Origin: Vibrio mimicus
GTDB taxonomy: Bacteria; Pseudomonadota; Gammaproteobacteria; Enterobacterales; Vibrionaceae
Direction: 5' to 3'
Length of the DNA stretch: 64,000 nucleotides
NCBI RefSeq assembly: GCF_019048845.1
Contig: NZ_CP077426.1
Location: 1,101,501-1,165,500, forward strand
Under the pieces are notes generated by a model that was given only the letters and a program-made list of their open reading frames with translations, was not told the DNA's origin and did no database searches. Of this stretch, positions 1-64,000 are shown piece by piece. Positions within the stretch are counted from its first letter, which is position 1. Each line of letters starts with the position of its first letter. Both the position numbers and the translations under genes were made by a program.

Positions 1-846
1 CTGCTATTTCCATTAGCACTTTCGGCGTTCCGTCGCGGGTATATGAAGTGGGTACTCACACTGAGTGTGTTGATATGGGTGGGGAGTGATTGGATTCAGG
101 CATCTATGCTTGTTCCATTGTTTAAGTTGCTTTCGGCAGAATATATTCCGGAATTGGGGTACTTCGATCCATTTGCTTGGCAAGTGCTGTTTTTCTTTGG
201 TGGTGCTTTAGGCTATTGCAAGCGTCAAGGTGATTTGGCGTGGTTTAGTCCTAAATTAGCATGGTTGTGTGCCGGTATCGCCTTGATCATTTTTATGGCC
301 TATCGTGATCTTTTAACACCACTTGGTATTACCAAGAAGATGGTGTATGCGGCATCGAGTAAGCCAGAGCTTGGATGGCTGCGTGTATTGAGCTTGAGCG
401 TATGGATTTACTTAATTTCTGTTGTGATCCGCTTTTTCCCGACCGCATTAGTGTATGAGCCGTTGAGTTATCTAGGTCGTCACTCGCTACAAGTTTTTAC
501 TTGGCAAACCGTACTGATTTTTATCACTGCACCTTGGCTTCTGACAACTCGTGAAACTATTTGGCACACGCCGATCATTTTGCTTTTGTGTACCACTCTA
601 TGGATTGCAGCTTGGTTACAAGAGTGGCGTAAAGATAAGGTGCTCAATCTTTCGTCTGCAGTGGTCGCAGGGCTTTCGCTGCTCTTGGTCGCAACCACTA
701 CTTTTGCCGCTATCCCTCAGCCACCCAAAAGTGACGTGATTGCGGTGAGTGATGAGGTGGTGATGGAGACATTATCGGATAGCGATATTCCGAATAATGA
801 AATGATTAATGAACCAAACAACGCCGAAGAAACACCCGTGAACTAG
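1..846 (+). CDS. OpgC-type membrane protein, 5' end outside window
   Basis: The frame is open from base 1, so the gene begins upstream; the ATG at 43 is internal. The visible 281 residues have about six to seven hydrophobic segments, the sequence LGRHSLQVFTWQ near the second-last membrane segments, and a hydrophilic acidic C-terminal tail (EVVMETLSDSD and on). This pattern resembles the OpgC family of inner-membrane acyltransferase-3-like proteins, which succinylate osmoregulated periplasmic glucans. The substrate here is not shown by the sequence. A strong hairpin follows the stop. The family call is fairly sure; the biochemical role is inferred. Confidence 0.7.
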   Translation: MLFPLALSAFRRGYMKWVLTLSVLIWVGSDWIQASMLVPLFKLLSAEYIPELGYFDPFAWQVLFFFGGALGYCKRQGDLAWFSPKLAWLCAGIALIIFMAYRDLLTPLGITKKMVYAASSKPELGWLRVLSLSVWIYLISVVIRFFPTALVYEPLSYLGRHSLQVFTWQTVLIFITAPWLLTTRETIWHTPIILLLCTTLWIAAWLQEWRKDKVLNLSSAVVAGLSLLLVATTTFAAIPQPPKSDVIAVSDEVVMETLSDSDIPNNEMINEPNNAEETPVN

Positions 847-870
847 CGATGACGACCATGTAAACCGCCT

Positions 871-913
871 TGAAAACACATCAGCCTGCATTATGCAGGC
901 TGATGTGTTTTCA
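871..913. terminator. 20-bp perfect hairpin after the OpgC-like gene
   Basis: Arms 871-890 and 894-913 are perfect inverted repeats of 20 bp around the 3-nt loop TTA. The outer end is A-rich on the left and T-rich on the right, so it could stop transcription from both sides: the OpgC-like gene (+) and the LysE-type gene (-) converge here. Confidence 0.7.
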
Positions 914-999
914 ATCTTTCACCAATAGAGTATGAAGTAATCGTGCCTTCAACATCGTTATTTTAGCGTTTAACACTTTTATATCATCCCAAATTCAAG

Positions 1000-1620
1000 C
1001 TAGCTGAAGTAAAGCCAGATCCCGACTCCAGCCATGAGTGTTCCGGCAATCCGATTCAGTAATCGAACATGATGTGCGTGACCTAATAAACGTTTTAATC
1101 CTTTCCCACCCGTTGCGTACAAGCTCATGCTGATAAATTCTGAAAGTAAAATAATGGCGACCAATAAGGTCAGTTGTGGTGCTAGGCTTAAAGATTGATC
1201 GATAAAAGGCGGAAGCAGCGAAATCATAAAAGCCCAACCTTTTGGGTTAGCAATTGCAGTGACAAAGCCTTGTACTAATAGACCCCAATCACTGCCTTGA
1301 TAAGTGGTTTCCTGTTCAAGATTGATCGCTAGCTTGCCGCGTGATCGCCACATCTGAAAGCCGAGATAGATCAGATAACTAGCCCCAGCGATTTTAAAAA
1401 GAGTAAAGATATTAGGATAGCGCAGCATAACGGCTGCAATGCCTACTACCGCTGAGATGGCAACCAAAGCGACACCCAATAATTCTCCAACCATCATCCA
1501 TAAGGTTCTTCTATAGCCGACACTCATCCCAAGGGTGAGTGCTAGCGTCATATTCATGCCTGGCGTAATCGAAACAAAAAAGAAAGTAGGAATAAATAAT
1601 CCCAGTAGTGCGGTATTCAT
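1000..1620 (-). CDS. LysE/RhtB-family amino-acid exporter
   Basis: A 206-residue, very hydrophobic protein with about six membrane segments. The N-terminal stretch TPGMNMTLALTLGMSVGYRR is the typical first-loop region of the LysE/RhtB exporters, and the middle part (FVTAIANPKGWAF) carries the conserved NPK. These inner-membrane proteins export amino acids or homoserine lactone-like solutes by proton antiport; the substrate cannot be read here. I chose the ATG ending at 1620 because a GGGAG Shine-Dalgarno lies 8 nt upstream; a TTG codon directly before it gives a one-residue longer frame. It stands alone, facing the preceding gene. Confidence 0.85.
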   Translation of the reverse strand: MNTALLGLFIPTFFFVSITPGMNMTLALTLGMSVGYRRTLWMMVGELLGVALVAISAVVGIAAVMLRYPNIFTLFKIAGASYLIYLGFQMWRSRGKLAINLEQETTYQGSDWGLLVQGFVTAIANPKGWAFMISLLPPFIDQSLSLAPQLTLLVAIILLSEFISMSLYATGGKGLKRLLGHAHHVRLLNRIAGTLMAGVGIWLYFS

Positions 1621-1826
1621 CAAGTTATCTCCCTGAATAAGATTGTGTTATGTCCATTAACAACATCTTCACAATATAGGTTGAAAATTAAATGCGCAAT
1701 CTTCGATTTTGTATTCAATGATGCTGCATATTTTGTGAGTAGTAAGCCGGCGCACACATTAAGGTGTTTGTCGGCAAGCAAAGGGACGATATACAATCAC
1801 GCCCCTAAGTTGGGAGGGAGAGTCTT

Positions 1827-2369
1827 ATGAAGAGAAAGCTATGCTTGGGTAGTGTACTCGTGTCTTCGATTTATTCTGGGGCGGTGTGTGCTGATAACGC
1901 AAAAAATTGGGAAACCTTTAGCGATATTGGCACTTATGGTCTCGTTGGTTTAGCGCTTGCAATGCCCGCATACCAGAGTGATTGGCAAGGGATTACTCAG
2001 GCGGGGCTGAGTATTGCAACGGCCTCGGGAGTAGGCTTGTTGACCAAATCTTTAGTGGATGAGGAGCGCCCCGATGGCAGTGACAATAACAGTTTCCCGT
2101 CTAACCATACTGCGAACGCTTTCGCTGCAGCAACGACATTGAATATTCGCTACGGTTGGGAAGTGGGGCTGCCAGCCTACGGTATTGCAGCATTATCTGG
2201 GTTGGGTAGAGTTGAAGGCAATAAGCATTACTGGCGAGATGTATTAGCGGGTGCCGCGTTGGGAACGGTGTCGGCGTGGATATTCACCGAGCCGTTTGAT
2301 GATTCGGTGCAAGTATTACCTTGGATTGAGGGTGACCAAGCAGGTATTAGCGTCACGATGCGTTGGTGA
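1827..2369 (+). CDS. PAP2-superfamily periplasmic phosphatase
   Basis: A 180-residue protein with a signal-like N-terminus (cleavage likely after VCA, near residue 22) and the three phosphatase motifs of the PAP2 / type 2 phosphatidic acid phosphatase superfamily: KSLVDEERP (about 72-80), FPSNHTA (about 89-95) and GRVEGNKHYWRDV (about 130-142) with the catalytic His and Asp. It probably dephosphorylates lipid phosphates such as undecaprenyl pyrophosphate or phosphatidylglycerophosphate at the envelope, but the substrate is unknown. A GGGAGGGA ribosome site lies 8 nt before the ATG. The protein is short for the family and appears single-domain. Confidence 0.85.
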   Translation: MKRKLCLGSVLVSSIYSGAVCADNAKNWETFSDIGTYGLVGLALAMPAYQSDWQGITQAGLSIATASGVGLLTKSLVDEERPDGSDNNSFPSNHTANAFAAATTLNIRYGWEVGLPAYGIAALSGLGRVEGNKHYWRDVLAGAALGTVSAWIFTEPFDDSVQVLPWIEGDQAGISVTMRW

Positions 2370-2435
2370 GTCAATTTCAATAATTCGATTCATCCTTACA
2401 CACGCTGAGAGTGAGAAGGTTCCTTCGTGTATTAA

Positions 2436-2469
2436 TAAAAATCGGTCTTATAGAATTTATAAGACCGAT
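2436..2469 (-). terminator. Intrinsic terminator for the truncated minus-strand gene
   Basis: Arms 2441-2452 and 2458-2469 form a perfect 12-bp stem with loop GAATT. On the minus strand the stem is followed by a T-tract (complement of AAAAA at 2436-2440), which fits a terminator for the gene remnant at 2526-2762. It may also end the PAP2 transcript on the other strand, although that side has no T-run. Confidence 0.6.
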
Positions 2470-2525
2470 GGTTTATGACCCAAAGTATTTTGGTATCTCT
2501 AGCTAGACTCAGCTACCTTGAGCCT

Positions 2526-2762
2526 TTAGTAAGGAAGTTCACCAGCGATGGAAAGCTCTTCGAATACATCCATAATCAGGCGAGTTAGATGTGGTTCTGT
2601 CCAATTGCAAGGACGAGGAACACAATCTAAGAAATAATTGCTGACTAGCTGTTCTGCCATAATGCGGGCGAAGGATTGATAATCGCCACTGTCAATACGA
2701 TCCATTTCAGTATCGGAGACACCAAACGTTGTACCACGCTGACCAACGATACCGAACGAAGC
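2526..2762 (-). pseudogene. C-terminal remnant of an unknown gene cut by the IS
   Basis: Reading the minus strand from the IS edge gives an uninterrupted 78-codon frame ending in TAA at 2526. It begins ASFGIVGQRGTTFGVSDTE and ends LSIAGELPY, with normal codon use and a terminator behind it, so it looks like the tail of a real gene. The 5' part is missing: on the far side of the IS (after 3815) I find no continuation of this frame. I do not recognise the family. The loss of the upstream half, together with absent target duplications, suggests an IS-associated deletion. Confidence 0.6.
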
Positions 2763-2782
2763 GGCTTTGTTGCGTAATTCGA
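2763..2782 (+). repeat. Left terminal inverted repeat of the IS
   Basis: GGCTTTGTTGCGTAATTCGA; matches the reverse complement of 3796-3815 at 18 of 20 positions (differences at positions 10 and 12). Confidence 0.85.
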
Positions 2783-2841
2783 GGGAACTAAATCAGAAGG
2801 TTGCGATCTGATCGGCTAAGTAAGTTAATTATCCTAGTCTC

Positions 2842-3761
2842 ATTCCGAAACCTCGCTACAAAACAACGAACTGGAAACAGTACAACAAAGCCTTAATCAA
2901 CCGTGGTTCACTCACTTTCTGGATTGATGAAGAAGCCATTCGCCAATGGAAGCAGAGCAAACAAGATAAACGAGGTAGACCTCGCCAGTTCAGCGACTTA
3001 GCCATTATTACGGCGCTTATGGTGAAACGAGTTTTCTCAATGCCGTTGAGAGCATTGCAAGGGTTTATCGATTCTGTTTTTTCATTGGCTAACGTCCCTA
3101 TAGTCTGCCCACATTACAGTTGTATCAGTCGAAGAGCTAAGCAAGTCGAGGTTTCATTTAAACCAAAGACTAGAGGTGCAATACAGCATCTAGCCATTGA
3201 TGCAACAGGTCTCAAGGTTTATGGCGAAGGTGAATGGAAGGTCAAGAAGCATGGTACTGGCGGGAAGCGTAGAGTCTGGAGAAAGTTGCATTTAGCGGTA
3301 GACACCAGCACTCACGAAATCGTCGCGGCAGAACTGAGTTTATCGAATGTTACCGATGCAGAAGTCCTTCCTAACTTGCTCAAGCAAACACGGCGAAGGA
3401 TTATCGAGATATCTGGTGATGGCGCTTATGACACAAGGGGTGCCACGATGCTATACGGTTCAAGTGCGCAGTTCCACTCATCCCTCCTAGAGAAGGGGCA
3501 GCCTTTTGGGAGAATGGTCACCCTAGGAATTTAGCGGTAGGTTGCCAGAAGCTCTACGGCTCCAACAATAAGTGGAAAAAGCGGTACGGCTACCATAAAC
3601 GCTCACTATCAGAGACAGCAATGCATCGAGTGAAGCAGTTGTTAGGTGGGCGATTAAGTCTGAGAAACTACAATGCTCAGGTTGGTGAAACTTACGCCAT
3701 GATAAAAGCGTTAAACAAGCTCACAGGGCTAGGTATGCCCGAAACGATGGTGATCACCTAA
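2842..3761 (+). pseudogene. IS5-family transposase, frameshifted
   Basis: Joined across one frameshift, the frame encodes about 306 residues typical of IS903-like DDE transposases: an N-terminal PRYKTTNWKQYNKALI, the first catalytic Asp in HLAIDATGLKVYG, the second in ISGDGAYDTR, and a C-terminal part KRYGYHKRSLSETAMHRVK that carries the catalytic Glu region. After AGG at 3436-3438 the expected GAG codon reads GG, a 1-nt deletion near 3439-3440; the rest continues to TAA at 3759-3761 in the shifted frame. The expected start codon is ATT at 2842, and the first in-frame ATG is at 3019. The enzyme should therefore be inactive. Confidence 0.85.
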
Positions 3762-3795
3762 CAATTAGTCATGTTAGGTGTGTTTTTAACTGAAA

Positions 3796-3815
3796 TCGAA
3801 TTAGGAAACAAAGCC
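3796..3815 (-). repeat. Right terminal inverted repeat of the IS
   Basis: The reverse complement reads GGCTTTGTTTCCTAATTCGA, partner of 2763-2782. The transposase stop at 3761 lies 34 nt inside this end. Confidence 0.85.
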
Positions 3816-3861
3816 AATTAGAGTAGTTAAATGCAGTGTGAAAAAGGTGGGGTATTGATAT

Positions 3862-3886
3862 CCACCGAGCCATGGCGGCTCAGTGG
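3862..3886. other. Hairpin downstream of the thioesterase gene
   Basis: Arms 3862-3871 and 3877-3886 pair at 9 of 10 positions around a 5-nt loop. No T-tract follows on either strand, so its role as a terminator is uncertain. It is the only structure I see in the 108-nt gap between the IS and the thioesterase gene. Confidence 0.4.
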
Positions 3887-3923
3887 TTTACAGCCAAATA
3901 AGAATAGAGCGATGTGAATGTGG

Positions 3924-4373
3924 CTAGCCGTTACTGCCCAAATGAGAGGTCGTTTCCAAAGCTTGAATCGCCTCTCTCACTGGCTCTGGCAGCAGCGCTT
4001 TCTCACCTGTTTTAAAGTTAAACATCACGACCGTAGCACTGCCTACCGTAGTCACTTTACCGAGTTTTTGGCTCACGACTTGGTATTCCATGCTAAACCG
4101 ATCTGCTTGTACCGAGGTAATGCGTGAGCCAATTAGTAGAGTATCAGGAAAGGTGACTGGGATTTTATAACGCGCTTGCGTTTCCGATAACACAGGGCCA
4201 ATTTGGGTGCGTTGTAACTCTTCCATCAACTTAAGATGAGCGAAGTAATCAATTCGCGCGGTTTCGAAGTAGCGAAAGTAAACTACATTATTGACGTGTT
4301 GCAGCGCATCCATTTCTCCCCAGGCGACTGCAATTTTCGTGACCACAGGGAAATCTTTTAAAAGCGATTCCAT
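3924..4373 (-). CDS. Hotdog-fold acyl-CoA thioesterase (4HBT family)
   Basis: A 149-residue protein of the 4-hydroxybenzoyl-CoA thioesterase / YbgC-like hotdog family. The N-terminal motif WGEMDALQHVNNVVYFRYFE (residues about 18-37) contains the catalytic Asp (D22) and the conserved HVNN turn into the central helix. Such cytoplasmic tetramers hydrolyse acyl-CoA or acyl-ACP thioesters; the chain specificity cannot be told. Length is normal for the family. It stands alone, on the same strand as the GGDEF-EAL gene behind it, 115 nt apart. Confidence 0.85.
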   Translation of the reverse strand: MESLLKDFPVVTKIAVAWGEMDALQHVNNVVYFRYFETARIDYFAHLKLMEELQRTQIGPVLSETQARYKIPVTFPDTLLIGSRITSVQADRFSMEYQVVSQKLGKVTTVGSATVVMFNFKTGEKALLPEPVREAIQALETTSHLGSNG

Positions 4374-4488
4374 GCTTTTTACTCGTGTTGTGATTAGAAC
4401 AAATATTCTAACGATAAATGGCTATTTTAAGCTTGAGCTTGTTAGCAAAACGTTAAATTTATCTACTCTCGATAGTTTCGCTACGGTA

Positions 4489-6414
4489 TTACTCATTAAT
4501 TTGCGCGGAGAGCGATGTATTCTCTGAGGAAAAGTAGTGTTCACAGAAAGTGGTGAATTCGGTTTTGATGATGGGGCGTGAGAAATAATAACCCTGAAAT
4601 TCATCGACCCCCAGTTGTTTGAGCTGTTCTAACTGCGCTCGTTGTTCTACTCCTTCCGCAACAACCTGCATCCCTAATTGGTGGGAGAGGTTGACAATCG
4701 TAGCAATAAAGATCGCCTGTTGAGGGTTTTGATTCATGTTGTCGACAAAGGATTTATCGATTTTTAACTTGCTGAATTTGAGGTGATTAAGTTGATAAAG
4801 AGAGGACCACCCTGTTCCAAAATCATCTAAGGCAAAGCGAACTTTCATTTTTTCTAGCCGATTGATGATAGCCAAACTGTGAGCAAAATCTTTAATCGTC
4901 ATGGTTTCAGTGAGTTCTAAAATGATCGCGTTGAGAAAATTTTCTTGATTGTCAAAGGTGTCGGCCATCAGTGTCGGTAGGGATTCATCAAAAAGAGAAT
5001 TGGATAAGTTGATAGAGATATCTAATCTGCGGTTAAAGTCTTGCCACTCATCTCTTAGGGCTAGATAAACTTGAGACATGATCCAGGCGCCAAGCTTTTT
5101 CCCAAGACCATACTCTTCAGCCATTTCAACCAAATACTGCGGATTGATATAACCCAATTCTTGGTGTTGCCAACGCAGTAGCGCTTCACATCCTAGGCGA
5201 TTGCTCGAGCGAGACAAGATGGGTTGATAGCACAAATACAAACAGGTTTGCTGTGGGTCTATGAGCAGCTTTTGTAACTGCTCAGCTAGGATCCGCTTTT
5301 TATTGTAGGCATTTTCAATCTGTCGAGTGTAATAAACGACTTGTCCATCAGGCGTTTTTTTCGCAATGTTTAATGCAAGATCCGCATTATTTAATAAGCT
5401 ACTCGCTCGCAGCGCCGAGTTAGTTTGATGGAAATCCTGAGTCTGGCAAGTGACAACGCCCATCGCGATACTCAAGCGTTTGGTTTTGTCATACTCTTTG
5501 ACCAATTTGCTGAGGTCATTCCACAAATTGCGAATAAAAAATTCAGCATTTCCATTACACGGATGGAGCAGTACAGCAAACTCATCGGCACCGATTCTGG
5601 CACATTGATAGCCAAAAGAGTGGCAACGTTGAGTTAAAAGGGCAGCAATTTTGATCAGCAATTGATCACCAAACGCATAACCCATTGTATTGTTCAACTC
5701 CTTGAAACGATTGATATCCAAAAGAATCATCGCGACAGGATCTTGTCGGTTTAACCGACTCGACTGTAATGTTTTCACGATGAAGTTGCGGTTTTTTAAG
5801 TGGGTAAGAGGGTCGTGCCATGCTAAAAACTGTTGGTAATCGGCTGAGCGGTAGGTTAGGTAAGAAAGCAGGATCAAAATCAACAAAATGGTGGCAAAGA
5901 AGTAGAGTAATTGTTGTTTGTTTTGCGCCAACATCTGGAGGTTAGAATTCGCTCCCTCACCTGTGAAATTGATAATAGTGAGATCCCGAATTTGGTCACT
6001 GTAAGGTTCTAATACCTGCCGAAACTCTTTAAGTTGAACTTTATCGCTGTGATTTATCGCAGGCTCGTAATGTTTCAACTGAGTAAAGGTATTTTGGATG
6101 ATTTGCTCTGCATTGTGTTGCTGCCTAAGCTCCTCGGTTTCCTTGCTTGTCAGGAATACATCAAAACGGTTCCACAGGATGTCGTAGTTTACTCGCATCG
6201 CTTGGTAGTTTTCAGGGCTACTATTGAGTAAATATGAATCGACACGGTGAACAAAATCGAGGGTTTCTACTTCAAGTTGTGCGAGTGCCCATGCTGAGAT
6301 CTGAGTGTATTTCGTCAGCATATTGTAGGTGTTTGTAAAACTGACCATCGCCCACAGAGAAAGCAGGATGATAGCGAAGACTAAGGTGAAAAAAGCCAGC
6401 AGAGATCTTTTCAT
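4489..6414 (-). CDS. Membrane GGDEF-EAL cyclic-di-GMP protein
   Basis: 641 residues: membrane segment about 7-27, a periplasmic sensor region about 28-168, second membrane segment about 169-188, GGDEF domain about 195-365 and EAL domain about 375-625. The GGDEF signature is degenerate, RIGADEF at 273-279, with Ala in place of the second Gly. The EAL domain keeps EAL (410-412), LELTET, the DDFGTG loop, KIDKSFV, VAEGVE and QGYYFSRP, so it is probably an active cyclic-di-GMP phosphodiesterase, the GGDEF part possibly regulatory. Start lies 4 nt after the stop of the upstream periplasmic protein gene, so the two form an operon and may form a sensor pair. Confidence 0.88.
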   Translation of the reverse strand: MKRSLLAFFTLVFAIILLSLWAMVSFTNTYNMLTKYTQISAWALAQLEVETLDFVHRVDSYLLNSSPENYQAMRVNYDILWNRFDVFLTSKETEELRQQHNAEQIIQNTFTQLKHYEPAINHSDKVQLKEFRQVLEPYSDQIRDLTIINFTGEGANSNLQMLAQNKQQLLYFFATILLILILLSYLTYRSADYQQFLAWHDPLTHLKNRNFIVKTLQSSRLNRQDPVAMILLDINRFKELNNTMGYAFGDQLLIKIAALLTQRCHSFGYQCARIGADEFAVLLHPCNGNAEFFIRNLWNDLSKLVKEYDKTKRLSIAMGVVTCQTQDFHQTNSALRASSLLNNADLALNIAKKTPDGQVVYYTRQIENAYNKKRILAEQLQKLLIDPQQTCLYLCYQPILSRSSNRLGCEALLRWQHQELGYINPQYLVEMAEEYGLGKKLGAWIMSQVYLALRDEWQDFNRRLDISINLSNSLFDESLPTLMADTFDNQENFLNAIILELTETMTIKDFAHSLAIINRLEKMKVRFALDDFGTGWSSLYQLNHLKFSKLKIDKSFVDNMNQNPQQAIFIATIVNLSHQLGMQVVAEGVEQRAQLEQLKQLGVDEFQGYYFSRPIIKTEFTTFCEHYFSSENTSLSAQINE

Positions 6415-6418
6415 AATG

Positions 6419-6889
6419 CTATGGGTTAAGCACTTCTATACTGCTGATCTGCCAAACCATGCGGCTGTGTAACACTTCATTGTTCAATTCACCACTACTC
6501 GAGAGAGGATAAATTGACCAAATTGGGCCACGATCGCGAATAAGCATGGGCTGGCCATTTTTCTGAATAGCGAATACCGGATTGTATTTTTCAATATCAG
6601 AAAAAGGGATGACTGCCCAATATTTGTTCAGTGCTATCACTTTTAAGTCGGCTTGCTTAGCGCCTACCCAAGCTAAAAGTGTTTGAGCGGATACGCCTTT
6701 GAATTCTATTTTTCCTTCGGTCCAAGGTGTTTCGGTTGTGATGGTTAAATCGCTGCGAGCAAGCAATTCTTGATAGGTGGCGGCAATCTGCTGGCCTTGG
6801 TAGGTGATAGTTAGAATGGGCTCTTCAGCCAATAATTTACCGCTCACTAATGTCAGAAGAGTTAACCATACCGTGATCAGAATTCTCAT
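6419..6889 (-). CDS. Periplasmic molybdopterin-domain-like (SUOX-fold) protein
   Basis: 156 residues with a clear signal peptide (MRILITVWLTLLTLVSG, cleavage near LLA-EE about residue 21). The remainder resembles the small periplasmic proteins of the oxidoreductase molybdopterin-binding (SUOX) fold, with FKGVSAQTLLAWVG and LIRDRGPIWSIYPL as typical stretches. Proteins of this kind often lie beside membrane GGDEF/EAL or sensor kinase genes. Here it is the first gene of a two-gene unit with the GGDEF-EAL protein, 4 nt apart, so I infer it is a periplasmic ligand- or redox-sensing partner. No Cys is present for a molybdenum ligand, so enzymatic activity is doubtful. Confidence 0.7.
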   Translation of the reverse strand: MRILITVWLTLLTLVSGKLLAEEPILTITYQGQQIAATYQELLARSDLTITTETPWTEGKIEFKGVSAQTLLAWVGAKQADLKVIALNKYWAVIPFSDIEKYNPVFAIQKNGQPMLIRDRGPIWSIYPLSSSGELNNEVLHSRMVWQISSIEVLNP

Positions 6890-7074
6890 GGCTATGTCCT
6901 CAATGTTGAGTGCTTTCTATAGGTATAGGTAGACCCTGTGCTGTACGCAAGGTACATCATTCGGCTTAGTACTCAACTTTGGTATGACGATCGTCTTGGT
7001 GAGCTGGGATGGTTGTTTTTGTCACAAAAAATTAACTTTTCAACCTATTGCTGATTTTTTAAAACATAACCATA

Positions 7075-7096
7075 TTGTCATTACCGTGTCATAAAC
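7075..7096 (+). promoter_or_regulatory. Possible PhoB-box-like direct repeat
   Basis: TTGTCAT and GTGTCAT (7075-7081, 7086-7092) are direct repeats spaced 11 nt start to start, with TACC between and AAAC behind, which matches the architecture of a Pho box. The position is odd: a promoter using it as its -35 region would start inside the ribosome site at 7101-7110. It may be chance or serve a different start. Confidence 0.25.
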
Positions 7097-7116
7097 ATAA
7101 AGGTGAGGAGATCGAT

Positions 7117-7218
7117 ATGGAACACGTTGAAATGGTGCAACCTAGTGCGCTAGGTGTTGTGGGTCGTACATTGGTGTTTTCCTTGCTGGCATTGGGCTTC
7201 ACCTTCATGCTTTTGTAA
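7117..7218 (+). CDS. 33-residue single-pass membrane protein
   Basis: A short frame with ATG at 7117 and TAA at 7216-7218, preceded by a strong AGGTGAGGAG ribosome site (7101-7110) at 6-nt spacing and followed 17 nt later by a good intrinsic terminator. The protein begins MEHVEMVQPSALG and continues into one hydrophobic segment (about residues 14-33) ending FMLL. The combination of ribosome site, terminator and membrane-helix composition argues that it is translated. I do not recognise the family; a small membrane regulator of a nearby complex is one possibility, without direct evidence. Confidence 0.65.
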   Translation: MEHVEMVQPSALGVVGRTLVFSLLALGFTFMLL

Positions 7219-7235
7219 TGACACCGAATAAGGTC

Positions 7236-7262
7236 AAAGCCGAGCCAATGCTCGGCTTTTTT
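7236..7262 (+). terminator. Terminator of the small membrane protein gene
   Basis: Stem AAAGCCGAGC / GCTCGGCTTT (7236-7245, 7250-7259), loop CAAT, followed by T-run to 7262. Confidence 0.9.
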
Positions 7263-7426
7263 GTCATCTTATTTTTTGAAAGCGTCATACAAGCATAGGT
7301 TCAAATCACGAACAGAGTATGAGTCTCTAGAGAAATCGCTCTGTACCAGCCGTAGTTCAATAAAACCTAGTGAAAAAGTCGGGTATTTGCTAACGTGCAG
7401 ACAAACGATTTATCACGAGTGTAGTT

Positions 7427-8896
7427 ATGTCGGTGTGGAATTCTGTTCATCTCAGTCAGCGGTTTGCCGCTTTGCCTAAAGGGTTTTATACCCTGATACG
7501 CCCTCAGCCTTTACAAAATGTACGCTGGGGGATGTGGAATGCTGTTTTAGCGCAGGAATTTGGCTTACCGGAAATGCCCAATGATGAGTTATTGGCATCG
7601 CTTTCAGGGCAGCGGTTATCGGCCAATTTTTCACCTTTGGCGATGAAATATGCTGGTCATCAGTTTGGTGTTTATAACCCCGACCTCGGTGATGGGCGCG
7701 GGTTACTGTTGGCTGAAATGGCAACGAAGCGGGGCGAAGTGTTTGATATTCATCTCAAAGGTGCAGGTTTAACACCGTATTCGCGTATGGGTGATGGCCG
7801 AGCGGTGTTACGTTCGTCAATTCGTGAATATTTGTGTAGTGAAGCGATGGCTGGATTGGGAATCGCGACCACACGTGCTTTAGCGCTGATGAGTAGTGAC
7901 ACCCCGGTTTATCGCGAACGTGAAGAGCGCGGTGCATTATTGGTGCGTTTAGCGCAAACCCATGTCCGCTTCGGTCATTTTGAACACTTTTATTACACTG
8001 ATCAGCTTGCTGAACTGAAATTGTTGGCCGATAAAATCATTGAATGGCATTTCCCTGATTGTACTCAGAGCGTAAAACCTTATGCCAATTGGTTTCAGCA
8101 AGTCGTGGAACGCACGGCGCTGATGATTGCGCAATGGCAGGTTTATGGCTTTAACCACGGGGTGATGAATACCGACAACATGTCGATCTTGGGACAGACG
8201 TTTGATTATGGGCCATTTGCATTTTTGGATGATTACGATCCTCACTTTATCTGTAACCACTCCGACTATCAGGGGCGTTATGCGTTTAATCAACAGCCTC
8301 GAATTGGGCTATGGAATTTGTCGGCGTTAGCCCATGCGCTTTCCCCACTCATTGAAAAAATGGATCTGGAAATCGCGCTAGAGAGCTATTCCGATCACCT
8401 GAATCTGCATTTCAGCCGTTTGATGCGCGCAAAGCTGGGTTTAACCACTCAGCAAGAAGGGGATGGCGAGCTGTTTGCCGATTTCTTTGCTTTGCTTGAG
8501 AACAACCACACTGACTACACCCGCTTTTTACGCGAGCTTTCTTGTCTGGATCAACAAGGCAACGAGGCAGTGATTGATTTGGTATTAGATCGCGACTCGG
8601 CCAAAGCGTGGTTAACCCGTTATCTGGATCGCGCAGCTCGTGAGTTGGGGGAAGATGGCTTACCTATCACTCCTCGTGAGCGTTGCCAAACTATGCGTCA
8701 GGTAAACCCAAAATACATTTTACGCAACTACTTAGCTCAGCAAGCGATTGAATTTGCTGAGCGGGGAGATTTTGGTGAAATGCAACGTTTAGCTCGAGTT
8801 CTTGCTAGCCCTTATGCTGAGCATCCTGAATTTGAACACTATGCTAAATTGCCTCCGGAATGGGGTAAAAAGCTGGAAATTAGTTGTTCATCGTAA
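7427..8896 (+). CDS. selO: SelO protein adenylyltransferase (YdiU)
   Basis: 489 residues of the SelO/YdiU pseudokinase family, which transfers AMP from ATP to protein Ser/Thr/Tyr hydroxyls and in bacteria is linked to redox-stress responses. Seen directly: [20 protein letters not shown], the [13 protein letters not shown] and [13 protein letters not shown] motifs of the atypical active site, and [14 protein letters not shown]. The C-terminus ends SCSS, so C487 takes the place of the selenocysteine found in animal SelO. The start at 7427 matches the E. coli length (478 residues) but has only a weak ribosome site (GAGTG). It stands alone with a terminator behind. Confidence 0.95.
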
Positions 8897-8938
8897 ATGC
8901 AGTAAATGGGTGAAAAGTTACACAAAGGTTAAATTTTC

Positions 8939-8962
8939 TGGGTGGTTTTCCACCCATTTTTT
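8939..8962 (+). terminator. selO terminator
   Basis: Stem TGGGTGG / CCACCCA (8939-8945, 8950-8956), TTTT loop, then six T (8957-8962). Confidence 0.9.
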
Positions 8963-9051
8963 ATGCTTAGCGAGTCAGTTAGATGAGGTTTTCTCAGCTT
9001 GACAATTCATAACTTTATGATTTTAAATTGATTTTAAATTTTTGTGATGAT

Positions 9052-9067
9052 TGGCGCGCTTGTTGCT
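9052..9067 (+). promoter_or_regulatory. Sigma-54 (-24/-12) promoter of dctPQM
   Basis: TGGCGCGCTTGTTGCT fits the RpoN consensus, with GG at 9053-9054 and GC at 9065-9066 separated by exactly 10 nt. The expected start is near 9078, about 47 nt before the dctP ATG. The sigma-54 activator DctD is encoded at the other end of the locus, so dependence on DctB/DctD is the natural inference. I did not define the upstream activator sites. Confidence 0.85.
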
Positions 9068-9124
9068 TTGGTAAAGGTACGCAGTCCAATGATGGGCTGA
9101 AAAATCCAACCAAGGAGAATAAGA

Positions 9125-10123
9125 ATGTTCAAGCCGCTTACCCTAATTGCCGCTTCTGTCCTCGCTGTCACTAGCTTTAATGCTGCCGCTAACTGTGACC
9201 CTGGTGAAATCGTCATCAAGTTCAGTCATGTAACCAATACCGATAAGCACCCGAAAGGGATTGCGGCGTCCCTGCTAGAAAAACGTGTTAACGAAGAGAT
9301 GAACGGTAAAGCCTGTATGCAGGTCTTCCCAAACTCAACCTTGTACGATGATGACAAAGTGTTGGAAGCACTGCTCAACGGCGACGTGCAACTGGCGGCT
9401 CCTTCGCTGTCGAAATTCGAAAAATTCACCAAAAAGTACCGAATTTTTGATTTACCTTTCCTTTTTGATGATGTTGATGCCGTTGACCGCTTCCAAAACT
9501 CAGCAAAAGGTGAAGAGCTGAAAAATGCTATGACTCGCCGTGGCGTGAAAGGTTTGGAATTCTGGCACAACGGGATGAAACAGATCTCTGCCAACAAACC
9601 CATTTTGGTTCCTGCGGATGCGAAAGGCTTGAAGTTCCGCGTGCAGGCTTCTGATGTATTGGTGGCTCAGTTTGAGCAAATTGGTGCCAATCCACAAAAA
9701 ATGTCGTTCGCAGAAACCTACGGCGGTTTGCAGACCAAAGTTATTGATGGACAGGAAAATACTTGGTCGAACATCTATGGTCAGAAGTACTTTGAAGTTC
9801 AAGACGGTGTGACCGAAACCAATCACGGTATCTTGGATTATCTGGTTGTGACATCAAGCAAATGGTGGGATGGCTTACCGGCAGATGTGCGTGATCAATT
9901 TGCTCAAATCCTTAAGGAAGTAACGGTGGAACGCAACGCAGAATCCAACAAAGTCGAAGAGCTCAACAAGCAGTACATCATCGAAGCGGGTGGTGTGGTA
10001 CGTACTCTCACGCCTGAGCAGCGTCAGCAATGGGTCGATGCACTCAAGCCAGTATGGCAGAAGTTTGAGAAAGACATCGGTGCTGATCTGATTGATGCGG
10101 CGCTCACTTCTAACCAGAAGTAA
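9125..10123 (+). CDS. dctP: TRAP transporter periplasmic C4-dicarboxylate-binding protein
   Basis: 332 residues with an export signal (cleavage after NAAA, about residue 22). The mature part begins with a typical DctP core (IKFSHVTNTDKHPKG), and contains the conserved specificity region GLKFRVQAS (Arg forms the salt bridge with the substrate carboxylate) and NTWSNIYGQKYFEVQ. It captures succinate, fumarate or malate in the periplasm and delivers them to DctQM. An AAGGAG ribosome site lies 7 nt before the ATG. Transcription should come from the sigma-54 promoter at 9052-9067. A stem-loop behind the gene may give it higher expression than dctQ and dctM. Confidence 0.93.
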   Translation: MFKPLTLIAASVLAVTSFNAAANCDPGEIVIKFSHVTNTDKHPKGIAASLLEKRVNEEMNGKACMQVFPNSTLYDDDKVLEALLNGDVQLAAPSLSKFEKFTKKYRIFDLPFLFDDVDAVDRFQNSAKGEELKNAMTRRGVKGLEFWHNGMKQISANKPILVPADAKGLKFRVQASDVLVAQFEQIGANPQKMSFAETYGGLQTKVIDGQENTWSNIYGQKYFEVQDGVTETNHGILDYLVVTSSKWWDGLPADVRDQFAQILKEVTVERNAESNKVEELNKQYIIEAGGVVRTLTPEQRQQWVDALKPVWQKFEKDIGADLIDAALTSNQK

Positions 10124-10133
10124 TTACACTTTT

Positions 10134-10153
10134 GGCCCCATCACGGTGGGGCC
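10134..10153 (+). other. Intercistronic stem-loop between dctP and dctQ
   Basis: GGCCCCA (10134-10140) and TGGGGCC (10147-10153) form a perfect, GC-rich 7-bp stem with a 6-nt loop and no T-tail. Its position directly behind the binding-protein gene suggests an mRNA-stabilising or partial-attenuation hairpin that favours dctP over the membrane genes. Confidence 0.6.
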
Positions 10154-10191
10154 TACTGTCTGTTCGTCACACTATTAGAGCGATGTATCAC

Positions 10192-10854
10192 ATGGAACAG
10201 TCATGGCTTGCTAGAGTCGGCCGATTTACCGACTTAATTGAAGAATTTCTGATCGCGTTTTTCATGGGCGCGATGACCCTACTCACCTTTGCTAACGTCG
10301 TCATGCGTTATCTGTTTAACGATAACATTCTCTGGGCGTTAGAAGGCACAGTCTTTATGTTTGCGTGGATGGTGCTTGTTGGTGCTTCCTTCGGCGTTAA
10401 GCGACATTTCCACATTGGAGTGGATGTGTTGATTAATATTGCCCCACAAGGGCTGCGCAAGATTTATGCATTAGTGGCGGTGGCTTGTTGCTTAGCATTT
10501 TCTATCATGTTGCTGGTGGGCTCTTGGCAATATTGGTATCCCTTTATCAGTGAACGTGCTTGGTATGAAACGGATGATATTCCTATGCCCGATGCACTGC
10601 AGTTTCTGGCCGTTTGGTTCAATGAGGGAGAGCATTACGAAAAGCTACCGCGTTTTATTCCTTACGCGGCCTTGCCGATTGGTATGGCACTACTGACCTT
10701 CCGCTTTTTGCAGATCGCTTGGCAGATTCTGACAGGGAAACTGGACCGCATGATTGCAGGGCATGAAGCAGAAGAAGATTTGGAAGCACTGAAAGCAGAA
10801 CTTTCAGAAGCGAGTGAGGCGATGATGCCGAATACTCAGGGCAAGGAGAAGTAA
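10192..10854 (+). CDS. dctQ: TRAP transporter small permease DctQ
   Basis: 220 residues from MEQSWLARVGRF, with four hydrophobic segments as in DctQ proteins (about 24-44, 56-76, 94-116, 160-182) and the FANVVMRYLF region. It forms the small membrane subunit with DctM. Two ATGs compete, 10183 and 10192; the only AGAG-type ribosome site ends at 10180, giving 11 nt to the second and 2 nt to the first, so I chose 10192. A long acidic cytoplasmic tail (EAEEDLEALKAELSEASEA) closes the protein. dctM starts 3 nt after the stop. Confidence 0.88.
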   Translation: MEQSWLARVGRFTDLIEEFLIAFFMGAMTLLTFANVVMRYLFNDNILWALEGTVFMFAWMVLVGASFGVKRHFHIGVDVLINIAPQGLRKIYALVAVACCLAFSIMLLVGSWQYWYPFISERAWYETDDIPMPDALQFLAVWFNEGEHYEKLPRFIPYAALPIGMALLTFRFLQIAWQILTGKLDRMIAGHEAEEDLEALKAELSEASEAMMPNTQGKEK

Positions 10855-10857
10855 GCC

Positions 10858-12219
10858 ATGACGGTTGCACTGTTATTTTTTCTGGTGATTGGTCTGATGA
10901 TCATCGGTGTTCCTATCGCGATTTCGCTCGGCCTTTCCAGTATTTTATTTTTACTTTGGCACTCCGATACCTCTTTGGCGGCGGTTGCACAAACCTTGTT
11001 TAATGCTTTCGCAGGGCACTACACCTTACTGGCGATCCCGTTTTTCATCCTAGCTTCCAGTTTTATGTCAACCGGTGGCGTAGCAAAACGGATCATTCGC
11101 TTTGCGATTGCAATGGTGGGTTGGTTCCGTGGTGGTTTGGCGATTGCCTCTGTAGTGGCTTGTATGATGTTTGCCGCACTGTCAGGTTCATCACCTGCGA
11201 CTGTGGTTGCCATCGGCAGTATTGTTATCGCCGGTATGGTGAAAAATGGCTACAGCAAAGAGTTTGCTGCGGGGGTAATCTGTAACGCAGGAACCTTGGG
11301 CATTTTGATCCCGCCTTCGATTGTGATGGTGGTGTACTCAGCAGCAACCAACGTTTCCGTTGGACGTATGTTCCTTGGCGGAGTGATCCCAGGTTTACTG
11401 GCAGGGTTAATGCTGATCATCGCGATTTATATTACCGCGCGGATTAAAAACCTACCCAAACAACCGTTTGTTGGTTGGAAAGAAGCATTGAAAGCCGCAA
11501 AAGAAGCGAGTTGGGGCTTATTATTGGTGGTGATTATTCTCGGTGGTATCTACGGTGGGATTTTTACTCCAACTGAAGCGGCGGCAGTGGCAGCAGTGTA
11601 TTCCTTTTTTATCGCCAATTTTATTTATCGCGATATGGGGCCATTTGCTGATAAGACCAATACCAAGCCTGCGCTAGTGAAAGTGTTCGAAACCTTGATC
11701 CACAAAGATACCAAAGCCACCTTGTATGATGCGGGTAAACTCACCATCATGCTGATGTTCATTATCGCCAACGCGTTAATCCTCAAGCATGTGCTGACCG
11801 AAGAACGCATCCCACAGATGATTGCAGAATCCATGTTGTCTGCGGGTATGGGGCCAATCACCTTTTTGATTGTGGTGAACTTACTACTATTGATCGGTGG
11901 TCAGTTTATGGAACCATCGGGTCTATTAGTGATTGTTGCGCCATTGGTGTTCCCGATTGCAATCGCACTAGGCATTGATCCGATCCACTTGGGGATCATG
12001 ATGGTAGTGAACATGGAGATCGGCATGATCACGCCTCCCGTTGGTTTGAACCTGTTTGTTACGGCGGGGGTAGCGAAAATGTCGATGATGAATGTCGTCA
12101 AAGCCGCACTGCCTTGGGTCGGAGTGATGTTCCTGTTCTTGATCATCGTGACTTATGTACCTTGGGTATCCACTTGGCTACCAACCCTCTTGATGGGGCC
12201 GGAAATCATTACCCGTTAA
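10858..12219 (+). CDS. dctM: TRAP transporter large permease DctM
   Basis: 453 residues, the elevator-type Na+-coupled subunit of the TRAP transporter, with about eleven membrane segments and the family stretches SGSSPATVVAIGSI, GTLGILIPPSIVMVVYS, FTPTEAAAVAAVYS and GMITPPVGLNLFVT, which form the substrate and sodium sites. Length and motifs match DctM for C4-dicarboxylates. It has an AAGGAG ribosome site and lies 3 nt behind dctQ, so the two are co-translated. A perfect palindromic terminator follows. Confidence 0.93.
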   Translation: MTVALLFFLVIGLMIIGVPIAISLGLSSILFLLWHSDTSLAAVAQTLFNAFAGHYTLLAIPFFILASSFMSTGGVAKRIIRFAIAMVGWFRGGLAIASVVACMMFAALSGSSPATVVAIGSIVIAGMVKNGYSKEFAAGVICNAGTLGILIPPSIVMVVYSAATNVSVGRMFLGGVIPGLLAGLMLIIAIYITARIKNLPKQPFVGWKEALKAAKEASWGLLLVVIILGGIYGGIFTPTEAAAVAAVYSFFIANFIYRDMGPFADKTNTKPALVKVFETLIHKDTKATLYDAGKLTIMLMFIIANALILKHVLTEERIPQMIAESMLSAGMGPITFLIVVNLLLLIGGQFMEPSGLLVIVAPLVFPIAIALGIDPIHLGIMMVVNMEIGMITPPVGLNLFVTAGVAKMSMMNVVKAALPWVGVMFLFLIIVTYVPWVSTWLPTLLMGPEIITR

Positions 12220-12242
12220 GACTCTTAGATTCGATAAAAGAA

Positions 12243-12270
12243 AAGCCCTTCGCATGCGAAGGGCTTACTT
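12243..12270. terminator. Terminator between dctM and dctD
   Basis: A 24-bp perfect palindrome, 12243-12266 (AAGCCCTTCGCA and its complement), flanked by A-rich sequence left and ACTTTTC right; it likely serves the converging dctM and dctD transcripts. Confidence 0.8.
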
Positions 12271-12310
12271 TTCTCTACGTCATTTACCATAACTTACTAA
12301 TAATCTTGGA

Positions 12311-13651
12311 CTAGCCTTTATAACTCTCTTTATCGAGCTGATATTTCTGCATTTTGTCATACAAGGTTTTACGCGGTAGGTTGAGACGCTCCATGGTTGC
12401 CTTAATGCTGCCACCACACTCAATCAGAGTTTGTTCTAGAATGGATTTCTCGAACTCAGCGACTTGTTCATTCAGCCCCAACAATTGGGACTTAGGCTCG
12501 TGACTTTCAGCAAATTGTGCCAATTTACCTAGTAACACGTAGCGTTCAGCGGCATTGCGTAGCTCTCGTACATTACCTGGCCAATCATGGCTAAGTAAGC
12601 TTTGTACATCCGCTGCTGTCAGAGCTGTCGCGGCTTTGCCATAACGTGCGGCGGCGACCAGTAAGAAATGATGAAAGAGGGCAGGAATATCTTCTCTACG
12701 TTCACGCAGTGGCGGAATATCCAAGGTGACGATATTGAGTCGATAATAGAGATCTTGCCGAAATTGTCCTTCGGCCGCGGCTTGCTTTAAATCGATTTTG
12801 GTTGCCGCAATCACACGAATATCGAGAGGGATCAACTCATTCGACCCTATTCGTTCTATCACTCGCTCTTGTAATACGCGCAGCAGCCGGATCTGCGCTT
12901 GCATTGGCATGGACTCAATCTCATCCAGAAACAGAGTGCCACCTTGGGCATGTTCAAATTTGCCAATACGTCGGCTTTCGGCACCCGTAAACGCGCCTTT
13001 TTCATGACCGTATAGCTCACTTTCAATCAAGTTTTCTGGTACTGCGCCACAGTTAATGGCCACAAAGTTTTGCTCGCGGCGTGAGCTCTGTTCATGCAGT
13101 GAGCGCGCAACCAATTCCTTGCCGGTTCCCGTCTCTCCGAGCAATAGAATATCCGCTTGCGTGTCAGCAACTTGGGCGATCGTCTCACGCAGAGATTGAA
13201 TTGTGGCAGTGTCACCAATAATTCGTGGGCCTAAGGTCTGGCTCACTTTCAGGCTACGTTTTAGTTGGCGATTTTCCAGAGTGAGGCGACGTTTTTCGAT
13301 GGCACGGTGTACCGTGTCAATCAACCTCTCAGGAGCAAAGGGTTTTTCAATAAAATCATAAGCGCCATCATGCATCGCTTTGACCGCCATCGAAATATCA
13401 CCATGTCCAGTGATAAGAATGACGGGCAGTTCATCATCTTGGTGTAACACTGAGCGCAGTAAGTTCTGGCCGTTTAAACCGGGTAAGCAGATATCACTGA
13501 CAATAACTAAAGGCAGACCATGCTCTTTGATCGCCAACAACGCCTCTTCGGCACTGGCAAAAAATTGTGCATTAAGGTCGGCTAACTCAAAACTTTGGGC
13601 GAGCGCAATCCGAATATCGCTCTCATCATCAATCAAAAATACATCACACAT
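12311..13651 (-). CDS. dctD: Sigma-54-dependent response regulator DctD
   Basis: 446 residues: receiver domain 1-120 with acidic D8/D9 and phospho-acceptor D53 (VSDICLPG), AAA+ domain about 145-375 with Walker A GETGTGKE (172-179), sigma-54 contact loop GAFTGA (219-224) and Walker B TLFLDE (239-244), and a C-terminal Fis-type helix-turn-helix (about 405-440, ECGGSIKATMERLNLPRKTL). It is the activator for RpoN promoters such as that of dctPQM. The start lies 2 nt behind the dctB stop, so kinase and regulator are co-transcribed on the minus strand. Confidence 0.93.
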   Translation of the reverse strand: MCDVFLIDDESDIRIALAQSFELADLNAQFFASAEEALLAIKEHGLPLVIVSDICLPGLNGQNLLRSVLHQDDELPVILITGHGDISMAVKAMHDGAYDFIEKPFAPERLIDTVHRAIEKRRLTLENRQLKRSLKVSQTLGPRIIGDTATIQSLRETIAQVADTQADILLLGETGTGKELVARSLHEQSSRREQNFVAINCGAVPENLIESELYGHEKGAFTGAESRRIGKFEHAQGGTLFLDEIESMPMQAQIRLLRVLQERVIERIGSNELIPLDIRVIAATKIDLKQAAAEGQFRQDLYYRLNIVTLDIPPLRERREDIPALFHHFLLVAAARYGKAATALTAADVQSLLSHDWPGNVRELRNAAERYVLLGKLAQFAESHEPKSQLLGLNEQVAEFEKSILEQTLIECGGSIKATMERLNLPRKTLYDKMQKYQLDKESYKG

Positions 13652-13653
13652 GA

Positions 13654-15447
13654 CTATTCCATATTCAAGGGTGTGAAACGAGGCAGGGAAATCGTAAAAC
13701 GTGCACCACCAAGCGGTGAGCTAGTCACGCTTAGCTCCCCCTGCATTCCGTGTAAAATCTGTTGCGAGATCGAAAGCCCTAAACCAAGACCATTCTTTTT
13801 CGTGGTATGAAATGGCTCAAATAGATGCGGCAAGGTTTCAATGCCAATACCGGGGCCATTATCATCAACCCAAAGCTGTATTTGCTGTTCAGACAATTGC
13901 AACTTGATCTGGACTACGCGTTCAGTTTGTCCCTCTAAGGCTTGCAGCGCATTGGTGAGCAGATTAATCAGCACTTGCTCCAGTTGGATTGGGTTTACAC
14001 GAACCCAAACCGGAGTTTCAACCTCGCACAACTCCAACTTGGTCATCTGTGCTTTAAACTGCGCGGCCATCAACTCCTTGGCAGATAAAATCAATGGGTA
14101 CAACTGCACGTCTTGCTGTTCACTCGAAGTGGATTTGCGGGCGAAAGATTTCAGTTGTTCGCTGATTTTCGCCATGCGCTCCGTCAGTGCGGAAATTCGC
14201 GAGAGATTGTCTTCAGCTCGCTCAGGCTTATTGGCGGCAAGAAAACGGCGGCCATTATCGGCAAAGCTGCGAATCGCCGCGAGAGGGTTGTTCAGCTCGT
14301 GGCTGATGCTCGCTGACATTTGACCCAGTACCGCCAGTTTCGCCGCTTGGATCAATTCATCTTGCGTTTGGCGCAGCGCTTGTTCCGTTTTGATCCGCTC
14401 AGCAATTTCTGCATGCAGTTTAGCGGTGCGTTCCATCACCTCAAATTCCAGTTTCTGTTTGGTTTCCTGCTGCAGCTGTTCAATTTGCCGCTGACGTAGC
14501 TGCCGGTGATGCCACAGTTGAAAGCCCAAATAAACAATCGCAAACAACATGCAGAGAATAATCACTAAGCCAAATGCCGACCAAAATAGTTCGATTTTCG
14601 GTGAAAGTACGCGAATGGTCAGAGCAAGCTCAGGAAGTGGACGGCTTGAAACAATATAGTCATCTTGTAACCAGTGCTTTTGCGGTTTACGCCATTCGCT
14701 TTGCTCAGCTTGCAGATCACCTTGCCAACCTAGTGATGGAATAGCACTGTCTAGATATTGCTGACTGGCTCTGATCGTTGTTAAGCGCGATTCAGGCAGG
14801 TCAGCCACACTGTGAAAGAGCCATGCTGGTTGACTAGACATAAACACCACCTGATTGTCATCGGTGGCGACAAAATAACTGTTTTTACTTTGCCAACCTT
14901 CCTCTATGGCAGACAGATCCATTTTAACAACGATGACACCAAGTGTTTCCGCCGCATAAATCACCGGATAAGCGTAATAGTAGCCACGTTGACCCGAGGT
15001 AGAGCCGAGTGCGAAGTATTGGCTTTTCTCTCCCGCAATCGAGAGATAAAAATAGGGTCGCCACGCAAAGTTACGCCCGATAAAAGAGCGATCCAAATTC
15101 CAGTTACTTGAGGCGATCGTATTGCCAAAACGATCTATCAAATAGGTATCTGCCGCTTGGATTACTTCATTGACTTGCTCTAAATACCGATTGGTGATGT
15201 CAATTTGCGCCGAATTTTCTGGGGTAAGTAAAGCGTCAATCAGCTCTTTATCTTTCGAAATCAAATGAGGAATGTGAGCATATTTGTCCAAAATGGCAAC
15301 GATATGGGTCGAGAAGCGATCAAGTTGCGATTGATGCTCATCAAGCAAAGATTGGTACTGAACACGCCAATACAGATGTGTGCTTAAGCCGGCCAACACA
15401 ATAAAAATGGCCCACAAGATCAAGCTGAGGCGACGAATTGATAGCAT
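13654..15447 (-). CDS. dctB: C4-dicarboxylate sensor histidine kinase DctB
   Basis: 597 residues: membrane segment about 9-28, periplasmic double-Cache sensor domain about 30-285 (RNFAWRPYFYLSIAGE and GQRGYYYAYPVIYA lie in the ligand part typical of DctB), membrane segment about 288-310, coiled-coil linker about 315-370, HisKA with H383 in SASISHELNNPLAAIRSFA, and HATPase with EQVLINLLTNALQAL, DDNGPGI and GLGLGLSISQ. It senses succinate-like acids in the periplasm and phosphorylates DctD. It is the first gene of the dctBD unit, divergent from tig. Confidence 0.92.
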   Translation of the reverse strand: MLSIRRLSLILWAIFIVLAGLSTHLYWRVQYQSLLDEHQSQLDRFSTHIVAILDKYAHIPHLISKDKELIDALLTPENSAQIDITNRYLEQVNEVIQAADTYLIDRFGNTIASSNWNLDRSFIGRNFAWRPYFYLSIAGEKSQYFALGSTSGQRGYYYAYPVIYAAETLGVIVVKMDLSAIEEGWQSKNSYFVATDDNQVVFMSSQPAWLFHSVADLPESRLTTIRASQQYLDSAIPSLGWQGDLQAEQSEWRKPQKHWLQDDYIVSSRPLPELALTIRVLSPKIELFWSAFGLVIILCMLFAIVYLGFQLWHHRQLRQRQIEQLQQETKQKLEFEVMERTAKLHAEIAERIKTEQALRQTQDELIQAAKLAVLGQMSASISHELNNPLAAIRSFADNGRRFLAANKPERAEDNLSRISALTERMAKISEQLKSFARKSTSSEQQDVQLYPLILSAKELMAAQFKAQMTKLELCEVETPVWVRVNPIQLEQVLINLLTNALQALEGQTERVVQIKLQLSEQQIQLWVDDNGPGIGIETLPHLFEPFHTTKKNGLGLGLSISQQILHGMQGELSVTSSPLGGARFTISLPRFTPLNME

Positions 15448-15945
15448 CCTTGACTCTTATCAACAAATCCTTTGTTGGCATCATACTGAGAATGGCCCGT
15501 AGAAGCGTCTAAAAAGATCGCAATCTCTGCTTATAAAACAAGAGCAAGATCTCTTTTTACGCTTTTCAATAAAAAAAAGCCTCGATTCCATTGAAAAAGC
15601 CTATATTGTCCCCATTTCAAAGTGACTATTAGTTTCATTTTGGTGGAATTTTTAGCACTTGATTGGGTTTTCAGGTGATTGGTTTGACTCTGACCGGGTA
15701 TTAACTCGACAGCTTCGGCTGTGCTCGTTAGAATGTCGTGTCTGAAATTTGGCCCTGAGACTAATCAGAGATACCTTTACCAAAAGATATCGCTCATTAG
15801 TCTGGTTTTCTGGTGATTCACTTGAAAGCCGATGCTCAATATTTACATTTCAGTGTTCAATCGAGCACAACACAAGGATGCAGCCACACGTCGTGTTGGC
15901 TCATGACGCTCAGAAACCCTGAGCCAGTTTTGAGGTTTAGAAATA
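15448..15945. other. 498-nt dctB-tig intergenic region with structured tig leader
   Basis: No gene is supported. On the + strand it can form a stable small hairpin with a TTCG tetraloop (ACAGC/GCTGT, 15709-15722), a long imperfect hairpin with 8-bp outer arms 15758-15765 / 15796-15803 plus about six inner pairs, and a 6-bp hairpin 15908-15913 / 15919-15924 just before the tig ribosome site (GAGGT at 15931-15935). They suggest a long folded 5' leader for tig. I could not place a convincing promoter for either gene. Confidence 0.5.
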
Positions 15946-17247
15946 ATGCAAGTTACTGTTGAAACGCTAGAAGGCCTACAGCGCCGTCTGAATATTACTG
16001 TTCCAGCTGCAAACATCGAAGACGCTGTAACAGCTGAATTACGCAACATCGCGAAAAACCGTCGTTTCGATGGTTTCCGTAAAGGCAAAGTGCCAATGAA
16101 GATGGTTGCTAAAATGTACGGCAAAGCAGTACGTCAAGACGTGCTGGGTGAAGTAATGCAACGCCACTTCATCGAAGCGATCGTAAAAGAGAAAATCAAT
16201 CCAGCTGGCGCACCAACTTTTGCTCCAGTTGAAATTGGCGAAGGCAAAGATCTGGTTTTCACAGCAACATTCGAAGTTTACCCAGAAGTTGAACTGAAAG
16301 GCCTAGAAAGCATCGCAGTAGAAAAACCATCAGCAGAAGTGACTGACGCTGACGTAGCAGAAATGCTGGAAACTCTGCGTAAGCAACAAGCAACTTGGAA
16401 AGAAGTTGACGAAGCTGCAGAAAACGGCAAGCGCGTTTCTATCGATTTCGTTGGTTCTATCGACGGCGTTGAATTTGAAGGCGGTAAAGCAGAAAACTTC
16501 CCTCTAGAAATGGGTGCAGGCCGCATGATCCCTGGTTTTGAAGACGGTATCGTTGGCAAAACTAAAGGCATGGAATTCGTTATCGATGTGAACTTCCCAG
16601 AAGATTACCATGCAGAAAATCTGAAGGGCAAAGCGGCTCAGTTTGCTATCAAAGTGAACAAAGTAGAAGCGCGTGAACTGCCAGAACTGAACGATGAGTT
16701 CGTTGCACGTTTCGGCGTTGCAGAAGGCGGCGTTGAAGCTCTGAAAGCAGAAGTACGTAAGAACATGGAACGCGAACTGAAGCAAGCAATCAAAGCTCGC
16801 ATCAAAGAGCAAGCGATCGAAGGTCTGGTAAAAGCGAACGAAATCGACGTTCCTTCTGCACTGATCGACCAAGAAATTGGTGTTCTGCGTCAACAAGCTG
16901 CACAACGTTTCGGTGGCAATGTTGAAGCTGCTGCTCAACTGCCTCGTGAACTGTTCGAAGAGCAAGCAAAACGCCGTGTAGTGGTTGGTCTGCTGCTGGG
17001 TGAAGTTATCCGTACTCACGAGCTGAAAGCGGATGAAGAAAAAGTGAAAGCACTGATCACTGAAATGGCTACTGCGTATGAAGATCCAACGGAAGTTGTT
17101 GCTTACTACGAGCAAAACCAACAGCTGATGAACAACATGCGTAACGTTGCTCTTGAAGAGCAAGCGGTAGATGCGATCATTGCGAAAGCAAAAGTAACTG
17201 AAAAAGCAATCAGCTTCAGTGAGCTGATGAACCCAGTTGCTGCTTAA
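15946..17247 (+). CDS. tig: Trigger factor (ribosome-bound chaperone / PPIase)
   Basis: 433 residues, the length of E. coli Tig. N-terminal ribosome-binding domain 1-110 with the signature [11 protein letters not shown] (G-F-R-x-G-x-x-P), FKBP-type prolyl isomerase domain about 150-245 ([30 protein letters not shown]), and helical C-terminal chaperone arms. It binds ribosomal protein L23 at the exit tunnel and shields nascent chains. Strongly biased codon use (few rare codons) matches a highly expressed gene. It heads the tig-clpP-clpX-lon series, 105 nt before clpP, which probably has its own promoter. Confidence 0.97.
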
Positions 17248-17352
17248 TAAGCAAACTGTAGCGTAGAAGGTTGACGAAACAAGCAATCATCTGCTAACAA
17301 TGGTCCGTGTGATACCCATCATTCGGGCCATTTATTTTAGGGAAATAAGACT

Positions 17353-17979
17353 ATGAGCTACCAAGAAAAAAATGCAATGTCGCCCATATTTGACGCACTC
17401 GTACCTATGGTGGTTGAGCAAACCTCCCGCGGTGAGCGCTCATACGACATCTATTCTCGCTTACTGAAAGAGCGAGTGATTTTCTTAACCGGTCAAGTAG
17501 AAGATCACATGGCAAACCTTGTCGTGGCTCAACTGCTTTTCTTAGAATCTGAAAACCCTGATAAAGATATTTTCCTGTACATCAACTCACCCGGTGGCAG
17601 TGTGACTGCGGGTATGTCGATCTACGACACCATGCAATTCATTAAACCGAATGTGAGCACAGTATGTATGGGGCAAGCCTGTTCAATGGGCGCTTTCTTG
17701 CTTGCTGGTGGTGCACCAGGCAAGCGTTATGTACTGCCGAACTCTCGAGTGATGATTCACCAACCACTGGGTGGATTCCAAGGTCAAGCCTCTGATATTC
17801 AAATTCATGCTCAAGAAATTCTGACCATTAAAAACAAACTGAACCGTTTGTTGGCAGAACATACTGGCCAACCACTTGAAGTGATTGAACGTGATACTGA
17901 TCGTGATAACTTCATGTCGGCAGATCAAGCGGTCGAATATGGTTTGGTGGATGCGGTACTCAAACACCGTGGTGAGTAA
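17353..17979 (+). CDS. clpP: ATP-dependent Clp protease proteolytic subunit
   Basis: 208 residues with the complete serine-protease triad: S111 in [11 protein letters not shown]136 in VMIHQPLGG and D185 in [10 protein letters not shown]. The first 14 or so residues form the propeptide. ClpP assembles as a 14-mer and degrades substrates fed by ClpX (next gene) or ClpA, such as SsrA-tagged proteins. A GGGAAATAAG ribosome region precedes the ATG. The 81 nt before clpX contain a strong hairpin that can tune clpX expression. Confidence 0.97.
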
Positions 17980-17982
17980 GGT

Positions 17983-18009
17983 CTCATAATTGCGTAACGC
18001 AATTATGAG
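17983..18009 (+). other. Hairpin between clpP and clpX
   Basis: CTCATAATTGCG (17983-17994) and its complement (17998-18009) form a perfect 12-bp stem, loop TAA, with only a weak T-poor tail. Likely an attenuator or mRNA-processing hairpin that separates clpP and clpX expression. Confidence 0.6.
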
Positions 18010-18060
18010 CAATTTGATATACACTCAAACCAAAGTGAGTAAAGGCTAAGAGGTTAGCGA

Positions 18061-19341
18061 ATGACAGACAAAAGCAAAGAGGGCGGTAGTAGTAAACTGC
18101 TGTACTGCTCTTTCTGTGGCAAAAGCCAGCACGAAGTTCGCAAATTGATTGCAGGTCCGTCAGTTTATATTTGTGATGAGTGCGTTGATTTATGCAACGA
18201 CATTATTCGCGAAGAGATCAAAGATGTTCTTCCTAAAAAAGAATCAGCGGCATTACCAACGCCAAGAAAGATTCGTGAACATCTTGACGACTATGTAATT
18301 GGTCAGGAACACGCCAAAAAAGTGCTAGCAGTTGCGGTATATAACCACTACAAGCGTTTACGTAATGGTGATACGACTGGTGACGGTGTTGAGCTGGGCA
18401 AAAGTAACATTTTGCTAATTGGTCCAACGGGTAGCGGTAAAACGCTGCTAGCCGAAACTCTAGCCCGTTTTCTGGATGTGCCATTTACCATGGCAGATGC
18501 CACCACACTAACTGAAGCGGGTTATGTGGGTGAAGATGTTGAAAATATCATTCAAAAGCTGCTGCAAAAATGTGATTACGATGTCGCAAAAGCAGAGCGT
18601 GGTATTGTTTACATCGATGAAATTGACAAAATTTCTCGTAAGTCTGAAAACCCATCTATTACTCGAGATGTGTCGGGTGAAGGGGTTCAGCAAGCCTTAC
18701 TGAAATTGATTGAAGGTACCGTTGCTTCTGTTCCTCCGCAGGGGGGGCGTAAGCATCCACAGCAAGAATTCTTGCAAGTGGACACCTCGAAAATTCTGTT
18801 TATCTGTGGTGGTGCGTTTGCAGGCCTAGATAAAGTGATTGAACAGCGTGTGGCAACTGGTACTGGCATTGGCTTTGGTGCAGATGTGCGTTCTAAAGAC
18901 AACAGCAAAACGCTGAGTGAACTATTTACTCAGGTTGAACCTGAAGATTTGGTGAAATACGGTTTGATTCCAGAGTTCATTGGTCGTTTGCCTGTAACGG
19001 CAACGTTAACTGAGCTAGATGAAGCCGCATTAATCCAAATTCTGTGTGAGCCCAAAAATGCTCTTACCAAACAATATGCTGCGTTGTTTGAACTGGAAAA
19101 CGTTGAACTTGAGTTTCGTGAAGATGCGCTGAAAGCGATTGCTGCTAAAGCGATGAAACGTAAAACAGGTGCACGTGGTCTACGTTCTATCCTCGAAGCG
19201 GTTCTACTGGAAACTATGTACGAACTGCCTTCAATGGAAGAAGTGAGCAAAGTGGTGATTGATGAATCTGTAATTAATGATGAGTCATCTCCTTTGCTTA
19301 TCTACAGCGCGAATGAGAGCCAAGCCGCTGGCGCGGAATAA
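18061..19341 (+). CDS. clpX: ClpX unfoldase, ATP-binding subunit of ClpXP
   Basis: 426 residues. The N-terminal zinc-binding domain has C16, C19, C38 and C41 (YCSFCG ... CDECVDLC); the AAA+ module has Walker A GPTGSGKT at 121-128, Walker [12 protein letters not shown], the pore loop GYVGED, the IGF loop for ClpP docking (within [13 protein letters not shown]) and arginine-finger region EFIGRLPV. It unfolds tagged proteins and hands them to ClpP. Co-directional with clpP; ends at a good terminator. Confidence 0.97.
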
Positions 19342-19360
19342 TCTCAACACAAAAATCACG

Positions 19361-19388
19361 AGGAGGTATTCAATACCTCCTTTTTTTT
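19361..19388 (+). terminator. clpX terminator
   Basis: Stem AGGAGGTAT / ATACCTCCT (19361-19369, 19373-19381), loop TCA, followed directly by a run of T to 19388. Confidence 0.92.
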
Positions 19389-19396
19389 ATTCTGTC

Positions 19397-19424
19397 ATTG
19401 AATCCAGTCAGTTAGCCCCCATAT
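19397..19424 (+). promoter_or_regulatory. Heat-shock (sigma-32) promoter of lon
   Basis: ATTGAAT (-35) and CCCCATAT (-10) with 13 nt between match the RpoH consensus CTTGAAA-N11-16-CCCCATnT well. The transcript would start near 19431, about 30 nt before the lon ATG. Confidence 0.85.
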
Positions 19425-19460
19425 ACTGCGTAACAAATGCAAAGCGGAAGAGAGAAAAAT

Positions 19461-21821
19461 ATGAACTTGGAGCGTTCCGAGCGTATCGAGATCCCCGTAC
19501 TACCCCTGCGCGATGTGGTTGTCTATCCACACATGGTCATTCCTCTGTTTGTTGGCCGAGAAAAATCGATCCAGTGTCTTGAAGCGGCGATGGATAACAA
19601 CAAGCAAGTGCTGTTGGTAGCGCAAAAGAAAGCGGAAACCGATGAACCAAAAGTTGCCGATTTATTCGAAGTTGGCACGGTCGCTACTATCTTGCAATTG
19701 CTGAAATTGCCCGATGGCACAGTCAAAGTGTTGGTCGAAGGTCAGCAACGCGCCAAAATTACCCAATTCTATGAAGAAGAGTATTTCTTTGCTGATGCTC
19801 AGTATCTGCTAACCCCAGAGCTAAATGAGCGAGAGCAAGAAGTGGTGGTTCGCAGTGCGATTAACCAGTTTGAAGGCTTTATCAAACTCAATAAAAAAAT
19901 CCCGCCTGAGGTTTTGACCTCTCTTAATGGAATTGATGAAGCTGCTCGCTTAGCCGATACCATCGCAGCGCATATGCCGTTGAAATTGGTCGATAAGCAA
20001 AAAGTGCTCGAGCTGTTGGATGTCACGGAGCGCTTAGAATTCTTAATGGGGCAGATGGAGTCTGAAATCGATCTGCTTCAGGTTGAGAAGCGCATCCGCA
20101 CCCGCGTTAAAAAGCAGATGGAAAAGTCGCAGCGTGAATACTATCTGAACGAACAAATGAAAGCGATTCAGAAAGAATTGGGTGAGATGGACGAAGCGCC
20201 TGATGAGTTTGAAACGCTGAAAAAGAAAATCGAAGACTCGAAGATGCCGAAAGAGGCGCGCGATAAAGCAGAGCAAGAGCTGCATAAGCTGAAAATGATG
20301 TCGCCGATGTCAGCTGAAGCAACGGTAGTGCGCAGTTACATTGATTGGATGGTCAACGTTCCGTGGACTAAGCGCAGCAAAGTGAAAAAAGATCTCTCTA
20401 AAGCAGAAGAGATCCTCAATGCTGACCACTACGGCTTAGAGCGGGTCAAAGAGCGTATTTTGGAATATCTCGCCGTGCAAAGTCGCATCAATAAGCTCAA
20501 AGGTCCAATCCTATGCTTAGTAGGGCCTCCTGGTGTAGGTAAAACCTCGCTGGGTCGCTCGATTGCTGCAGCAACTGGACGCCAATACGTGCGTATGGCA
20601 CTGGGTGGGGTGCGTGATGAAGCGGAAATTCGTGGCCACCGTCGTACCTATATCGGTTCAATGCCGGGCAAACTTATCCAGAAAATGGCTAAAGTTGGCG
20701 TGAAAAACCCACTGTTTTTGCTCGATGAGATCGACAAGATGTCATCTGACATGCGTGGTGATCCAGCTTCTGCATTGCTAGAGGTACTTGACCCTGAGCA
20801 AAACAACTCGTTCAACGACCACTACCTGGAAGTGGATTACGATCTGTCAGATGTGATGTTCGTTGCAACCTCAAACTCGATGAACATTCCGGGTCCATTA
20901 CTAGATCGTATGGAAGTGATTCGTTTATCAGGGTACACCGAAGATGAAAAACTCAATATTGCCAAAGACCATCTGGTCAGTAAGCAAGTTGAGCGTAATG
21001 GCCTCAAACCAAGCGAGATCGTGATCGAAGATTCTGCGATTATCGGCATCATTCGTTACTACACGCGTGAAGCGGGTGTGCGTGGCCTTGAGCGCGAAAT
21101 CTCAAAGATTTGCCGCAAAGCTGTGAAGAAAATTCTGCTCGATAAGAGCGTGAAAACGGTTGTGGTGAACCAACAAAACTTGAAAGAGTTTTTAGGTGTA
21201 CAGCGTTTTGACTACGGCAAAGCCGAAGAAAGCAACCGTATTGGTCAAGTTAATGGCCTAGCATGGACGGAAGTCGGTGGTGATTTGCTGACTATTGAAA
21301 CCCAATCAATGCCGGGTAAAGGCAAATTGACTCAAACCGGTTCGCTCGGTGATGTGATGCAAGAGTCGATTCAAGCGGCGATGACTGTGGTGCGTTCTCG
21401 TGCGGAAAAATTGGGTATTACCCCTGATTTCTACGAGAAAAAAGATATCCATGTCCACGTGCCTGAAGGTGCCACACCAAAGGATGGTCCGAGCGCAGGT
21501 ATCGCTATGTGTACGGCATTGGTTTCTAGCTTGACGGGTAACCCTGTGAAAGCAGAAGTAGCCATGACAGGTGAAATTACACTGCGTGGTGAAGTGCTAC
21601 CTATCGGTGGATTGAAAGAGAAGCTGCTAGCAGCACACCGCGGTGGTATCAAAACTGTATTGATCCCGAAAGATAACGAGCGTGATTTGGAAGAGATCCC
21701 AGAGAATGTGATCGCGGACCTGCAAGTTCTTCCAGTGCAGTGGATTGACGAGGTTCTCAAAGTTGCACTAGAGCAAGACCCGACAGGGGTTAGCTTTGAG
21801 AGCAAAAAGAGTGATGCGTAG
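19461..21821 (+). CDS. lon: ATP-dependent protease Lon
   Basis: 786 residues from [19 protein letters not shown] chose this ATG, not the one at 19437, because it has an AAGAGAG ribosome site and agrees with E. coli Lon. Domains: N-terminal LAN about 10-200, coiled coil about 210-300, AAA+ with Walker A GPPGVGKT at about 355-362 and Walker B FLLDEIDK, and the peptidase with the Ser-Lys dyad, S678 in DGPSAGIAM and K721 in GGLKEKLLA. It degrades misfolded and regulatory proteins in the cytoplasm. A sigma-32 promoter lies ahead of it, so it is heat-induced apart from clpPX. Confidence 0.97.
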
Positions 21822-21840
21822 CAAAAATAAGTAAATCTTT

Positions 21841-21879
21841 ACGCTGATAGGCTTAAAAAGGCTTGTCAGCGTTTTTTTT
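21841..21879 (+). terminator. lon terminator
   Basis: Imperfect stem between ACGCTGATAGGCTT (from 21841) and the facing GGCTTGTCAGCGT, followed by eight T ending at 21879. Confidence 0.85.
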
Positions 21880-22004
21880 GGAAGCTAACGTTACTCTCAA
21901 TAGCTTGTAGCCCTGATGCAACAAGGCTTTAGGCTAGTTTTAAACTTTAATGGAACGAAATCGGCACCGATAAAATAATAAAGGGTGACCAAAGGGGAAT
22001 CACA

Positions 22005-22277
22005 GTGAATAAGACACAACTAGTAGAACAAATTGCAGCGAACGCAGATATCTCTAAAGCCTCTGCAGGTCGCGCTCTTGACGCATTCATCGAAGCAGTG
22101 AGCGGTACACTACAATCTGGTGACCAAGTGGCACTGGTTGGTTTTGGTACGTTCAGCGTGCGTACTCGTGCTGCGCGTACAGGCCGTAACCCAAAAACTG
22201 GCGAAGAGATCAAAATTGCTGAAGCAAAAGTACCATCATTCAAAGCGGGTAAAGCGCTGAAAGACGCTTGCAACTAA
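22005..22277 (+). CDS. hupB: Nucleoid protein HU-beta
   Basis: 90 residues of the bacterial HU family, GTG start with AAAGGGGA ribosome site 6 nt upstream. The DNA-binding beta arm is visible as [12 protein letters not shown] (about 58-69), with the conserved Pro in RNPKTG that intercalates DNA, after the [13 protein letters not shown] strand. HU bends and compacts DNA without strong sequence preference. It follows lon as in E. coli; here it has its own gap of 183 nt and a terminator behind it. Confidence 0.97.
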
Positions 22278-22331
22278 TTTGAATGAAGATTTTGCGCTTT
22301 TCTGCAAAATAAATTCGAACCTTTTGAAATT

Positions 22332-22362
22332 ATGCGCATCCTACTGATGCGCATTTCTTTTT
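22332..22362 (+). terminator. hupB terminator
   Basis: Stem ATGCGCATC / GATGCGCAT (22332-22340, 22346-22354), loop CTACT, then a T-rich tail. Confidence 0.85.
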
Positions 22363-22429
22363 CTGATATTATCGCGCCATTCATTTTGGGCTTACGTGCC
22401 TGATATCAAACCCGGAGAGTAGTAGCACT

Positions 22430-24289
22430 ATGATGGATCGATTACGCGAAGGCGTGAACAGCATCGCGGTTAAAATTATCCTTGGATTAATCATCCTATC
22501 TTTCATTTTTGCTGGTGTAGGTAACTACCTGATCAGTGGTGGTAATAACGCAGCCGCCAAAGTGGGGAACGCGGAAATCAGCCGTGGTGACTTTGAGCAA
22601 GCATACCAAAACGAACGCAATCGCATGCAATCTCAACTTGGTGATTATTTCTCCAACTTACTGGCCGATCCGACGTATGTCGCCTCTTTCCGTAAGTCAG
22701 TATTGGATCGCATGATCAATGATTTGCTATTGGAACAGCATGCTGCATCATTAGGTCTACGTGTTAGCGATGAACAGGTACGCCAAATGATTCTGGAAAT
22801 GCCTCAATTCCAATCTCAGGGCACATTTGATCAAGAACTGTATCAAGCTGCTTTGCGTCGAGCTGGCTTTACGCCAGACATGTTTGCGGAATACTTACGT
22901 AAAGATTTAGTTCGTAATCAATTGATGAGTGCACTGCAAGGTAGTGAATTCAGTCTGCCAGGTGAAGTAAACCTACAGGATCAATTAATTTCTCAAACGC
23001 GAGATATCCGTACCATCACATTATCGTTGGCTGATTTTGCGAAAAAAGTGACGCTCAGCGATGAAGACATTGAACAGTACTACAAAGCAAATACTGAGCG
23101 TTTTACTCGTCCTGAGCAGATGAAAGTCTCCTATGTTGAGCTGTCTGCTGATGCGCTGAAAGCACAGATTGTTATTGATGATCAAGCAGCTCAAGAGTAT
23201 TACCAAGAGCATCTAGATAAATATTCAAGTGCTGAGCAGCGTAAAGTAAGTCATATCCTAATTGAGGGGGATGATGAACAAAAAGCGCAAGCGATCTTGG
23301 ATGAGCTGAATGCAGGTAGTGATTTCAGTACGCTAGCAAAAGAAAAATCGCAAGATGTCGGTAGTGCACAAGAGGGCGGGTCATTAGGTTGGATTGAGCG
23401 TGATACGATGGATCCTGCTTTTGAAGCTGCTGCTTATGCTCTGACTGAAAAAGGTCAAATTTCAGGTCTAGTGAAGTCTGATTTTGGTTACCACATTATC
23501 CGTTTGGACGATGTAAAAGCACCTGTTGTTAAGCCTTATACAGAGGTTGCACAAGCGATCAAACAGGAACTTGTTGATCAACAAGCATTAGATGCTTTTT
23601 ATACCAAGCAAAGTGAGCTTGAAAAACTGGCTTTCGAGCACTCAGACTCTTTAGATGAAGCAGCAAAAGCCATTTCAACTCAGGTTGAGCACACTGACTT
23701 TATTTCGGCAGAACAAGCGCCTGATTTGTTAGCCAATCCGGCTGTATTGCAAGCGCTGAAATCGCCAGAAGTGAAAGAAGACGGTCTCAACTCAGAGGTT
23801 ATTGAAGTTGCACCTGAGCATGTGGTTGTTGTGCGCGTTGAAGAATCACGTCCAGAAACAGTATTGCCTCTAGCTGATGTCAAATCTCAAGTGGTTGAGC
23901 AACTTTCACGTATGAAAGGTGAGCAGCAAGCACTTGAGTTGGGCAACAAAATCGTAGCAGCTCTCAAAACTGGCAATTCAGATGTACTTGCCGAAAATGG
24001 TGTTGCATTCGGTGAAGTGCAAATGATTGACCGTAGCTCGCCTCTAGCGAATACCGTTTACTCGATGGTTAAGCCACAAGATGATGCGAAAGGCTACGCT
24101 CAAGCGAAAGACTTTGATGGCAATGTAGTGGTGATTGAACTCAACAAAGTTGAGTCAAAAGTTACTCCGGCCTACCACGAGCAAATTGCTACGCAACTAT
24201 CACGTATTGGTTCACAGCAAGACTTGGCTGGTGTGATCAGCGTATTACGTCAGAACACCGATATTGAGTATCACATTGCGACTGAATAA
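22430..24289 (+). CDS. ppiD: PpiD periplasmic folding chaperone
   Basis: 619 residues: short cytoplasmic start, one membrane anchor about 16-35, SurA-like N-terminal helical domain, a parvulin (rotamase) domain about 265-360 with RKVSHILIEG, EGGSLGWIERDTMDPAFE and FGYHIIRLDD, and a C-terminal helical region. PpiD sits at the SecYEG translocon and helps outer-membrane and periplasmic proteins fold after translocation; the parvulin domain of E. coli PpiD has little isomerase activity. Two ATGs lie next to each other; 22430 has the better distance to GGAG. Same place as in E. coli, behind hupB. Confidence 0.95.
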   Translation: MMDRLREGVNSIAVKIILGLIILSFIFAGVGNYLISGGNNAAAKVGNAEISRGDFEQAYQNERNRMQSQLGDYFSNLLADPTYVASFRKSVLDRMINDLLLEQHAASLGLRVSDEQVRQMILEMPQFQSQGTFDQELYQAALRRAGFTPDMFAEYLRKDLVRNQLMSALQGSEFSLPGEVNLQDQLISQTRDIRTITLSLADFAKKVTLSDEDIEQYYKANTERFTRPEQMKVSYVELSADALKAQIVIDDQAAQEYYQEHLDKYSSAEQRKVSHILIEGDDEQKAQAILDELNAGSDFSTLAKEKSQDVGSAQEGGSLGWIERDTMDPAFEAAAYALTEKGQISGLVKSDFGYHIIRLDDVKAPVVKPYTEVAQAIKQELVDQQALDAFYTKQSELEKLAFEHSDSLDEAAKAISTQVEHTDFISAEQAPDLLANPAVLQALKSPEVKEDGLNSEVIEVAPEHVVVVRVEESRPETVLPLADVKSQVVEQLSRMKGEQQALELGNKIVAALKTGNSDVLAENGVAFGEVQMIDRSSPLANTVYSMVKPQDDAKGYAQAKDFDGNVVVIELNKVESKVTPAYHEQIATQLSRIGSQQDLAGVISVLRQNTDIEYHIATE

Positions 24290-24320
24290 TCATTCATCGT
24301 GTAATTGATATGTTTAAAGA

Positions 24321-24350
24321 AACGGGCTACAGCAGTAGCCCGTTCTATTT
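24321..24350 (+). terminator. ppiD terminator
   Basis: Perfect 10-bp stem AACGGGCTAC / GTAGCCCGTT (24321-24330, 24335-24344), loop AGCA, tail CTATTT. Confidence 0.85.
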
Positions 24351-24413
24351 ATGCTATGTTCATATTTGCGACCTAATCACACGGAATATGATAGGTACTC
24401 AAAAACAAATTGA

Positions 24414-24734
<321 letters not shown>

Positions 24735-24755
24735 AAACAGGTATAACTGAATAAG

Positions 24756-24785
24756 ATAACCCGGTTGATGCCGGGTTATTTTTTT
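24756..24785 (+). terminator. comEA terminator
   Basis: Stem ATAACCCGG / CCGGGTTAT (24756-24764, 24771-24779), loop TTGATG, then T-run. Confidence 0.92.
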
Positions 24786-24911
24786 ACTGTACCAGTATTT
24801 TTTTGTTAATCAGGACTCTTACCTAGCACCTAAGCGCCTTTACACTTATAATTCTTCGCCGAAAATGCGGACGTACCATCGGCCGCCTAAAACTAGAAAG
24901 TGGAGAAATAC

Positions 24912-25589
24912 ATGTCCTCTCATACGCCAGTTGTTACTGTTGATGGGCCGAGCGGTGCAGGTAAAGGCACTCTATGCATGTTGTTGGCTGAAAAGCTCGG
25001 TTTTCAACTGTTAGACTCCGGTGCGATTTATCGTGTATTAGCTTTAGCTGCTATCCATCATGGAGTCGATCTTGATTCTGAAGAGGCATTGGTTCCTCTT
25101 GCAACGCATCTTGATGTGCAGTTCATTGCCGAAGGTGACTTAGTGAAAGTCATTCTCGAAGGCGAAGATGTCTCTCGCGAATTACGCAAAGAAGAAACCG
25201 GTATGGCTGCCTCAAAAGTCGCGGCGCTACCTCGAGTTCGTGAAGCATTGCTACGCCGCCAACGTGCTTTTGCTAATGGGATTGGTTTAGTTGCTGATGG
25301 TCGTGATATGGGCACTGTGGTTTTTCCAGCCGCAGAAGCCAAAATTTTCCTTGATGCAAGTGCGGAAGAAAGAGCCCGTAGACGCTTCAAGCAGTTGCAA
25401 CTGAAGGGGCTTGATGTTAAATTTGACGCCCTTTTAAGCGAAATTCAGGAAAGAGACGATCGCGACAGAAATCGTGCTGTTGCTCCTTTGCGTCCTGCTG
25501 AAAACGCATTAGTGCTTGATTCAACCTCATTGACTATCGATGAAGTGGTAGAACAAGCGCTACAATATATTGAATCTAAACTGGTGTGA
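24912..25589 (+). CDS. cmk: Cytidylate kinase
   Basis: 225 residues, CMP/dCMP kinase that makes CDP for nucleotide recycling. P-loop [12 protein letters not shown] (about 10-21), the [14 protein letters not shown] substrate region, [13 protein letters not shown] and the lid [11 protein letters not shown] chose ATG 24912, 6 nt behind a GGAG site and matching E. coli Cmk; a GTG at 24900 would add four residues. As in E. coli it precedes rpsA and may carry rpsA promoters within its end. Confidence 0.96.
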
Positions 25590-25697
25590 GTGAATCACGC
25601 TAAGTAAGAGCGTCGGTCGCAAGGATGATGACTGGCGAATTTAATAACCCCATGTGGTAGGACACCCGTGGCCGTTTACTTATTGAAGATTAAATAA
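25590..25697 (+). promoter_or_regulatory. rpsA leader, probably S1-autoregulated
   Basis: The 108 nt between cmk and rpsA end in GAAGATTAAATAAATG, which lacks a strong Shine-Dalgarno. In gammaproteobacteria the rpsA start region folds into hairpins and uses a weak GAAG site, allowing repression by free S1. The same weak site and position are seen here; I did not model the fold. Confidence 0.6.
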
Positions 25698-27368
25698 ATG
25701 ACTGAATCTTTTGCTCAACTCTTTGAAGAGTTTCTGAACGAGACCCAATTCCAACAAGGTACTATCGTTAAAGGTACTGTAGTAGCAATAGAGAACGGCT
25801 ACGTTCTTGTTGATGCTGGTCTGAAGTCTGAGTCTGCTATCCCTGCTGAACAATTCAAGAACGCTGCTGGCGAACTAGAAGTTCAAGTTGGTTCTCAAGT
25901 AGACGTAGCTCTGGACGCGGTTGAAGATGGTTTCGGCGAAACTCAACTTTCTCGTGAGAAAGCGAAGCGCCATGAAGCTTGGATCGTACTTGAAAAAGCT
26001 TACGAAGAAGCTGCAACTGTTATCGGTATCATTAACGGTAAAGTTAAAGGTGGTTTCACTGTTGAACTGAATGGTATCCGTGCGTTCCTGCCAGGTTCTC
26101 TGGTTGACGTGCGTCCAATCCGTGACACTGCTCACCTAGAAAACAAAGAGCTAGAGTTCAAAGTTATCAAGCTAGACCAGAAGCGTAATAACGTTGTTGT
26201 TTCTCGTCGTGCAGTAATCGAATCTGAAAGCAGCGTAGAGCGTGATGAACTGCTTGAAACTCTGCAAGAAGGTACTGAAGTTAAAGGTATCGTTAAGAAC
26301 CTTACTGACTACGGTGCATTCGTTGATCTGGGCGGCGTTGACGGTCTGCTACACATCACTGACATGGCTTGGAAACGCGTTAAGCATCCATCAGAAATCG
26401 TTAACGTTGGTGACGAGATCCTAGTTAAAGTACTGAAGTTCGATCGTGATCGTACTCGCGTATCTCTAGGTCTGAAACAGCTAGGCGAAGATCCATGGGT
26501 AGCAATCGCTAAGCGTTACCCAGAAGGTCACAAACTGTCTGGCCGTGTAACTAACCTGACTGACTACGGCTGCTTCGTTGAAATCGAAGAAGGCGTTGAA
26601 GGCCTGGTACACGTTTCTGAAATGGACTGGACTAACAAGAACATCCACCCATCTAAAGTTGTTAATGTTGGCGACGAAGTTGAGGTTATGGTTCTGGATA
26701 TCGACGAAGAGCGTCGTCGTATCTCTCTAGGCCTGAAACAGTGTAAAGCTAACCCATGGCAATCATTCGCTGAAGCGCAAGCTAAAGGCGACAAAGTAAC
26801 TGGTAAGATCAAGTCTATCACTGACTTTGGTATCTTCATCGGTCTAGAAGGCGGTATCGATGGTCTGGTTCACCTGTCTGACATCTCTTGGAACGTACCA
26901 GGAGAAGAAGCAGTACGTGAATTCAAGAAAGGCGATGAAATCTCTGCAGTAGTTCTAGCAGTAGACGCTGAGCGTGAGCGCATTTCACTGGGCATCAAGC
27001 AAATGGAAAACGATCCATTCAACGCTTATGTATCAGACAACAAGAAGGGTGCTCTGGTTAACGGTACTGTAACTGCAGTTGATGCGAAAGGCGCAGCCAT
27101 CGAGCTGGAAGACGGCGTTGAAGGTTACATCCGCGCTTCTGAAGTATCACGTGATCGTATCGAAGATGCATCACTGATCCTGAGCGTTGGTGACAAAGTT
27201 GAAGCGAAATTTACTGGTGTTGACCGTAAAAACCGCGTAATCAACCTGTCTATCAAAGCAAAAGACGAAGCTGAAGAGCAAGAAGTAATGGCAACTCTGA
27301 ACAAGCAAGACGAAGCTGCGTTCGGTAATGCTATGGCTGACGCTTTCAAAGCAGCGAAAGGCGAATAA
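25698..27368 (+). CDS. rpsA: 30S ribosomal protein S1
   Basis: 556 residues with six S1 (OB-fold) repeats, for example [80 protein letters not shown] and [20 protein letters not shown]. The first two repeats bind the ribosome, the others mRNA, unfolding structured initiation sites. Heavy codon bias fits high expression. Length equals E. coli S1 (557). Its translation start lacks a clear ribosome site, in line with self-repression. Confidence 0.97.
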
Positions 27369-27388
27369 TAGCTAAACGCTAAAAGATA

Positions 27389-27413
27389 AAAGGAGCCGCA
27401 AGGCTCCTTTTTT
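27389..27413 (+). terminator. rpsA terminator
   Basis: Stem AAAGGAGCC / GGCTCCTTT (27389-27397, 27402-27410), loop GCAA, then T-run. Confidence 0.92.
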
Positions 27414-27620
27414 GTCTTTGTAATCTCATGATCGTTACCTAAGATTGAACTGGAAAAGTTGCGGAAATGCTGCAGAGCGTTCACTCTTATAAGTAGCACT
27501 AGAAACCAAATGTAAGATCTCGCTCAACGTCGAGTTCTTTTTCTACAATGTAAATCAAGTGTTTGTTGGAATTGATATTACTGACTATAATTAGGCAGTA
27601 AAAACTCGAAGAGGGAAACT

Positions 27621-27899
27621 ATGACTAAGTCCGAACTGATTGAAAGACTCTGTGCTGAACAAACACATTTGTCTGCAAAAGAGATCGAAGATGCGGTAAA
27701 AAATATCCTAGAGCATATGGCCTCTACGCTAGAAGCGGGTGAGCGCATCGAGATTCGTGGTTTCGGTAGCTTCTCCTTACACTATCGTGAGCCTCGCGTA
27801 GGACGCAATCCTAAAACTGGTGATAAGGTTGAGTTGGAAGGTAAATATGTTCCACACTTTAAGCCAGGTAAAGAACTGCGCGAGCGCGTCAACTTGTAA
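27621..27899 (+). CDS. ihfB: Integration host factor beta subunit
   Basis: 92 residues of the HU/IHF family with IHF-beta features: [10 protein letters not shown] start, [20 protein letters not shown] with the DNA-inserting Pro in RNPKTG, and C-terminal [12 protein letters not shown]. With IHF-alpha (outside this window) it bends DNA sharply at specific sites and often helps sigma-54 activators, which may matter for the dctP promoter. GAGGGAAA ribosome site ahead; own terminator behind. Confidence 0.97.
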
Positions 27900-27928
27900 T
27901 AGGTAGTTGAGTAAAGTTTGTTCATGCG

Positions 27929-27960
27929 AGCGGCATACTGTTTTGGTGTGCCGCTTTTTT
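27929..27960 (+). terminator. ihfB terminator
   Basis: Stem AGCGGCA / TGCCGCT (27929-27935, 27949-27955) with a partly paired inner loop, then T-run to 27960. Confidence 0.88.
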
Positions 27961-28043
27961 ATGTAACCGTTGCTATTAGCCGTGGTTTGTCTCGCTATTT
28001 TCCTGCATAATCTGTGTGCCAATTTATGAAAAGGTAATGACTT

Positions 28044-28325
28044 ATGAAAATTATAAAGATAGTCGCCGTACTCGCTCTTTTCTTAATCGCATTAGCATTA
28101 GGCTCCCAAAATCAATCGGTGGTGGCTTTTAATTATTTATTAGCACAAGGTGAGTTTCATCTCTCAACATTACTCGGAAGCGTTTTTGTCATTGGGTTTG
28201 CTTGTGCGAGCATTCTTTTCGGAGGACTGCATCTCAAATCAAAATTGAAAATCCGAAAACTGACCAAACAGCTCAAAGTAGCAAATCAGCAGTCAACTCC
28301 AGAAACTAAAGTACATTCAGGATAA
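28044..28325 (+). CDS. lapA: LapA membrane protein (lipopolysaccharide assembly)
   Basis: 93 residues with two membrane helices (about 4-22 and 42-64) and a basic cytoplasmic tail KLKIRKLTKQLK, the LapA (YciS) pattern with the Q-N-x-x-V-x-F motif (SQNQSVVAFNYL) typical of the domain. It works with LapB in the inner membrane in the regulated turnover of LpxC that sets the lipopolysaccharide level. lapB starts 12 nt after its stop, so the two form an operon. Confidence 0.92.
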   Translation: MKIIKIVAVLALFLIALALGSQNQSVVAFNYLLAQGEFHLSTLLGSVFVIGFACASILFGGLHLKSKLKIRKLTKQLKVANQQSTPETKVHSG

Positions 28326-28337
28326 GGCTGCTTTTCG

Positions 28338-29507
28338 ATGTTAGAAATCCTGTTCTTGTTATTGCCCATTGCCGCCGCATATGGTTGGTATATGGGGCAT
28401 CGCAGTGCCCAGCAAGACAAGCAGAAACAATCACACCAAATTTCGCGTCAATACGTAACGGGTTTGAACCTGCTACTCTCCGATCAGTCGGATAAGGCAG
28501 TGGATCACTTTATCGAACTCTTGCAAGTCGATAATGAAACCATTGATACTCATTTGGCCTTAGGAAACCTTTTCCGCTCTCGTGGTGAGGTAGATCGCGC
28601 AATTCGTATCCATCAAAATCTTATCTCTCGCTCAGGTTTGACGGTAGAACAAAAGAATCTGGCATTACAGCAGTTAGCTAAGGACTATATGGTTGCTGGC
28701 TTTCTTGATCGTGCCGAGAAAATTTTTGAACAACTTATTGATGAGCCAGAGCATCGAGAATCGGCTCTTCAGCAACTCACGGCGATTTATCAGCAGACTC
28801 GTGAATGGCATAAAGCAATTGAGTGTGCTTCTGCTCTTGTTAAGCTTGGGCGTAAGCGTATGAGGGTGAGCATTGCTCACTTTTATTGTGAGCTAGCCAT
28901 GCTTGAAAAAGCTGATGGCAACGATAACAAAGCCGTTCAACTGTTTAAAAAAGCACTACAAGAAGATCCGAAATGTGTACGTGCCACGATCTCGCTCGGT
29001 AAGCTCTATCTGCAAAACGAAGATTATCAGAAGACCATTGATCATTTAGAGATGGTGCTTGTTCAGGATATTGATTTTGTTGGTGAAGTATTGAGCACAT
29101 TGGCAGAGTGTTACCATCATCTCAGCCGTGAGCAAGATTTGATTGATTTCTTACGGAGTTGTATTGCTAAAAAAGCAGGGGTATCGGCAGAGCTAATGTT
29201 AGCGCAGCTTGTTGCTCAGCATGAAGGTATTGCAGCCGCTCAAGAAATTCTCACTAGACAGCTAGTCAAAAATCCAACGATGAAAGGTTTCTACCGCCTG
29301 ATTGACTATCATATCGCGGAAGCTGAAGAAGGCCGAGCCAAAGCGAGCCTATCAACTCTGCAACGCTTAGTTGGAGAGCAGCTTAAAGTAAAGCCACACT
29401 ATCGTTGTCGTAAGTGTGGTTTCTCAACCCACTCACTCTATTGGCATTGTCCGTCATGTAAAAATTGGGGTTCAATAAAGCCGATTCGAGGCTTAGATGG
29501 TGAGTAG
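28338..29507 (+). CDS. lapB: LapB (YciM), LpxC-turnover adaptor
   Basis: 389 residues: N-terminal membrane anchor (LEILFLLLPIAAAYGWYMGH), then six to nine TPR repeats about 45-350, and a C-terminal rubredoxin-type metal site YRCRKCGFSTHSLYWHCPSC with two CxxC pairs. LapB recruits FtsH to degrade LpxC and so limits lipopolysaccharide synthesis. Length equals E. coli LapB (389). Encoded directly behind lapA. Confidence 0.95.
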   Translation: MLEILFLLLPIAAAYGWYMGHRSAQQDKQKQSHQISRQYVTGLNLLLSDQSDKAVDHFIELLQVDNETIDTHLALGNLFRSRGEVDRAIRIHQNLISRSGLTVEQKNLALQQLAKDYMVAGFLDRAEKIFEQLIDEPEHRESALQQLTAIYQQTREWHKAIECASALVKLGRKRMRVSIAHFYCELAMLEKADGNDNKAVQLFKKALQEDPKCVRATISLGKLYLQNEDYQKTIDHLEMVLVQDIDFVGEVLSTLAECYHHLSREQDLIDFLRSCIAKKAGVSAELMLAQLVAQHEGIAAAQEILTRQLVKNPTMKGFYRLIDYHIAEAEEGRAKASLSTLQRLVGEQLKVKPHYRCRKCGFSTHSLYWHCPSCKNWGSIKPIRGLDGE

Positions 29508-29529
29508 ATAAACAGTTCTAGATTATTAT

Positions 29530-29555
29530 GCAGCTATTTATGGCTGCTTTTTTTT
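29530..29555 (+). terminator. lapB terminator
   Basis: Stem GCAGC / GCTGC (29530-29534, 29543-29547), 8-nt loop, then eight T. Confidence 0.8.
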
Positions 29556-29581
29556 AACACTCTATACAGATAGGAGAAACG

Positions 29582-30277
29582 ATGAACGACCCAAAAGTGA
29601 TTGTTGCACTGGACTATGACAATCTGGCGGATGCGCTCGCGTTTGTGGACAAAATTGACCCAAGCACATGTCGACTCAAAGTGGGTAAAGAGATGTTTAC
29701 TCTATTTGGCCCAGAATTTGTACGCGAGTTGCACAAACGTGGTTTTTCTGTGTTTCTGGATTTAAAATTTCACGATATTCCGAATACTTGTTCAAAAGCG
29801 GTGAAAGCCGCCGCAGAGTTAGGTGTGTGGATGGTCAATGTACATGCCAGTGGTGGTGAACGGATGATGGCAGCATCACGTGAGATTTTGGAACCATACG
29901 GAAAGGATCGCCCACTGCTGATTGGTGTGACGGTACTAACTAGTATGGAAGCCTCTGATCTACAAGGCATAGGTGTTCAGACCTCTCCTCAGGATCATGT
30001 ACTAAAATTGGCGACTTTAACTAAAAATTCAGGTTTAGATGGCGTTGTCTGTTCAGCTCAGGAAGCGTTACTACTTAAGCAAAACTTAGGAAATGAATTT
30101 AAGCTTGTAACACCAGGTATTCGTCCGGCAGGTTCTGAGCAAGGTGATCAACGCCGGATTATGACGCCAGCACAAGCTATTGCTGCAGGCTCGGATTACT
30201 TAGTTATTGGTCGTCCAATCACTCAGGTGGTGCAGCCTGATGTAGTCCTTCGTGCGATTAACCAATCACTGGTTTAA
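29582..30277 (+). CDS. pyrF: Orotidine 5'-phosphate decarboxylase
   Basis: 231 residues, TIM-barrel enzyme that decarboxylates OMP to UMP, the last step of pyrimidine synthesis. Visible: VALDYDN near the start, the catalytic [10 protein letters not shown] (Lys and Asp tetrad), and the phosphate-binding TPGIRP and [12 protein letters not shown]. Ribosome site AGGAGAAACG before the ATG. Own promoter likely because lapB ends in a terminator. The usual neighbour of lapB; after it the accessory ABC locus begins. Confidence 0.97.
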
Positions 30278-30292
30278 TTATTAGCAAAGTGA

Positions 30293-30330
30293 AAAAATGC
30301 GGCTGGCATTTGGATGTCTGTCGCATTTTT
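30293..30330 (+). terminator. pyrF terminator
   Basis: Stem AAAAATGCG / CGCATTTTT (30293-30301, 30322-30330) closing a 20-nt loop with further pairing; T-rich 3' arm. Confidence 0.8.
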
Positions 30331-30704
30331 GTTATTTAAGACTTATTTACTCCACTTAATAGTTATGCATTCTCAATGAATGGGCTAGGCATGATCTATT
30401 CCAAAAAGAGCTATTTATTTGGTGAATAACTCTTCGCTAAACGTTTACTTGGTTTATTTTGTTATCTGGCTGGTGAATTTATAGTCTATAGTTTGATTTA
30501 ATATGCAGATCATGGTGACTGATGGGGATATTTTGTTGCAAATTAGCATTTGATATTTTATCGCAGTTTTGTGTTAAATGTAATTGATAAGGCTATATCT
30601 ATGCTTTTTCAGCGTAGTAGATAATACGTCTTTCAATCTGATGGCCGAAATGGAATTCAACGGTCATGATAACTTATGTATTACAGCATGGAGTACGCTT
30701 GTAA
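30331..30704 (+). other. 374-nt AT-rich region ahead of the ABC operon
   Basis: No gene is supported. The stretch is clearly more AT-rich than the pyrF side and must contain the operon promoter, but I see no clear -35/-10 pair or known operator. GGAG at 30690-30693 is the ribosome site for the GTG at 30705. Confidence 0.5.
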
Positions 30705-31727
30705 GTGTTATCATATATTTTACGTAGATTGGCTTTGATATTGCCAACCTTCTTAGGCATTACGATCCTAATATTTACCATTACACGTTTTGTACCGGGG
30801 GGACCGGTAGAACGAATGTTGGCTAGTATGCAATCCATGTCGGATAGCGCTAATTATTCGACTGTGAATGAAAGTAATGCTTTATCTGATGCTCAAATCG
30901 CTCAGCTCAATGCGTTTTATGGGCTAGATAAGCCTATTCTTGAGGCCTATTTTGATTGGTTAAGCAAAATAATCGTATTAGATTTTGGTGAGTCAACGCG
31001 TTATTACGAACCAGTCAGTGAAATGATTGCAGAGCGTCTACCCGTTTCATTGTTTTATGGTGGAATGACTTTCTTTATTAGCTATTTCATTTCTATTCCC
31101 CTTGGATATTACAAAGCGATCAAGCATGGCTCAGTATTTGACTCAGCCTCTTCGATTATGATCTTTGTAGGCTATGCATTACCAGGCTATGTCGTGGGGG
31201 TTTTTCTTATCACGGTATTCTCGTATCACTTAGAATGGTTTCCGATGGGTGGCTTTGTTGGTGATGAATTCGAAGACTATGAGACTTTCTCTGAGCGATT
31301 AAAGGATGTTATGTGGCACGCTATATTGCCGCTTATTTGTTATTTGATTGGTGACTTCGCTACGCTGACCATGACAATGAAAAACAGCCTTATGGAAAAC
31401 TTATCTGCCGATTATATCCGTACTGCTATCGCTAAAGGTTTACCATTTCATAAAGCGGTAAGAAAGCATGCTTTACAAAATAGTCTAATTCCCGTTGCAA
31501 GTCATTTTGGAAACTCCTTGTTGTTTTTTATGACAGGATCATTCCTTATTGAAGTGATATTTAATATTGATGGAATTGGCCTGCTTGGTTATGAGTCGAT
31601 TATGGAGCGTGATTATCCAGTTGTAATGGGAATTGTCGCAATTAACGCTGTGATGTTGATGATTGGAAATATTTTATCTGACTTGTGTGTAGCAGTAACC
31701 GATCCACGAGTAAGGTTTGGTGAGTAA
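30705..31727 (+). CDS. Peptide ABC transporter permease 1 (YejB-like)
   Basis: 340 residues, six membrane segments, with the start pattern of DppB/YejB permeases (LSYILRRLALILPTFLGITI, then RFVPGGPVERML) and the cytoplasmic EAA-loop region YIRTAIAKGLPFHKAVRKHA that contacts an ATPase. The large insert after RFVPGGPVE and the SBP type in this operon point to the Yej branch rather than Opp/Dpp. GTG start 11 nt after GGAG. The stop codon overlaps the next start by 1 nt (TAATG), so both permeases are translated together. Confidence 0.85.
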   Translation: MLSYILRRLALILPTFLGITILIFTITRFVPGGPVERMLASMQSMSDSANYSTVNESNALSDAQIAQLNAFYGLDKPILEAYFDWLSKIIVLDFGESTRYYEPVSEMIAERLPVSLFYGGMTFFISYFISIPLGYYKAIKHGSVFDSASSIMIFVGYALPGYVVGVFLITVFSYHLEWFPMGGFVGDEFEDYETFSERLKDVMWHAILPLICYLIGDFATLTMTMKNSLMENLSADYIRTAIAKGLPFHKAVRKHALQNSLIPVASHFGNSLLFFMTGSFLIEVIFNIDGIGLLGYESIMERDYPVVMGIVAINAVMLMIGNILSDLCVAVTDPRVRFGE

Positions 31728-32770
31728 TGATAACAATCAGCCCATTAACCAGAAAAAAGATTAAAGCATTTAAAGAAATTAAACGTGGCTATTGGTCATT
31801 TAGCATTCTTTCTGTTTTGCTAGTGCTTTCATTATTTTCAGAATTCTTTATTAACAGCCGTGCTTTAGTGGTGAAATATCAAGGAGAGTGGTATTTCCCT
31901 GTTGTGAGTGGTGTGTACTCTGGAACAGAATTCGGCTTGGACTATGCGAGTGAAGCGGACTATCGACAGTTGAAAAAGCTGTTTGAAGAAGAGAATAAAG
32001 ATAATTTTGTTATCTTACCCTTAGTACCGTGGAACCCTTATGAGCAGGATTTTAGTGGTGAGTTTCCGCCGTTAGCTCCTGATATTGAAAAACAGCATTA
32101 TCTCGGTACTGACGTGATTGGACGTGACGTTTTGGCTCGCTTAGTGTACGGCTTTCGTACAGCAATGGGTTTTGCTTTGTTAACGATGGCCATCTCATAT
32201 GCGATTGGCACTGTGATCGGTTGTGCGATGGGATTTTTTGGTGGCCGCTTTGATCTATTGGCTCAACGAGTGATCGAAGTTTGGTCAATGGTGCCATTTC
32301 TCTACGTCATTATGATTTTGGTCTCCATTACTCAGCCTACTTTTGTTTTGTTTGTCGCGATTAACGTCTTGTTTGGCTGGATTGGTATCACTTGGTATAT
32401 GCGAACCATGACGTACAAAGAAGCGGCTCGCGAGTATGTGACGGCAGCACGAGCGCTCGGTGCATCTACGGCAAGAATTTTATTCCATCATATTTTACCC
32501 AATACGATGGTGATGATAGTGACGTTGGCACCATTTACGATTGCAGCCAACATCACAGCTCTTACCGCACTAGATTATTTAGGGCTAGGACTTATGCCAC
32601 CTACACCAAGTTGGGGCGAATTACTCCAGCAAGGAAAATCGAATCTTGATGCGCCTTGGATTGTAACTTCAGTCGTTACCGCAATTGTCTCTGTACTGGT
32701 AATGGTGACGTTTATTGGTGAAGCGATTCGAGCGGCATTTGATCCGAAGAAGTACACACGTTACGTGTGA
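31727..32770 (+). CDS. Peptide ABC transporter permease 2 (YejE-like)
   Basis: 347 residues. N-terminal membrane segment, then a long periplasmic insert about 45-125 (VVKYQGEWYFPVVSGVYSG and HYLGTDVIGRDVLARLVYG) that is characteristic of YejE compared with the shorter DppC, followed by five membrane segments with the EAA loop YVTAARALGASTARILFHHI. It pairs with permease 1 to form the channel. Starts in the TAATG overlap; the next gene's signal peptide begins 26 nt after its stop. Confidence 0.87.
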   Translation: MITISPLTRKKIKAFKEIKRGYWSFSILSVLLVLSLFSEFFINSRALVVKYQGEWYFPVVSGVYSGTEFGLDYASEADYRQLKKLFEEENKDNFVILPLVPWNPYEQDFSGEFPPLAPDIEKQHYLGTDVIGRDVLARLVYGFRTAMGFALLTMAISYAIGTVIGCAMGFFGGRFDLLAQRVIEVWSMVPFLYVIMILVSITQPTFVLFVAINVLFGWIGITWYMRTMTYKEAAREYVTAARALGASTARILFHHILPNTMVMIVTLAPFTIAANITALTALDYLGLGLMPPTPSWGELLQQGKSNLDAPWIVTSVVTAIVSVLVMVTFIGEAIRAAFDPKKYTRYV

Positions 32771-32796
32771 TGGAAAGGAAAATAGGGATATTTAGG

Positions 32797-34626
32797 ATGA
32801 AAAAACTCTTTATTGCATCAGCTATTGCTGCCGCGAGTACCAGCCTGTATGCGGCTTCGTTGCCGAGTAACTTGCAATGGCAAACTAATTGGGATGAACC
32901 AGTCTTCGCATCAACTGAGGCGAAGCGCGGTGGCACTTACCGCACGCATTTATTGAGTTTCCCACAAACTCTGCGCAGTGTCGGGCCTGATTCTAACTCA
33001 GGGCTGAGAGGCTATTTCCTTGATGATGTTCCTGCGTTAGTGGCGAAACATCCGGATACGTTACAGTGGATCCCACAGCTGGCTAATGAATGGGCCTTTG
33101 CCGGCGATAACAAAACGGTTTATTTCAAACTCAATCCGCAAGCTAAGTGGTCTGATGGTGAGCCAGTTACTGCTGACGACTTTGTTTTTATGCTCAAATT
33201 TTATCGTTCACCAGATATTGTTGCGCCTTGGTATAACGAGTATTACACCACCGTGATTGAGGATGTGATCAAAATTGATGAGCACACATTCGCAGCAGTG
33301 AGTAAGGTCGAGAAAAACCAAGAAGACCTGCTTTATACCTTGGGTTCTTTGGTCCCTCGTCCTGAGCATTTTTATGCCAATCCAAAGAAAGATGAGAACA
33401 AGGATGGCATTGATGATGATTTTGTGCGCCGTTATAACTTTGAAGGTGAACCAACCACCAATGCCTATTACCTCGACGAGGTGAAAAAGGGCAAAAGCAT
33501 CACTTTTAAGCATGTGGGAGATGATTGGTGGGGTTATAGCAACCGCTATTATCAGCACCGTTTTAACGTGGATAAAATTAGGTTGACGATTATTCGTGAT
33601 GAAGACATTGCTCTGAAGCATTTTGAAAAAGGTTCGTTGGACGCGTTCAACATGATTTTGCCTGCGCTTTGGCATGAAAAAGCGAATGGTGAACTCTACG
33701 AGAAAGGCTACATTCACAAGTTTTGGGGCTATAACCAGATGCCACAAGGTGCAGGTGGCCTATGGATGAATGTTTCCATGCCTCTGCTTGGTGATGTCAA
33801 TGTGCGCAAAGGGTTAACGTATGCGACTGATTTCGATGGCATGATCGAAAAAATTACCCGTGGAGACTATTCACGCAAGCCCCACGCGATGGGTTTCGGT
33901 CATGGTGGCTATGATTTACCTAATCCACAACCACCGCGCTTTGAACCAGAAAAAGCCATTAAGTATTTTGAGGCTGCTGGGTTTAACAAAATCGGCCCTG
34001 ATGGTATTCGTCTCAATGCCAAAGGTGAACGCCTTTCTTTTGCTATTACTTATGGTGTGAGTTCGTGGACGCCACGGATTGCTTATTTGAAAGAGCAAGC
34101 CAAGCAAGCAGGGCTAGAGTTTACCTTGAACTTGGTCGATGGCTCTTCGGCATTTAAATACATTCTCGAGAAAAAACATGAGTTGGCTTTCGTGAATATG
34201 GGTACGTCGGATGTTCCTGCTTATTGGGAATATTTCCACTCGGTTAACGCCAATAAACCACAAACCAATAATCATACTAATTACAGCTCACCTGAATTGG
34301 ATACTTTGATTGAAAAATATAAGAATGAATTCGATATAGAGAAGAAAATGAATTTTTCTCATCAAATTCAGAAGCTTATTACAGATGCTGACGTCATTGT
34401 GCCAGGATATATGGTGACCTATGCACGTGAAGCTCACTGGCGCTGGATTAAATTTCCGAACGATCCGATGACCAAGCGCACCCAAGCTTTGTTTCCGGTT
34501 GATCGTGAGATTGGCTTGCACACTTTTTGGATAGATCCTGAAGTGAAGCAGGAAACTGAGAAAGCGATGAAAAGTGGTAAAGCTTTTGAGCCTGTTACGG
34601 TTCTTGATCTCAAGTACAAGCTGTAA
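32797..34626 (+). CDS. Periplasmic peptide-binding protein (YejA-like, SBP family 5)
   Basis: 609 residues with a signal peptide MKKLFIASAIAAASTSLYA; I chose this ATG (ATAGGGA ribosome site) although the frame continues upstream to a GTG at 32767. The mature part is a cluster C solute-binding protein: RGGTYRTHLLSFPQTLRSVG, the AKWSDGEPVTADDFVFMLKF motif of SBP family 5, and a C-terminal HWRWIKFPNDP. The roughly 600-residue size fits YejA, which binds peptides (and microcin C in E. coli), more than DppA/OppA (about 540). Substrate class is inferred. Confidence 0.85.
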   Translation: MKKLFIASAIAAASTSLYAASLPSNLQWQTNWDEPVFASTEAKRGGTYRTHLLSFPQTLRSVGPDSNSGLRGYFLDDVPALVAKHPDTLQWIPQLANEWAFAGDNKTVYFKLNPQAKWSDGEPVTADDFVFMLKFYRSPDIVAPWYNEYYTTVIEDVIKIDEHTFAAVSKVEKNQEDLLYTLGSLVPRPEHFYANPKKDENKDGIDDDFVRRYNFEGEPTTNAYYLDEVKKGKSITFKHVGDDWWGYSNRYYQHRFNVDKIRLTIIRDEDIALKHFEKGSLDAFNMILPALWHEKANGELYEKGYIHKFWGYNQMPQGAGGLWMNVSMPLLGDVNVRKGLTYATDFDGMIEKITRGDYSRKPHAMGFGHGGYDLPNPQPPRFEPEKAIKYFEAAGFNKIGPDGIRLNAKGERLSFAITYGVSSWTPRIAYLKEQAKQAGLEFTLNLVDGSSAFKYILEKKHELAFVNMGTSDVPAYWEYFHSVNANKPQTNNHTNYSSPELDTLIEKYKNEFDIEKKMNFSHQIQKLITDADVIVPGYMVTYAREAHWRWIKFPNDPMTKRTQALFPVDREIGLHTFWIDPEVKQETEKAMKSGKAFEPVTVLDLKYKL

Positions 34627-34642
34627 TTAACAGGAAACGGCC

Positions 34643-35509
34643 ATGAATGAGGAAGTATTACTGAGTGTTAAACAGCTTGAAACGGAATTTTTGACTGATA
34701 ACGGAGCGGTAAAAATTCTGCATGGAGTGAGCTTTGACGTCAAAAAAGGTCGAACACTTGGTCTAGTGGGTGAATCGGGTTGTGGGAAAAGCGTCACCGC
34801 AATGTCAATCATGGGGCTATTGCCGAAACCCTATGGCCGAGTGACTGGTGGAGAGATCCTTTATCACGGAAAAGACTTGGTAAAACTACCACCCAAAGAG
34901 ATGTATGCGATGCGTGGTGATCGTATCTCAATCATTTTTCAGGATCCGATGACAGCGCTTAATCCTGTTCATACCGTGGGTAAACAACTGATGGAAGTTC
35001 TGGCCTTACATAGGCCAGAGCTTGGCCGCTCGACCTTGCGTCAACACGCATTAGAGATGCTCGAAAAAGTGCGAATCCCGATGGCAGATAAGCGCTTGGA
35101 TGAGTATCCGCATAACCTTTCTGGAGGGATGCGACAACGAGTGATGATAGCGATGGCATTAGCATGTAAACCGGAAATATTGATCTGTGATGAACCCACT
35201 ACGGCATTAGACGTTACGGTACAAGCCTCCATTTTGAGTTTGATCCAAGATTTGCAACAAGAAACAGGCATGGCAGTGATCTTTATTACCCATGATTTAG
35301 GCGTAGTGGCTGAAGTGTGTGATGAAGTCGTGGTGATGTATGCAGGAAAAGTGGTAGAGCATGCAGATGTTTTTGATCTGTTTGATCGCCCGCAGCACCC
35401 ATATACCGAAAGATTAATGAGTTTAATGCCCAGTTTAGAGCACACGCCTAAACAGTTGATCCCTATTAAACCGATTGATCCACAGTCATTTCCTGAGTTT
35501 AAGGGGTAA
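34643..35509 (+). CDS. Peptide ABC transporter ATP-binding protein 1 (DppD-like)
   Basis: 288 residues of one nucleotide-binding domain: Walker A GESGCGKS (43-50), Q-loop FQDPMTALNP, signature LSGGMRQRV, Walker B ILICDEPTTALD and switch His in FITHDLGVV. It is shorter than DppD/OppD (about 325-335): the tail after PYTERLMSLMPSL is only about 25 residues and lacks the Cys-rich Fe-S C-terminal domain. In E. coli Yej the two ATPases are fused as YejF; here they are separate genes. The second ATPase starts 2 nt after the stop. Confidence 0.88.
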   Translation: MNEEVLLSVKQLETEFLTDNGAVKILHGVSFDVKKGRTLGLVGESGCGKSVTAMSIMGLLPKPYGRVTGGEILYHGKDLVKLPPKEMYAMRGDRISIIFQDPMTALNPVHTVGKQLMEVLALHRPELGRSTLRQHALEMLEKVRIPMADKRLDEYPHNLSGGMRQRVMIAMALACKPEILICDEPTTALDVTVQASILSLIQDLQQETGMAVIFITHDLGVVAEVCDEVVVMYAGKVVEHADVFDLFDRPQHPYTERLMSLMPSLEHTPKQLIPIKPIDPQSFPEFKG

Positions 35510-35511
35510 CC

Positions 35512-36321
35512 ATGCAGCCGCTACTCAAAATTGAAAATCTGAAACAACACTTTGTTTCTGGCAAGAAGCTTTTTCGGCGCGGGTATGTTATCAAAGCGGT
35601 CGATGGTGTTTCATTTGCCCTCCAGCCGGGAGAAACACTCGGATTGGTCGGAGAATCTGGGTGTGGGAAAAGTACGTTAGGGCGCACCATACTCAAGCTG
35701 TTTGAACCAACAGAAGGACGAATTTTCTTTGAAGGGCAAGATATTACCCAATTCTCAGCGAAAGCTATGCGCTCGCTGCGTAAAGAAATGCAAATTGTTT
35801 TCCAAGATCCTCTAGAGTCGCTTAACCAACGGCATACCATAGGAATGATTTTGGAAGAGCCGTTTATTATCCACGGGGTCGGTAATGCTCAAGAGCGTAA
35901 AAAATGGGTTTTAGAACTGCTTGAAAAGGTAGGGTTGCCAGCCAATTCTATTGAGCGGTATCCCCATGAATTTTCTGGCGGCCAGCGTCAACGAATTGGA
36001 ATTGCACGAGCGATTGCATTAAAACCCAAACTGTTGATTTGTGATGAATCGGTTTCTGCGCTTGATGTGTCTGTCCAAGCACAAATTATTAATTTGCTAT
36101 TGACATTACAGCAGGAAATGAACTTGGCGATTATTTTTATCTCGCATGATTTATCTGTGGTTAAACAAGTTTCCGATAATATTGCCGTTATGTATTTCGG
36201 GGAAATTGTTGAGTATGGAAATGTGCTAGATGTGTATAACAATCCTAAGCATGACTATACCAAAAAATTACTTTCAGCTATTCCGATAACACACCCTAAA
36301 TATAGAATAAAGGAGGCTTAA
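35512..36321 (+). CDS. Peptide ABC transporter ATP-binding protein 2 (DppF-like)
   Basis: 269 residues with the OppF/DppF opening (LLKIENLKQHF, then FRRGYVIKAVDGVSF), Walker A GESGCGKS at 47-54, FQDPLESLNQRHTIG, signature FSGGQRQRIG, Walker B LLICDESVSALD (Ser in place of the usual Pro of DEP, common in OppF) and FISHDLSVV. The C-terminal extension is again short. Last gene of the five-gene importer; two hairpins follow before the beta-barrel gene. Confidence 0.88.
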   Translation: MQPLLKIENLKQHFVSGKKLFRRGYVIKAVDGVSFALQPGETLGLVGESGCGKSTLGRTILKLFEPTEGRIFFEGQDITQFSAKAMRSLRKEMQIVFQDPLESLNQRHTIGMILEEPFIIHGVGNAQERKKWVLELLEKVGLPANSIERYPHEFSGGQRQRIGIARAIALKPKLLICDESVSALDVSVQAQIINLLLTLQQEMNLAIIFISHDLSVVKQVSDNIAVMYFGEIVEYGNVLDVYNNPKHDYTKKLLSAIPITHPKYRIKEA

Positions 36322-36444
36322 CTAGTAAAGTTTCTCTAATCGATGTGTAATCAATCTACACTTTGTTTTTTGTTTGCTGCATATATAAACTATCACGATA
36401 ATAATATTTAAATTTCAGGTGTGGGCATTTATCCATGCTTGGGT

Positions 36445-36510
36445 GATGTTCAGTATTTAATCTTATTTACTGAGCATCGAAGTTTGTTCAGTTTAAGACT
36501 GAATGTTTTT
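36445..36510 (+). terminator. Two tandem hairpins behind the ABC operon
   Basis: Hairpin A: GATGTTCAGTA (36445-36455) with TACTGAGCATC (36468-36478), 10 of 11 pairs. Hairpin B: TTCAGT (36487-36492) with ACTGAA (36498-36503), followed by a T-run to 36511. B resembles a weak terminator yet ends only 13 nt before the ATG of the next gene, so it may attenuate read-through into the barrel and protease genes rather than stop it. Confidence 0.5.
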
Positions 36511-36522
36511 TGGAAGTAAACT

Positions 36523-37383
36523 ATGCACAACATAAAAAAGTGTAGAGTCAATCCTATTTCATTTTTAGTTGTTAGTCTTTTTTCTGCAACCACAGTATTT
36601 GCAGAAGGAGAAACAACAAATCCAAATAGTGATCTGACTTTAAATGAAGACCAGCCGTGTCTTATTTGTCAGTTGTCTGGTTCTGCCTCTTTGGCTTACG
36701 ACAGCAACCTTTACGATAAAGATGACTACCGATCCGTCCGTAACTTATCATGGAATGGCACTCTAAATTATCCTGTGTCGGAACAGCTGCGAGCTTTTAT
36801 TACAGGTGGTGGCTACCGAGTCTTTCAGGATAAAACAGGGACTTATGTGACAGATACTGTAGTTGGTTTAAATTACTCTAATCTCTTCACTTTCGGTGAA
36901 ACAGGGCGCTTGGGGCTTGGTGGGCAATTGACCATTCCTACCTCAGAAGCGTCTCGGGATACCGAGCTTTATACCGCTTTTCGGCTTTCTGTGCCGGTGA
37001 GTTTTAAAATGCTTGGTGGCAATTATTCCGTATCTCCAAGACTCCGGAAAAATTTCTATAAATACCAAACCATGAATGGACGTGTATTAACAGAATGGGT
37101 TTATTCAGTTTCTGCTGATGGTAATTATCAATTTGAAAAATTGACATTAGGTGCCTCTTTACTGGGTGGTAATGGTACGAGTTATAAAGGGAATCGGAGC
37201 AGAGAATTCACTTATGCAGCTTCAATTTATAGTCATTACCAAATTTTAGATTCCTGGTTTGCTTCATTGTCTATTTCTAGTTCTGGATTTTACAGTGATG
37301 CTGAGCGAGGGACTCTTGGTAATTTGGATTTATTTGACACAGATAAAGCGAGTTATATCGCACAACTGACCTATTCTTTTTAG
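36523..37383 (+). CDS. Unrecognised outer-membrane beta-barrel protein
   Basis: 286 residues. Signal peptide with cleavage after TVFA (about residue 27), a short linker with a CLIC pair (C46, C49), then alternating amphipathic strands through the remainder (LSWNGTLNYPVSEQLRAFIT, FRLSVPVSFKMLGGNYSVSP, and others), ending in YSF, the terminal-Phe signal recognised by BamA. I therefore call it an outer-membrane barrel of perhaps 10-12 strands. I do not know the family. It starts 201 nt behind the ABC operon and 24 nt ahead of the lipoprotein protease gene, so it is surely co-transcribed with the latter. Confidence 0.65.
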   Translation: MHNIKKCRVNPISFLVVSLFSATTVFAEGETTNPNSDLTLNEDQPCLICQLSGSASLAYDSNLYDKDDYRSVRNLSWNGTLNYPVSEQLRAFITGGGYRVFQDKTGTYVTDTVVGLNYSNLFTFGETGRLGLGGQLTIPTSEASRDTELYTAFRLSVPVSFKMLGGNYSVSPRLRKNFYKYQTMNGRVLTEWVYSVSADGNYQFEKLTLGASLLGGNGTSYKGNRSREFTYAASIYSHYQILDSWFASLSISSSGFYSDAERGTLGNLDLFDTDKASYIAQLTYSF

Positions 37384-37407
37384 GAATTTAATATAAGGAC
37401 GTAGACA

Positions 37408-40400
37408 ATGCAATTTAAGCGTATTGCGTTGGCATCTGCTATTACCAGTATTCTGGCTGGTTGTGGCGCAGATGATCAACCCTATGAATATTTATCTAAA
37501 CCAAGTAACACCTATACCCGAGATCAAATCAAAACGGATCAAGTGTATCTTTATATGCCTTCGATGGCTCATGCCCCTCGCTATGCGGGTTCAATGGCCC
37601 CATTCATGCAAGGGCAGGAGAAGTTAGTGACGGTTGCTTTTGAGGCCAATAATGATAGTGCGAAATCGGGTGAGCTTAAGGTGCGCATGATTAGCCCTGA
37701 TGTGATTAGCCAAGGGGAGATTGACCAAAAAGCGCTAGGGCGATGGATAGAAAGAGCTGATGATCAAAGCCTGGTACTTTCAATTCCGGTTGATTACGTT
37801 GATTATCAGTGTAAAGAAAACGATTACAACGAATGTACTAATAAAGAAGAGAAAGTTGATAACAACGAAATACCTTGGTATCAGCGTACGTATTTTGAGC
37901 CTGATTTTCCTAAAACGACCATTGCAGAAGCATCGTGGAATGACCTATTGACCTTTGCTGAAGGTTGTTACACTAAAGTGGGGACACCCCGACTCGCTAA
38001 CGATCCGAAAACAGGTTGGAAAGGGTATGAAATCACAACGGATGGTGTACTTAACTTTGAATTGATGCAGGACTACCGAGTTACAAATAACTGGTATTGC
38101 ATGATCAACTCGCTCATCAGTAATGATATGGATATGGATAAGTTGTCATTCAGCGTTTCCCAATTCTATTCATTGGTACCGTTAGACCTTGTTCGTTCTC
38201 CATCTCAGAATACTAAGACTGCTCGTAGTGTTTCACATGGTATTTATGAGCCGGTTATTTATTTAAAAGGCGATGAAGATACGTTTGGCTTCTTTGCAAA
38301 TGAAGTCGGCAAACCGGATCCTTCTTATGTTGACGGACAATTTGATCAAACGTTCCAATATCTGCATCGTTTTAATCCGAAGCTACCTTATATAGATTAT
38401 CACTTGTCAGACAGCTTCAATCAAAATGCAGAAACGCTGTTCTTCAAGCAAGTGACCAAAGAAGTGATTGAGCGTATTAACCCACAACTTGCAAAAGTAG
38501 GTGTACCACAAATTCGATTGAATGAACCGAGTGGTAAACAGTCGGGTGATTTACGCTACAACGTAATCAATCTGATTGATGAGCCATTGGATAACGGTTT
38601 GGCGGGTTATGGTCCTTCTGCGGTTAACCCTTTAACGGGTGAAATCGTGCATGCGCACGTGAACCAATACTCAGGTGTTCTGCGCTCTATATCGGATATT
38701 TTGTGGGATCGTATAGCAAACGACTATAACCGTGGTCGAGTGACACCAATTGAGGTTTCTTCTGCCATCAATGAGTCTACTTCACCAACTCATACATCGG
38801 TGAGTAATGGTTCAGGGGTTATCCATTATGACGCTCAGCAAAATGTCGACTCTACTGAAGCGATTAATCTAGAAGAAGCACAGTTTATTCCTGCAGCTTA
38901 TCAGTCGTTGGCCGATGTTATTAAAGCGGTACAAGAAGAGCTGATTTATGGTGAAGAAGACGTTTCATTTGAAGAAATGTCCGCATTACGTGAGTTAGAG
39001 CGTCGCTTGTGGGCTGAAAATAACATGTATCCTGTTTCCGAATTGCGCGCCGGTGCGACATTAAAATCTCTGCCGACAACGATAGGCGGAATAACCTTTA
39101 ACTTCCAAGATAAAAGCTTATGGAAGAATGGGGAAGTGGGTGTTGTTGGCAAACTGAAAGAGTGGAATGACCTAAGTGAAAAGCAGCAAGCTGATCTTGG
39201 TTTGTTTATTACAGGCGTTTTCTACGCGAAGACGCTGGTTCATGAACTCGGCCATAACTTCGGTCTGCGTCACAACTTTAAAGGTAGCAACGATGCGAAA
39301 AACTACTTTACACAAAGTGAGCTTACTGAACATGGGTTAAGAACCGTACCCGGTTACTCATCAATTATGGATTACAACCCTTCGATGCTTAACGCATTAG
39401 CAGTGTTTGGTCCTTATGATTTGGCAGCACTGCGTTTTGGTTATAAACGTCAAGTGGAAGCTCAAAAAACAGTAACCAATGGCGACAATACTCAATCAAT
39501 CACGCAAGTATATCTCCATGCAGGGGATTATGATGAGCAGTTACGTCAGGAAGCTTTGGATCCTTTCAGTGCTCCATCTTCATTAACGTATGACGGTACG
39601 ATCAAGGCCTTAGAATCGGTGCATCCAGATAAACCGTTACGTGAGTTCCTCTATTGTACCGATGGTAACGTCAGTCTGAATGATGATTGTAACCGCCATG
39701 ACGAAGGGCGTAACCGTGCTGAAATTATGGCATTTAAGCTCGAGAGTTATGAGGACAACTACTATAAACGAACTCTGCGAGGTATGAGTGACCGGTTCTC
39801 AGAATCGACCGCGATGAGTTACGCTCAGCGCCGTGTGAGTGAGTTTATGGATTGGAGAAATTCATTACATATTTTTGAGCTCTATCAGAATAGGGTGTTT
39901 AGTCGACCACTATCGAATATCCAGATGCTAGGTCTACCAATCAGTAATTTGGCTTACTGTAACGACGAGGCTAACGCCACTGTATGGCCATTTGAAGTTT
40001 TTTGTGGTTCACCTAAGTCAGTGGATATGGCGCGCGATAAGTTGATCAACATAGTGTTAACGCCAGACCATACTTGTGAGCTCAAGGCCGCAGATGGCAC
40101 GATCAGCTATCGTCCTTTAGCTGAGATTATTAGTGTCTATTCACAGCGTAATAACTTCCCTATTAACTACGTGCCAACATCGTGTTTTGATGAAACGGTA
40201 AAACAGAGTTTAGCTACAGATCTCGCGGTAGTGGGTGAAATTGGTAAGTACTTAAATAGCGGGAAAGCTCCACGCCCTGCACCAGTGAACAATTACAGCA
40301 ATTACATTGACTATATTGGTCACTGGCCTGATATCTTGGCTGCTTCAGTAACCTTAGTCGATCGAGTTGGTAGAAGAGATTCGACAGAGCGCTCTACTAA

Positions 40401-41091
40401 GTCATTGATAGAGTTACCAGATGTATATGCATTAAAAGATGGTTATTTCCAATTTTCAGACAAAGGGCAAATGCTGTTGAGCACTCTTATCCTAGGAGAA
40501 AACTTACTTTGGTTAAATTTTAAAGATTCACAAGGTAACTATCATAAGGCTCAAGGTGAATTCACTGCTTTCTCATGGAATAACACGATTGATCGTATGC
40601 CATACTTCGGTAGTTACTCAGTACGTAAGTCATTCGGTTTACCGCTGTATGAAGAAGTGCCACTGAACAAAGCGATTCTCACTGCGATGGTGTTGCACTC
40701 GGCTGGCAAGATGGTTGACCAGCGTGATGAGGTCTTTGCTCGTTCGATTACGATGCGCAGCGAATCTGTAGGCTCAGGCGACAGCGTAAGAACCTTTGTG
40801 CGCAGTAATGGGGCAACGTATTATGCAACGAAAGAAAACAGCTATGCATGGTACATGCTTGGATTTACGCAAGACTATAAAGCGCTGCTGGCTCGTGAAG
40901 CGGAAATAGCACAAGATCCAGCGAAAACGTTCGATGATGTTGTGTTAACAACCATTAAGCTGGCGGATTTCCAAGATGCAGCGAAACGTAAAAATCTGGA
41001 AAAGCAGTATCGCTACCAATTGCAGTCACTGCAGTATTTACCGATTTACAACCGTACATCGTATTTACGTGATGACTTAGCGGCTCACTAA
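37408..41091 (+). CDS. Large metzincin-type zinc metalloprotease lipoprotein
   Basis: 1227 residues. Lipobox LAGC places the lipidated Cys at 19, followed by Gly, so sorting to the outer membrane is expected. The zinc motif HELGHNFGLRH (H612, E613, H616, G619, H622) and a downstream Met-turn SSIMDYN (M654) define a metzincin. The RHNFKGS continuation after the third His is typical of large zinc-dependent metalloproteases with DUF5117/DUF4953-like flanking regions; I could not test those domains. Long N-terminal (about 20-590) and C-terminal (about 660-1227) parts have many Cys pairs. Paired with the beta-barrel gene, and close to the peptide importer. Substrate unknown. Confidence 0.82.
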   Translation: MQFKRIALASAITSILAGCGADDQPYEYLSKPSNTYTRDQIKTDQVYLYMPSMAHAPRYAGSMAPFMQGQEKLVTVAFEANNDSAKSGELKVRMISPDVISQGEIDQKALGRWIERADDQSLVLSIPVDYVDYQCKENDYNECTNKEEKVDNNEIPWYQRTYFEPDFPKTTIAEASWNDLLTFAEGCYTKVGTPRLANDPKTGWKGYEITTDGVLNFELMQDYRVTNNWYCMINSLISNDMDMDKLSFSVSQFYSLVPLDLVRSPSQNTKTARSVSHGIYEPVIYLKGDEDTFGFFANEVGKPDPSYVDGQFDQTFQYLHRFNPKLPYIDYHLSDSFNQNAETLFFKQVTKEVIERINPQLAKVGVPQIRLNEPSGKQSGDLRYNVINLIDEPLDNGLAGYGPSAVNPLTGEIVHAHVNQYSGVLRSISDILWDRIANDYNRGRVTPIEVSSAINESTSPTHTSVSNGSGVIHYDAQQNVDSTEAINLEEAQFIPAAYQSLADVIKAVQEELIYGEEDVSFEEMSALRELERRLWAENNMYPVSELRAGATLKSLPTTIGGITFNFQDKSLWKNGEVGVVGKLKEWNDLSEKQQADLGLFITGVFYAKTLVHELGHNFGLRHNFKGSNDAKNYFTQSELTEHGLRTVPGYSSIMDYNPSMLNALAVFGPYDLAALRFGYKRQVEAQKTVTNGDNTQSITQVYLHAGDYDEQLRQEALDPFSAPSSLTYDGTIKALESVHPDKPLREFLYCTDGNVSLNDDCNRHDEGRNRAEIMAFKLESYEDNYYKRTLRGMSDRFSESTAMSYAQRRVSEFMDWRNSLHIFELYQNRVFSRPLSNIQMLGLPISNLAYCNDEANATVWPFEVFCGSPKSVDMARDKLINIVLTPDHTCELKAADGTISYRPLAEIISVYSQRNNFPINYVPTSCFDETVKQSLATDLAVVGEIGKYLNSGKAPRPAPVNNYSNYIDYIGHWPDILAASVTLVDRVGRRDSTERSTKSLIELPDVYALKDGYFQFSDKGQMLLSTLILGENLLWLNFKDSQGNYHKAQGEFTAFSWNNTIDRMPYFGSYSVRKSFGLPLYEEVPLNKAILTAMVLHSAGKMVDQRDEVFARSITMRSESVGSGDSVRTFVRSNGATYYATKENSYAWYMLGFTQDYKALLAREAEIAQDPAKTFDDVVLTTIKLADFQDAAKRKNLEKQYRYQLQSLQYLPIYNRTSYLRDDLAAH

Positions 41092-41107
41092 GACCTTGAA
41101 GAGACAT

Positions 41108-41137
41108 AAGCCCTGCCAAATGGCAGGGCTTTATTTT
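41108..41137 (+). terminator. Terminator of the protease gene
   Basis: Perfect 11-bp stem AAGCCCTGCCA / TGGCAGGGCTT (41108-41118, 41121-41131), loop AA, tail TATTTT. It may also serve the converging miaE transcript. Confidence 0.9.
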
Positions 41138-41143
41138 GGGGAG

Positions 41144-41920
41144 CTAATTGAAAGAAGGAATCCCACTATGGAACTTAAAATCATTATCTGGGCTAGAAAT
41201 AAGTTCTGCTTCGATTTTTCCAAAGTAGGCGACTCGCTCTGAGATGTCGTGGCCTGCAATTTGTTCAGCAAGCTGTAAGTAGTCTTGATAATGACGAGCT
41301 TCAGAGCGAAGCAGAGAAACATAAAACCTAGCTATATCCTCATCGAGGAATGGAGCCAGTTTGGCAAAGCGTTCACAAGAACGAGCCTCAATGTAAGCGC
41401 CTACTATCAATTTATCAATTAACGTCTGTGGCTCGTGCGTCTTCATATGCGATAGAAGTCCTTTCGCATAACGACTGGCAGGAATGGATTCATACTCGAC
41501 ATTGCGTGTTTGCATGATTTCCAAAACTTGATAGAAATGGTGCAGTTCTTCTTTAATCAGCAGTACCATTTTGTCGATTAAGTCTTGGCTGTAAGGTGAG
41601 TCAGACTTGGCAATAATGGCTTTGGATATTTGGCTTTTGCCTTTCAATGAATCGAGATCTCCAATACCTCGATAGGCAAAATCTTCGTAAGGTTTAAACC
41701 AGTCTAATAACGACAGCTCACTCTCTTTATCCACGGCATACTTGCGGATCAGAAACATTGCTGATTGGCCAGCTTTCAGCTCACACAGTAAATGATCTAG
41801 CAGCAATATGCGTAGGTTCTCAGGTCTACGAGCTTCGGAGACCCAAGCATCCGGTGTTGGGCATTGCAGGAATTGATGTATTGGTTCGAGAAGTTGTTGG
41901 ATCGCGGGAGAATGAATCAT
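41144..41920 (-). CDS. miaE: tRNA-(ms2io6A)-hydroxylase MiaE-like
   Basis: 258 residues from MIHSPAIQQL. A ferritin-like four-helix diiron protein with two E-x-x-H ligand pairs: IKEELHHFYQVLEIM and SEARHYQDYLQLAE, plus EARSCERFAKLAPFL. MiaE hydroxylates the isopentenyl group of ms2i6A37 in tRNA. A GTG at 41926 would lengthen the frame by two residues; neither start has a strong ribosome site. It converges with the protease gene; length close to enzymes of this family (about 250). Confidence 0.85.
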   Translation of the reverse strand: MIHSPAIQQLLEPIHQFLQCPTPDAWVSEARRPENLRILLLDHLLCELKAGQSAMFLIRKYAVDKESELSLLDWFKPYEDFAYRGIGDLDSLKGKSQISKAIIAKSDSPYSQDLIDKMVLLIKEELHHFYQVLEIMQTRNVEYESIPASRYAKGLLSHMKTHEPQTLIDKLIVGAYIEARSCERFAKLAPFLDEDIARFYVSLLRSEARHYQDYLQLAEQIAGHDISERVAYFGKIEAELISSPDNDFKFHSGIPSFN

Positions 41921-41933
41921 GGTCACTATTTAA

Positions 41934-41956
41934 TAAAAAGGCCGCATAAGCGGCCT
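41934..41956 (-). terminator. Terminator of the coiled-coil membrane protein gene
   Basis: Stem AGGCCGC / GCGGCCT (41939-41945, 41950-41956), loop ATAA; on the minus strand it is followed by a T-run (complement of AAAAA at 41934-41939). It lies directly ahead of miaE. Confidence 0.85.
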
Positions 41957-41987
41957 GAGATTAATCAAGTCAATATTGCGCGGTATG

Positions 41988-42752
41988 TTACCACTTTTTC
42001 TTTTCGCCAAAGAGTACGTCCATGTCGCTTTTGCGCTCATTTTCTTCAATTTGTTGAAGGTCTGAAGCACTTTTGTTTTGGCGCTTCTGTTCAAGCTCAT
42101 CATACATGGTCTGCAGTTTCTCGCGTGCTTGATTCGAGTAGCTGTCATTTTTAGAAGCCAACACATCAATCCCTTTACGTAGCAACTGTATCGCAGTACC
42201 CGGTTGCCCACGCAAAATGGAATCATTCGCTCGCTTAATTACGTTTTCAATGTTGATTCGAATTTGGATGGTTTCTAAGCGAGCGTTTTCTGCCACATAA
42301 GCTTGAGTTTCAAAGCGACCTTTATTGTGCTCACTGCGAATTGTGTCACGCAGTCGTTTAACGAGTTTGAGCATGATGATTGCTTGTTTATCACTACTGG
42401 GTACTTTGAATGTTGTGCTCTCACCACCAGAGTGGTTTTGCTGAAGAAGGTTGATTTGTCCCTTCATATTCTCGATGCGCTGAGCCAGTTGTTTGTTCTT
42501 AGGGTCTAGCTCATACATGCTTTGCAGAGCATCGAGGATGCGATTATTCAAGCAGACTAGAAGCTCTTTACTGAAGGGTAGGTGGTGAGCATTACCAATC
42601 AAGTCCTCCGTTGCATCAATGATCGTAACAAAGCGCGAAGACTCTTGCTTCTTAGCACTTTCTACTTTCACCCTGTATTGCAACATGATGTTATAGCCAA
42701 GCACCAAAATGAGCAAAATGGCCACCAGAGCAACGATTAAACCTATATTCAT
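41988..42752 (-). CDS. Membrane-anchored coiled-coil protein of unknown function
   Basis: 254 residues: one N-terminal membrane helix (about 4-24, MNIGLIVALVAILLILVLGY), then a mostly helical, charged cytoplasmic body with coiled-coil-like heptads (for example IENMKGQINLLQQ and KLQTMYDELEQKRQ) and a basic-acidic tail ending FGEKKKW. Nothing catalytic is visible. It lies between miaE and cysB, divergent from cysB, in what I recall as a conserved Vibrio neighbourhood. Could be a scaffold or DNA-repair-ATPase-like protein; function unknown. Confidence 0.7.
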   Translation of the reverse strand: MNIGLIVALVAILLILVLGYNIMLQYRVKVESAKKQESSRFVTIIDATEDLIGNAHHLPFSKELLVCLNNRILDALQSMYELDPKNKQLAQRIENMKGQINLLQQNHSGGESTTFKVPSSDKQAIIMLKLVKRLRDTIRSEHNKGRFETQAYVAENARLETIQIRINIENVIKRANDSILRGQPGTAIQLLRKGIDVLASKNDSYSNQAREKLQTMYDELEQKRQNKSASDLQQIEENERKSDMDVLFGEKKKW

Positions 42753-42980
42753 AAAATCCGTATCTTCAGTTTTGAATGGCTAACGATTAAGGATACACGC
42801 TCGATGTAATCCCGACAATTTACTCTGTTGATTATTCCTGTTTTATCAAGCAAAAACTGCTTTCCCACGATGAGTTTGAGTGCTGCGTGGCAAAATTTTC
42901 ATCGAATCCGCAAAACACAGAATATTCAAATCACGCTTCTTTCGATAAAGGCTAGGAATTGTCGTGCTGAAACGTTATAA

Positions 42981-44015
<1,035 letters not shown>

Positions 44016-44040
44016 CGCGCTTTTACTTTCCCTTCGTTGT

Positions 44041-44077
44041 GCATCCTCCTAAAATGGCTCGCCTATTGGGAGGATGC
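44041..44077 (+). promoter_or_regulatory. Hairpin enclosing the ribosome site of the methyltransferase gene
   Basis: GCATCCTCC (44041-44049) and GGAGGATGC (44069-44077) are a perfect 9-bp inverted repeat with a 19-nt loop. The GGGAGG Shine-Dalgarno (44068-44073) lies in the 3' arm, and the ATG begins directly behind the stem at 44078. Folding should block initiation unless it is melted. Confidence 0.75.
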
Positions 44078-45277
44078 ATGCACTCACAACTCACTTTACT
44101 CGACTCATTTTTAACTCAGACTCAACCCTTTTGGCGCTACGAGGCGTTCCATGTTTGCCGAGCGGGAGTATTGCCTTGGGCAGAACAGCATCCTGCTCTG
44201 GACGAATGGCTTAACTCATTAAGTTTTCAAGAAATTGAACAATACAAAGAAAATCCGGAGTGCTTAGCCCAAGCTTTGATGGAGTTTTTTCCTTCTATTG
44301 CTGAAGTTAAACGTGCGATCATGATAGATAAGCCATCTCTCATCTCTTCTTTTGTGTTGCCTAAACATTTTGATAAAGGGATTCCAGGGAGGAAATGGCA
44401 GCAAATTGAAGCGATGGGCAAAGTTCTGATGACTCACCATCAAGGCAAACAGTGGTTAGAGTGGTGCGCTGGCAAGGGCTATTTAGGCCGAGTTCTCGCG
44501 AGTGTAAGTCAGCAACCGGTGGTGAGTTTTGAATATCAAGCTGAACTCTGTCAATCAGGTCAGCAGGAGGCTGATGTACTTCAATTACCCATGCATTTTG
44601 TGCAAGGTGATGCGTTTGATCACCGCTCGGTAGCCCTGTTTGAACCGACCACACACGCTGTTGCTCTGCATGCATGTGGTGACTTACATGTTCGAATGCT
44701 GCAATACGCCACTCAAGCTGGTATTGAGGCCATCAGTTTCTCTCCATGTTGCTATCACTTAACTCATCATGAGCATTATCAGCCTATGTCGAGCGTTGTG
44801 CAGCGATCCGTGCTCAAACTTAATCGCAAAGAATTGCGTTTGCCACTTCAGGAAACCGTGACCGGAGGAGACAGAGTCAAGCGGCATCGTCAGCAAGAGA
44901 TGGTTTATCGTTTAGGTTTTGATGCTTTGCTGAGTAAACAGTTTGGCTACTCATCGTATGTTCCTGTTCCAAGCATTCAAAAATCGCAATTGAGTCTCGG
45001 GTTTGCCGCATTTTGTGCATGGGCCATCAAAGAAAAGGGTATTGTTTTAGACCTCAAGGGTATTAATGTTGCTCACTTTGAGCAGGCTGGCTTGCTGCGC
45101 TTCTGGCAGATGGAACGAGTGAGCTTGGTACAAGAGGGGTTTCGACGACTTTTGGAGCTTTGGTTGGTACTAGACAAAGCCCTTTATTTACAAGAGAGTG
45201 GTTATCAAGTGAGTGTGAGTGAATTTTGCGAGCGTCAAGTGACCCCGCGTAATCTAGTGGTTAATGCTTGGCGCTGA
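44078..45277 (+). CDS. SAM-dependent methyltransferase, METTL25-like
   Basis: 399 residues from MHSQLTLLDSFL. Central Rossmann methyltransferase region about 120-260: motif I WCAGKGYLGRVL, the HACGDLHVRMLQ strand and SPCCYHLTHHEHY, which together mark the METTL25/RRNAD1-like methyltransferase group. The Cys-Cys-Tyr-His motif replaces the usual (D/N)PPY, so an RNA-base or protein target other than N6-adenine is likely; the substrate is unknown. I chose ATG 44078 with GGGAGG at good distance; the frame starts upstream at a GTG (44039) that overlaps the hairpin. Follows cysB by 62 nt. Confidence 0.8.
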   Translation: MHSQLTLLDSFLTQTQPFWRYEAFHVCRAGVLPWAEQHPALDEWLNSLSFQEIEQYKENPECLAQALMEFFPSIAEVKRAIMIDKPSLISSFVLPKHFDKGIPGRKWQQIEAMGKVLMTHHQGKQWLEWCAGKGYLGRVLASVSQQPVVSFEYQAELCQSGQQEADVLQLPMHFVQGDAFDHRSVALFEPTTHAVALHACGDLHVRMLQYATQAGIEAISFSPCCYHLTHHEHYQPMSSVVQRSVLKLNRKELRLPLQETVTGGDRVKRHRQQEMVYRLGFDALLSKQFGYSSYVPVPSIQKSQLSLGFAAFCAWAIKEKGIVLDLKGINVAHFEQAGLLRFWQMERVSLVQEGFRRLLELWLVLDKALYLQESGYQVSVSEFCERQVTPRNLVVNAWR

Positions 45278-45289
45278 CGTTAAGAGGGA

Positions 45290-45310
45290 AGAGCCGATGA
45301 AATCGGCTCT
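45290..45310. terminator. Hairpin between the methyltransferase gene and ald
   Basis: Stem AGAGCCGA / TCGGCTCT (45290-45297, 45303-45310), loop TGAAA; there is no clear T-run on either side. It separates two converging genes. Confidence 0.55.
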
Positions 45311-45318
45311 CTGAGCGA

Positions 45319-46443
45319 TTAATTAAACATCGCGATGGCTTTGGTTGGTTCGATATATTCAAGACCAAAGTTTTCAGCAACCTCTTTATAAGTCACTTTT
45401 CCGTGAATTACGTTGAGGCCTTTTAAAAATCCAGCATCTTCGAGTAAGGCTTTTTGGTAGCCTTTATTGGCGAGTTTCACGATATATGGTAGCGTGGCGT
45501 TATTAAGGGCAAAAGTAGAAGTGCGAGCCACCGCTCCGGGCATATTTGCTACACAGTAGTGAACCACATCATCCACGATGTAGGTGGGTTCAGCATGAGT
45601 TGTTGGGTGAGAAGTTTCGAAACAGCCGCCTTGATCAATGGCTACATCGACAATGGCTGAGCCTGGTTTCATACGTTGAATATGTTGTTTGGTCACCAGT
45701 TTAGGAGCTGCTGCGCCGGGGATAAGTACCGCACCGATGACGAGATCCGCTTCTAAAACATATTTTTCGATGGCGTCTGTGGTGGAGTAAACCACATTAG
45801 CACGGCCTTGAAACTCTTCGTCAAGCTTACGTAGAGTATCGATGCTGCGGTCTAAGATGGTGACATCTGCACGTAGGCCAATTGCCATGCGTGCAGCGTT
45901 GGCACCAACGACACCTCCACCGATCACAACAACTTTTGCTGGAGCAACGCCAGGTACGCCACCGAGAAGTAGGCCGCTACCGCCACGAGATTTTTCTAAT
46001 GTTTGAGCTCCGGCCTGAATGGACATCCGGCCTGCAACTTCAGACATAGGAGCCAGGAGTGGTAAGCGACCCATATTATCTGTTACAGTCTCATAGGCTA
46101 TGCAGACAGCTTTGCTCTTGATTAGCTCTTCAGTTTGTGGAAAATCTGGAGCGAGGTGCAAATAAGTAAATAAAATTTGCCCCTCTTTGAGCATGGCCCG
46201 CTCTACAGCTTGAGGTTCTTTGACCTTTACAATCATCTCTGCTTTCGCGAAGACGTCTGCAGCGGTAGGAAGAATGGATGCGCCTACAGCGATGTAATCA
46301 TCGTCTGAAAAGCCGATGCCGGAACCGGCATTTGTTTCTACGTAAACTTGGTGTCCGTGTGAGATGAGTTCCCTCACGCTGGCTGGAATCATGCCCACAC
46401 GATACTCGTGGTTCTTGATTTCTTTAGGAACGCCAATGATCAT
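45319..46443 (-). CDS. ald: Alanine dehydrogenase
   Basis: 374 residues, NAD-dependent L-alanine dehydrogenase that converts alanine to pyruvate and ammonia. N-terminal [20 protein letters not shown] with conserved Arg and Lys, catalytic His in [15 protein letters not shown], dinucleotide motif [17 protein letters not shown], and [20 protein letters not shown] ribosome site 6 nt ahead of the ATG. Divergent from lrp with 156 nt between, so control by Lrp in response to leucine or alanine is expected; I did not define its binding sites. Confidence 0.96.
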
Positions 46444-46599
46444 CCTAACTCCTTAGATTAATTTGGTTGTATTGACTATATGTAGGGTTGTTCTATCGAA
46501 TTTGTGGCTAGTATAGTAACTAGTGTAAAAAATTTGATGCTGAATATTAAAAAGTTGTAGTATATTTTTTTGCAAGGAAGTAATAAGGTGGAATAAAAA

Positions 46600-47094
46600 A
46601 TGGTGGATAGTTATAAGAAGCCGTCTAAGGACTTAGACCGTATTGATCGCAATATATTGAATGAATTGCAAAAAGACGGTCGAATATCAAACGTAGAATT
46701 ATCAAAACGCGTGGGGCTTTCACCTACGCCGTGTCTTGAGCGTGTTCGTCGCCTCGAGCGTCAAGGGTTCATTACCGGTTATACCGCACTATTGAATCCG
46801 CAATATTTGGATGCATCACTGTTGGTGTTTGTTGAGATTACGTTAAATCGTGGTGCGCCCGATGTATTTGAACAGTTTAATACCGCGGTACAGAAACTGG
46901 ATGATATTCAAGAATGTCATTTAGTTTCGGGCGATTTTGACTATCTATTGAAAACCCGAGTATCGGATATGGGGGCCTATCGTCGTTTGCTAGGTGATAC
47001 CCTGCTTCGTCTACCAGGGGTCAATGACACTCGAACTTATGTGGTCATGGAAGAAGTGAAGCAAACCAACCAATTAGTGATTAAAACTCGCTAA
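46600..47094 (+). CDS. lrp: Leucine-responsive regulatory protein Lrp
   Basis: 164 residues, the length of E. coli Lrp. N-terminal helix-turn-helix about 15-60 (LDRIDRNILNELQKDGRISN, VELSKRVGLSPTPCLERVRR) and C-terminal RAM domain (ECHLVSGDFDYLLKTRV) that binds leucine or alanine. A global feast-famine regulator. Long AT-rich upstream region shared with ald, which fits autoregulation and control of ald. A GGAATAAAA stretch is the only ribosome-site candidate. Confidence 0.96.
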   Translation: MVDSYKKPSKDLDRIDRNILNELQKDGRISNVELSKRVGLSPTPCLERVRRLERQGFITGYTALLNPQYLDASLLVFVEITLNRGAPDVFEQFNTAVQKLDDIQECHLVSGDFDYLLKTRVSDMGAYRRLLGDTLLRLPGVNDTRTYVVMEEVKQTNQLVIKTR

Positions 47095-47180
47095 CCAAAA
47101 GCGAATGTTGGAGATCTTTCCACATTCTGACTTTCGCGAATTGGGTTTTTGCTTTTGATATGGTTAAATCTCCAAACAAA

Positions 47181-47202
47181 CCGAGCGGCATTGGCCGCTC
47201 GG
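47181..47202 (+). terminator. GC-rich hairpin between lrp and ftsK
   Basis: Perfect 9-bp stem CCGAGCGGC / GCCGCTCGG (47181-47189, 47194-47202), loop ATTG, tail ACTGTTTC. Likely ends lrp transcription with moderate efficiency. Confidence 0.65.
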
Positions 47203-47271
47203 ACTGTTTCAACGCCATGAAACTGCGTATAGTGATGCGCATGCTGGCCTTAATCATAGTCAAGTTGGTTT

Positions 47272-50109
47272 ATGTTCAAAGAGAACAAAAATAAAGTCGA
47301 AACCATTATCAAAACGAGTGAAGAGGCATCTTCTCCTCGACTCAATGGCTCACAACGTCTTAAGGAAAGCGGGCTGATCTTAGCTTTCTTATCATCTATT
47401 TTTCTTGCTGTTGGTCTTTTCAGTTTTAACCCCGCCGATCCATCATGGTCACAAACGGCATGGGGTGCGGATATTCACAATGCGGGTGGCTTAGTCGGAG
47501 CTTGGCTGGCGGACACACTATTTTTTGTTTTTGGCTCACTCGCTTATCCATTACCTTTCATCATTGCTTTTGCTGCGTGGGTGGTATTACGCAAACGTGA
47601 TGAAGGTGAGGTTATTGATTTCACGTTATGGGGAACCCGTTTACTTGGCCTAACGATAGTCTTACTGACCAGTTGTGGTTTGGCGGATATTAACTTTGAT
47701 GATATTTGGTATTTTTCGTCTGGTGGTGTGATCGGGGATGTTCTTACTAGCCTAGCTTTGCCAACCCTCAATCTGTTAGGTACGACACTGGTGCTGCTTT
47801 TTTTGTGGGGGGCCGGTTTTACGCTGTTAACCGGAATTTCTTGGTTGCGTATTGTGGAATGGATTGGTGAGCGCAGCATTGCCACTTTTGTGGGTTTATT
47901 TAATCGCCTACGAGGTGAAAAAACTGAGCGTGTTACCCCTGCTTTGGTGAAACCAGAGTTACCAGAGGAAGAGCCTGAACCGTCATTCTCATTGATGACG
48001 GAGCCAGAAGTTGAAGAGGAAGACCCAGCACTCCATTCTCGCCGTTTCAACATACATATGCCTGAAGAACGAGCTTTACCAGAGGTTCGAATTGAACCGC
48101 AAGCTGAGTTTGTGCAACCGCAACCACGTGTAATGGCTCAGCCTACCCAGTTTGAACCCATAGTTTCAACACGTACTCAACAGTGGAATGCGACGATTGA
48201 GGAGCTCGATCAACAAGCTCGTTTAGTTGATGATTATGCCGATGAGGAAAGTGAGGCTGTATCTGGGGTCTCTTCACTAGTAGCTTCTACGGACTCAACG
48301 CTATCGACAAATATTATGATCGATGAAGATGATGAGGCAGGGGCTGAAAGCTTTAGCCACTCATTCAATATTGACATTGAAGATGAAGAGGTTGAGCCGA
48401 GTATTTCGAACTTAAGCTGGTCCGATGACGATGAGGTGGATGAAATGCCTCCGGTTATCTCAACTCAATCCATTGATACTGAATGGGAGGAGGAAGAAGA
48501 ATCTGAGGATAGTGATGTCGCTGCATTCCAAAACATAGTCGCTGAAGCGCAAGCCAGCACTATTGCAAAACAGAATCCATTCTTAGTGCAAAAAGCCGTT
48601 AATCTACCTAAGCCAACAGAGCCAATGCCAACACTGGAGCTGCTTTATCATCCAGAAAAGCGTGAAAATTTTATTGATCGTGACGCGTTGGAAGAGATCG
48701 CACGCTTGGTTGAATCGAAGTTAGCGGATTACAAAATTCAGGCTCAGGTGGTGGATATTTTCCCAGGCCCTGTGATTACCCGTTTTGAGTTGGACTTGGC
48801 TCCTGGTGTGAAAGTCAGCCGAATTTCTAGCCTGTCGATGGACTTAGCGCGCTCGCTTTCAGCCATGGCTGTTCGAGTGGTTGAAGTGATTCCTGGCAAA
48901 CCTTATGTTGGCCTAGAATTGCCGAATATGTCACGCCAGACGGTCTATCTGTCCGATGTGATTGCGAGCCCACAGTTTAAAGAGTCCAAATCTCCCACAA
49001 CCGTGGTACTTGGACAAGACATCGCTGGTGATGCTGTGGTAGCTGACTTGTCAAAAATGCCTCACGTGCTGGTGGCGGGTACCACGGGTTCTGGTAAGTC
49101 GGTCGGCGTTAACGTCATGATTCTGAGTATGCTGTATAAAGCGTCTCCTGAAGATGTACGTTTTATTATGATTGACCCGAAAATGCTGGAGCTTTCTGTC
49201 TATGAAGGTATTCCTCATCTCTTAGCGGAAGTGGTGACAGACATGAAGGATGCATCTAACGCACTGCGCTGGTGTGTGGGAGAGATGGAACGTCGCTACA
49301 AGCTTATGTCAGTACTGGGTGTACGTAACATCAAAGGGTTTAATGATAAGTTACGTATGGCCGCTGAAGCCGGACATCCAATCTATGATCCTCTCTGGAA
49401 AGAGGGGGATAGTATGGACAGTGAACCTCCATTGCTTGAAAAATTGCCTTATATTGTGGTCGTTGTCGATGAGTTTGCTGACCTGATGATGGTAGTGGGT
49501 AAAAAAGTTGAAGAGCTGATTGCTCGTTTGGCACAAAAAGCTCGTGCCGCGGGTATCCACTTAATTTTGGCGACACAACGCCCATCGGTGGATGTGATTA
49601 CGGGTCTGATTAAGGCTAACATTCCGACTCGTGTTGCTTTCACCGTTTCTACAAAAACGGACTCACGAACGATTTTGGATCAAAGCGGTGCAGAATCTCT
49701 GCTTGGTATGGGTGATATGCTTTATTTGCCACCTGGCTCGAGTCATACGATTCGTGTGCATGGAGCGTTCGCTTCGGATGATGATGTTCATGCGGTGGTC
49801 AATAACTGGAAGGCAAGAGGCAAACCTAATTACATCAGTGAAATTATCCAAGGCGATCATGGACCAGACGCTATGCTGCCTGGTGAGCAGATGGAGTCTG
49901 ATGAAGAGCTAGATCCACTGTTTGATCAAGTAGTTGAACACGTTGTCGAAACACGTCGTGGTTCTGTCTCCGGTGTTCAACGTCGCTTTAAAATTGGTTA
50001 TAACCGCGCAGCAAGAATTGTTGAGCAACTGGAAGCTCAGGGGATTGTCAGTGCTCCGGGGCACAATGGAAACCGTGATGTATTGGCTCCCGCACCAGTG
50101 CGAGACTAA
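47272..50109 (+). CDS. ftsK: DNA translocase FtsK
   Basis: 945 residues. N-terminal membrane domain with four segments within about 30-215, a Pro/Glu-rich acidic linker about 225-455, then the RecA-like motor with Walker A GTTGSGKS at about 603-610 and Walker [16 protein letters not shown], and the C-terminal gamma winged helix ([20 protein letters not shown] and on) that reads the polar KOPS sequences. It links septum formation to chromosome unlinking at dif by XerCD; Vibrio FtsK serves both chromosomes. Follows lrp as in E. coli. The start has only a weak ribosome site. Confidence 0.97.
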
Positions 50110-50112
50110 AAG

Positions 50113-50137
50113 AAAAAGGCGCTTAAAGCGCCTTTTT
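50113..50137. terminator. Bidirectional terminator between ftsK and dsbB
   Basis: Stem AAAAAGGCGCT / AGCGCCTTTTT (50113-50123, 50127-50137), loop TAA. A-tract and T-tract flank both sides, serving converging genes. Confidence 0.92.
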
Positions 50138-50161
50138 AATCAGTATTAAATCGCTATTCAG

Positions 50162-50683
50162 TTAGCGTGATGCTTTTGCCAGTTGCGCAATGATAAATAC
50201 GCCTAATGCCAATAAATTAGCGGCAAAAATAACCACTAACCATTGAGGCATTGAAAGCGTCAAAAATTGCCATACCACCTTGCTACAATCACCATACGCT
50301 TCAAACAGATTGGGAGCCCACTGATTTAACGGAGCCCATGAAGGGAAGGTGACAAACAGGTCACAGGTAGCAAATGGTGAAGGATTGAATTGGTAGTTCA
50401 CATGCTCCATCGCCAGAGTCAAGCCTTTGTAACTGCTCGCTCCCCAAGCTGCAAAACCTAACCAACGCACGATCGGGTTTTGCGGGGCAATAGCGCCAAT
50501 CATGGCCGCTACGCCAATACCTAGCATTGCGATGCGTTCATAAATGCACATTACGCATGGTGCGAGCAACATGACATGTTGGAAATACATAGCACATAGG
50601 GTGAAGAACACGACAAAAGCCAGTAGCAATAGCCAAGAGAGTCGCGATTGGGAAAAAGATTTAAGAGAGGATAATAAACGCAC
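50162..50683 (-). CDS. dsbB: Disulfide bond formation protein DsbB
   Basis: 173 residues, four membrane helices, with the two periplasmic Cys pairs of DsbB: C43/C46 in APCVMCIYER and C107/C133 in the second loop (FATCDLF ... AYGDCSKV). It reoxidises DsbA and passes the electrons to quinone, so it supports disulfide formation in secreted proteins and toxins. Behind nhaB on the same strand, as in other Vibrio, with an intervening terminator. Confidence 0.95.
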   Translation of the reverse strand: MRLLSSLKSFSQSRLSWLLLLAFVVFFTLCAMYFQHVMLLAPCVMCIYERIAMLGIGVAAMIGAIAPQNPIVRWLGFAAWGASSYKGLTLAMEHVNYQFNPSPFATCDLFVTFPSWAPLNQWAPNLFEAYGDCSKVVWQFLTLSMPQWLVVIFAANLLALGVFIIAQLAKASR

Positions 50684-50704
50684 AGATAGATCCTTGTTAA
50701 AAAG

Positions 50705-50730
50705 AAAAGCTCTGAATAGTCAGAGCTTTT
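50705..50730 (-). terminator. nhaB terminator
   Basis: Perfect 11-bp stem AAAAGCTCTGA / TCAGAGCTTTT (50705-50715, 50720-50730), loop ATAG; T-rich tail on the minus strand. Confidence 0.88.
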
Positions 50731-50762
50731 TATCTTGGAATAGTTTCAGGTTCAACAGAAAT

Positions 50763-52355
50763 TTAGTGGCCACTTTGGAGCAAAGTATCTACTGCAGGAG
50801 CGACATGGTGGTTGATCCAGCCTAAATTGTAGAAGAGCTCAGTCATCGGTTCGAGTAGGAACATAATTCCCATCAAGCCCACAATAGAAAGCACTAAGGT
50901 GTATGGGAAAGCCATCACGACCATCCGTCCATAAGAGAGGCGGATCAGTGGTGCCAAAGCCGAAGTTAGCAAGAACAAGAATGCAGCTTGACCATTTGGA
51001 GTTGCTACAGAAGGTAAGTTGGTTCCCGTGTTGATAGCGACCGCGAGTAAATCAAATTGGTCACGAGAAATTAAGCCTTCCGTGAGTGCCGTTTTTACTT
51101 CAGTAATGTACACAGTACCAACGAATACATTGTCTGACACCATGGAGAGCAAGCCGTTAGCGACATAGAACAACGCCAACTGAGTACCGTGGTCTTCCAC
51201 ATTCAGTACAGCATCAATAACGGGTTTGAATAGTTCTTGATCGATGATTACTGCCACAATTGAGAAGAAAACTGCTAACAGAGCGGTAAAAGGTAAGGCC
51301 TCTTCAAACGCTTTGCCAAGAGAGTGTTCCTCTATCACGCCTGTAAAGGCCGTTGCCAGAATAATTACAGATAGACCGATTAAGCCAACTGCGGCAAGGT
51401 GAAGGGCTAAACCGACAATCAGCCACACCGCAATCGCACCTTGTACCCACAATTTGGCGACATCTTGTGTAGTGCGGTTTTTACGTTCTTCAGAATCAAA
51501 ATCGAGCAAGATCTGACGAACGTTAGCCGGCAAGCGGGCACCATAACCAAACAGACGGAGCTTCTCAACGAGCATACATGTCAGCATACCTGCAACAAAA
51601 ACAGGCAGAGTCACTGGTGCCATACGAATTAAGAACTCACCGAAGTGCCAGCCAGCTTGATCTGCAATGATTAAGTTTTGTGGTTCACCCACCATGGTTG
51701 TTACACCACCAAGTGCGGTACCCACGCCTGCGTGCATCAAAAGCGAACGTAAAAACGCTCGATAGTTTTCAAGGTCATCACGAGTTAACTCAGGAATGCT
51801 CTCATCGTGAGTATGATCGTGAGAAGATTGGATGCTTTGCCCTGAAGCTACTTTGTGATAAATCGAATAGAAGCCGACAGCAACGCTGATGATGACCGCA
51901 ATTACAGTCAGTGCATCAAGGAAGGCAGAAAGAAACGCCGCAGTGACGCTAAAGGCGAGTGAAAGCAGAACTTTAGAGCGAATACCTAACAAGATCTTGG
52001 TGAAGATGAACAGCAGTAGCTGTTTCATAAAGTAGATACCTGCCACCATGAACACCAGAAGCAGTAGCACTTCAATGTTGGCAACAAGCTCGTGCTTGAC
52101 TTGCTCAGGACTTGTCATTCCAATCGCTATCGCTTCAATAGCAAGTAAACCACCGGGCTGCAGTGGATAGCATTTCAGAGCCATCGCTAGAGTAAAGATG
52201 AACTCAATTACCAACAACCAACCAGCAATGAAAGGGTTGATAAAGAAGAAAACGATTGGGTTAATAATGAGGAAAGAAATGATGGCAACTTTGTACCAAT
52301 CTGGCGCTTTACCAAGGAAGTTCTTGATAAACGCATTTCCGAGGGACATCGGCAT
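50763..52355 (-). CDS. nhaB: Na+/H+ antiporter NhaB
   Basis: 530 residues, about eleven to twelve membrane helices, starting [20 protein letters not shown] like other NhaB proteins. Characteristic stretches are [39 protein letters not shown] and [20 protein letters not shown]. It expels Na+ in exchange for H+, important for a marine-type organism that uses Na+ gradients. Divergent from fadR with 647 nt between the starts, the classical nhaB-fadR arrangement. Confidence 0.96.
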
Positions 52356-53002
52356 GGGAATTACTCTTAAACTGTTGTTATAGATAGACTCTGTGTCGTG
52401 CCTGTTATCACGAAAATATCGGACTCAGTGTTTAGACAAAATCTTCATCAACTGCGATTTGGAAAGAAAATAAAAGCATTAAATGGATTATATTCTTACC
52501 AAGTCACTCCTTGAGAAAAACAAGCACTCCGTACTTTGACCGCAACTGTACTTGCCGTTACATAATAGTCAACAACAAATATCATTATGATAAAAACTCA
52601 CTAAACTTTCGTTAAAAAACGCGATCTAAGTGGCGTAAGCATAACACAAAGCTGCCAAAAAATTCATTTAGAAGCTGTGGGTTAGATGAAATAGAATTTA
52701 AAACATCTTAACTCGGAATAAATACCTCTTTGGAGTAAGTTTATTTTGCTAAAAGGGAATGACAGACTGTGAGCTGCCTTCCTGTTATTCCAAGCATTTT
52801 GTGCGTTTTTTATTTTGGAAAAATGTTTCAGCTTCACCTTCTGCATAAAATGATCAGATTGGTTCATCTAAGTTAAATTAGAGTAATTGCACTATGTTCG
52901 CTTTGTGACAAGATTATCGATGCTTGGTTTTCGAGTCGTACTAAGTAGTGGTATGATGAGTACCATTCGACCCAAATAAAACAAGAATTGGATAAGTCAT
53001 TA
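52356..53002. other. 647-nt nhaB-fadR divergent regulatory region
   Basis: AT-rich, no supported gene. A -10-like TATGAT lies at 52952-52957 inside a small palindrome (TGGTA / TACCA, 52949-52965) that could belong to the fadR promoter, but its -35 is poor. I see no match to the FadR operator (TGGTCnGACCA) and no tRNA or obvious small-RNA terminator. Confidence 0.5.
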
Positions 53003-53842
53003 ATGGTCATTAAGGCAAAAAGCCCAGCGGGTTTCGCTGAGAAATATATTATTGAGAGTATTTGGAACGGCCGTTTTCCACCGGGTTCTATCTTGCCTGC
53101 AGAGCGTGAGCTTTCAGAACTGATTGGGGTTACACGAACAACATTACGTGAAGTGTTGCAGCGCTTGGCTCGTGATGGTTGGCTCACGATCCAACATGGT
53201 AAGCCCACAAAGGTAAATCAGTTTATGGAAACCTCTGGGTTACATATTCTGGATACTTTGATGACACTTGATGCAGATAATGCCACCAGTATTGTTGAAG
53301 ATCTTTTGGCTGCAAGAACCAACATCAGTCCTATTTTCATGCGTTACGCGTTTAAGCTGAATAAAGAAAGTGCTGAACGCATTATGATTAATGTCATCGA
53401 ATCTTGTGAGGCTTTGGTGAACGCGCCATCTTGGGATGCCTTCATTACTGCCTCTCCATATGCGGAAAAAATTCAGCAGCACGTTAAAGAAGATAACGAA
53501 AAAGATGAACTTAAGAGACAAGAAATTCTGATTGCAAAAACGTTCAATTTTTATGATTACATGCTGTTCCAACGCTTGGCTTTCCACTCTGGTAACCAGA
53601 TATATGGTTTGATTTTTAACGGATTGAAAAAGCTCTATGACCGAGTTGGGAGCTACTACTTTTCCAATCCAGAAGCTCGCGAGTTGGCGATGGAGTTTTA
53701 CCGTCAACTGCTCGCTGTCTGCCAAAGTGGTGAGCGTGAGCAATTGCCTCACGTTATTCGCCAATATGGGATTGCGAGTGGTCACATTTGGCATCAGATG
53801 AAAATGACTTTGCCATCGAATTTTACAGAAGACGATTGCTAA
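53003..53842 (+). CDS. fadR: Fatty-acid metabolism regulator FadR with Vibrio insertion
   Basis: 279 residues from [20 protein letters not shown]; an ATG at 52988 would add five residues not found in FadR. GntR-type winged helix about 1-75 ([20 protein letters not shown]), then the acyl-CoA-binding helical domain. Between WDAF and [14 protein letters not shown] it has an extra segment of about 40 residues (about 138-177) absent from E. coli FadR (239 residues). In V. cholerae this insertion creates a second acyl-CoA site. FadR represses fatty-acid degradation and activates unsaturated fatty-acid synthesis. Bidirectional terminator behind. Confidence 0.96.
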
Positions 53843-53861
53843 TTGAGTCTACTCACTCAGC

Positions 53862-53888
53862 AAAAAAGCCCGCATTGCGGGCTTTTTT
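53862..53888. terminator. Bidirectional terminator behind fadR
   Basis: Perfect 12-bp stem AAAAAAGCCCGC / GCGGGCTTTTTT (53862-53873, 53877-53888), loop ATT; also serves the converging CARF gene. Confidence 0.95.
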
Positions 53889-53924
53889 TCACCATTATCC
53901 TCAAAGGTCTCAGGTGTTAAGGGA

Positions 53925-55076
53925 TTAGTTACCACCCGCAGCTTTGAACCATTGTGTTAAATGGGTTTTGAGATCTTTAAGTTCTTCTGGACCGATTAAG
54001 GCTAAACCGAGATCTTCCGCACGAGTGATATCGTTATGGCGTAATGGACGGAAACTCACCAACATAGCGCGTGCCTGTAAACCTCCGAGTAAGTCGCGGA
54101 GTGATTCTAGTTTATACAGTGTGTCGTCTCCATCATCTCGCATGCCTTTGGTTTTACATTCAATGATATGCAGCTTGTTGTTTACAACGGTGGCGACATC
54201 AAGCTCATTACGGACTTCTCTGTCCCCTAATTGGCGGTAAACTTGTACGTTAAGCGAGCGATCTTGAATGGTCGGTAGGTCATCTTGAATCTGTTTAACG
54301 GTACTGTGCACAAGAGTTTCTAACCATTCGCCGTTGGAAAACCGGCGAGCCTCTTCATTGCTGAAAGTAAGGATACCATTTTCATAAGTGGCAATATTCG
54401 CTTCAACCAGATCGGTCAGCAGAAGGTTTAACTCGCGATAACCTTGTTGTTTATCAGAAAGTTCAACATCCAGTCGTTGTTCTTTACGACAAGTGGTCGC
54501 TAAGTAATTTAATGTGGCAAGCCCTGGCCCCAATTCTAAAGCGTTACCCGCCCAACGCTCGCCTAATTCGTAGAGTTGCTTATCGAGTTGTGGTGGTAGT
54601 TGGTGCTCATTAAATTCGCCTCGTGCACCAAAAATAGTGAGGTAATCGGCAATTGTGATACGGTCTTGAACTTGAGTATCTTGGTTGCCATCCGGATAAA
54701 GCCAGCATAGACAGTCGCTGTTGGGCTCAACCACAAAAATGGGCCAACGGTAGCTACGGAAAATTTCGTAGGCTGAGAGTAATCGATGTCGTAAGCCGCA
54801 GCTTGCATTGAATTTGACTTCTTCTCCACGTGCTTTGAGCGATTCAGCAAGTTCACGAATCGCACTTTTAATGGCAGAAGTGTTAGCCCCTGCCGGGATT
54901 TCAAAGAAATCAGTCGTAATATTACGTTTGTTTAAAACATCGCTAAGGCGTTGAAAAATTACCGTTTGGGACTGGTCGCCGATAAAAATGATGTGACGGC
55001 TAACGGTTCGATGATCGAGCAGTGGTGTGACTAAGCGAACTGGATCCTGATCGATAATCCCTACATGTATAGCCAT
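53925..55076 (-). CDS. Stand-alone CARF plus PD-(D/E)XK nuclease (DUF1887, VC1899-type)
   Basis: 383 residues. N-terminal CARF Rossmann domain about 1-135 with the ligand-loop motif NASCGLRH (90-97), where most CARF proteins of this branch carry NxTGGTK; a winged-helix-like middle about 160-245; and a C-terminal restriction-endonuclease-like domain with E253, E291, D293 and E306-C-K308 (NELDVATVV, IIECKTKG), the PD-(D/E)XK pattern. The same architecture is found in Card1/Can2, effectors of type III CRISPR that are switched on by cyclic oligoadenylate. No CRISPR or Cas10 gene lies in this window. GAGGAAA ribosome site ahead. Single gene between fadR and a chemoreceptor. Confidence 0.88.
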   Translation of the reverse strand: MAIHVGIIDQDPVRLVTPLLDHRTVSRHIIFIGDQSQTVIFQRLSDVLNKRNITTDFFEIPAGANTSAIKSAIRELAESLKARGEEVKFNASCGLRHRLLSAYEIFRSYRWPIFVVEPNSDCLCWLYPDGNQDTQVQDRITIADYLTIFGARGEFNEHQLPPQLDKQLYELGERWAGNALELGPGLATLNYLATTCRKEQRLDVELSDKQQGYRELNLLLTDLVEANIATYENGILTFSNEEARRFSNGEWLETLVHSTVKQIQDDLPTIQDRSLNVQVYRQLGDREVRNELDVATVVNNKLHIIECKTKGMRDDGDDTLYKLESLRDLLGGLQARAMLVSFRPLRHNDITRAEDLGLALIGPEELKDLKTHLTQWFKAAGGN

Positions 55077-55157
55077 AAAGTTTCCTCATGATTTGCTTGC
55101 ATGAGTGGAGAGAAAAGTGGCGCAAGCTTTGTTACTCATATGACGATGAAGGGATGA

Positions 55158-55192
55158 AAAAACAAGAGCGACTCGATTTAAAAGTCGCTCTT
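55158..55192 (-). terminator. Terminator of the chemoreceptor gene
   Basis: Stem AAGAGCGACT / AGTCGCTCTT (55164-55173, 55183-55192); on the minus strand it is followed by the T-run complementary to AAAAAA at about 55157-55162. Confidence 0.88.
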
Positions 55193-55234
55193 TGCGGAAA
55201 AATTGACACGAAAGGTACAAAGACTTAGCTAATG

Positions 55235-57226
55235 CTAAAGTTTGAAGCGATGTACCAGTTCACTTTGTTGGTTAGCCAATGCAGTTAGACTCGCACTGGT
55301 TTGTGCGATTTGAGACATAGCTCGATAGCTCTCATCTGAGATGTGATTGATATCTTCAATACTGCGCGCTATCGAGGTTGTGGTTTCGTTTTGCTCACCA
55401 GCGGCTTGAGAGATATGTGTACTCATATGGCTGATTTCGATAATCAGTGCTTGGATCTCTTCCATCGCGCTGTTGGCGTTCGAGGCTTGTTCAACCGACA
55501 TCTCCATATCTTGCATACAGCTTTCAATCACTTTGCTCGCAGATGACGAGCTCGTTTGTAGGTTACTGATCATCGATTCAATTTCAGAAGTCGATTGGGT
55601 AGTGCGCTGAGCTAACACGCGAACTTCATCTGCTACCACTGCAAACCCACGGCCTTGCTCACCTGCGCGTGCAGCTTCAATCGCGGCGTTGAGTGCTAAC
55701 AGGTTAGTTTGTTCAGCGATATTACGGATCACATCCAAAATCGAACCGATTTGGCTACTCATCTTACGAAGATCACCGACTGCTTCAACTGACTCAATCA
55801 GGCGTGTTTCAAGTTGGCGGATGGTGCTGATATTGTTACTCATGATTTGGCGACCAGATTCAGACGCCGTTTCCACCTGTTGTACCATGGCTAATGAGTT
55901 TTGAGCGCTGTTAGCGACTTCTTGTACAGAATGCGCCATTTCGGTCATTGCAGCCGCTACGCTAGAGGTTTGTTCACGTTGGCTGTTCAATTTATTTTGC
56001 GCACTGAGCGAAGTCGTTTGGTTATTGGAGGCGGTTGCAGTTAAATCATCAGAAGCACTATTTAGTTTCACTAAAATATCATGCAAGCTGTCAGCAAGCG
56101 TGTTGATATGGCGGCTTAAGCGACTGAATTCGTTGTTGTAACGGATCTCGATGCGTTGAGTCATATTCCCTTGAGTCAAGCTTTCCAGCGCGCGTAGGAT
56201 CCGAGTGACCGGTTCACGCACACTGTGCGCGATATGATACCCAATCGCAGTCGCTAATAGGACGACAGCAATGCCGATAATAATCGCCTTGATGGTGCCT
56301 TGTTGGTATACCGAACCCGCTTCAGTCAGTGATTGATTAAGATCATCGGTGGCGGTTTGGTTAAACGCCCCCAAAATTGTCATTGCTTTATCTATCTCGT
56401 GGGCAAGATTGGCAATGTTGTCATAGAGTGCAGCACGAGCTTGTAGGTATTCATCGTGTTGATCGAGCACGCCACCTTTTTGGCCAATATCTTGGGTGAA
56501 TTTTGCCACGGGTTCTTCAAAACGTTCCTTCAACTGAGGTAACTGAGTGACCAGCCCACGATAGGCGTAGTTAAGATGAGTGACCGCTTTTTTATTAAGG
56601 TTGACTGCTTTTTCCACGAAAGCAATGTCTGAGCTCGCTAGTGCGTCTGAGGTAATGACTTCCGCATCTTTGAGTTTGATGAAATAGCTTTTGGCCATCA
56701 CTTTAACGGAGATGCTGTCGTTGTTATCAACAAACTCCTTCATACCAATACTCAATTCAGAATGTAGGCGTTGAAACTCTCGAGTGGATTTTTGCACCGC
56801 AGCTTGCGCGGCAAACATGGCTTGATAGTTATTCATCGCAAGGTCAGCCTCGTTGAAATAACGCGCCTCAAGCTGTTTTAATTCCGCGATAGGTTGTTCG
56901 AGTTCAGGGTGGTTTTGACTGGCTTGGCTCAGCTCGTCAAGTACTGTTTGGAATTTTTGCTTGGAGGTAGAAAATGCCTGACGCATTTCACTCATGCGTT
57001 CAGTATCTTGCGTGGTAAGAAAGTCTTTAAACGATTTATCAGCAGATAACAGTTGAACACTGGTTTGGTTTGACAGCGATACTAAGGGTAGCGCAGTCTC
57101 TGAAACACTTTCAAAATTGCTATGGATTTGACTCATCCCTCGCAGCATGATCGCAACGGTCACCACGAACATGATAATGATTAACGCAAACCCCGCATAC
57201 ATTCGCCTGATAACGGAACCCTGCAT
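55235..57226 (-). CDS. Methyl-accepting chemotaxis protein
   Basis: 663 residues from [20 protein letters not shown]; this ATG has GGGAGAG 6 nt ahead, and an ATG nine codons upstream lacks one. One membrane segment about 10-30, a periplasmic helical ligand domain about 31-305, second segment about 310-330, HAMP about 330-385 ([20 protein letters not shown]), and the conserved cytoplasmic tip with [20 protein letters not shown] and [20 protein letters not shown]. It is a chemoreceptor signalling to CheW/CheA. The ligand is unknown; the C-terminus (VHRFKL) lacks a CheR-docking pentapeptide. Confidence 0.93.
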
Positions 57227-57484
57227 ATTTTCTCTCCCTCGAATATCACTCATTGTTATTAGAATTCATCAAAGACAAATTTGTCTTAAAAAAGTAACAA
57301 AACAATCACGATTGTATTGAGATTGGGAATTGTGTTTTATGACCGATACAGCAAAAACAACCTTTCTCCAGTGAGCTTGCTCAGGTTCTTTTAACTGTAC
57401 GGTGTTTTTTATTGAGCTTTAGTATGCCTTGACGCATACTCAAGCCAGAAAATTCTCAATCAAAACCTTTGTATGGAGTACGTC

Positions 57485-57835
57485 ATGGCGGAAGAAACCA
57501 TTTTCAGCAAAATCATTCGCAAAGAAATTCCAGCCGATATTCTTTATCAAGATGATTTGGTGACCGCATTTCGAGACATTCATCCGCGTGCCCCTAGTCA
57601 TATCTTGATCATTCCTAATAAGTTGATCCCAACTGTGAATGATGTAGTGGTGGAGGATGAGCTTGCGCTTGGGCGTATGTTTACAGTGGCAAAGAAAATT
57701 GCCGAGCAAGAAGGAATTGCAGAAAACGGGTACCGCTTGATCATGAACTGCAATTCACATGGTGGTCAGGAAGTCTACCACATCCATATGCACTTGGTTG
57801 GTGGTCGCCCCCTCGGCCCTCTGCTCATGGGCTAA
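57485..57835 (+). CDS. hinT: HinT purine nucleoside phosphoramidase
   Basis: 116 residues of the HIT family. The histidine triad is H99, H101 and H103 in [11 protein letters not shown]; the [16 protein letters not shown] strand is typical. It hydrolyses adenosine phosphoramidates and lysyl-AMP. I chose ATG 57485 with GGAG 6 nt ahead; the frame reaches an ATG at 57473 that overlaps the ribosome site. First gene of the hinT-lipoprotein-ycfL-lpoB-thiK series. Confidence 0.95.
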
Positions 57836-57855
57836 ATGAATTTTAATGATGTCGA

Positions 57856-59274
57856 ATGGTGAACTATAAAGTGTATCGATACCAACAGCTTCCTATACGC
57901 TGCATCACTCTGACCATGACATCTCTACTGCTCGCAGGGTGTGCCAATCTCACCGCTGGCAATCTTTTTAGCCACTACAGTGCGCAAAATAATGCTTTGT
58001 ATCAGTCTGTTGCGGCAGGGCAGTATCAACAAGCAACGCAATTGTTGCCTGATTATGTTGCTGGTGATGTATTGGATAACCTTGAAAAAGGTCGTGTCTA
58101 CTTTTTAAACCAGCAGTACGTTGAAAGTCAGCAGAGTTTGTCAGTGGCTGATCAAGTGGTGAAGCAGCAACAAGATAGGGCGATTATCTCCATCAGTAGT
58201 ACCGCGACCAGCGTGGGATCGCTTGCGGTTAATGATAATCTCAATGAGTATGAACCAGCCGATTATGAGCTGGGCTTTTTGCACCTGTACTTAGGTTTGA
58301 ACTATGTACGCAATAATGACCTTGATGGAGCGTTAGTTGAGATGCGCCGCGCTAATCAAGTGCAAGAAGAGGCCAAAAAGCGGCGTGAACAAGAGCTGGT
58401 GAGAGCGGAACAAGACATGCGTGCCCAAGGGTTATCTCCCAATTTAGGCAGTGTGCTTGCTCAATACCCAGATGCAGGTAAGAGCTTACAAGCGGTGCAG
58501 AATGGTTACTTGCTCTATCTTTCAGCATTGCTTTATGAAGCCGATAATGATTTGAACTCGGCGTACGTGGACTACCGCAGAGCATTGGCTGTTGCACCCA
58601 ATAATCCAGCCGTTATTGATGGAACATTAAGAGTCGCAGCTCGGCTTGGTATGCAGCAGGACCTCAAATTGTTGAAGCAGCAATATGGTGAACCCAAGCG
58701 CTTGGCGTCTTCTCAAGCACGAGTCATCGTGATTGAAGAGCAGGGAATAGTGCAACCTAAGCAGGAATGGCGACTCTCTTTACCGCTTTATGACAGTCGT
58801 GGTAACGCAGCGTTGTATTCTCTGGCTTTACCTTACTATGCGCAGTCAGTAACGCCCAGTAGTGCATCTTTTACTCTGAATGGTGTGAGTATGCAGCCAA
58901 TGCCAGTTACTGATGTCAACTTAATGGCAACGCAGGCGCTGAGTGAGCAGATGCCAACGCTAGTGCTGCGCCAAGCATTACGTGTAGTGGCAAAAGATCA
59001 ACTGCGTAAGGAAGCTACGCAGGAAGAGGATGTGGCTAATTTAGTCTTTAATATATGGAATACCCTAACCGAGCAGCCGGATACGCGCAGCTGGTTAACT
59101 TTGCCCGCGGCAGTCAATACCGTCACTCAAGTGGTGAACGCGGGTGATCAAGTGCTGGATATTGCAGGTACTCACTATACCTTTCATGTTCCAGAGAATG
59201 GAACTGCGTTAGTTTGGCTATCAAGGCAAAGTAACAACGTGACGATTTGGCATAAACAACTAGGGATACGGTAA
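57856..59274 (+). CDS. TPR-like lipoprotein (COG3014-type)
   Basis: 472 residues with a lipobox LLAGC and lipidated Cys near residue 29, next residues Ala-Asn, so outer-membrane sorting is likely. The front half has TPR-like helical repeats (ALYQSVAAGQYQQATQLL, LGLNYVRNNDLDGALVEMRR, SAYVDYRRALAVAPNNPAVI); the rear half is beta-rich. Such lipoproteins precede ycfL and lpoB in many gammaproteobacteria (not in E. coli) and may assist LpoB or outer-membrane processes; the function is unproven. Stop overlaps the ATG of the next gene (1 nt). Confidence 0.75.
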   Translation: MVNYKVYRYQQLPIRCITLTMTSLLLAGCANLTAGNLFSHYSAQNNALYQSVAAGQYQQATQLLPDYVAGDVLDNLEKGRVYFLNQQYVESQQSLSVADQVVKQQQDRAIISISSTATSVGSLAVNDNLNEYEPADYELGFLHLYLGLNYVRNNDLDGALVEMRRANQVQEEAKKRREQELVRAEQDMRAQGLSPNLGSVLAQYPDAGKSLQAVQNGYLLYLSALLYEADNDLNSAYVDYRRALAVAPNNPAVIDGTLRVAARLGMQQDLKLLKQQYGEPKRLASSQARVIVIEEQGIVQPKQEWRLSLPLYDSRGNAALYSLALPYYAQSVTPSSASFTLNGVSMQPMPVTDVNLMATQALSEQMPTLVLRQALRVVAKDQLRKEATQEEDVANLVFNIWNTLTEQPDTRSWLTLPAAVNTVTQVVNAGDQVLDIAGTHYTFHVPENGTALVWLSRQSNNVTIWHKQLGIR

Positions 59275-59663
59275 TGAGAACGTGGCTATTAGCAGTATTA
59301 ACAGGTCTACTGTTGGTGGGATGCAGTGCGAATACCGCAGGTTTGCGAGTTGATGGTGCATCACAACAAGTATTATTCAATGACAGTGTGCTAAGCAAAA
59401 GCTTGAGCATTGAAGATATCGCAACAACGACCGTGGATGGGCACACTCGTGGTGTGGTTCGTCTGCAAAGCAATCAAAAAAGTGATCTGAATGTCCAGTA
59501 TCGTTTTTACTGGTATGACAATGATGGGCTTGAAGTGAACACTAAGTTAAGCCCATGGAAAACCATCATTTTGCGAGGCATGGAAACCGTGTCACTGACT
59601 GAGGTCTCGGTAAACCCGAATGGCAAGCAGTTCCGCGTCCAGATTCGTGAAAATAATGAATAA
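59274..59663 (+). CDS. ycfL: YcfL-family (DUF1425) lipoprotein
   Basis: 129 residues with lipobox LLVGC (Cys 17) and a single beta-sandwich DUF1425 domain, e.g. NVQYRFYWYDNDGLEVNT and WKTIILRGMETVSLTEVS. Always beside lpoB in enterics and vibrios; the exact role is not established. It starts in a 1-nt overlap with the TPR lipoprotein stop, and lpoB follows 21 nt later. Confidence 0.85.
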   Translation: MRTWLLAVLTGLLLVGCSANTAGLRVDGASQQVLFNDSVLSKSLSIEDIATTTVDGHTRGVVRLQSNQKSDLNVQYRFYWYDNDGLEVNTKLSPWKTIILRGMETVSLTEVSVNPNGKQFRVQIRENNE

Positions 59664-59684
59664 AAAACATAAGTTTTAAGAGGT

Positions 59685-60281
59685 ATGACAATGAAAAAGA
59701 GTGTTATTGCCCTGCTAGGTTTGGCGGTAATCTTAGGGGGATGTTCAAATAAAGTCAGTTACGGTGATGCGCAAGCGGTAGAGACGGTTAATGTTGACTT
59801 CGGTTCAACCGATCTGCAAAAAATCGCGGCTGAAATGGTCGACAGCATGATGATGTCAGGATCTGTTTCTGCGATTACTCGCGATGGCCGCCCAATTGTG
59901 TTTGTTGAGCGTATCAAGAATAAAACCAGTGAGCATATCGATACCGAATCGATTACCGATACCATCAGTACCAAAATGCTTAACTCAGGTAAATTCCGTT
60001 TTGTAGACATGGATCGCGTAGAAGCGGTACGTGATCAATTGAACTTTCAAAACAATGATGAACTCGTCAATCAAAGTACAGCGATTCAATTTGGTAAGAT
60101 GGTCGGCGCTCAATATATGTTGTACGGCAACCTGTCTAGTATTGTGAAAAATGATGGCAGTGATAAAGACGTCTACTACAAGATGACGATGCGTTTGATG
60201 GACTTACAAACGGGCTTGATTGAATGGGCTGATGAAACAGAAATTCGTAAGCAACAATCAAAGAGCTTATTGGGTTTGTAA
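59685..60281 (+). CDS. lpoB: LpoB, outer-membrane activator of PBP1B
   Basis: 198 residues with lipobox LGGC (Cys about 20) and the LpoB core: DRDGRPIVFVERIKNKTSEHIDTE-like region around residues 65-85, KMLNSGKFRFVDMDRVEA, AQYMLYGNLSSIVK and LMDLQTGLIEWADETEIRKQ. LpoB reaches across the periplasm to switch on the peptidoglycan synthase PBP1B. The disordered N-terminal linker is short compared with E. coli LpoB, as in other vibrios. Same order as E. coli (ycfL-lpoB-thiK). Confidence 0.9.
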   Translation: MTMKKSVIALLGLAVILGGCSNKVSYGDAQAVETVNVDFGSTDLQKIAAEMVDSMMMSGSVSAITRDGRPIVFVERIKNKTSEHIDTESITDTISTKMLNSGKFRFVDMDRVEAVRDQLNFQNNDELVNQSTAIQFGKMVGAQYMLYGNLSSIVKNDGSDKDVYYKMTMRLMDLQTGLIEWADETEIRKQQSKSLLGL

Positions 60282-60308
60282 AACATCCACACAGAGAAGG
60301 AGTTGGTA

Positions 60309-61157
60309 ATGGCAAAAATTGCATGGCGTGAAGCAAGCTTGTTGGACCCATCACTTTTGTCGTTGACTCCTTTCTTCTCTGTACCTCCTGATTATGCGCA
60401 GACCTTAACAGGAGGCCTCACCAACCGTTGCTGGAAAATTACCACGGGCGATCGTGCTTTTGTGTGGCGACCAGCAACGGCCATCACCAAAGCTTTTTCT
60501 ATCTCCCGATTTCAGGAATACCAAATCCTCAAAGCGATTGAGCATTATCATATTGGGCCTAAAGCTGAAATGATTAATGAGCAAGGGCTGCTAGTGGAGT
60601 GGATTGACGGGGAATCACTTCGTGACGGTGTCCCGTTTGATCAGGTATTGAAAACTCAAATACGTATTCATGAGTTAGATATTCACCGAATTCCTGTTGC
60701 CCCATTTAACTACCTTGGCCGAGTGGATCACTATTGGCTACAGATTCGTGAAGATCTGAAAACAGGAGCGGTGAAAGCGCTGTATGAGCAGTGGCGTTCA
60801 GTCCCAAATCTGGCCGATGTCGGACAGGTACTCTGTCATTTTGATTTGGCGGGTTACAACATGGTGAAGACCGCGCAAGGTCCAAGAGTGATAGATTGGG
60901 AATACGCAGCCTTAGCCGATCCGCGCATTGATTTAGCCCTGAGTATTGATGTGGCAGAAGAAAAAGCACTTGATGTGGTTTTCCGTTATTGCCAACTTCG
61001 TGAACTATCGGACATCGATGATTGGGTGGAAGGTGTTCAAGCGTGGCAACCACGCGCCGCCATGATGGCGATGCTCTGGTATCTACTCGCTTATCAATTG
61101 TGGGGTGAAGAGATCTATTTGCAGCAAGCACAACTGATTGAACAGGCTTTAAGCTAG
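60309..61157 (+). CDS. thiK: Thiamine kinase-like / aminoglycoside-phosphotransferase-fold kinase (ThiK-type)
   Basis: 282 residues of the APH/choline-kinase fold: LTGGLTNRCWKITT in the ATP region, catalytic CHFDLAGYNMV (Brenner motif) and the metal-binding VIDWEYAALADPRIDLA. Position behind lpoB supports ThiK, which phosphorylates salvaged thiamine. Choline or aminoglycoside substrates cannot be excluded from sequence. Ribosome site AGAAGGAG 6 nt before ATG 60309; an in-frame TTG two codons earlier is less likely. Confidence 0.8.
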   Translation: MAKIAWREASLLDPSLLSLTPFFSVPPDYAQTLTGGLTNRCWKITTGDRAFVWRPATAITKAFSISRFQEYQILKAIEHYHIGPKAEMINEQGLLVEWIDGESLRDGVPFDQVLKTQIRIHELDIHRIPVAPFNYLGRVDHYWLQIREDLKTGAVKALYEQWRSVPNLADVGQVLCHFDLAGYNMVKTAQGPRVIDWEYAALADPRIDLALSIDVAEEKALDVVFRYCQLRELSDIDDWVEGVQAWQPRAAMMAMLWYLLAYQLWGEEIYLQQAQLIEQALS

Positions 61158-61312
61158 CACATCATTTAACTTGGTTTTGACCAATACTTTTGGTTAAGTT
61201 TGCCATATGAGTGGGCTGCTTTTTCATATTCTTTTTATTGATATTTTCGCTAGGCTGTTTAAAACCATGCTCATCGTGGTAGATTAAAACCTCAAGGAAT
61301 GGGGACAAGATT

Positions 61313-61852
61313 ATGATTATTTATTTACACGGTTTCGATTCAACCAGCCCAGGCAATCATGAGAAAGTGCTGCAACTGCAGTTCATTGATAGTGATGTTC
61401 GATTTATCAACTACAGCACGTTACACCCCAAACATGATATGCAACATCTGCTCAAAGAAGTACATAAAGCGATTGAACAATCAGGCGATCCACACCCACT
61501 GATCTGTGGGGTAGGGTTAGGGGGGTATTGGTCTGAACGGATTGGTTTTTTGTGTGGAATCAAACAGGTGATATTTAACCCTAACTTGCATCCAGAATTG
61601 ACCATGCAGGGGCGCATTGACCGCCCAGAAGAGTATGATGATATCGCGACTAAGTGTGTTGAGCAGTTTCGTACCAAAAATCAAGGTCGCTGCTTAGTGG
61701 TGCTTTCTCGTCAGGATGAAATTCACGACAACCAGAAAACCGCGCAAGAGTTGCAAGATTATTACGAGATCATTTGGGATGAAACCCAAACCCACAAATT
61801 CAAAAAAATCGCTCACCATCTGCAAACAATGAAATCTTTTAAAGCGATGTAA
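61313..61852 (+). CDS. ycfP: YcfP/UPF0227 esterase-like protein
   Basis: 179 residues of the small alpha/beta-hydrolase UPF0227 family: [19 protein letters not shown] at the start, nucleophile-elbow-like [14 protein letters not shown] (Gly in place of the usual Ser), and [19 protein letters not shown] with the acid. The G-x-G-x-G instead of G-x-S-x-G argues against a classical serine esterase; its function is unknown. In E. coli it also precedes ndh. Confidence 0.85.
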
Positions 61853-61875
61853 CTTCATTGAATGATTGCATTATC

Positions 61876-61901
61876 AACAGCCTCTTTGTGAGGCTGTTTT
61901 T
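61876..61901 (+). terminator. ycfP terminator
   Basis: Stem AACAGCCTC / GAGGCTGTT (61876-61884, 61890-61898), loop TTTGT, T-run to 61901. Confidence 0.9.
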
Positions 61902-61949
61902 GCTCATCCATACCCACAAAAAAACTAATGAGAACCTGTCAATCTGTGG

Positions 61950-61977
61950 TTGCGCGATAGAATCAGCCCTATATAAT
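61950..61977 (+). promoter_or_regulatory. Candidate sigma-70 promoter ahead of ndh
   Basis: TTGCGC (61950-61955), 16-nt spacer, TATAAT (61972-61977). It would give a 5' leader of roughly 220 nt before the ndh GTG. Confidence 0.6.
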
Positions 61978-61995
61978 GGCTTACACCAAGATTTG

Positions 61996-62009
61996 TTGAT
62001 AAATATCAA
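61996..62009 (+). promoter_or_regulatory. Perfect FNR box ahead of ndh
   Basis: TTGATAAATATCAA equals the FNR consensus TTGAT-N4-ATCAA in full. It lies about 20 nt downstream of the -10 at 61972-61977, so FNR would act as a roadblock and repress ndh without oxygen, as FNR does (from other positions) in E. coli. Confidence 0.8.
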
Positions 62010-62202
62010 AAAAAATTGAGAGCAAGTCTAAAACTTGCCAATTACTTGTGTTAGCGCAGATTTTTTCTGCCAAATAACGTGCCACTAAGAGTAACTAACC
62101 TCACCCTAGTCAGATGTTAGACATCATGGCGATAACAGATTCCTTCAGCACGAGAGTTCGGGCTGGATAATAATTATTCATCTTTATTTGAGGATTGTTG
62201 TT

Positions 62203-63492
62203 GTGACACGAATTATTGTTGTAGGTGGTGGAGCTGGCGGTTTAGAGCTAGTCACCAAATTGGGTCGCACACTTGGGCGTAAAGGCCGAGCCAAGGTTAC
62301 TTTGGTTGACCGTAATTCAAGCCATCTTTGGAAACCCTTGTTGCATGAAGTGGCAACGGGCTCTCTGGATGAAGGTGTCGATGCGCTGAGCTACCGTGCA
62401 CATGCAAAAAATCACAGTTTTGATTTCCAGCTCGGCAGCTTGGAGTCGATTGATCGTGAAAACAAAAAAATCACGTTAAGCGAGCTAAAAGATGAGCACG
62501 GTGAATTACTGATGCCAAAGCGTGATTTGGAATACGATATGTTGGTGTTGGCGATCGGTTCAACATCGAATGACTTCAATACACCAGGTGTGAAAGAACA
62601 CTGTATTTTCCTTGATAGCCCAGAACAAGCAGATCGTTTCCGTACTGAAATGAATAATGAGTTCCTGAAGTTGCACGCGAAAAACGGGCAAGGAACGGTA
62701 GACATTGCAATTGTAGGTGCGGGCGCAACGGGCGTTGAGCTCTCAGCAGAGTTGCACAACGCTGTTAAAGAGCTGCGTACTTATGGTTTTGGTGATCTCG
62801 ACTCGAGTAAATTGAACGTGAACTTGATTGAAGCGGGAGAACGTATTTTACCTGCATTGCCACCGCGCATCTCGGCGGCGGCGCATCAAGAACTCACTAA
62901 GCTAGGCGTGAATGTTCGTACCATGACCATGGTGACTAAAGCGGAAAAAGATGGCTTAACCACTAAAGATGGTGAGAAAATTTCCGCGCACATCATGGTT
63001 TGGGCAGCAGGCATTAAAGCGCCAGATTTTATGAAAGACATCGCCGGACTTGAGACAAACCGTATCAATCAATTGATCGTTAAAGGTACTTTACAAACGA
63101 CACGTGACGATGATGTTTTCGTGATTGGCGATTTGGCACAATGCACTCAAGCGGACGGAGCGTTTGTACCGCCACGAGCTCAGGCTGCACACCAAATGGC
63201 CTCTCTGGCGTTTCGTAATATCGTAGCCAAAATGTATGGTCGAGAGTTGAAATCTTACGTCTATAAAGATCATGGCTCGCTAGTGTCTCTGAGTCGCTTC
63301 TCCACCGTAGGTAGCCTAATGGGCAACTTAACTCGTGGCTCGATGATGGTTGAAGGACGTATCGCACGTGTGGTGTATATCTCTTTGTATCGAATGCACC
63401 AAATGGCGTTGCATGGCATGTTTAAAACAGGCTTGATGATGTTGGTAGGACGAATTAACCGTGTACTGCGCCCAAACCTGAAACTGCATTAA
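62203..63492 (+). CDS. ndh: NADH:quinone oxidoreductase type II (NDH-2)
   Basis: 429 residues from a GTG start ([20 protein letters not shown]) with GAGG 9 nt ahead; the frame extends to a TTG at 62188. FAD-binding GGGAGG near the start, second nucleotide fold with [15 protein letters not shown], and [10 protein letters not shown] in the C-terminal FAD contact. Followed by an amphipathic, membrane-anchoring C-terminus ([18 protein letters not shown]). It transfers electrons from NADH to quinone without ion pumping. FNR box upstream; terminator downstream. Confidence 0.95.
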
Positions 63493-63513
63493 TGTTATCG
63501 ATTTGATAAAAAA

Positions 63514-63544
63514 TAAAGCGGCACAGAGTGCCGCTTTATTTTTG
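63514..63544 (+). terminator. ndh terminator
   Basis: Perfect stem TAAAGCGGCAC / GTGCCGCTTTA (63514-63524, 63528-63538), loop AGA, tail TTTTTTG. Confidence 0.92.
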
Positions 63545-63595
63545 CGTGTGACCATTCTATTCATGGTCTGTAACGCCAAGTGCTTGGGGTATATG

Positions 63596-64000
63596 TTAGG
63601 GTATTAAAGAAAACACAATTCCAGCTTTGGGTTCCCCAGCATACAAAAATCGATTTAGGGCGAGCTGTTCCTGAACCGCGCCACACTTTAGGGCTAAAGC
63701 TTGGCTCGGTACATTCTCTGGGTCACAGACAATTTCTAACCGAGTGAGCTCTAATCGCTCAAAGCAAAACAGAATCAATGCTGTGAGTGCCTCCCTCCCG
63801 TAGCCACGTCTTTGGTGAGCATCGGCAATCCAGTATCCTAAACTAGCCATGTTGAAAGTGTGGTAAAACTCATTAATTGCCACCATGCCGACTAAAGTTT
63901 GGGTTTGTCGTTCAAAAACACCAAATCCATAGGCTTCAGCTTTCACCCAATTGAGACGTGTGGCTTGAATAAATAACTCCGCCTCTTGCTTGCTAAAGAG
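63596..64000 (-). CDS. GNAT acetyltransferase (RimJ/RimL-like), 5' end outside window
   Basis: The frame is open to the window edge, so the start lies beyond 64000. The 134 visible residues show the GNAT core: GMVAINEFYHTFNMASLGYW, the acetyl-CoA P-loop HQRRGYGREALTAL (RRGYGRE), VCDPENVPSQALALKCGAV. This is the RimJ/RimL group that acetylates protein N-termini, often of ribosomal proteins; the exact target is unknown. Confidence 0.85.
   Translation of the reverse strand, partial: LFSKQEAELFIQATRLNWVKAEAYGFGVFERQTQTLVGMVAINEFYHTFNMASLGYWIADAHQRRGYGREALTALILFCFERLELTRLEIVCDPENVPSQALALKCGAVQEQLALNRFLYAGEPKAGIVFSLIP

What the first reader, a model, noticed from the sequence alone, without database searches (positions are those of the whole stretch)
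53925..55076. Orphan CARF-nuclease without CRISPR
A CARF domain joined to a PD-(D/E)XK nuclease (D293, E306, K308) is the design of Card1/Can2, which are activated by cyclic oligoadenylates made by Cas10. Here it stands alone between housekeeping genes, and I see no CRISPR array or cas gene in 64 kb. The CARF ligand loop reads NASCGLRH rather than NxTGGTK, so the ligand may be different or lost. As I recall, the V. cholerae orthologue VC1899 has a crystal structure but no settled function.
Basis: partly seen in the sequence, partly recalled or inferred. Interest (0 to 1): 0.8.

Follow-up and report, generated by a model that had tools for sequence, protein, structure and literature searches.

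The report
Vibrio-wide orphan CRISPR-type nuclease
A nuclease of the kind that CRISPR systems switch on with small ring-shaped signals has become an ordinary, closely guarded gene of nearly the whole Vibrio family, with its signal pocket rebuilt rather than lost, so it may answer to a signal that has yet to be identified.

Summary
It is the orthologue of V. cholerae VC1899 (PDB 1xmx, 92-94% identical): a CARF domain and a PD-(D/E)XK nuclease. VC1899 is already published as an orphan that cA4 does not regulate; its authors suggested a degenerate, 'cast adrift' defence enzyme. My data argue against decay. 322 of 329 Vibrionaceae genomes carry it; an order-wide draw of 394 genomes gave only 12 matches outside the family. 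50 of 73 named loci share a udp neighbour (the window does not). dN/dS equals that of udp (both 0.0197). In 136 distinct sequences E291, D293, E306 and K308 never vary, nor do D9, D11, P12, R14, N90, S92, G94 and R96 of the altered pocket. Class-level relatives carry a GGTK-like loop, and about half of the relatives tested lie near Cas10. The genome has a CRISPR locus 1.3 Mb away, but type I-Fv; no RAMP or SMODS match was found, and its two Cas10-profile matches are diguanylate cyclases. Best reading: a domesticated CARF nuclease gated by a non-cA4, probably endogenous, ligand. Ligand and substrate are inferred, not shown.

The parts
53925..55076 (-). CDS, 383 aa CARF - PD-(D/E)XK protein, orthologue of VC1899 / DUF1887 (PF09002)
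54627..55076 (-). CARF domain, residues about 1-150
   Evidence: model and structural matches; Pfam PF23400 only below cut-off
55035..55052 (-). pocket motif D9-Q-D-P-V-R14; D9, D11, P12, R14 invariant in 136 of 136 distinct sequences (Q10 varies)
   Evidence: pocket assignment from PMC7969007 (passages)
54786..54809 (-). ligand loop NASCGLRH, residues 90-97, in place of NxTGGTK
53940..54371 (-). PD-(D/E)XK nuclease domain, residues about 236-379
54147..54206 (-). catalytic stretch: E291, D293, E306-C-K308, K310; E291, D293, E306, K308, K310 invariant in 136 of 136
   Evidence: mutated residues E291/D293 from PMC7969007 (passages)
55095..55127 (-). inverted repeat GCTTGC (55127-55122) ... GCAAGC (55100-55095) in the leader, just before the likely ribosome-binding site (about 55090-55083, by reading)
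   Evidence: conserved in many Vibrio leaders examined, function unknown

Best explanation
This is a domesticated Can2/Card1-type enzyme. An ancestor of the Vibrionaceae took up a CARF-PD-(D/E)XK protein, most likely from the type III CRISPR effector pool, fixed it in the chromosome, and rebuilt its CARF pocket so that cA4 no longer fits but some other, probably endogenous, ligand does. Proposed working: the protein is a dimer through its CARF domains; a ligand held by D9, D11, R14, the N90-A-S-C-G-L-R-H97 loop and E117 closes the two nuclease domains on RNA or single-stranded DNA, and E291/D293/E306/K308 with a divalent metal cut it. Shown here or in print: fold, catalytic residues, near-universal presence in the family, a clade of its own, purifying selection, a frozen altered pocket, no cA4 response of the V. 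cholerae orthologue. Inferred: that a ligand exists, what it is, the substrate, the dimer mechanism in this protein and the cellular role.
For: Presence: 322 of 329 Vibrionaceae genomes, 309 of 315 good ones, 12 of 13 genera. In the order sample 46 of 394 have a match: 34 are Vibrionaceae, 12 are not, these at 38% identity or less. Kangiellaceae, which hold a near relative, have it in only 4 of 40. Position: convergent udp within the fetched flank in 50 of 73 named Vibrionaceae loci, in all six genera of that set. The core proteins form one clade of 26 rows (100/100) whose inner order largely follows the genera, with open forks. Constraint: median dN/dS 0.016 over 120 pairs; 0.0197 for the gene and 0.0197 for udp on the same 69 pairs. 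Residues: catalytic and most pocket residues 136 of 136, although the CARF domain as a whole averages 0.73. Of the nine CARF pocket residues named in PMC7969007, seven are at or above 0.97 (47 of 150 CARF positions are; hypergeometric P 0.004; 0.011 and 0.022 at stricter cut-offs). Class-level relatives carry N-x-[TS]-G-G-x-[KR] in 9 of 9 readable cases. Cas10-profile matches lie within 12 kb of 10 of 19 sporadic relatives and second copies, and within 10 kb of 9 of 17 class-level relatives. Eight of those 10 + 9 Cas10 matches score low (32-41 bits); all eight are PADLOC Cas10 (best E 1e-20 to 6e-182) and match no other Pfam family, while the two GGDEF cyclases of the own genome match PADLOC Cas10 not at all or at E 6e-4.
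Against: No ligand is known. The purified V. cholerae orthologue showed almost no activity in published assays, so it may be inactive for lack of ligand or simply weak. Of the pocket residues named in print, D34 (75 of 136) and Q10 (108 of 136) vary. A conserved pocket could reflect dimer packing. Loss of GGTK does not by itself mean loss of a type III link: L097 and L100, second copies near Cas10, read NLSEGRP and NVSEGRA, and the Neiella relative near RAMP, Cas6 and Cas10 genes reads NASTGSHH. About half of the relatives tested have no Cas10 match nearby. Five of the 40 genomes have a frame break (that set was chosen partly for double matches), and two larger genomes lack the gene (G133, G015). 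Of the other neighbours measured, the HIT gene is more constrained (0.0099 against 0.0194 on 39 pairs).
Confidence: 0.55

Rival explanations
1. Constitutive housekeeping nuclease: the CARF dimer has become a mere scaffold, and the nuclease does slow RNA processing or DNA repair (PMC7969007 compares the Can2 nuclease with the nuclease EndoMS) without any ligand.
For: Nuclease domain more conserved (0.90) than CARF (0.73). Weak RNase activity of VC1899 not regulated by cA4 (passage). Core-gene distribution.
Against: It does not predict that pocket residues taken from the published list stay fixed while the rest of the CARF domain drifts. VC1899 showed very little activity in vitro.
Confidence: 0.2
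2. [quoted passage not shown]
For: No cA4 response and little activity in vitro; pocket unlike Can2 (PMC7969007).
Against: 322 of 329 genomes keep it; dN/dS equals that of udp; catalytic and most pocket residues 136 of 136; a copy at 41% identity persists in a 2.6 Mb Vibrionaceae genome (G036). It can hold only in the narrow sense that the OLD function is lost.
Confidence: 0.1
3. A defence effector of broad use that listens in trans to cyclic oligonucleotides from whatever cyclase the strain carries (Cas10, CD-NTase) or to a phage-made nucleotide.
For: Fold and family. Some Vibrionaceae do have Cas10 (7 of 329 with palm matches of 99 bits or more; four lower-scoring ones in G037, G107 and G134 are Cas10 too).
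Against: Clear Cas10 matches are rare while this gene is nearly universal (weak palm matches there mix with GGDEF, so the true Cas10 number is not known). The own genome has no SMODS and no RAMP match and no real Cas10; other CD-NTase families were not searched for. cA4 does not regulate the V. cholerae orthologue. No match in 50,697 phage records, and one partial match (50% covered, 30% identity) in 72,556 plasmid records.
Confidence: 0.12

Closest known systems
VC1899 of Vibrio cholerae (PDB 1xmx, DUF1887)
   Same: Orthologue: 92-94% identical, full length, same fold
   Different: Nothing of substance; what is added here is its evolution across the family
Can2 (SthCan2, PDB 7bdv)
   Different: cA4-activated and type III linked (PMC7969007); its Ser19/Thr42/Lys99/Tyr118 contacts are D9/D34/R96/V115 in VC1899 and the loop is NASCGLRH
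Card1 (PDB 6wxw, 6xl1)
   Different: 15-18% identity; CARF_Card1 profile only below cut-off; a type III effector (recalled)
Cdn1 (PDB 9u49, 8z4i)
   Different: Binds three cyclic oligoadenylates and lies in a type III-B locus (PMC12825302, one passage)

Membership tests
VC1899 / DUF1887 (PF09002) protein family | Match to PF09002 above the curated cut-off | tested here: met
   211.4 bits, cut-off 26.4
VC1899 / DUF1887 (PF09002) protein family | N-terminal CARF fold joined to C-terminal PD-(D/E)XK with its catalytic residues | tested here: met
Can2/Card1 cA4-activated type III CRISPR ancillary nuclease | GGTK-type ligand loop and the Ser/Thr/Lys/Tyr contacts | tested here: not met
   NASCGLRH; D9, D34, R96, V115
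Can2/Card1 cA4-activated type III CRISPR ancillary nuclease | CARF_Card1 (PF23400) profile above cut-off | tested here: not met
   16.9 bits, cut-off 24.6; some Vibrio orthologues do carry PF23400 in the database's precomputed annotation
Can2/Card1 cA4-activated type III CRISPR ancillary nuclease | Encoded in or with a type III CRISPR locus | tested here: not met
   Own genome: no RAMP match; the two Cas10-palm matches are GGDEF cyclases; the CRISPR locus found is type I-Fv, 1.3 Mb away
Can2/Card1 cA4-activated type III CRISPR ancillary nuclease | Nuclease switched on by cA4 | not testable with these tools
   Published negative for the V. cholerae orthologue (PMC7969007)

The most novel reading that the evidence does not exclude
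The Vibrionaceae run a nucleotide-signal pathway of their own that is neither CRISPR nor CBASS: a core-genome CARF receptor-nuclease with a rebuilt, acidic pocket. The pocket (D9, D11, E117 beside R14, R96, H97) would suit a nucleotide that bears a positive group, such as an amino-acid or SAM-linked adenylate, better than a bare cyclic oligonucleotide; the nuclease would then trim RNA or single-stranded DNA in stress or phage infection. The maker of the signal would be an unknown core gene.
Probability: 0.3. Interest if true: 0.85.

Novelty: new variant of a known kind. Interest (0 to 1): 0.6.

Why it matters
VC1899 was one of the first CARF structures, and its paper treats it as a possible relic. 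If its pocket and active site are kept by selection in nearly every Vibrionaceae genome, there is a real job, and probably a real ligand, to find, with a genetic way to find them (a core gene, usually single copy, in fast-growing harmless hosts). It would be a clear case of a CRISPR signalling effector turned into a household enzyme, and it makes the question 'what do CARF domains bind outside CRISPR?' directly testable.

Tried and rejected
Chance or artefact: rejected (full-length orthologues, solved structure). Hidden type III system in the genome: the Cas10 palm profile gave two matches, both GGDEF diguanylate cyclases (GGEEF motif; TIGR00254 111 and 136 bits; PADLOC Cas10 none and E 6e-4). 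PF22335 alone cannot separate weak Cas10 from GGDEF (226 of 329 family genomes exceed its cut-off), so the low-scoring matches beside relatives were checked one by one: seven of the ten beside sporadic relatives and second copies, and the one of G813 at class level, eight in all; all eight are PADLOC Cas10. A mobile gene: no phage record, one partial plasmid match. An SOS box (CTG-N10-CAG) up to 260 bases upstream: none in the 32 upstream regions scanned. Leader hairpin as a proven RNA element: in 28 leaders that I chose out of 57, 95.9% of cells pair, but covariation does not exceed shuffles (209 of 500 reach it); z-scores of six leaders run from -0.95 to -3.3; no Rfam family reaches its gathering score; one search finds no perfect repeat of six or more in many of the 49 distinct leaders. 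Operon partners: the commonest neighbour udp is convergent (50 of 50). A second family with the gene fixed (Kangiellaceae): 4 of 40 only. Not done: dimer model with ligand; a named look at the V. natriegens orthologue; arrays elsewhere in the genome; CD-NTase families other than SMODS; the source organism's name.

Rows dropped: from the 109 proteins, 20 were left out of the first orthologue count (L083, a broken copy; L102, added again; 18 distant relatives or second copies under the 58% identity limit). Of 80 named loci, the 73 of six Vibrionaceae genera were counted; left out were six from other families and the second copy of Thaumasiovibrio. L202 and L208 gave a wrong frame and were not counted (9 of 11 read). 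L057, whose frame ends early, was used as it stands. The 136 sequences include L096, a second copy (58-59% identity).

Full report

WHAT IS ALREADY KNOWN. PMC7969007 (passages and one section seen) purified VC1899: no plasmid nicking at 37 or 50 C, very little RNase, not regulated by cA4. In the parts that I saw, cA4 was the only activator tried on VC1899. The residues where cA4 touches Can2 are D9, D34, R96 and V115 in VC1899, in an acidic and hydrophobic setting. The authors call it an orphan and perhaps a degenerate defence enzyme cast adrift. PMC6981274 (passages) had earlier modelled cA4 into it with few clashes. PMC4012209 (passages) notes that some VC1899-family genes are not CRISPR-linked, one of them in a cluster with Ter genes. 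Searches for VC1899 (8 papers), DUF1887 (5), 1XMX (22, 20 listed, mostly unrelated), VCA0850/VC1900/Card1-like (2), CARF with Vibrionaceae (5, none on this by title), CARF with orphan/Vibrio/CRISPR (12), CARF with Vibrio cholerae/nuclease/cyclic oligoadenylate (23, 12 listed) and CARF with CRISPR-independent/Can2 (0) showed me no paper on its family-wide conservation (listings only beyond the passages named; the library lacks most subscription papers).

A NEAR-UNIVERSAL GENE OF ONE FAMILY. 322 of 329 Vibrionaceae genomes have it, 309 of 315 good ones, 12 of 13 genera. The seven misses are G113 (1.0 Mb), G126 (1.1 Mb), G016 (2.1 Mb), G021 (2.6 Mb), G257 (65% complete), G133 (3.1 Mb) and G015 (4.4 Mb). 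In an even draw from the order, 46 of 394 genomes match: 34 Vibrionaceae (own included) and 12 others at 38% identity or less (misses there are listed only in part). In the class draw, 29 of 369, own included, match the alignment A2. Kangiellaceae, which hold a near relative, have it in 4 of 40. So the step from patchy to near-universal lies at or near the base of the Vibrionaceae. Broken copies exist: of 40 genomes looked at closely, five (G103, G004, G100, G296, G322) have a frame break, and that set was chosen in part for double matches; ten more double-match genomes were not examined.

SITE AND DESCENT. In 73 named Vibrionaceae loci, a gene of the udp cluster (PF01048 for one gene of this kind, in L106; the name uridine phosphorylase is recalled) is convergent in 50, in all six genera (Enterovibrio 6 of 8, Vibrio 17 of 31, Salinivibrio 6 of 6, Photobacterium 16 of 23, Grimontia 4 of 4, Veronia 1 of 1). 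The gap is under 600 bases in 45 of these 50 and 1.3-6.3 kb in five. HIT and chemotaxis-type genes are near in 29 and 25 of 31 Vibrio loci; fadR, as in the window, in 11 of 31, so the window's own surroundings are a later arrangement of one branch (inference). In a 45-row tree the core orthologues (26 rows, L096 and L102 among them) form one clade (100/100), ordered mostly by genus, with several open forks; the rooting is midpoint only, and long branches were flagged.

KEPT BY SELECTION. Pairwise dN/dS (Nei-Gojobori) has a median of 0.016 over 120 pairs with dS 0.2-1.2. In the named set it is 0.0195 over 75 pairs; on 69 shared pairs 0.0197 against 0.0197 for udp; on 46 pairs 0.0167 against 0.0192 for the chemotaxis-type gene; on 39 pairs 0.0194 against 0.0099 (HIT) and 0.0329 (lipoprotein-like gene); one pair with fadR, 0.0291 against 0.0125. 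In 136 distinct sequences (163 before removing duplicates), 41-100% identical to the window, E291, D293, E306, K308 and K310 never vary; D9, D11, P12, R14, G33, N90, S92, G94 and R96 never vary; A91, C93, H97, V115 and E117 vary once each; L95 three times. D34 (75 of 136) and Q10 (108 of 136) do vary. The CARF domain averages 0.73 conservation, the nuclease 0.90. Of the nine CARF pocket residues named in print, seven are at or above 0.97 against 47 of 150 CARF positions (hypergeometric P 0.004); at cut-offs of 0.985 and 0.99 the P values are 0.011 and 0.022.

THE POCKET WAS CHANGED, THEN FROZEN. Of 11 class-level loci fetched, nine could be read, and nine of nine carry N-x-[TS]-G-G-x-[KR], six of them exactly NxTGGTK. 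Nearer relatives outside the core lineage carry other loops (NASNGSR, NASCGDR, NASCGPRH, NASTGSHH, NTTGDR). Cas10-profile matches over the cut-off lie within 12 kb of 10 of the 19 sporadic relatives and second copies that I listed, and within 10 kb of 9 of 17 class-level relatives, 17 of the 28 non-own genomes having been given to that search. Eight of these 10 + 9 Cas10 matches score only 32-41 bits, a range that GGDEF proteins can reach too; all eight turn out to be PADLOC Cas10 (best E between 1e-20 and 6e-182) and match no other Pfam family, while the two GGDEF proteins of the own genome do not behave so. This supports descent from type III effectors. It also cuts the other way: L097, L100 and the Neiella protein lack GGTK and yet lie near Cas10, so an altered loop alone does not prove release from type III signalling; and about half of the relatives show no nearby Cas10.

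NO TYPE III PARTNER FOUND IN THE GENOME. No RAMP match (the control rings in 4 of 14 genomes), no SMODS match (the control rings in 3), and two Cas10-palm matches that are diguanylate cyclases. The genome does have a CRISPR locus: Cas1f, a Cas3f-like protein (below its full-length cut-off), Cas7fv, Csy4 and an array with 39 copies of a repeat-spacer-repeat unit, 60 bases apart in those listed. It is type I-Fv and, by what is known of type I systems (recalled), makes no cyclic oligoadenylate.

HOW IT MOST LIKELY WORKS. Given the frozen pocket, the catalytic set and the failure of cA4 in print, I think a different ligand, most likely endogenous since no partner gene in an operon is conserved beside it, closes the dimer and switches on metal-dependent cutting of RNA or single-stranded DNA. 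Shown: fold, residues, distribution, selection. Inferred: ligand, substrate, role. The acidic trio D9, D11, E117 beside R14, R96, H97 makes me favour a ligand with a positive group; type III signalling by conjugation of ATP and SAM exists (PMC10600005, title and start of abstract in a listing; the name SAM-AMP is recalled), which makes such ligands thinkable, no more.

VERDICT. The family is known and so is the orphan status of the V. cholerae protein. What is new here is the evidence that the orphan is a constrained, near-universal gene of its family with a rebuilt pocket, which argues against the published 'degenerate' suggestion.

Noticed in passing
window 55127-55122 and 55100-55095 (minus strand); leaders of L001-L057: An inverted repeat GGCTTGC ... 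GCAAGCC with a spacer of about 20-29 bases sits just before the ribosome-binding site of this gene in many Vibrio leaders (28 chosen of 57: 95.9% of cells pair, G-U tolerated, covariation not above shuffles). It may be an RNA hairpin or an operator.
   Followed up: partly
L196 (G000:C2:2421500-2441000): Type I-Fv CRISPR locus (Cas1f, Cas3f-like, Cas7fv, Csy4) with a long array in the same genome.
   Followed up: partly
L096:9247-10407: A second copy (58-59% identical, same NASCGLRH loop) on another contig of G122, next to TerD and TelA genes and close to type VI secretion genes; PMC4012209 mentions a VC1899-family gene in a Ter cluster (passage).
   Followed up: partly
window 53931-53939 (C-terminal residues 380-382): The C-terminal AGG is kept in at least 98.5% of the 136 sequences although the model is very unsure of the tail (pLDDT about 31 for the last three residues) and its length varies; AGG is not seen in the tails of the other-family relatives printed.
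   Followed up: no
L102:8991-10133: A 41%-identical orthologue is retained in a 2.6 Mb Vibrionaceae genome (G036), with D9, D11, P12, R14, NASCG and R96 kept but H97 changed to K.
   Followed up: no
L085, L114, L116 and L117 (Kangiellaceae, Thalassotalea); L119 (Pseudoalteromonas): Relatives with NASNGSR-like or NASCGDR loops; L085 lies by an EPSP-synthase-family gene, L117 by a TraG/TraD-type gene, L119 by a phytase; none of the five neighbours checked there is a RAMP.
   Followed up: partly
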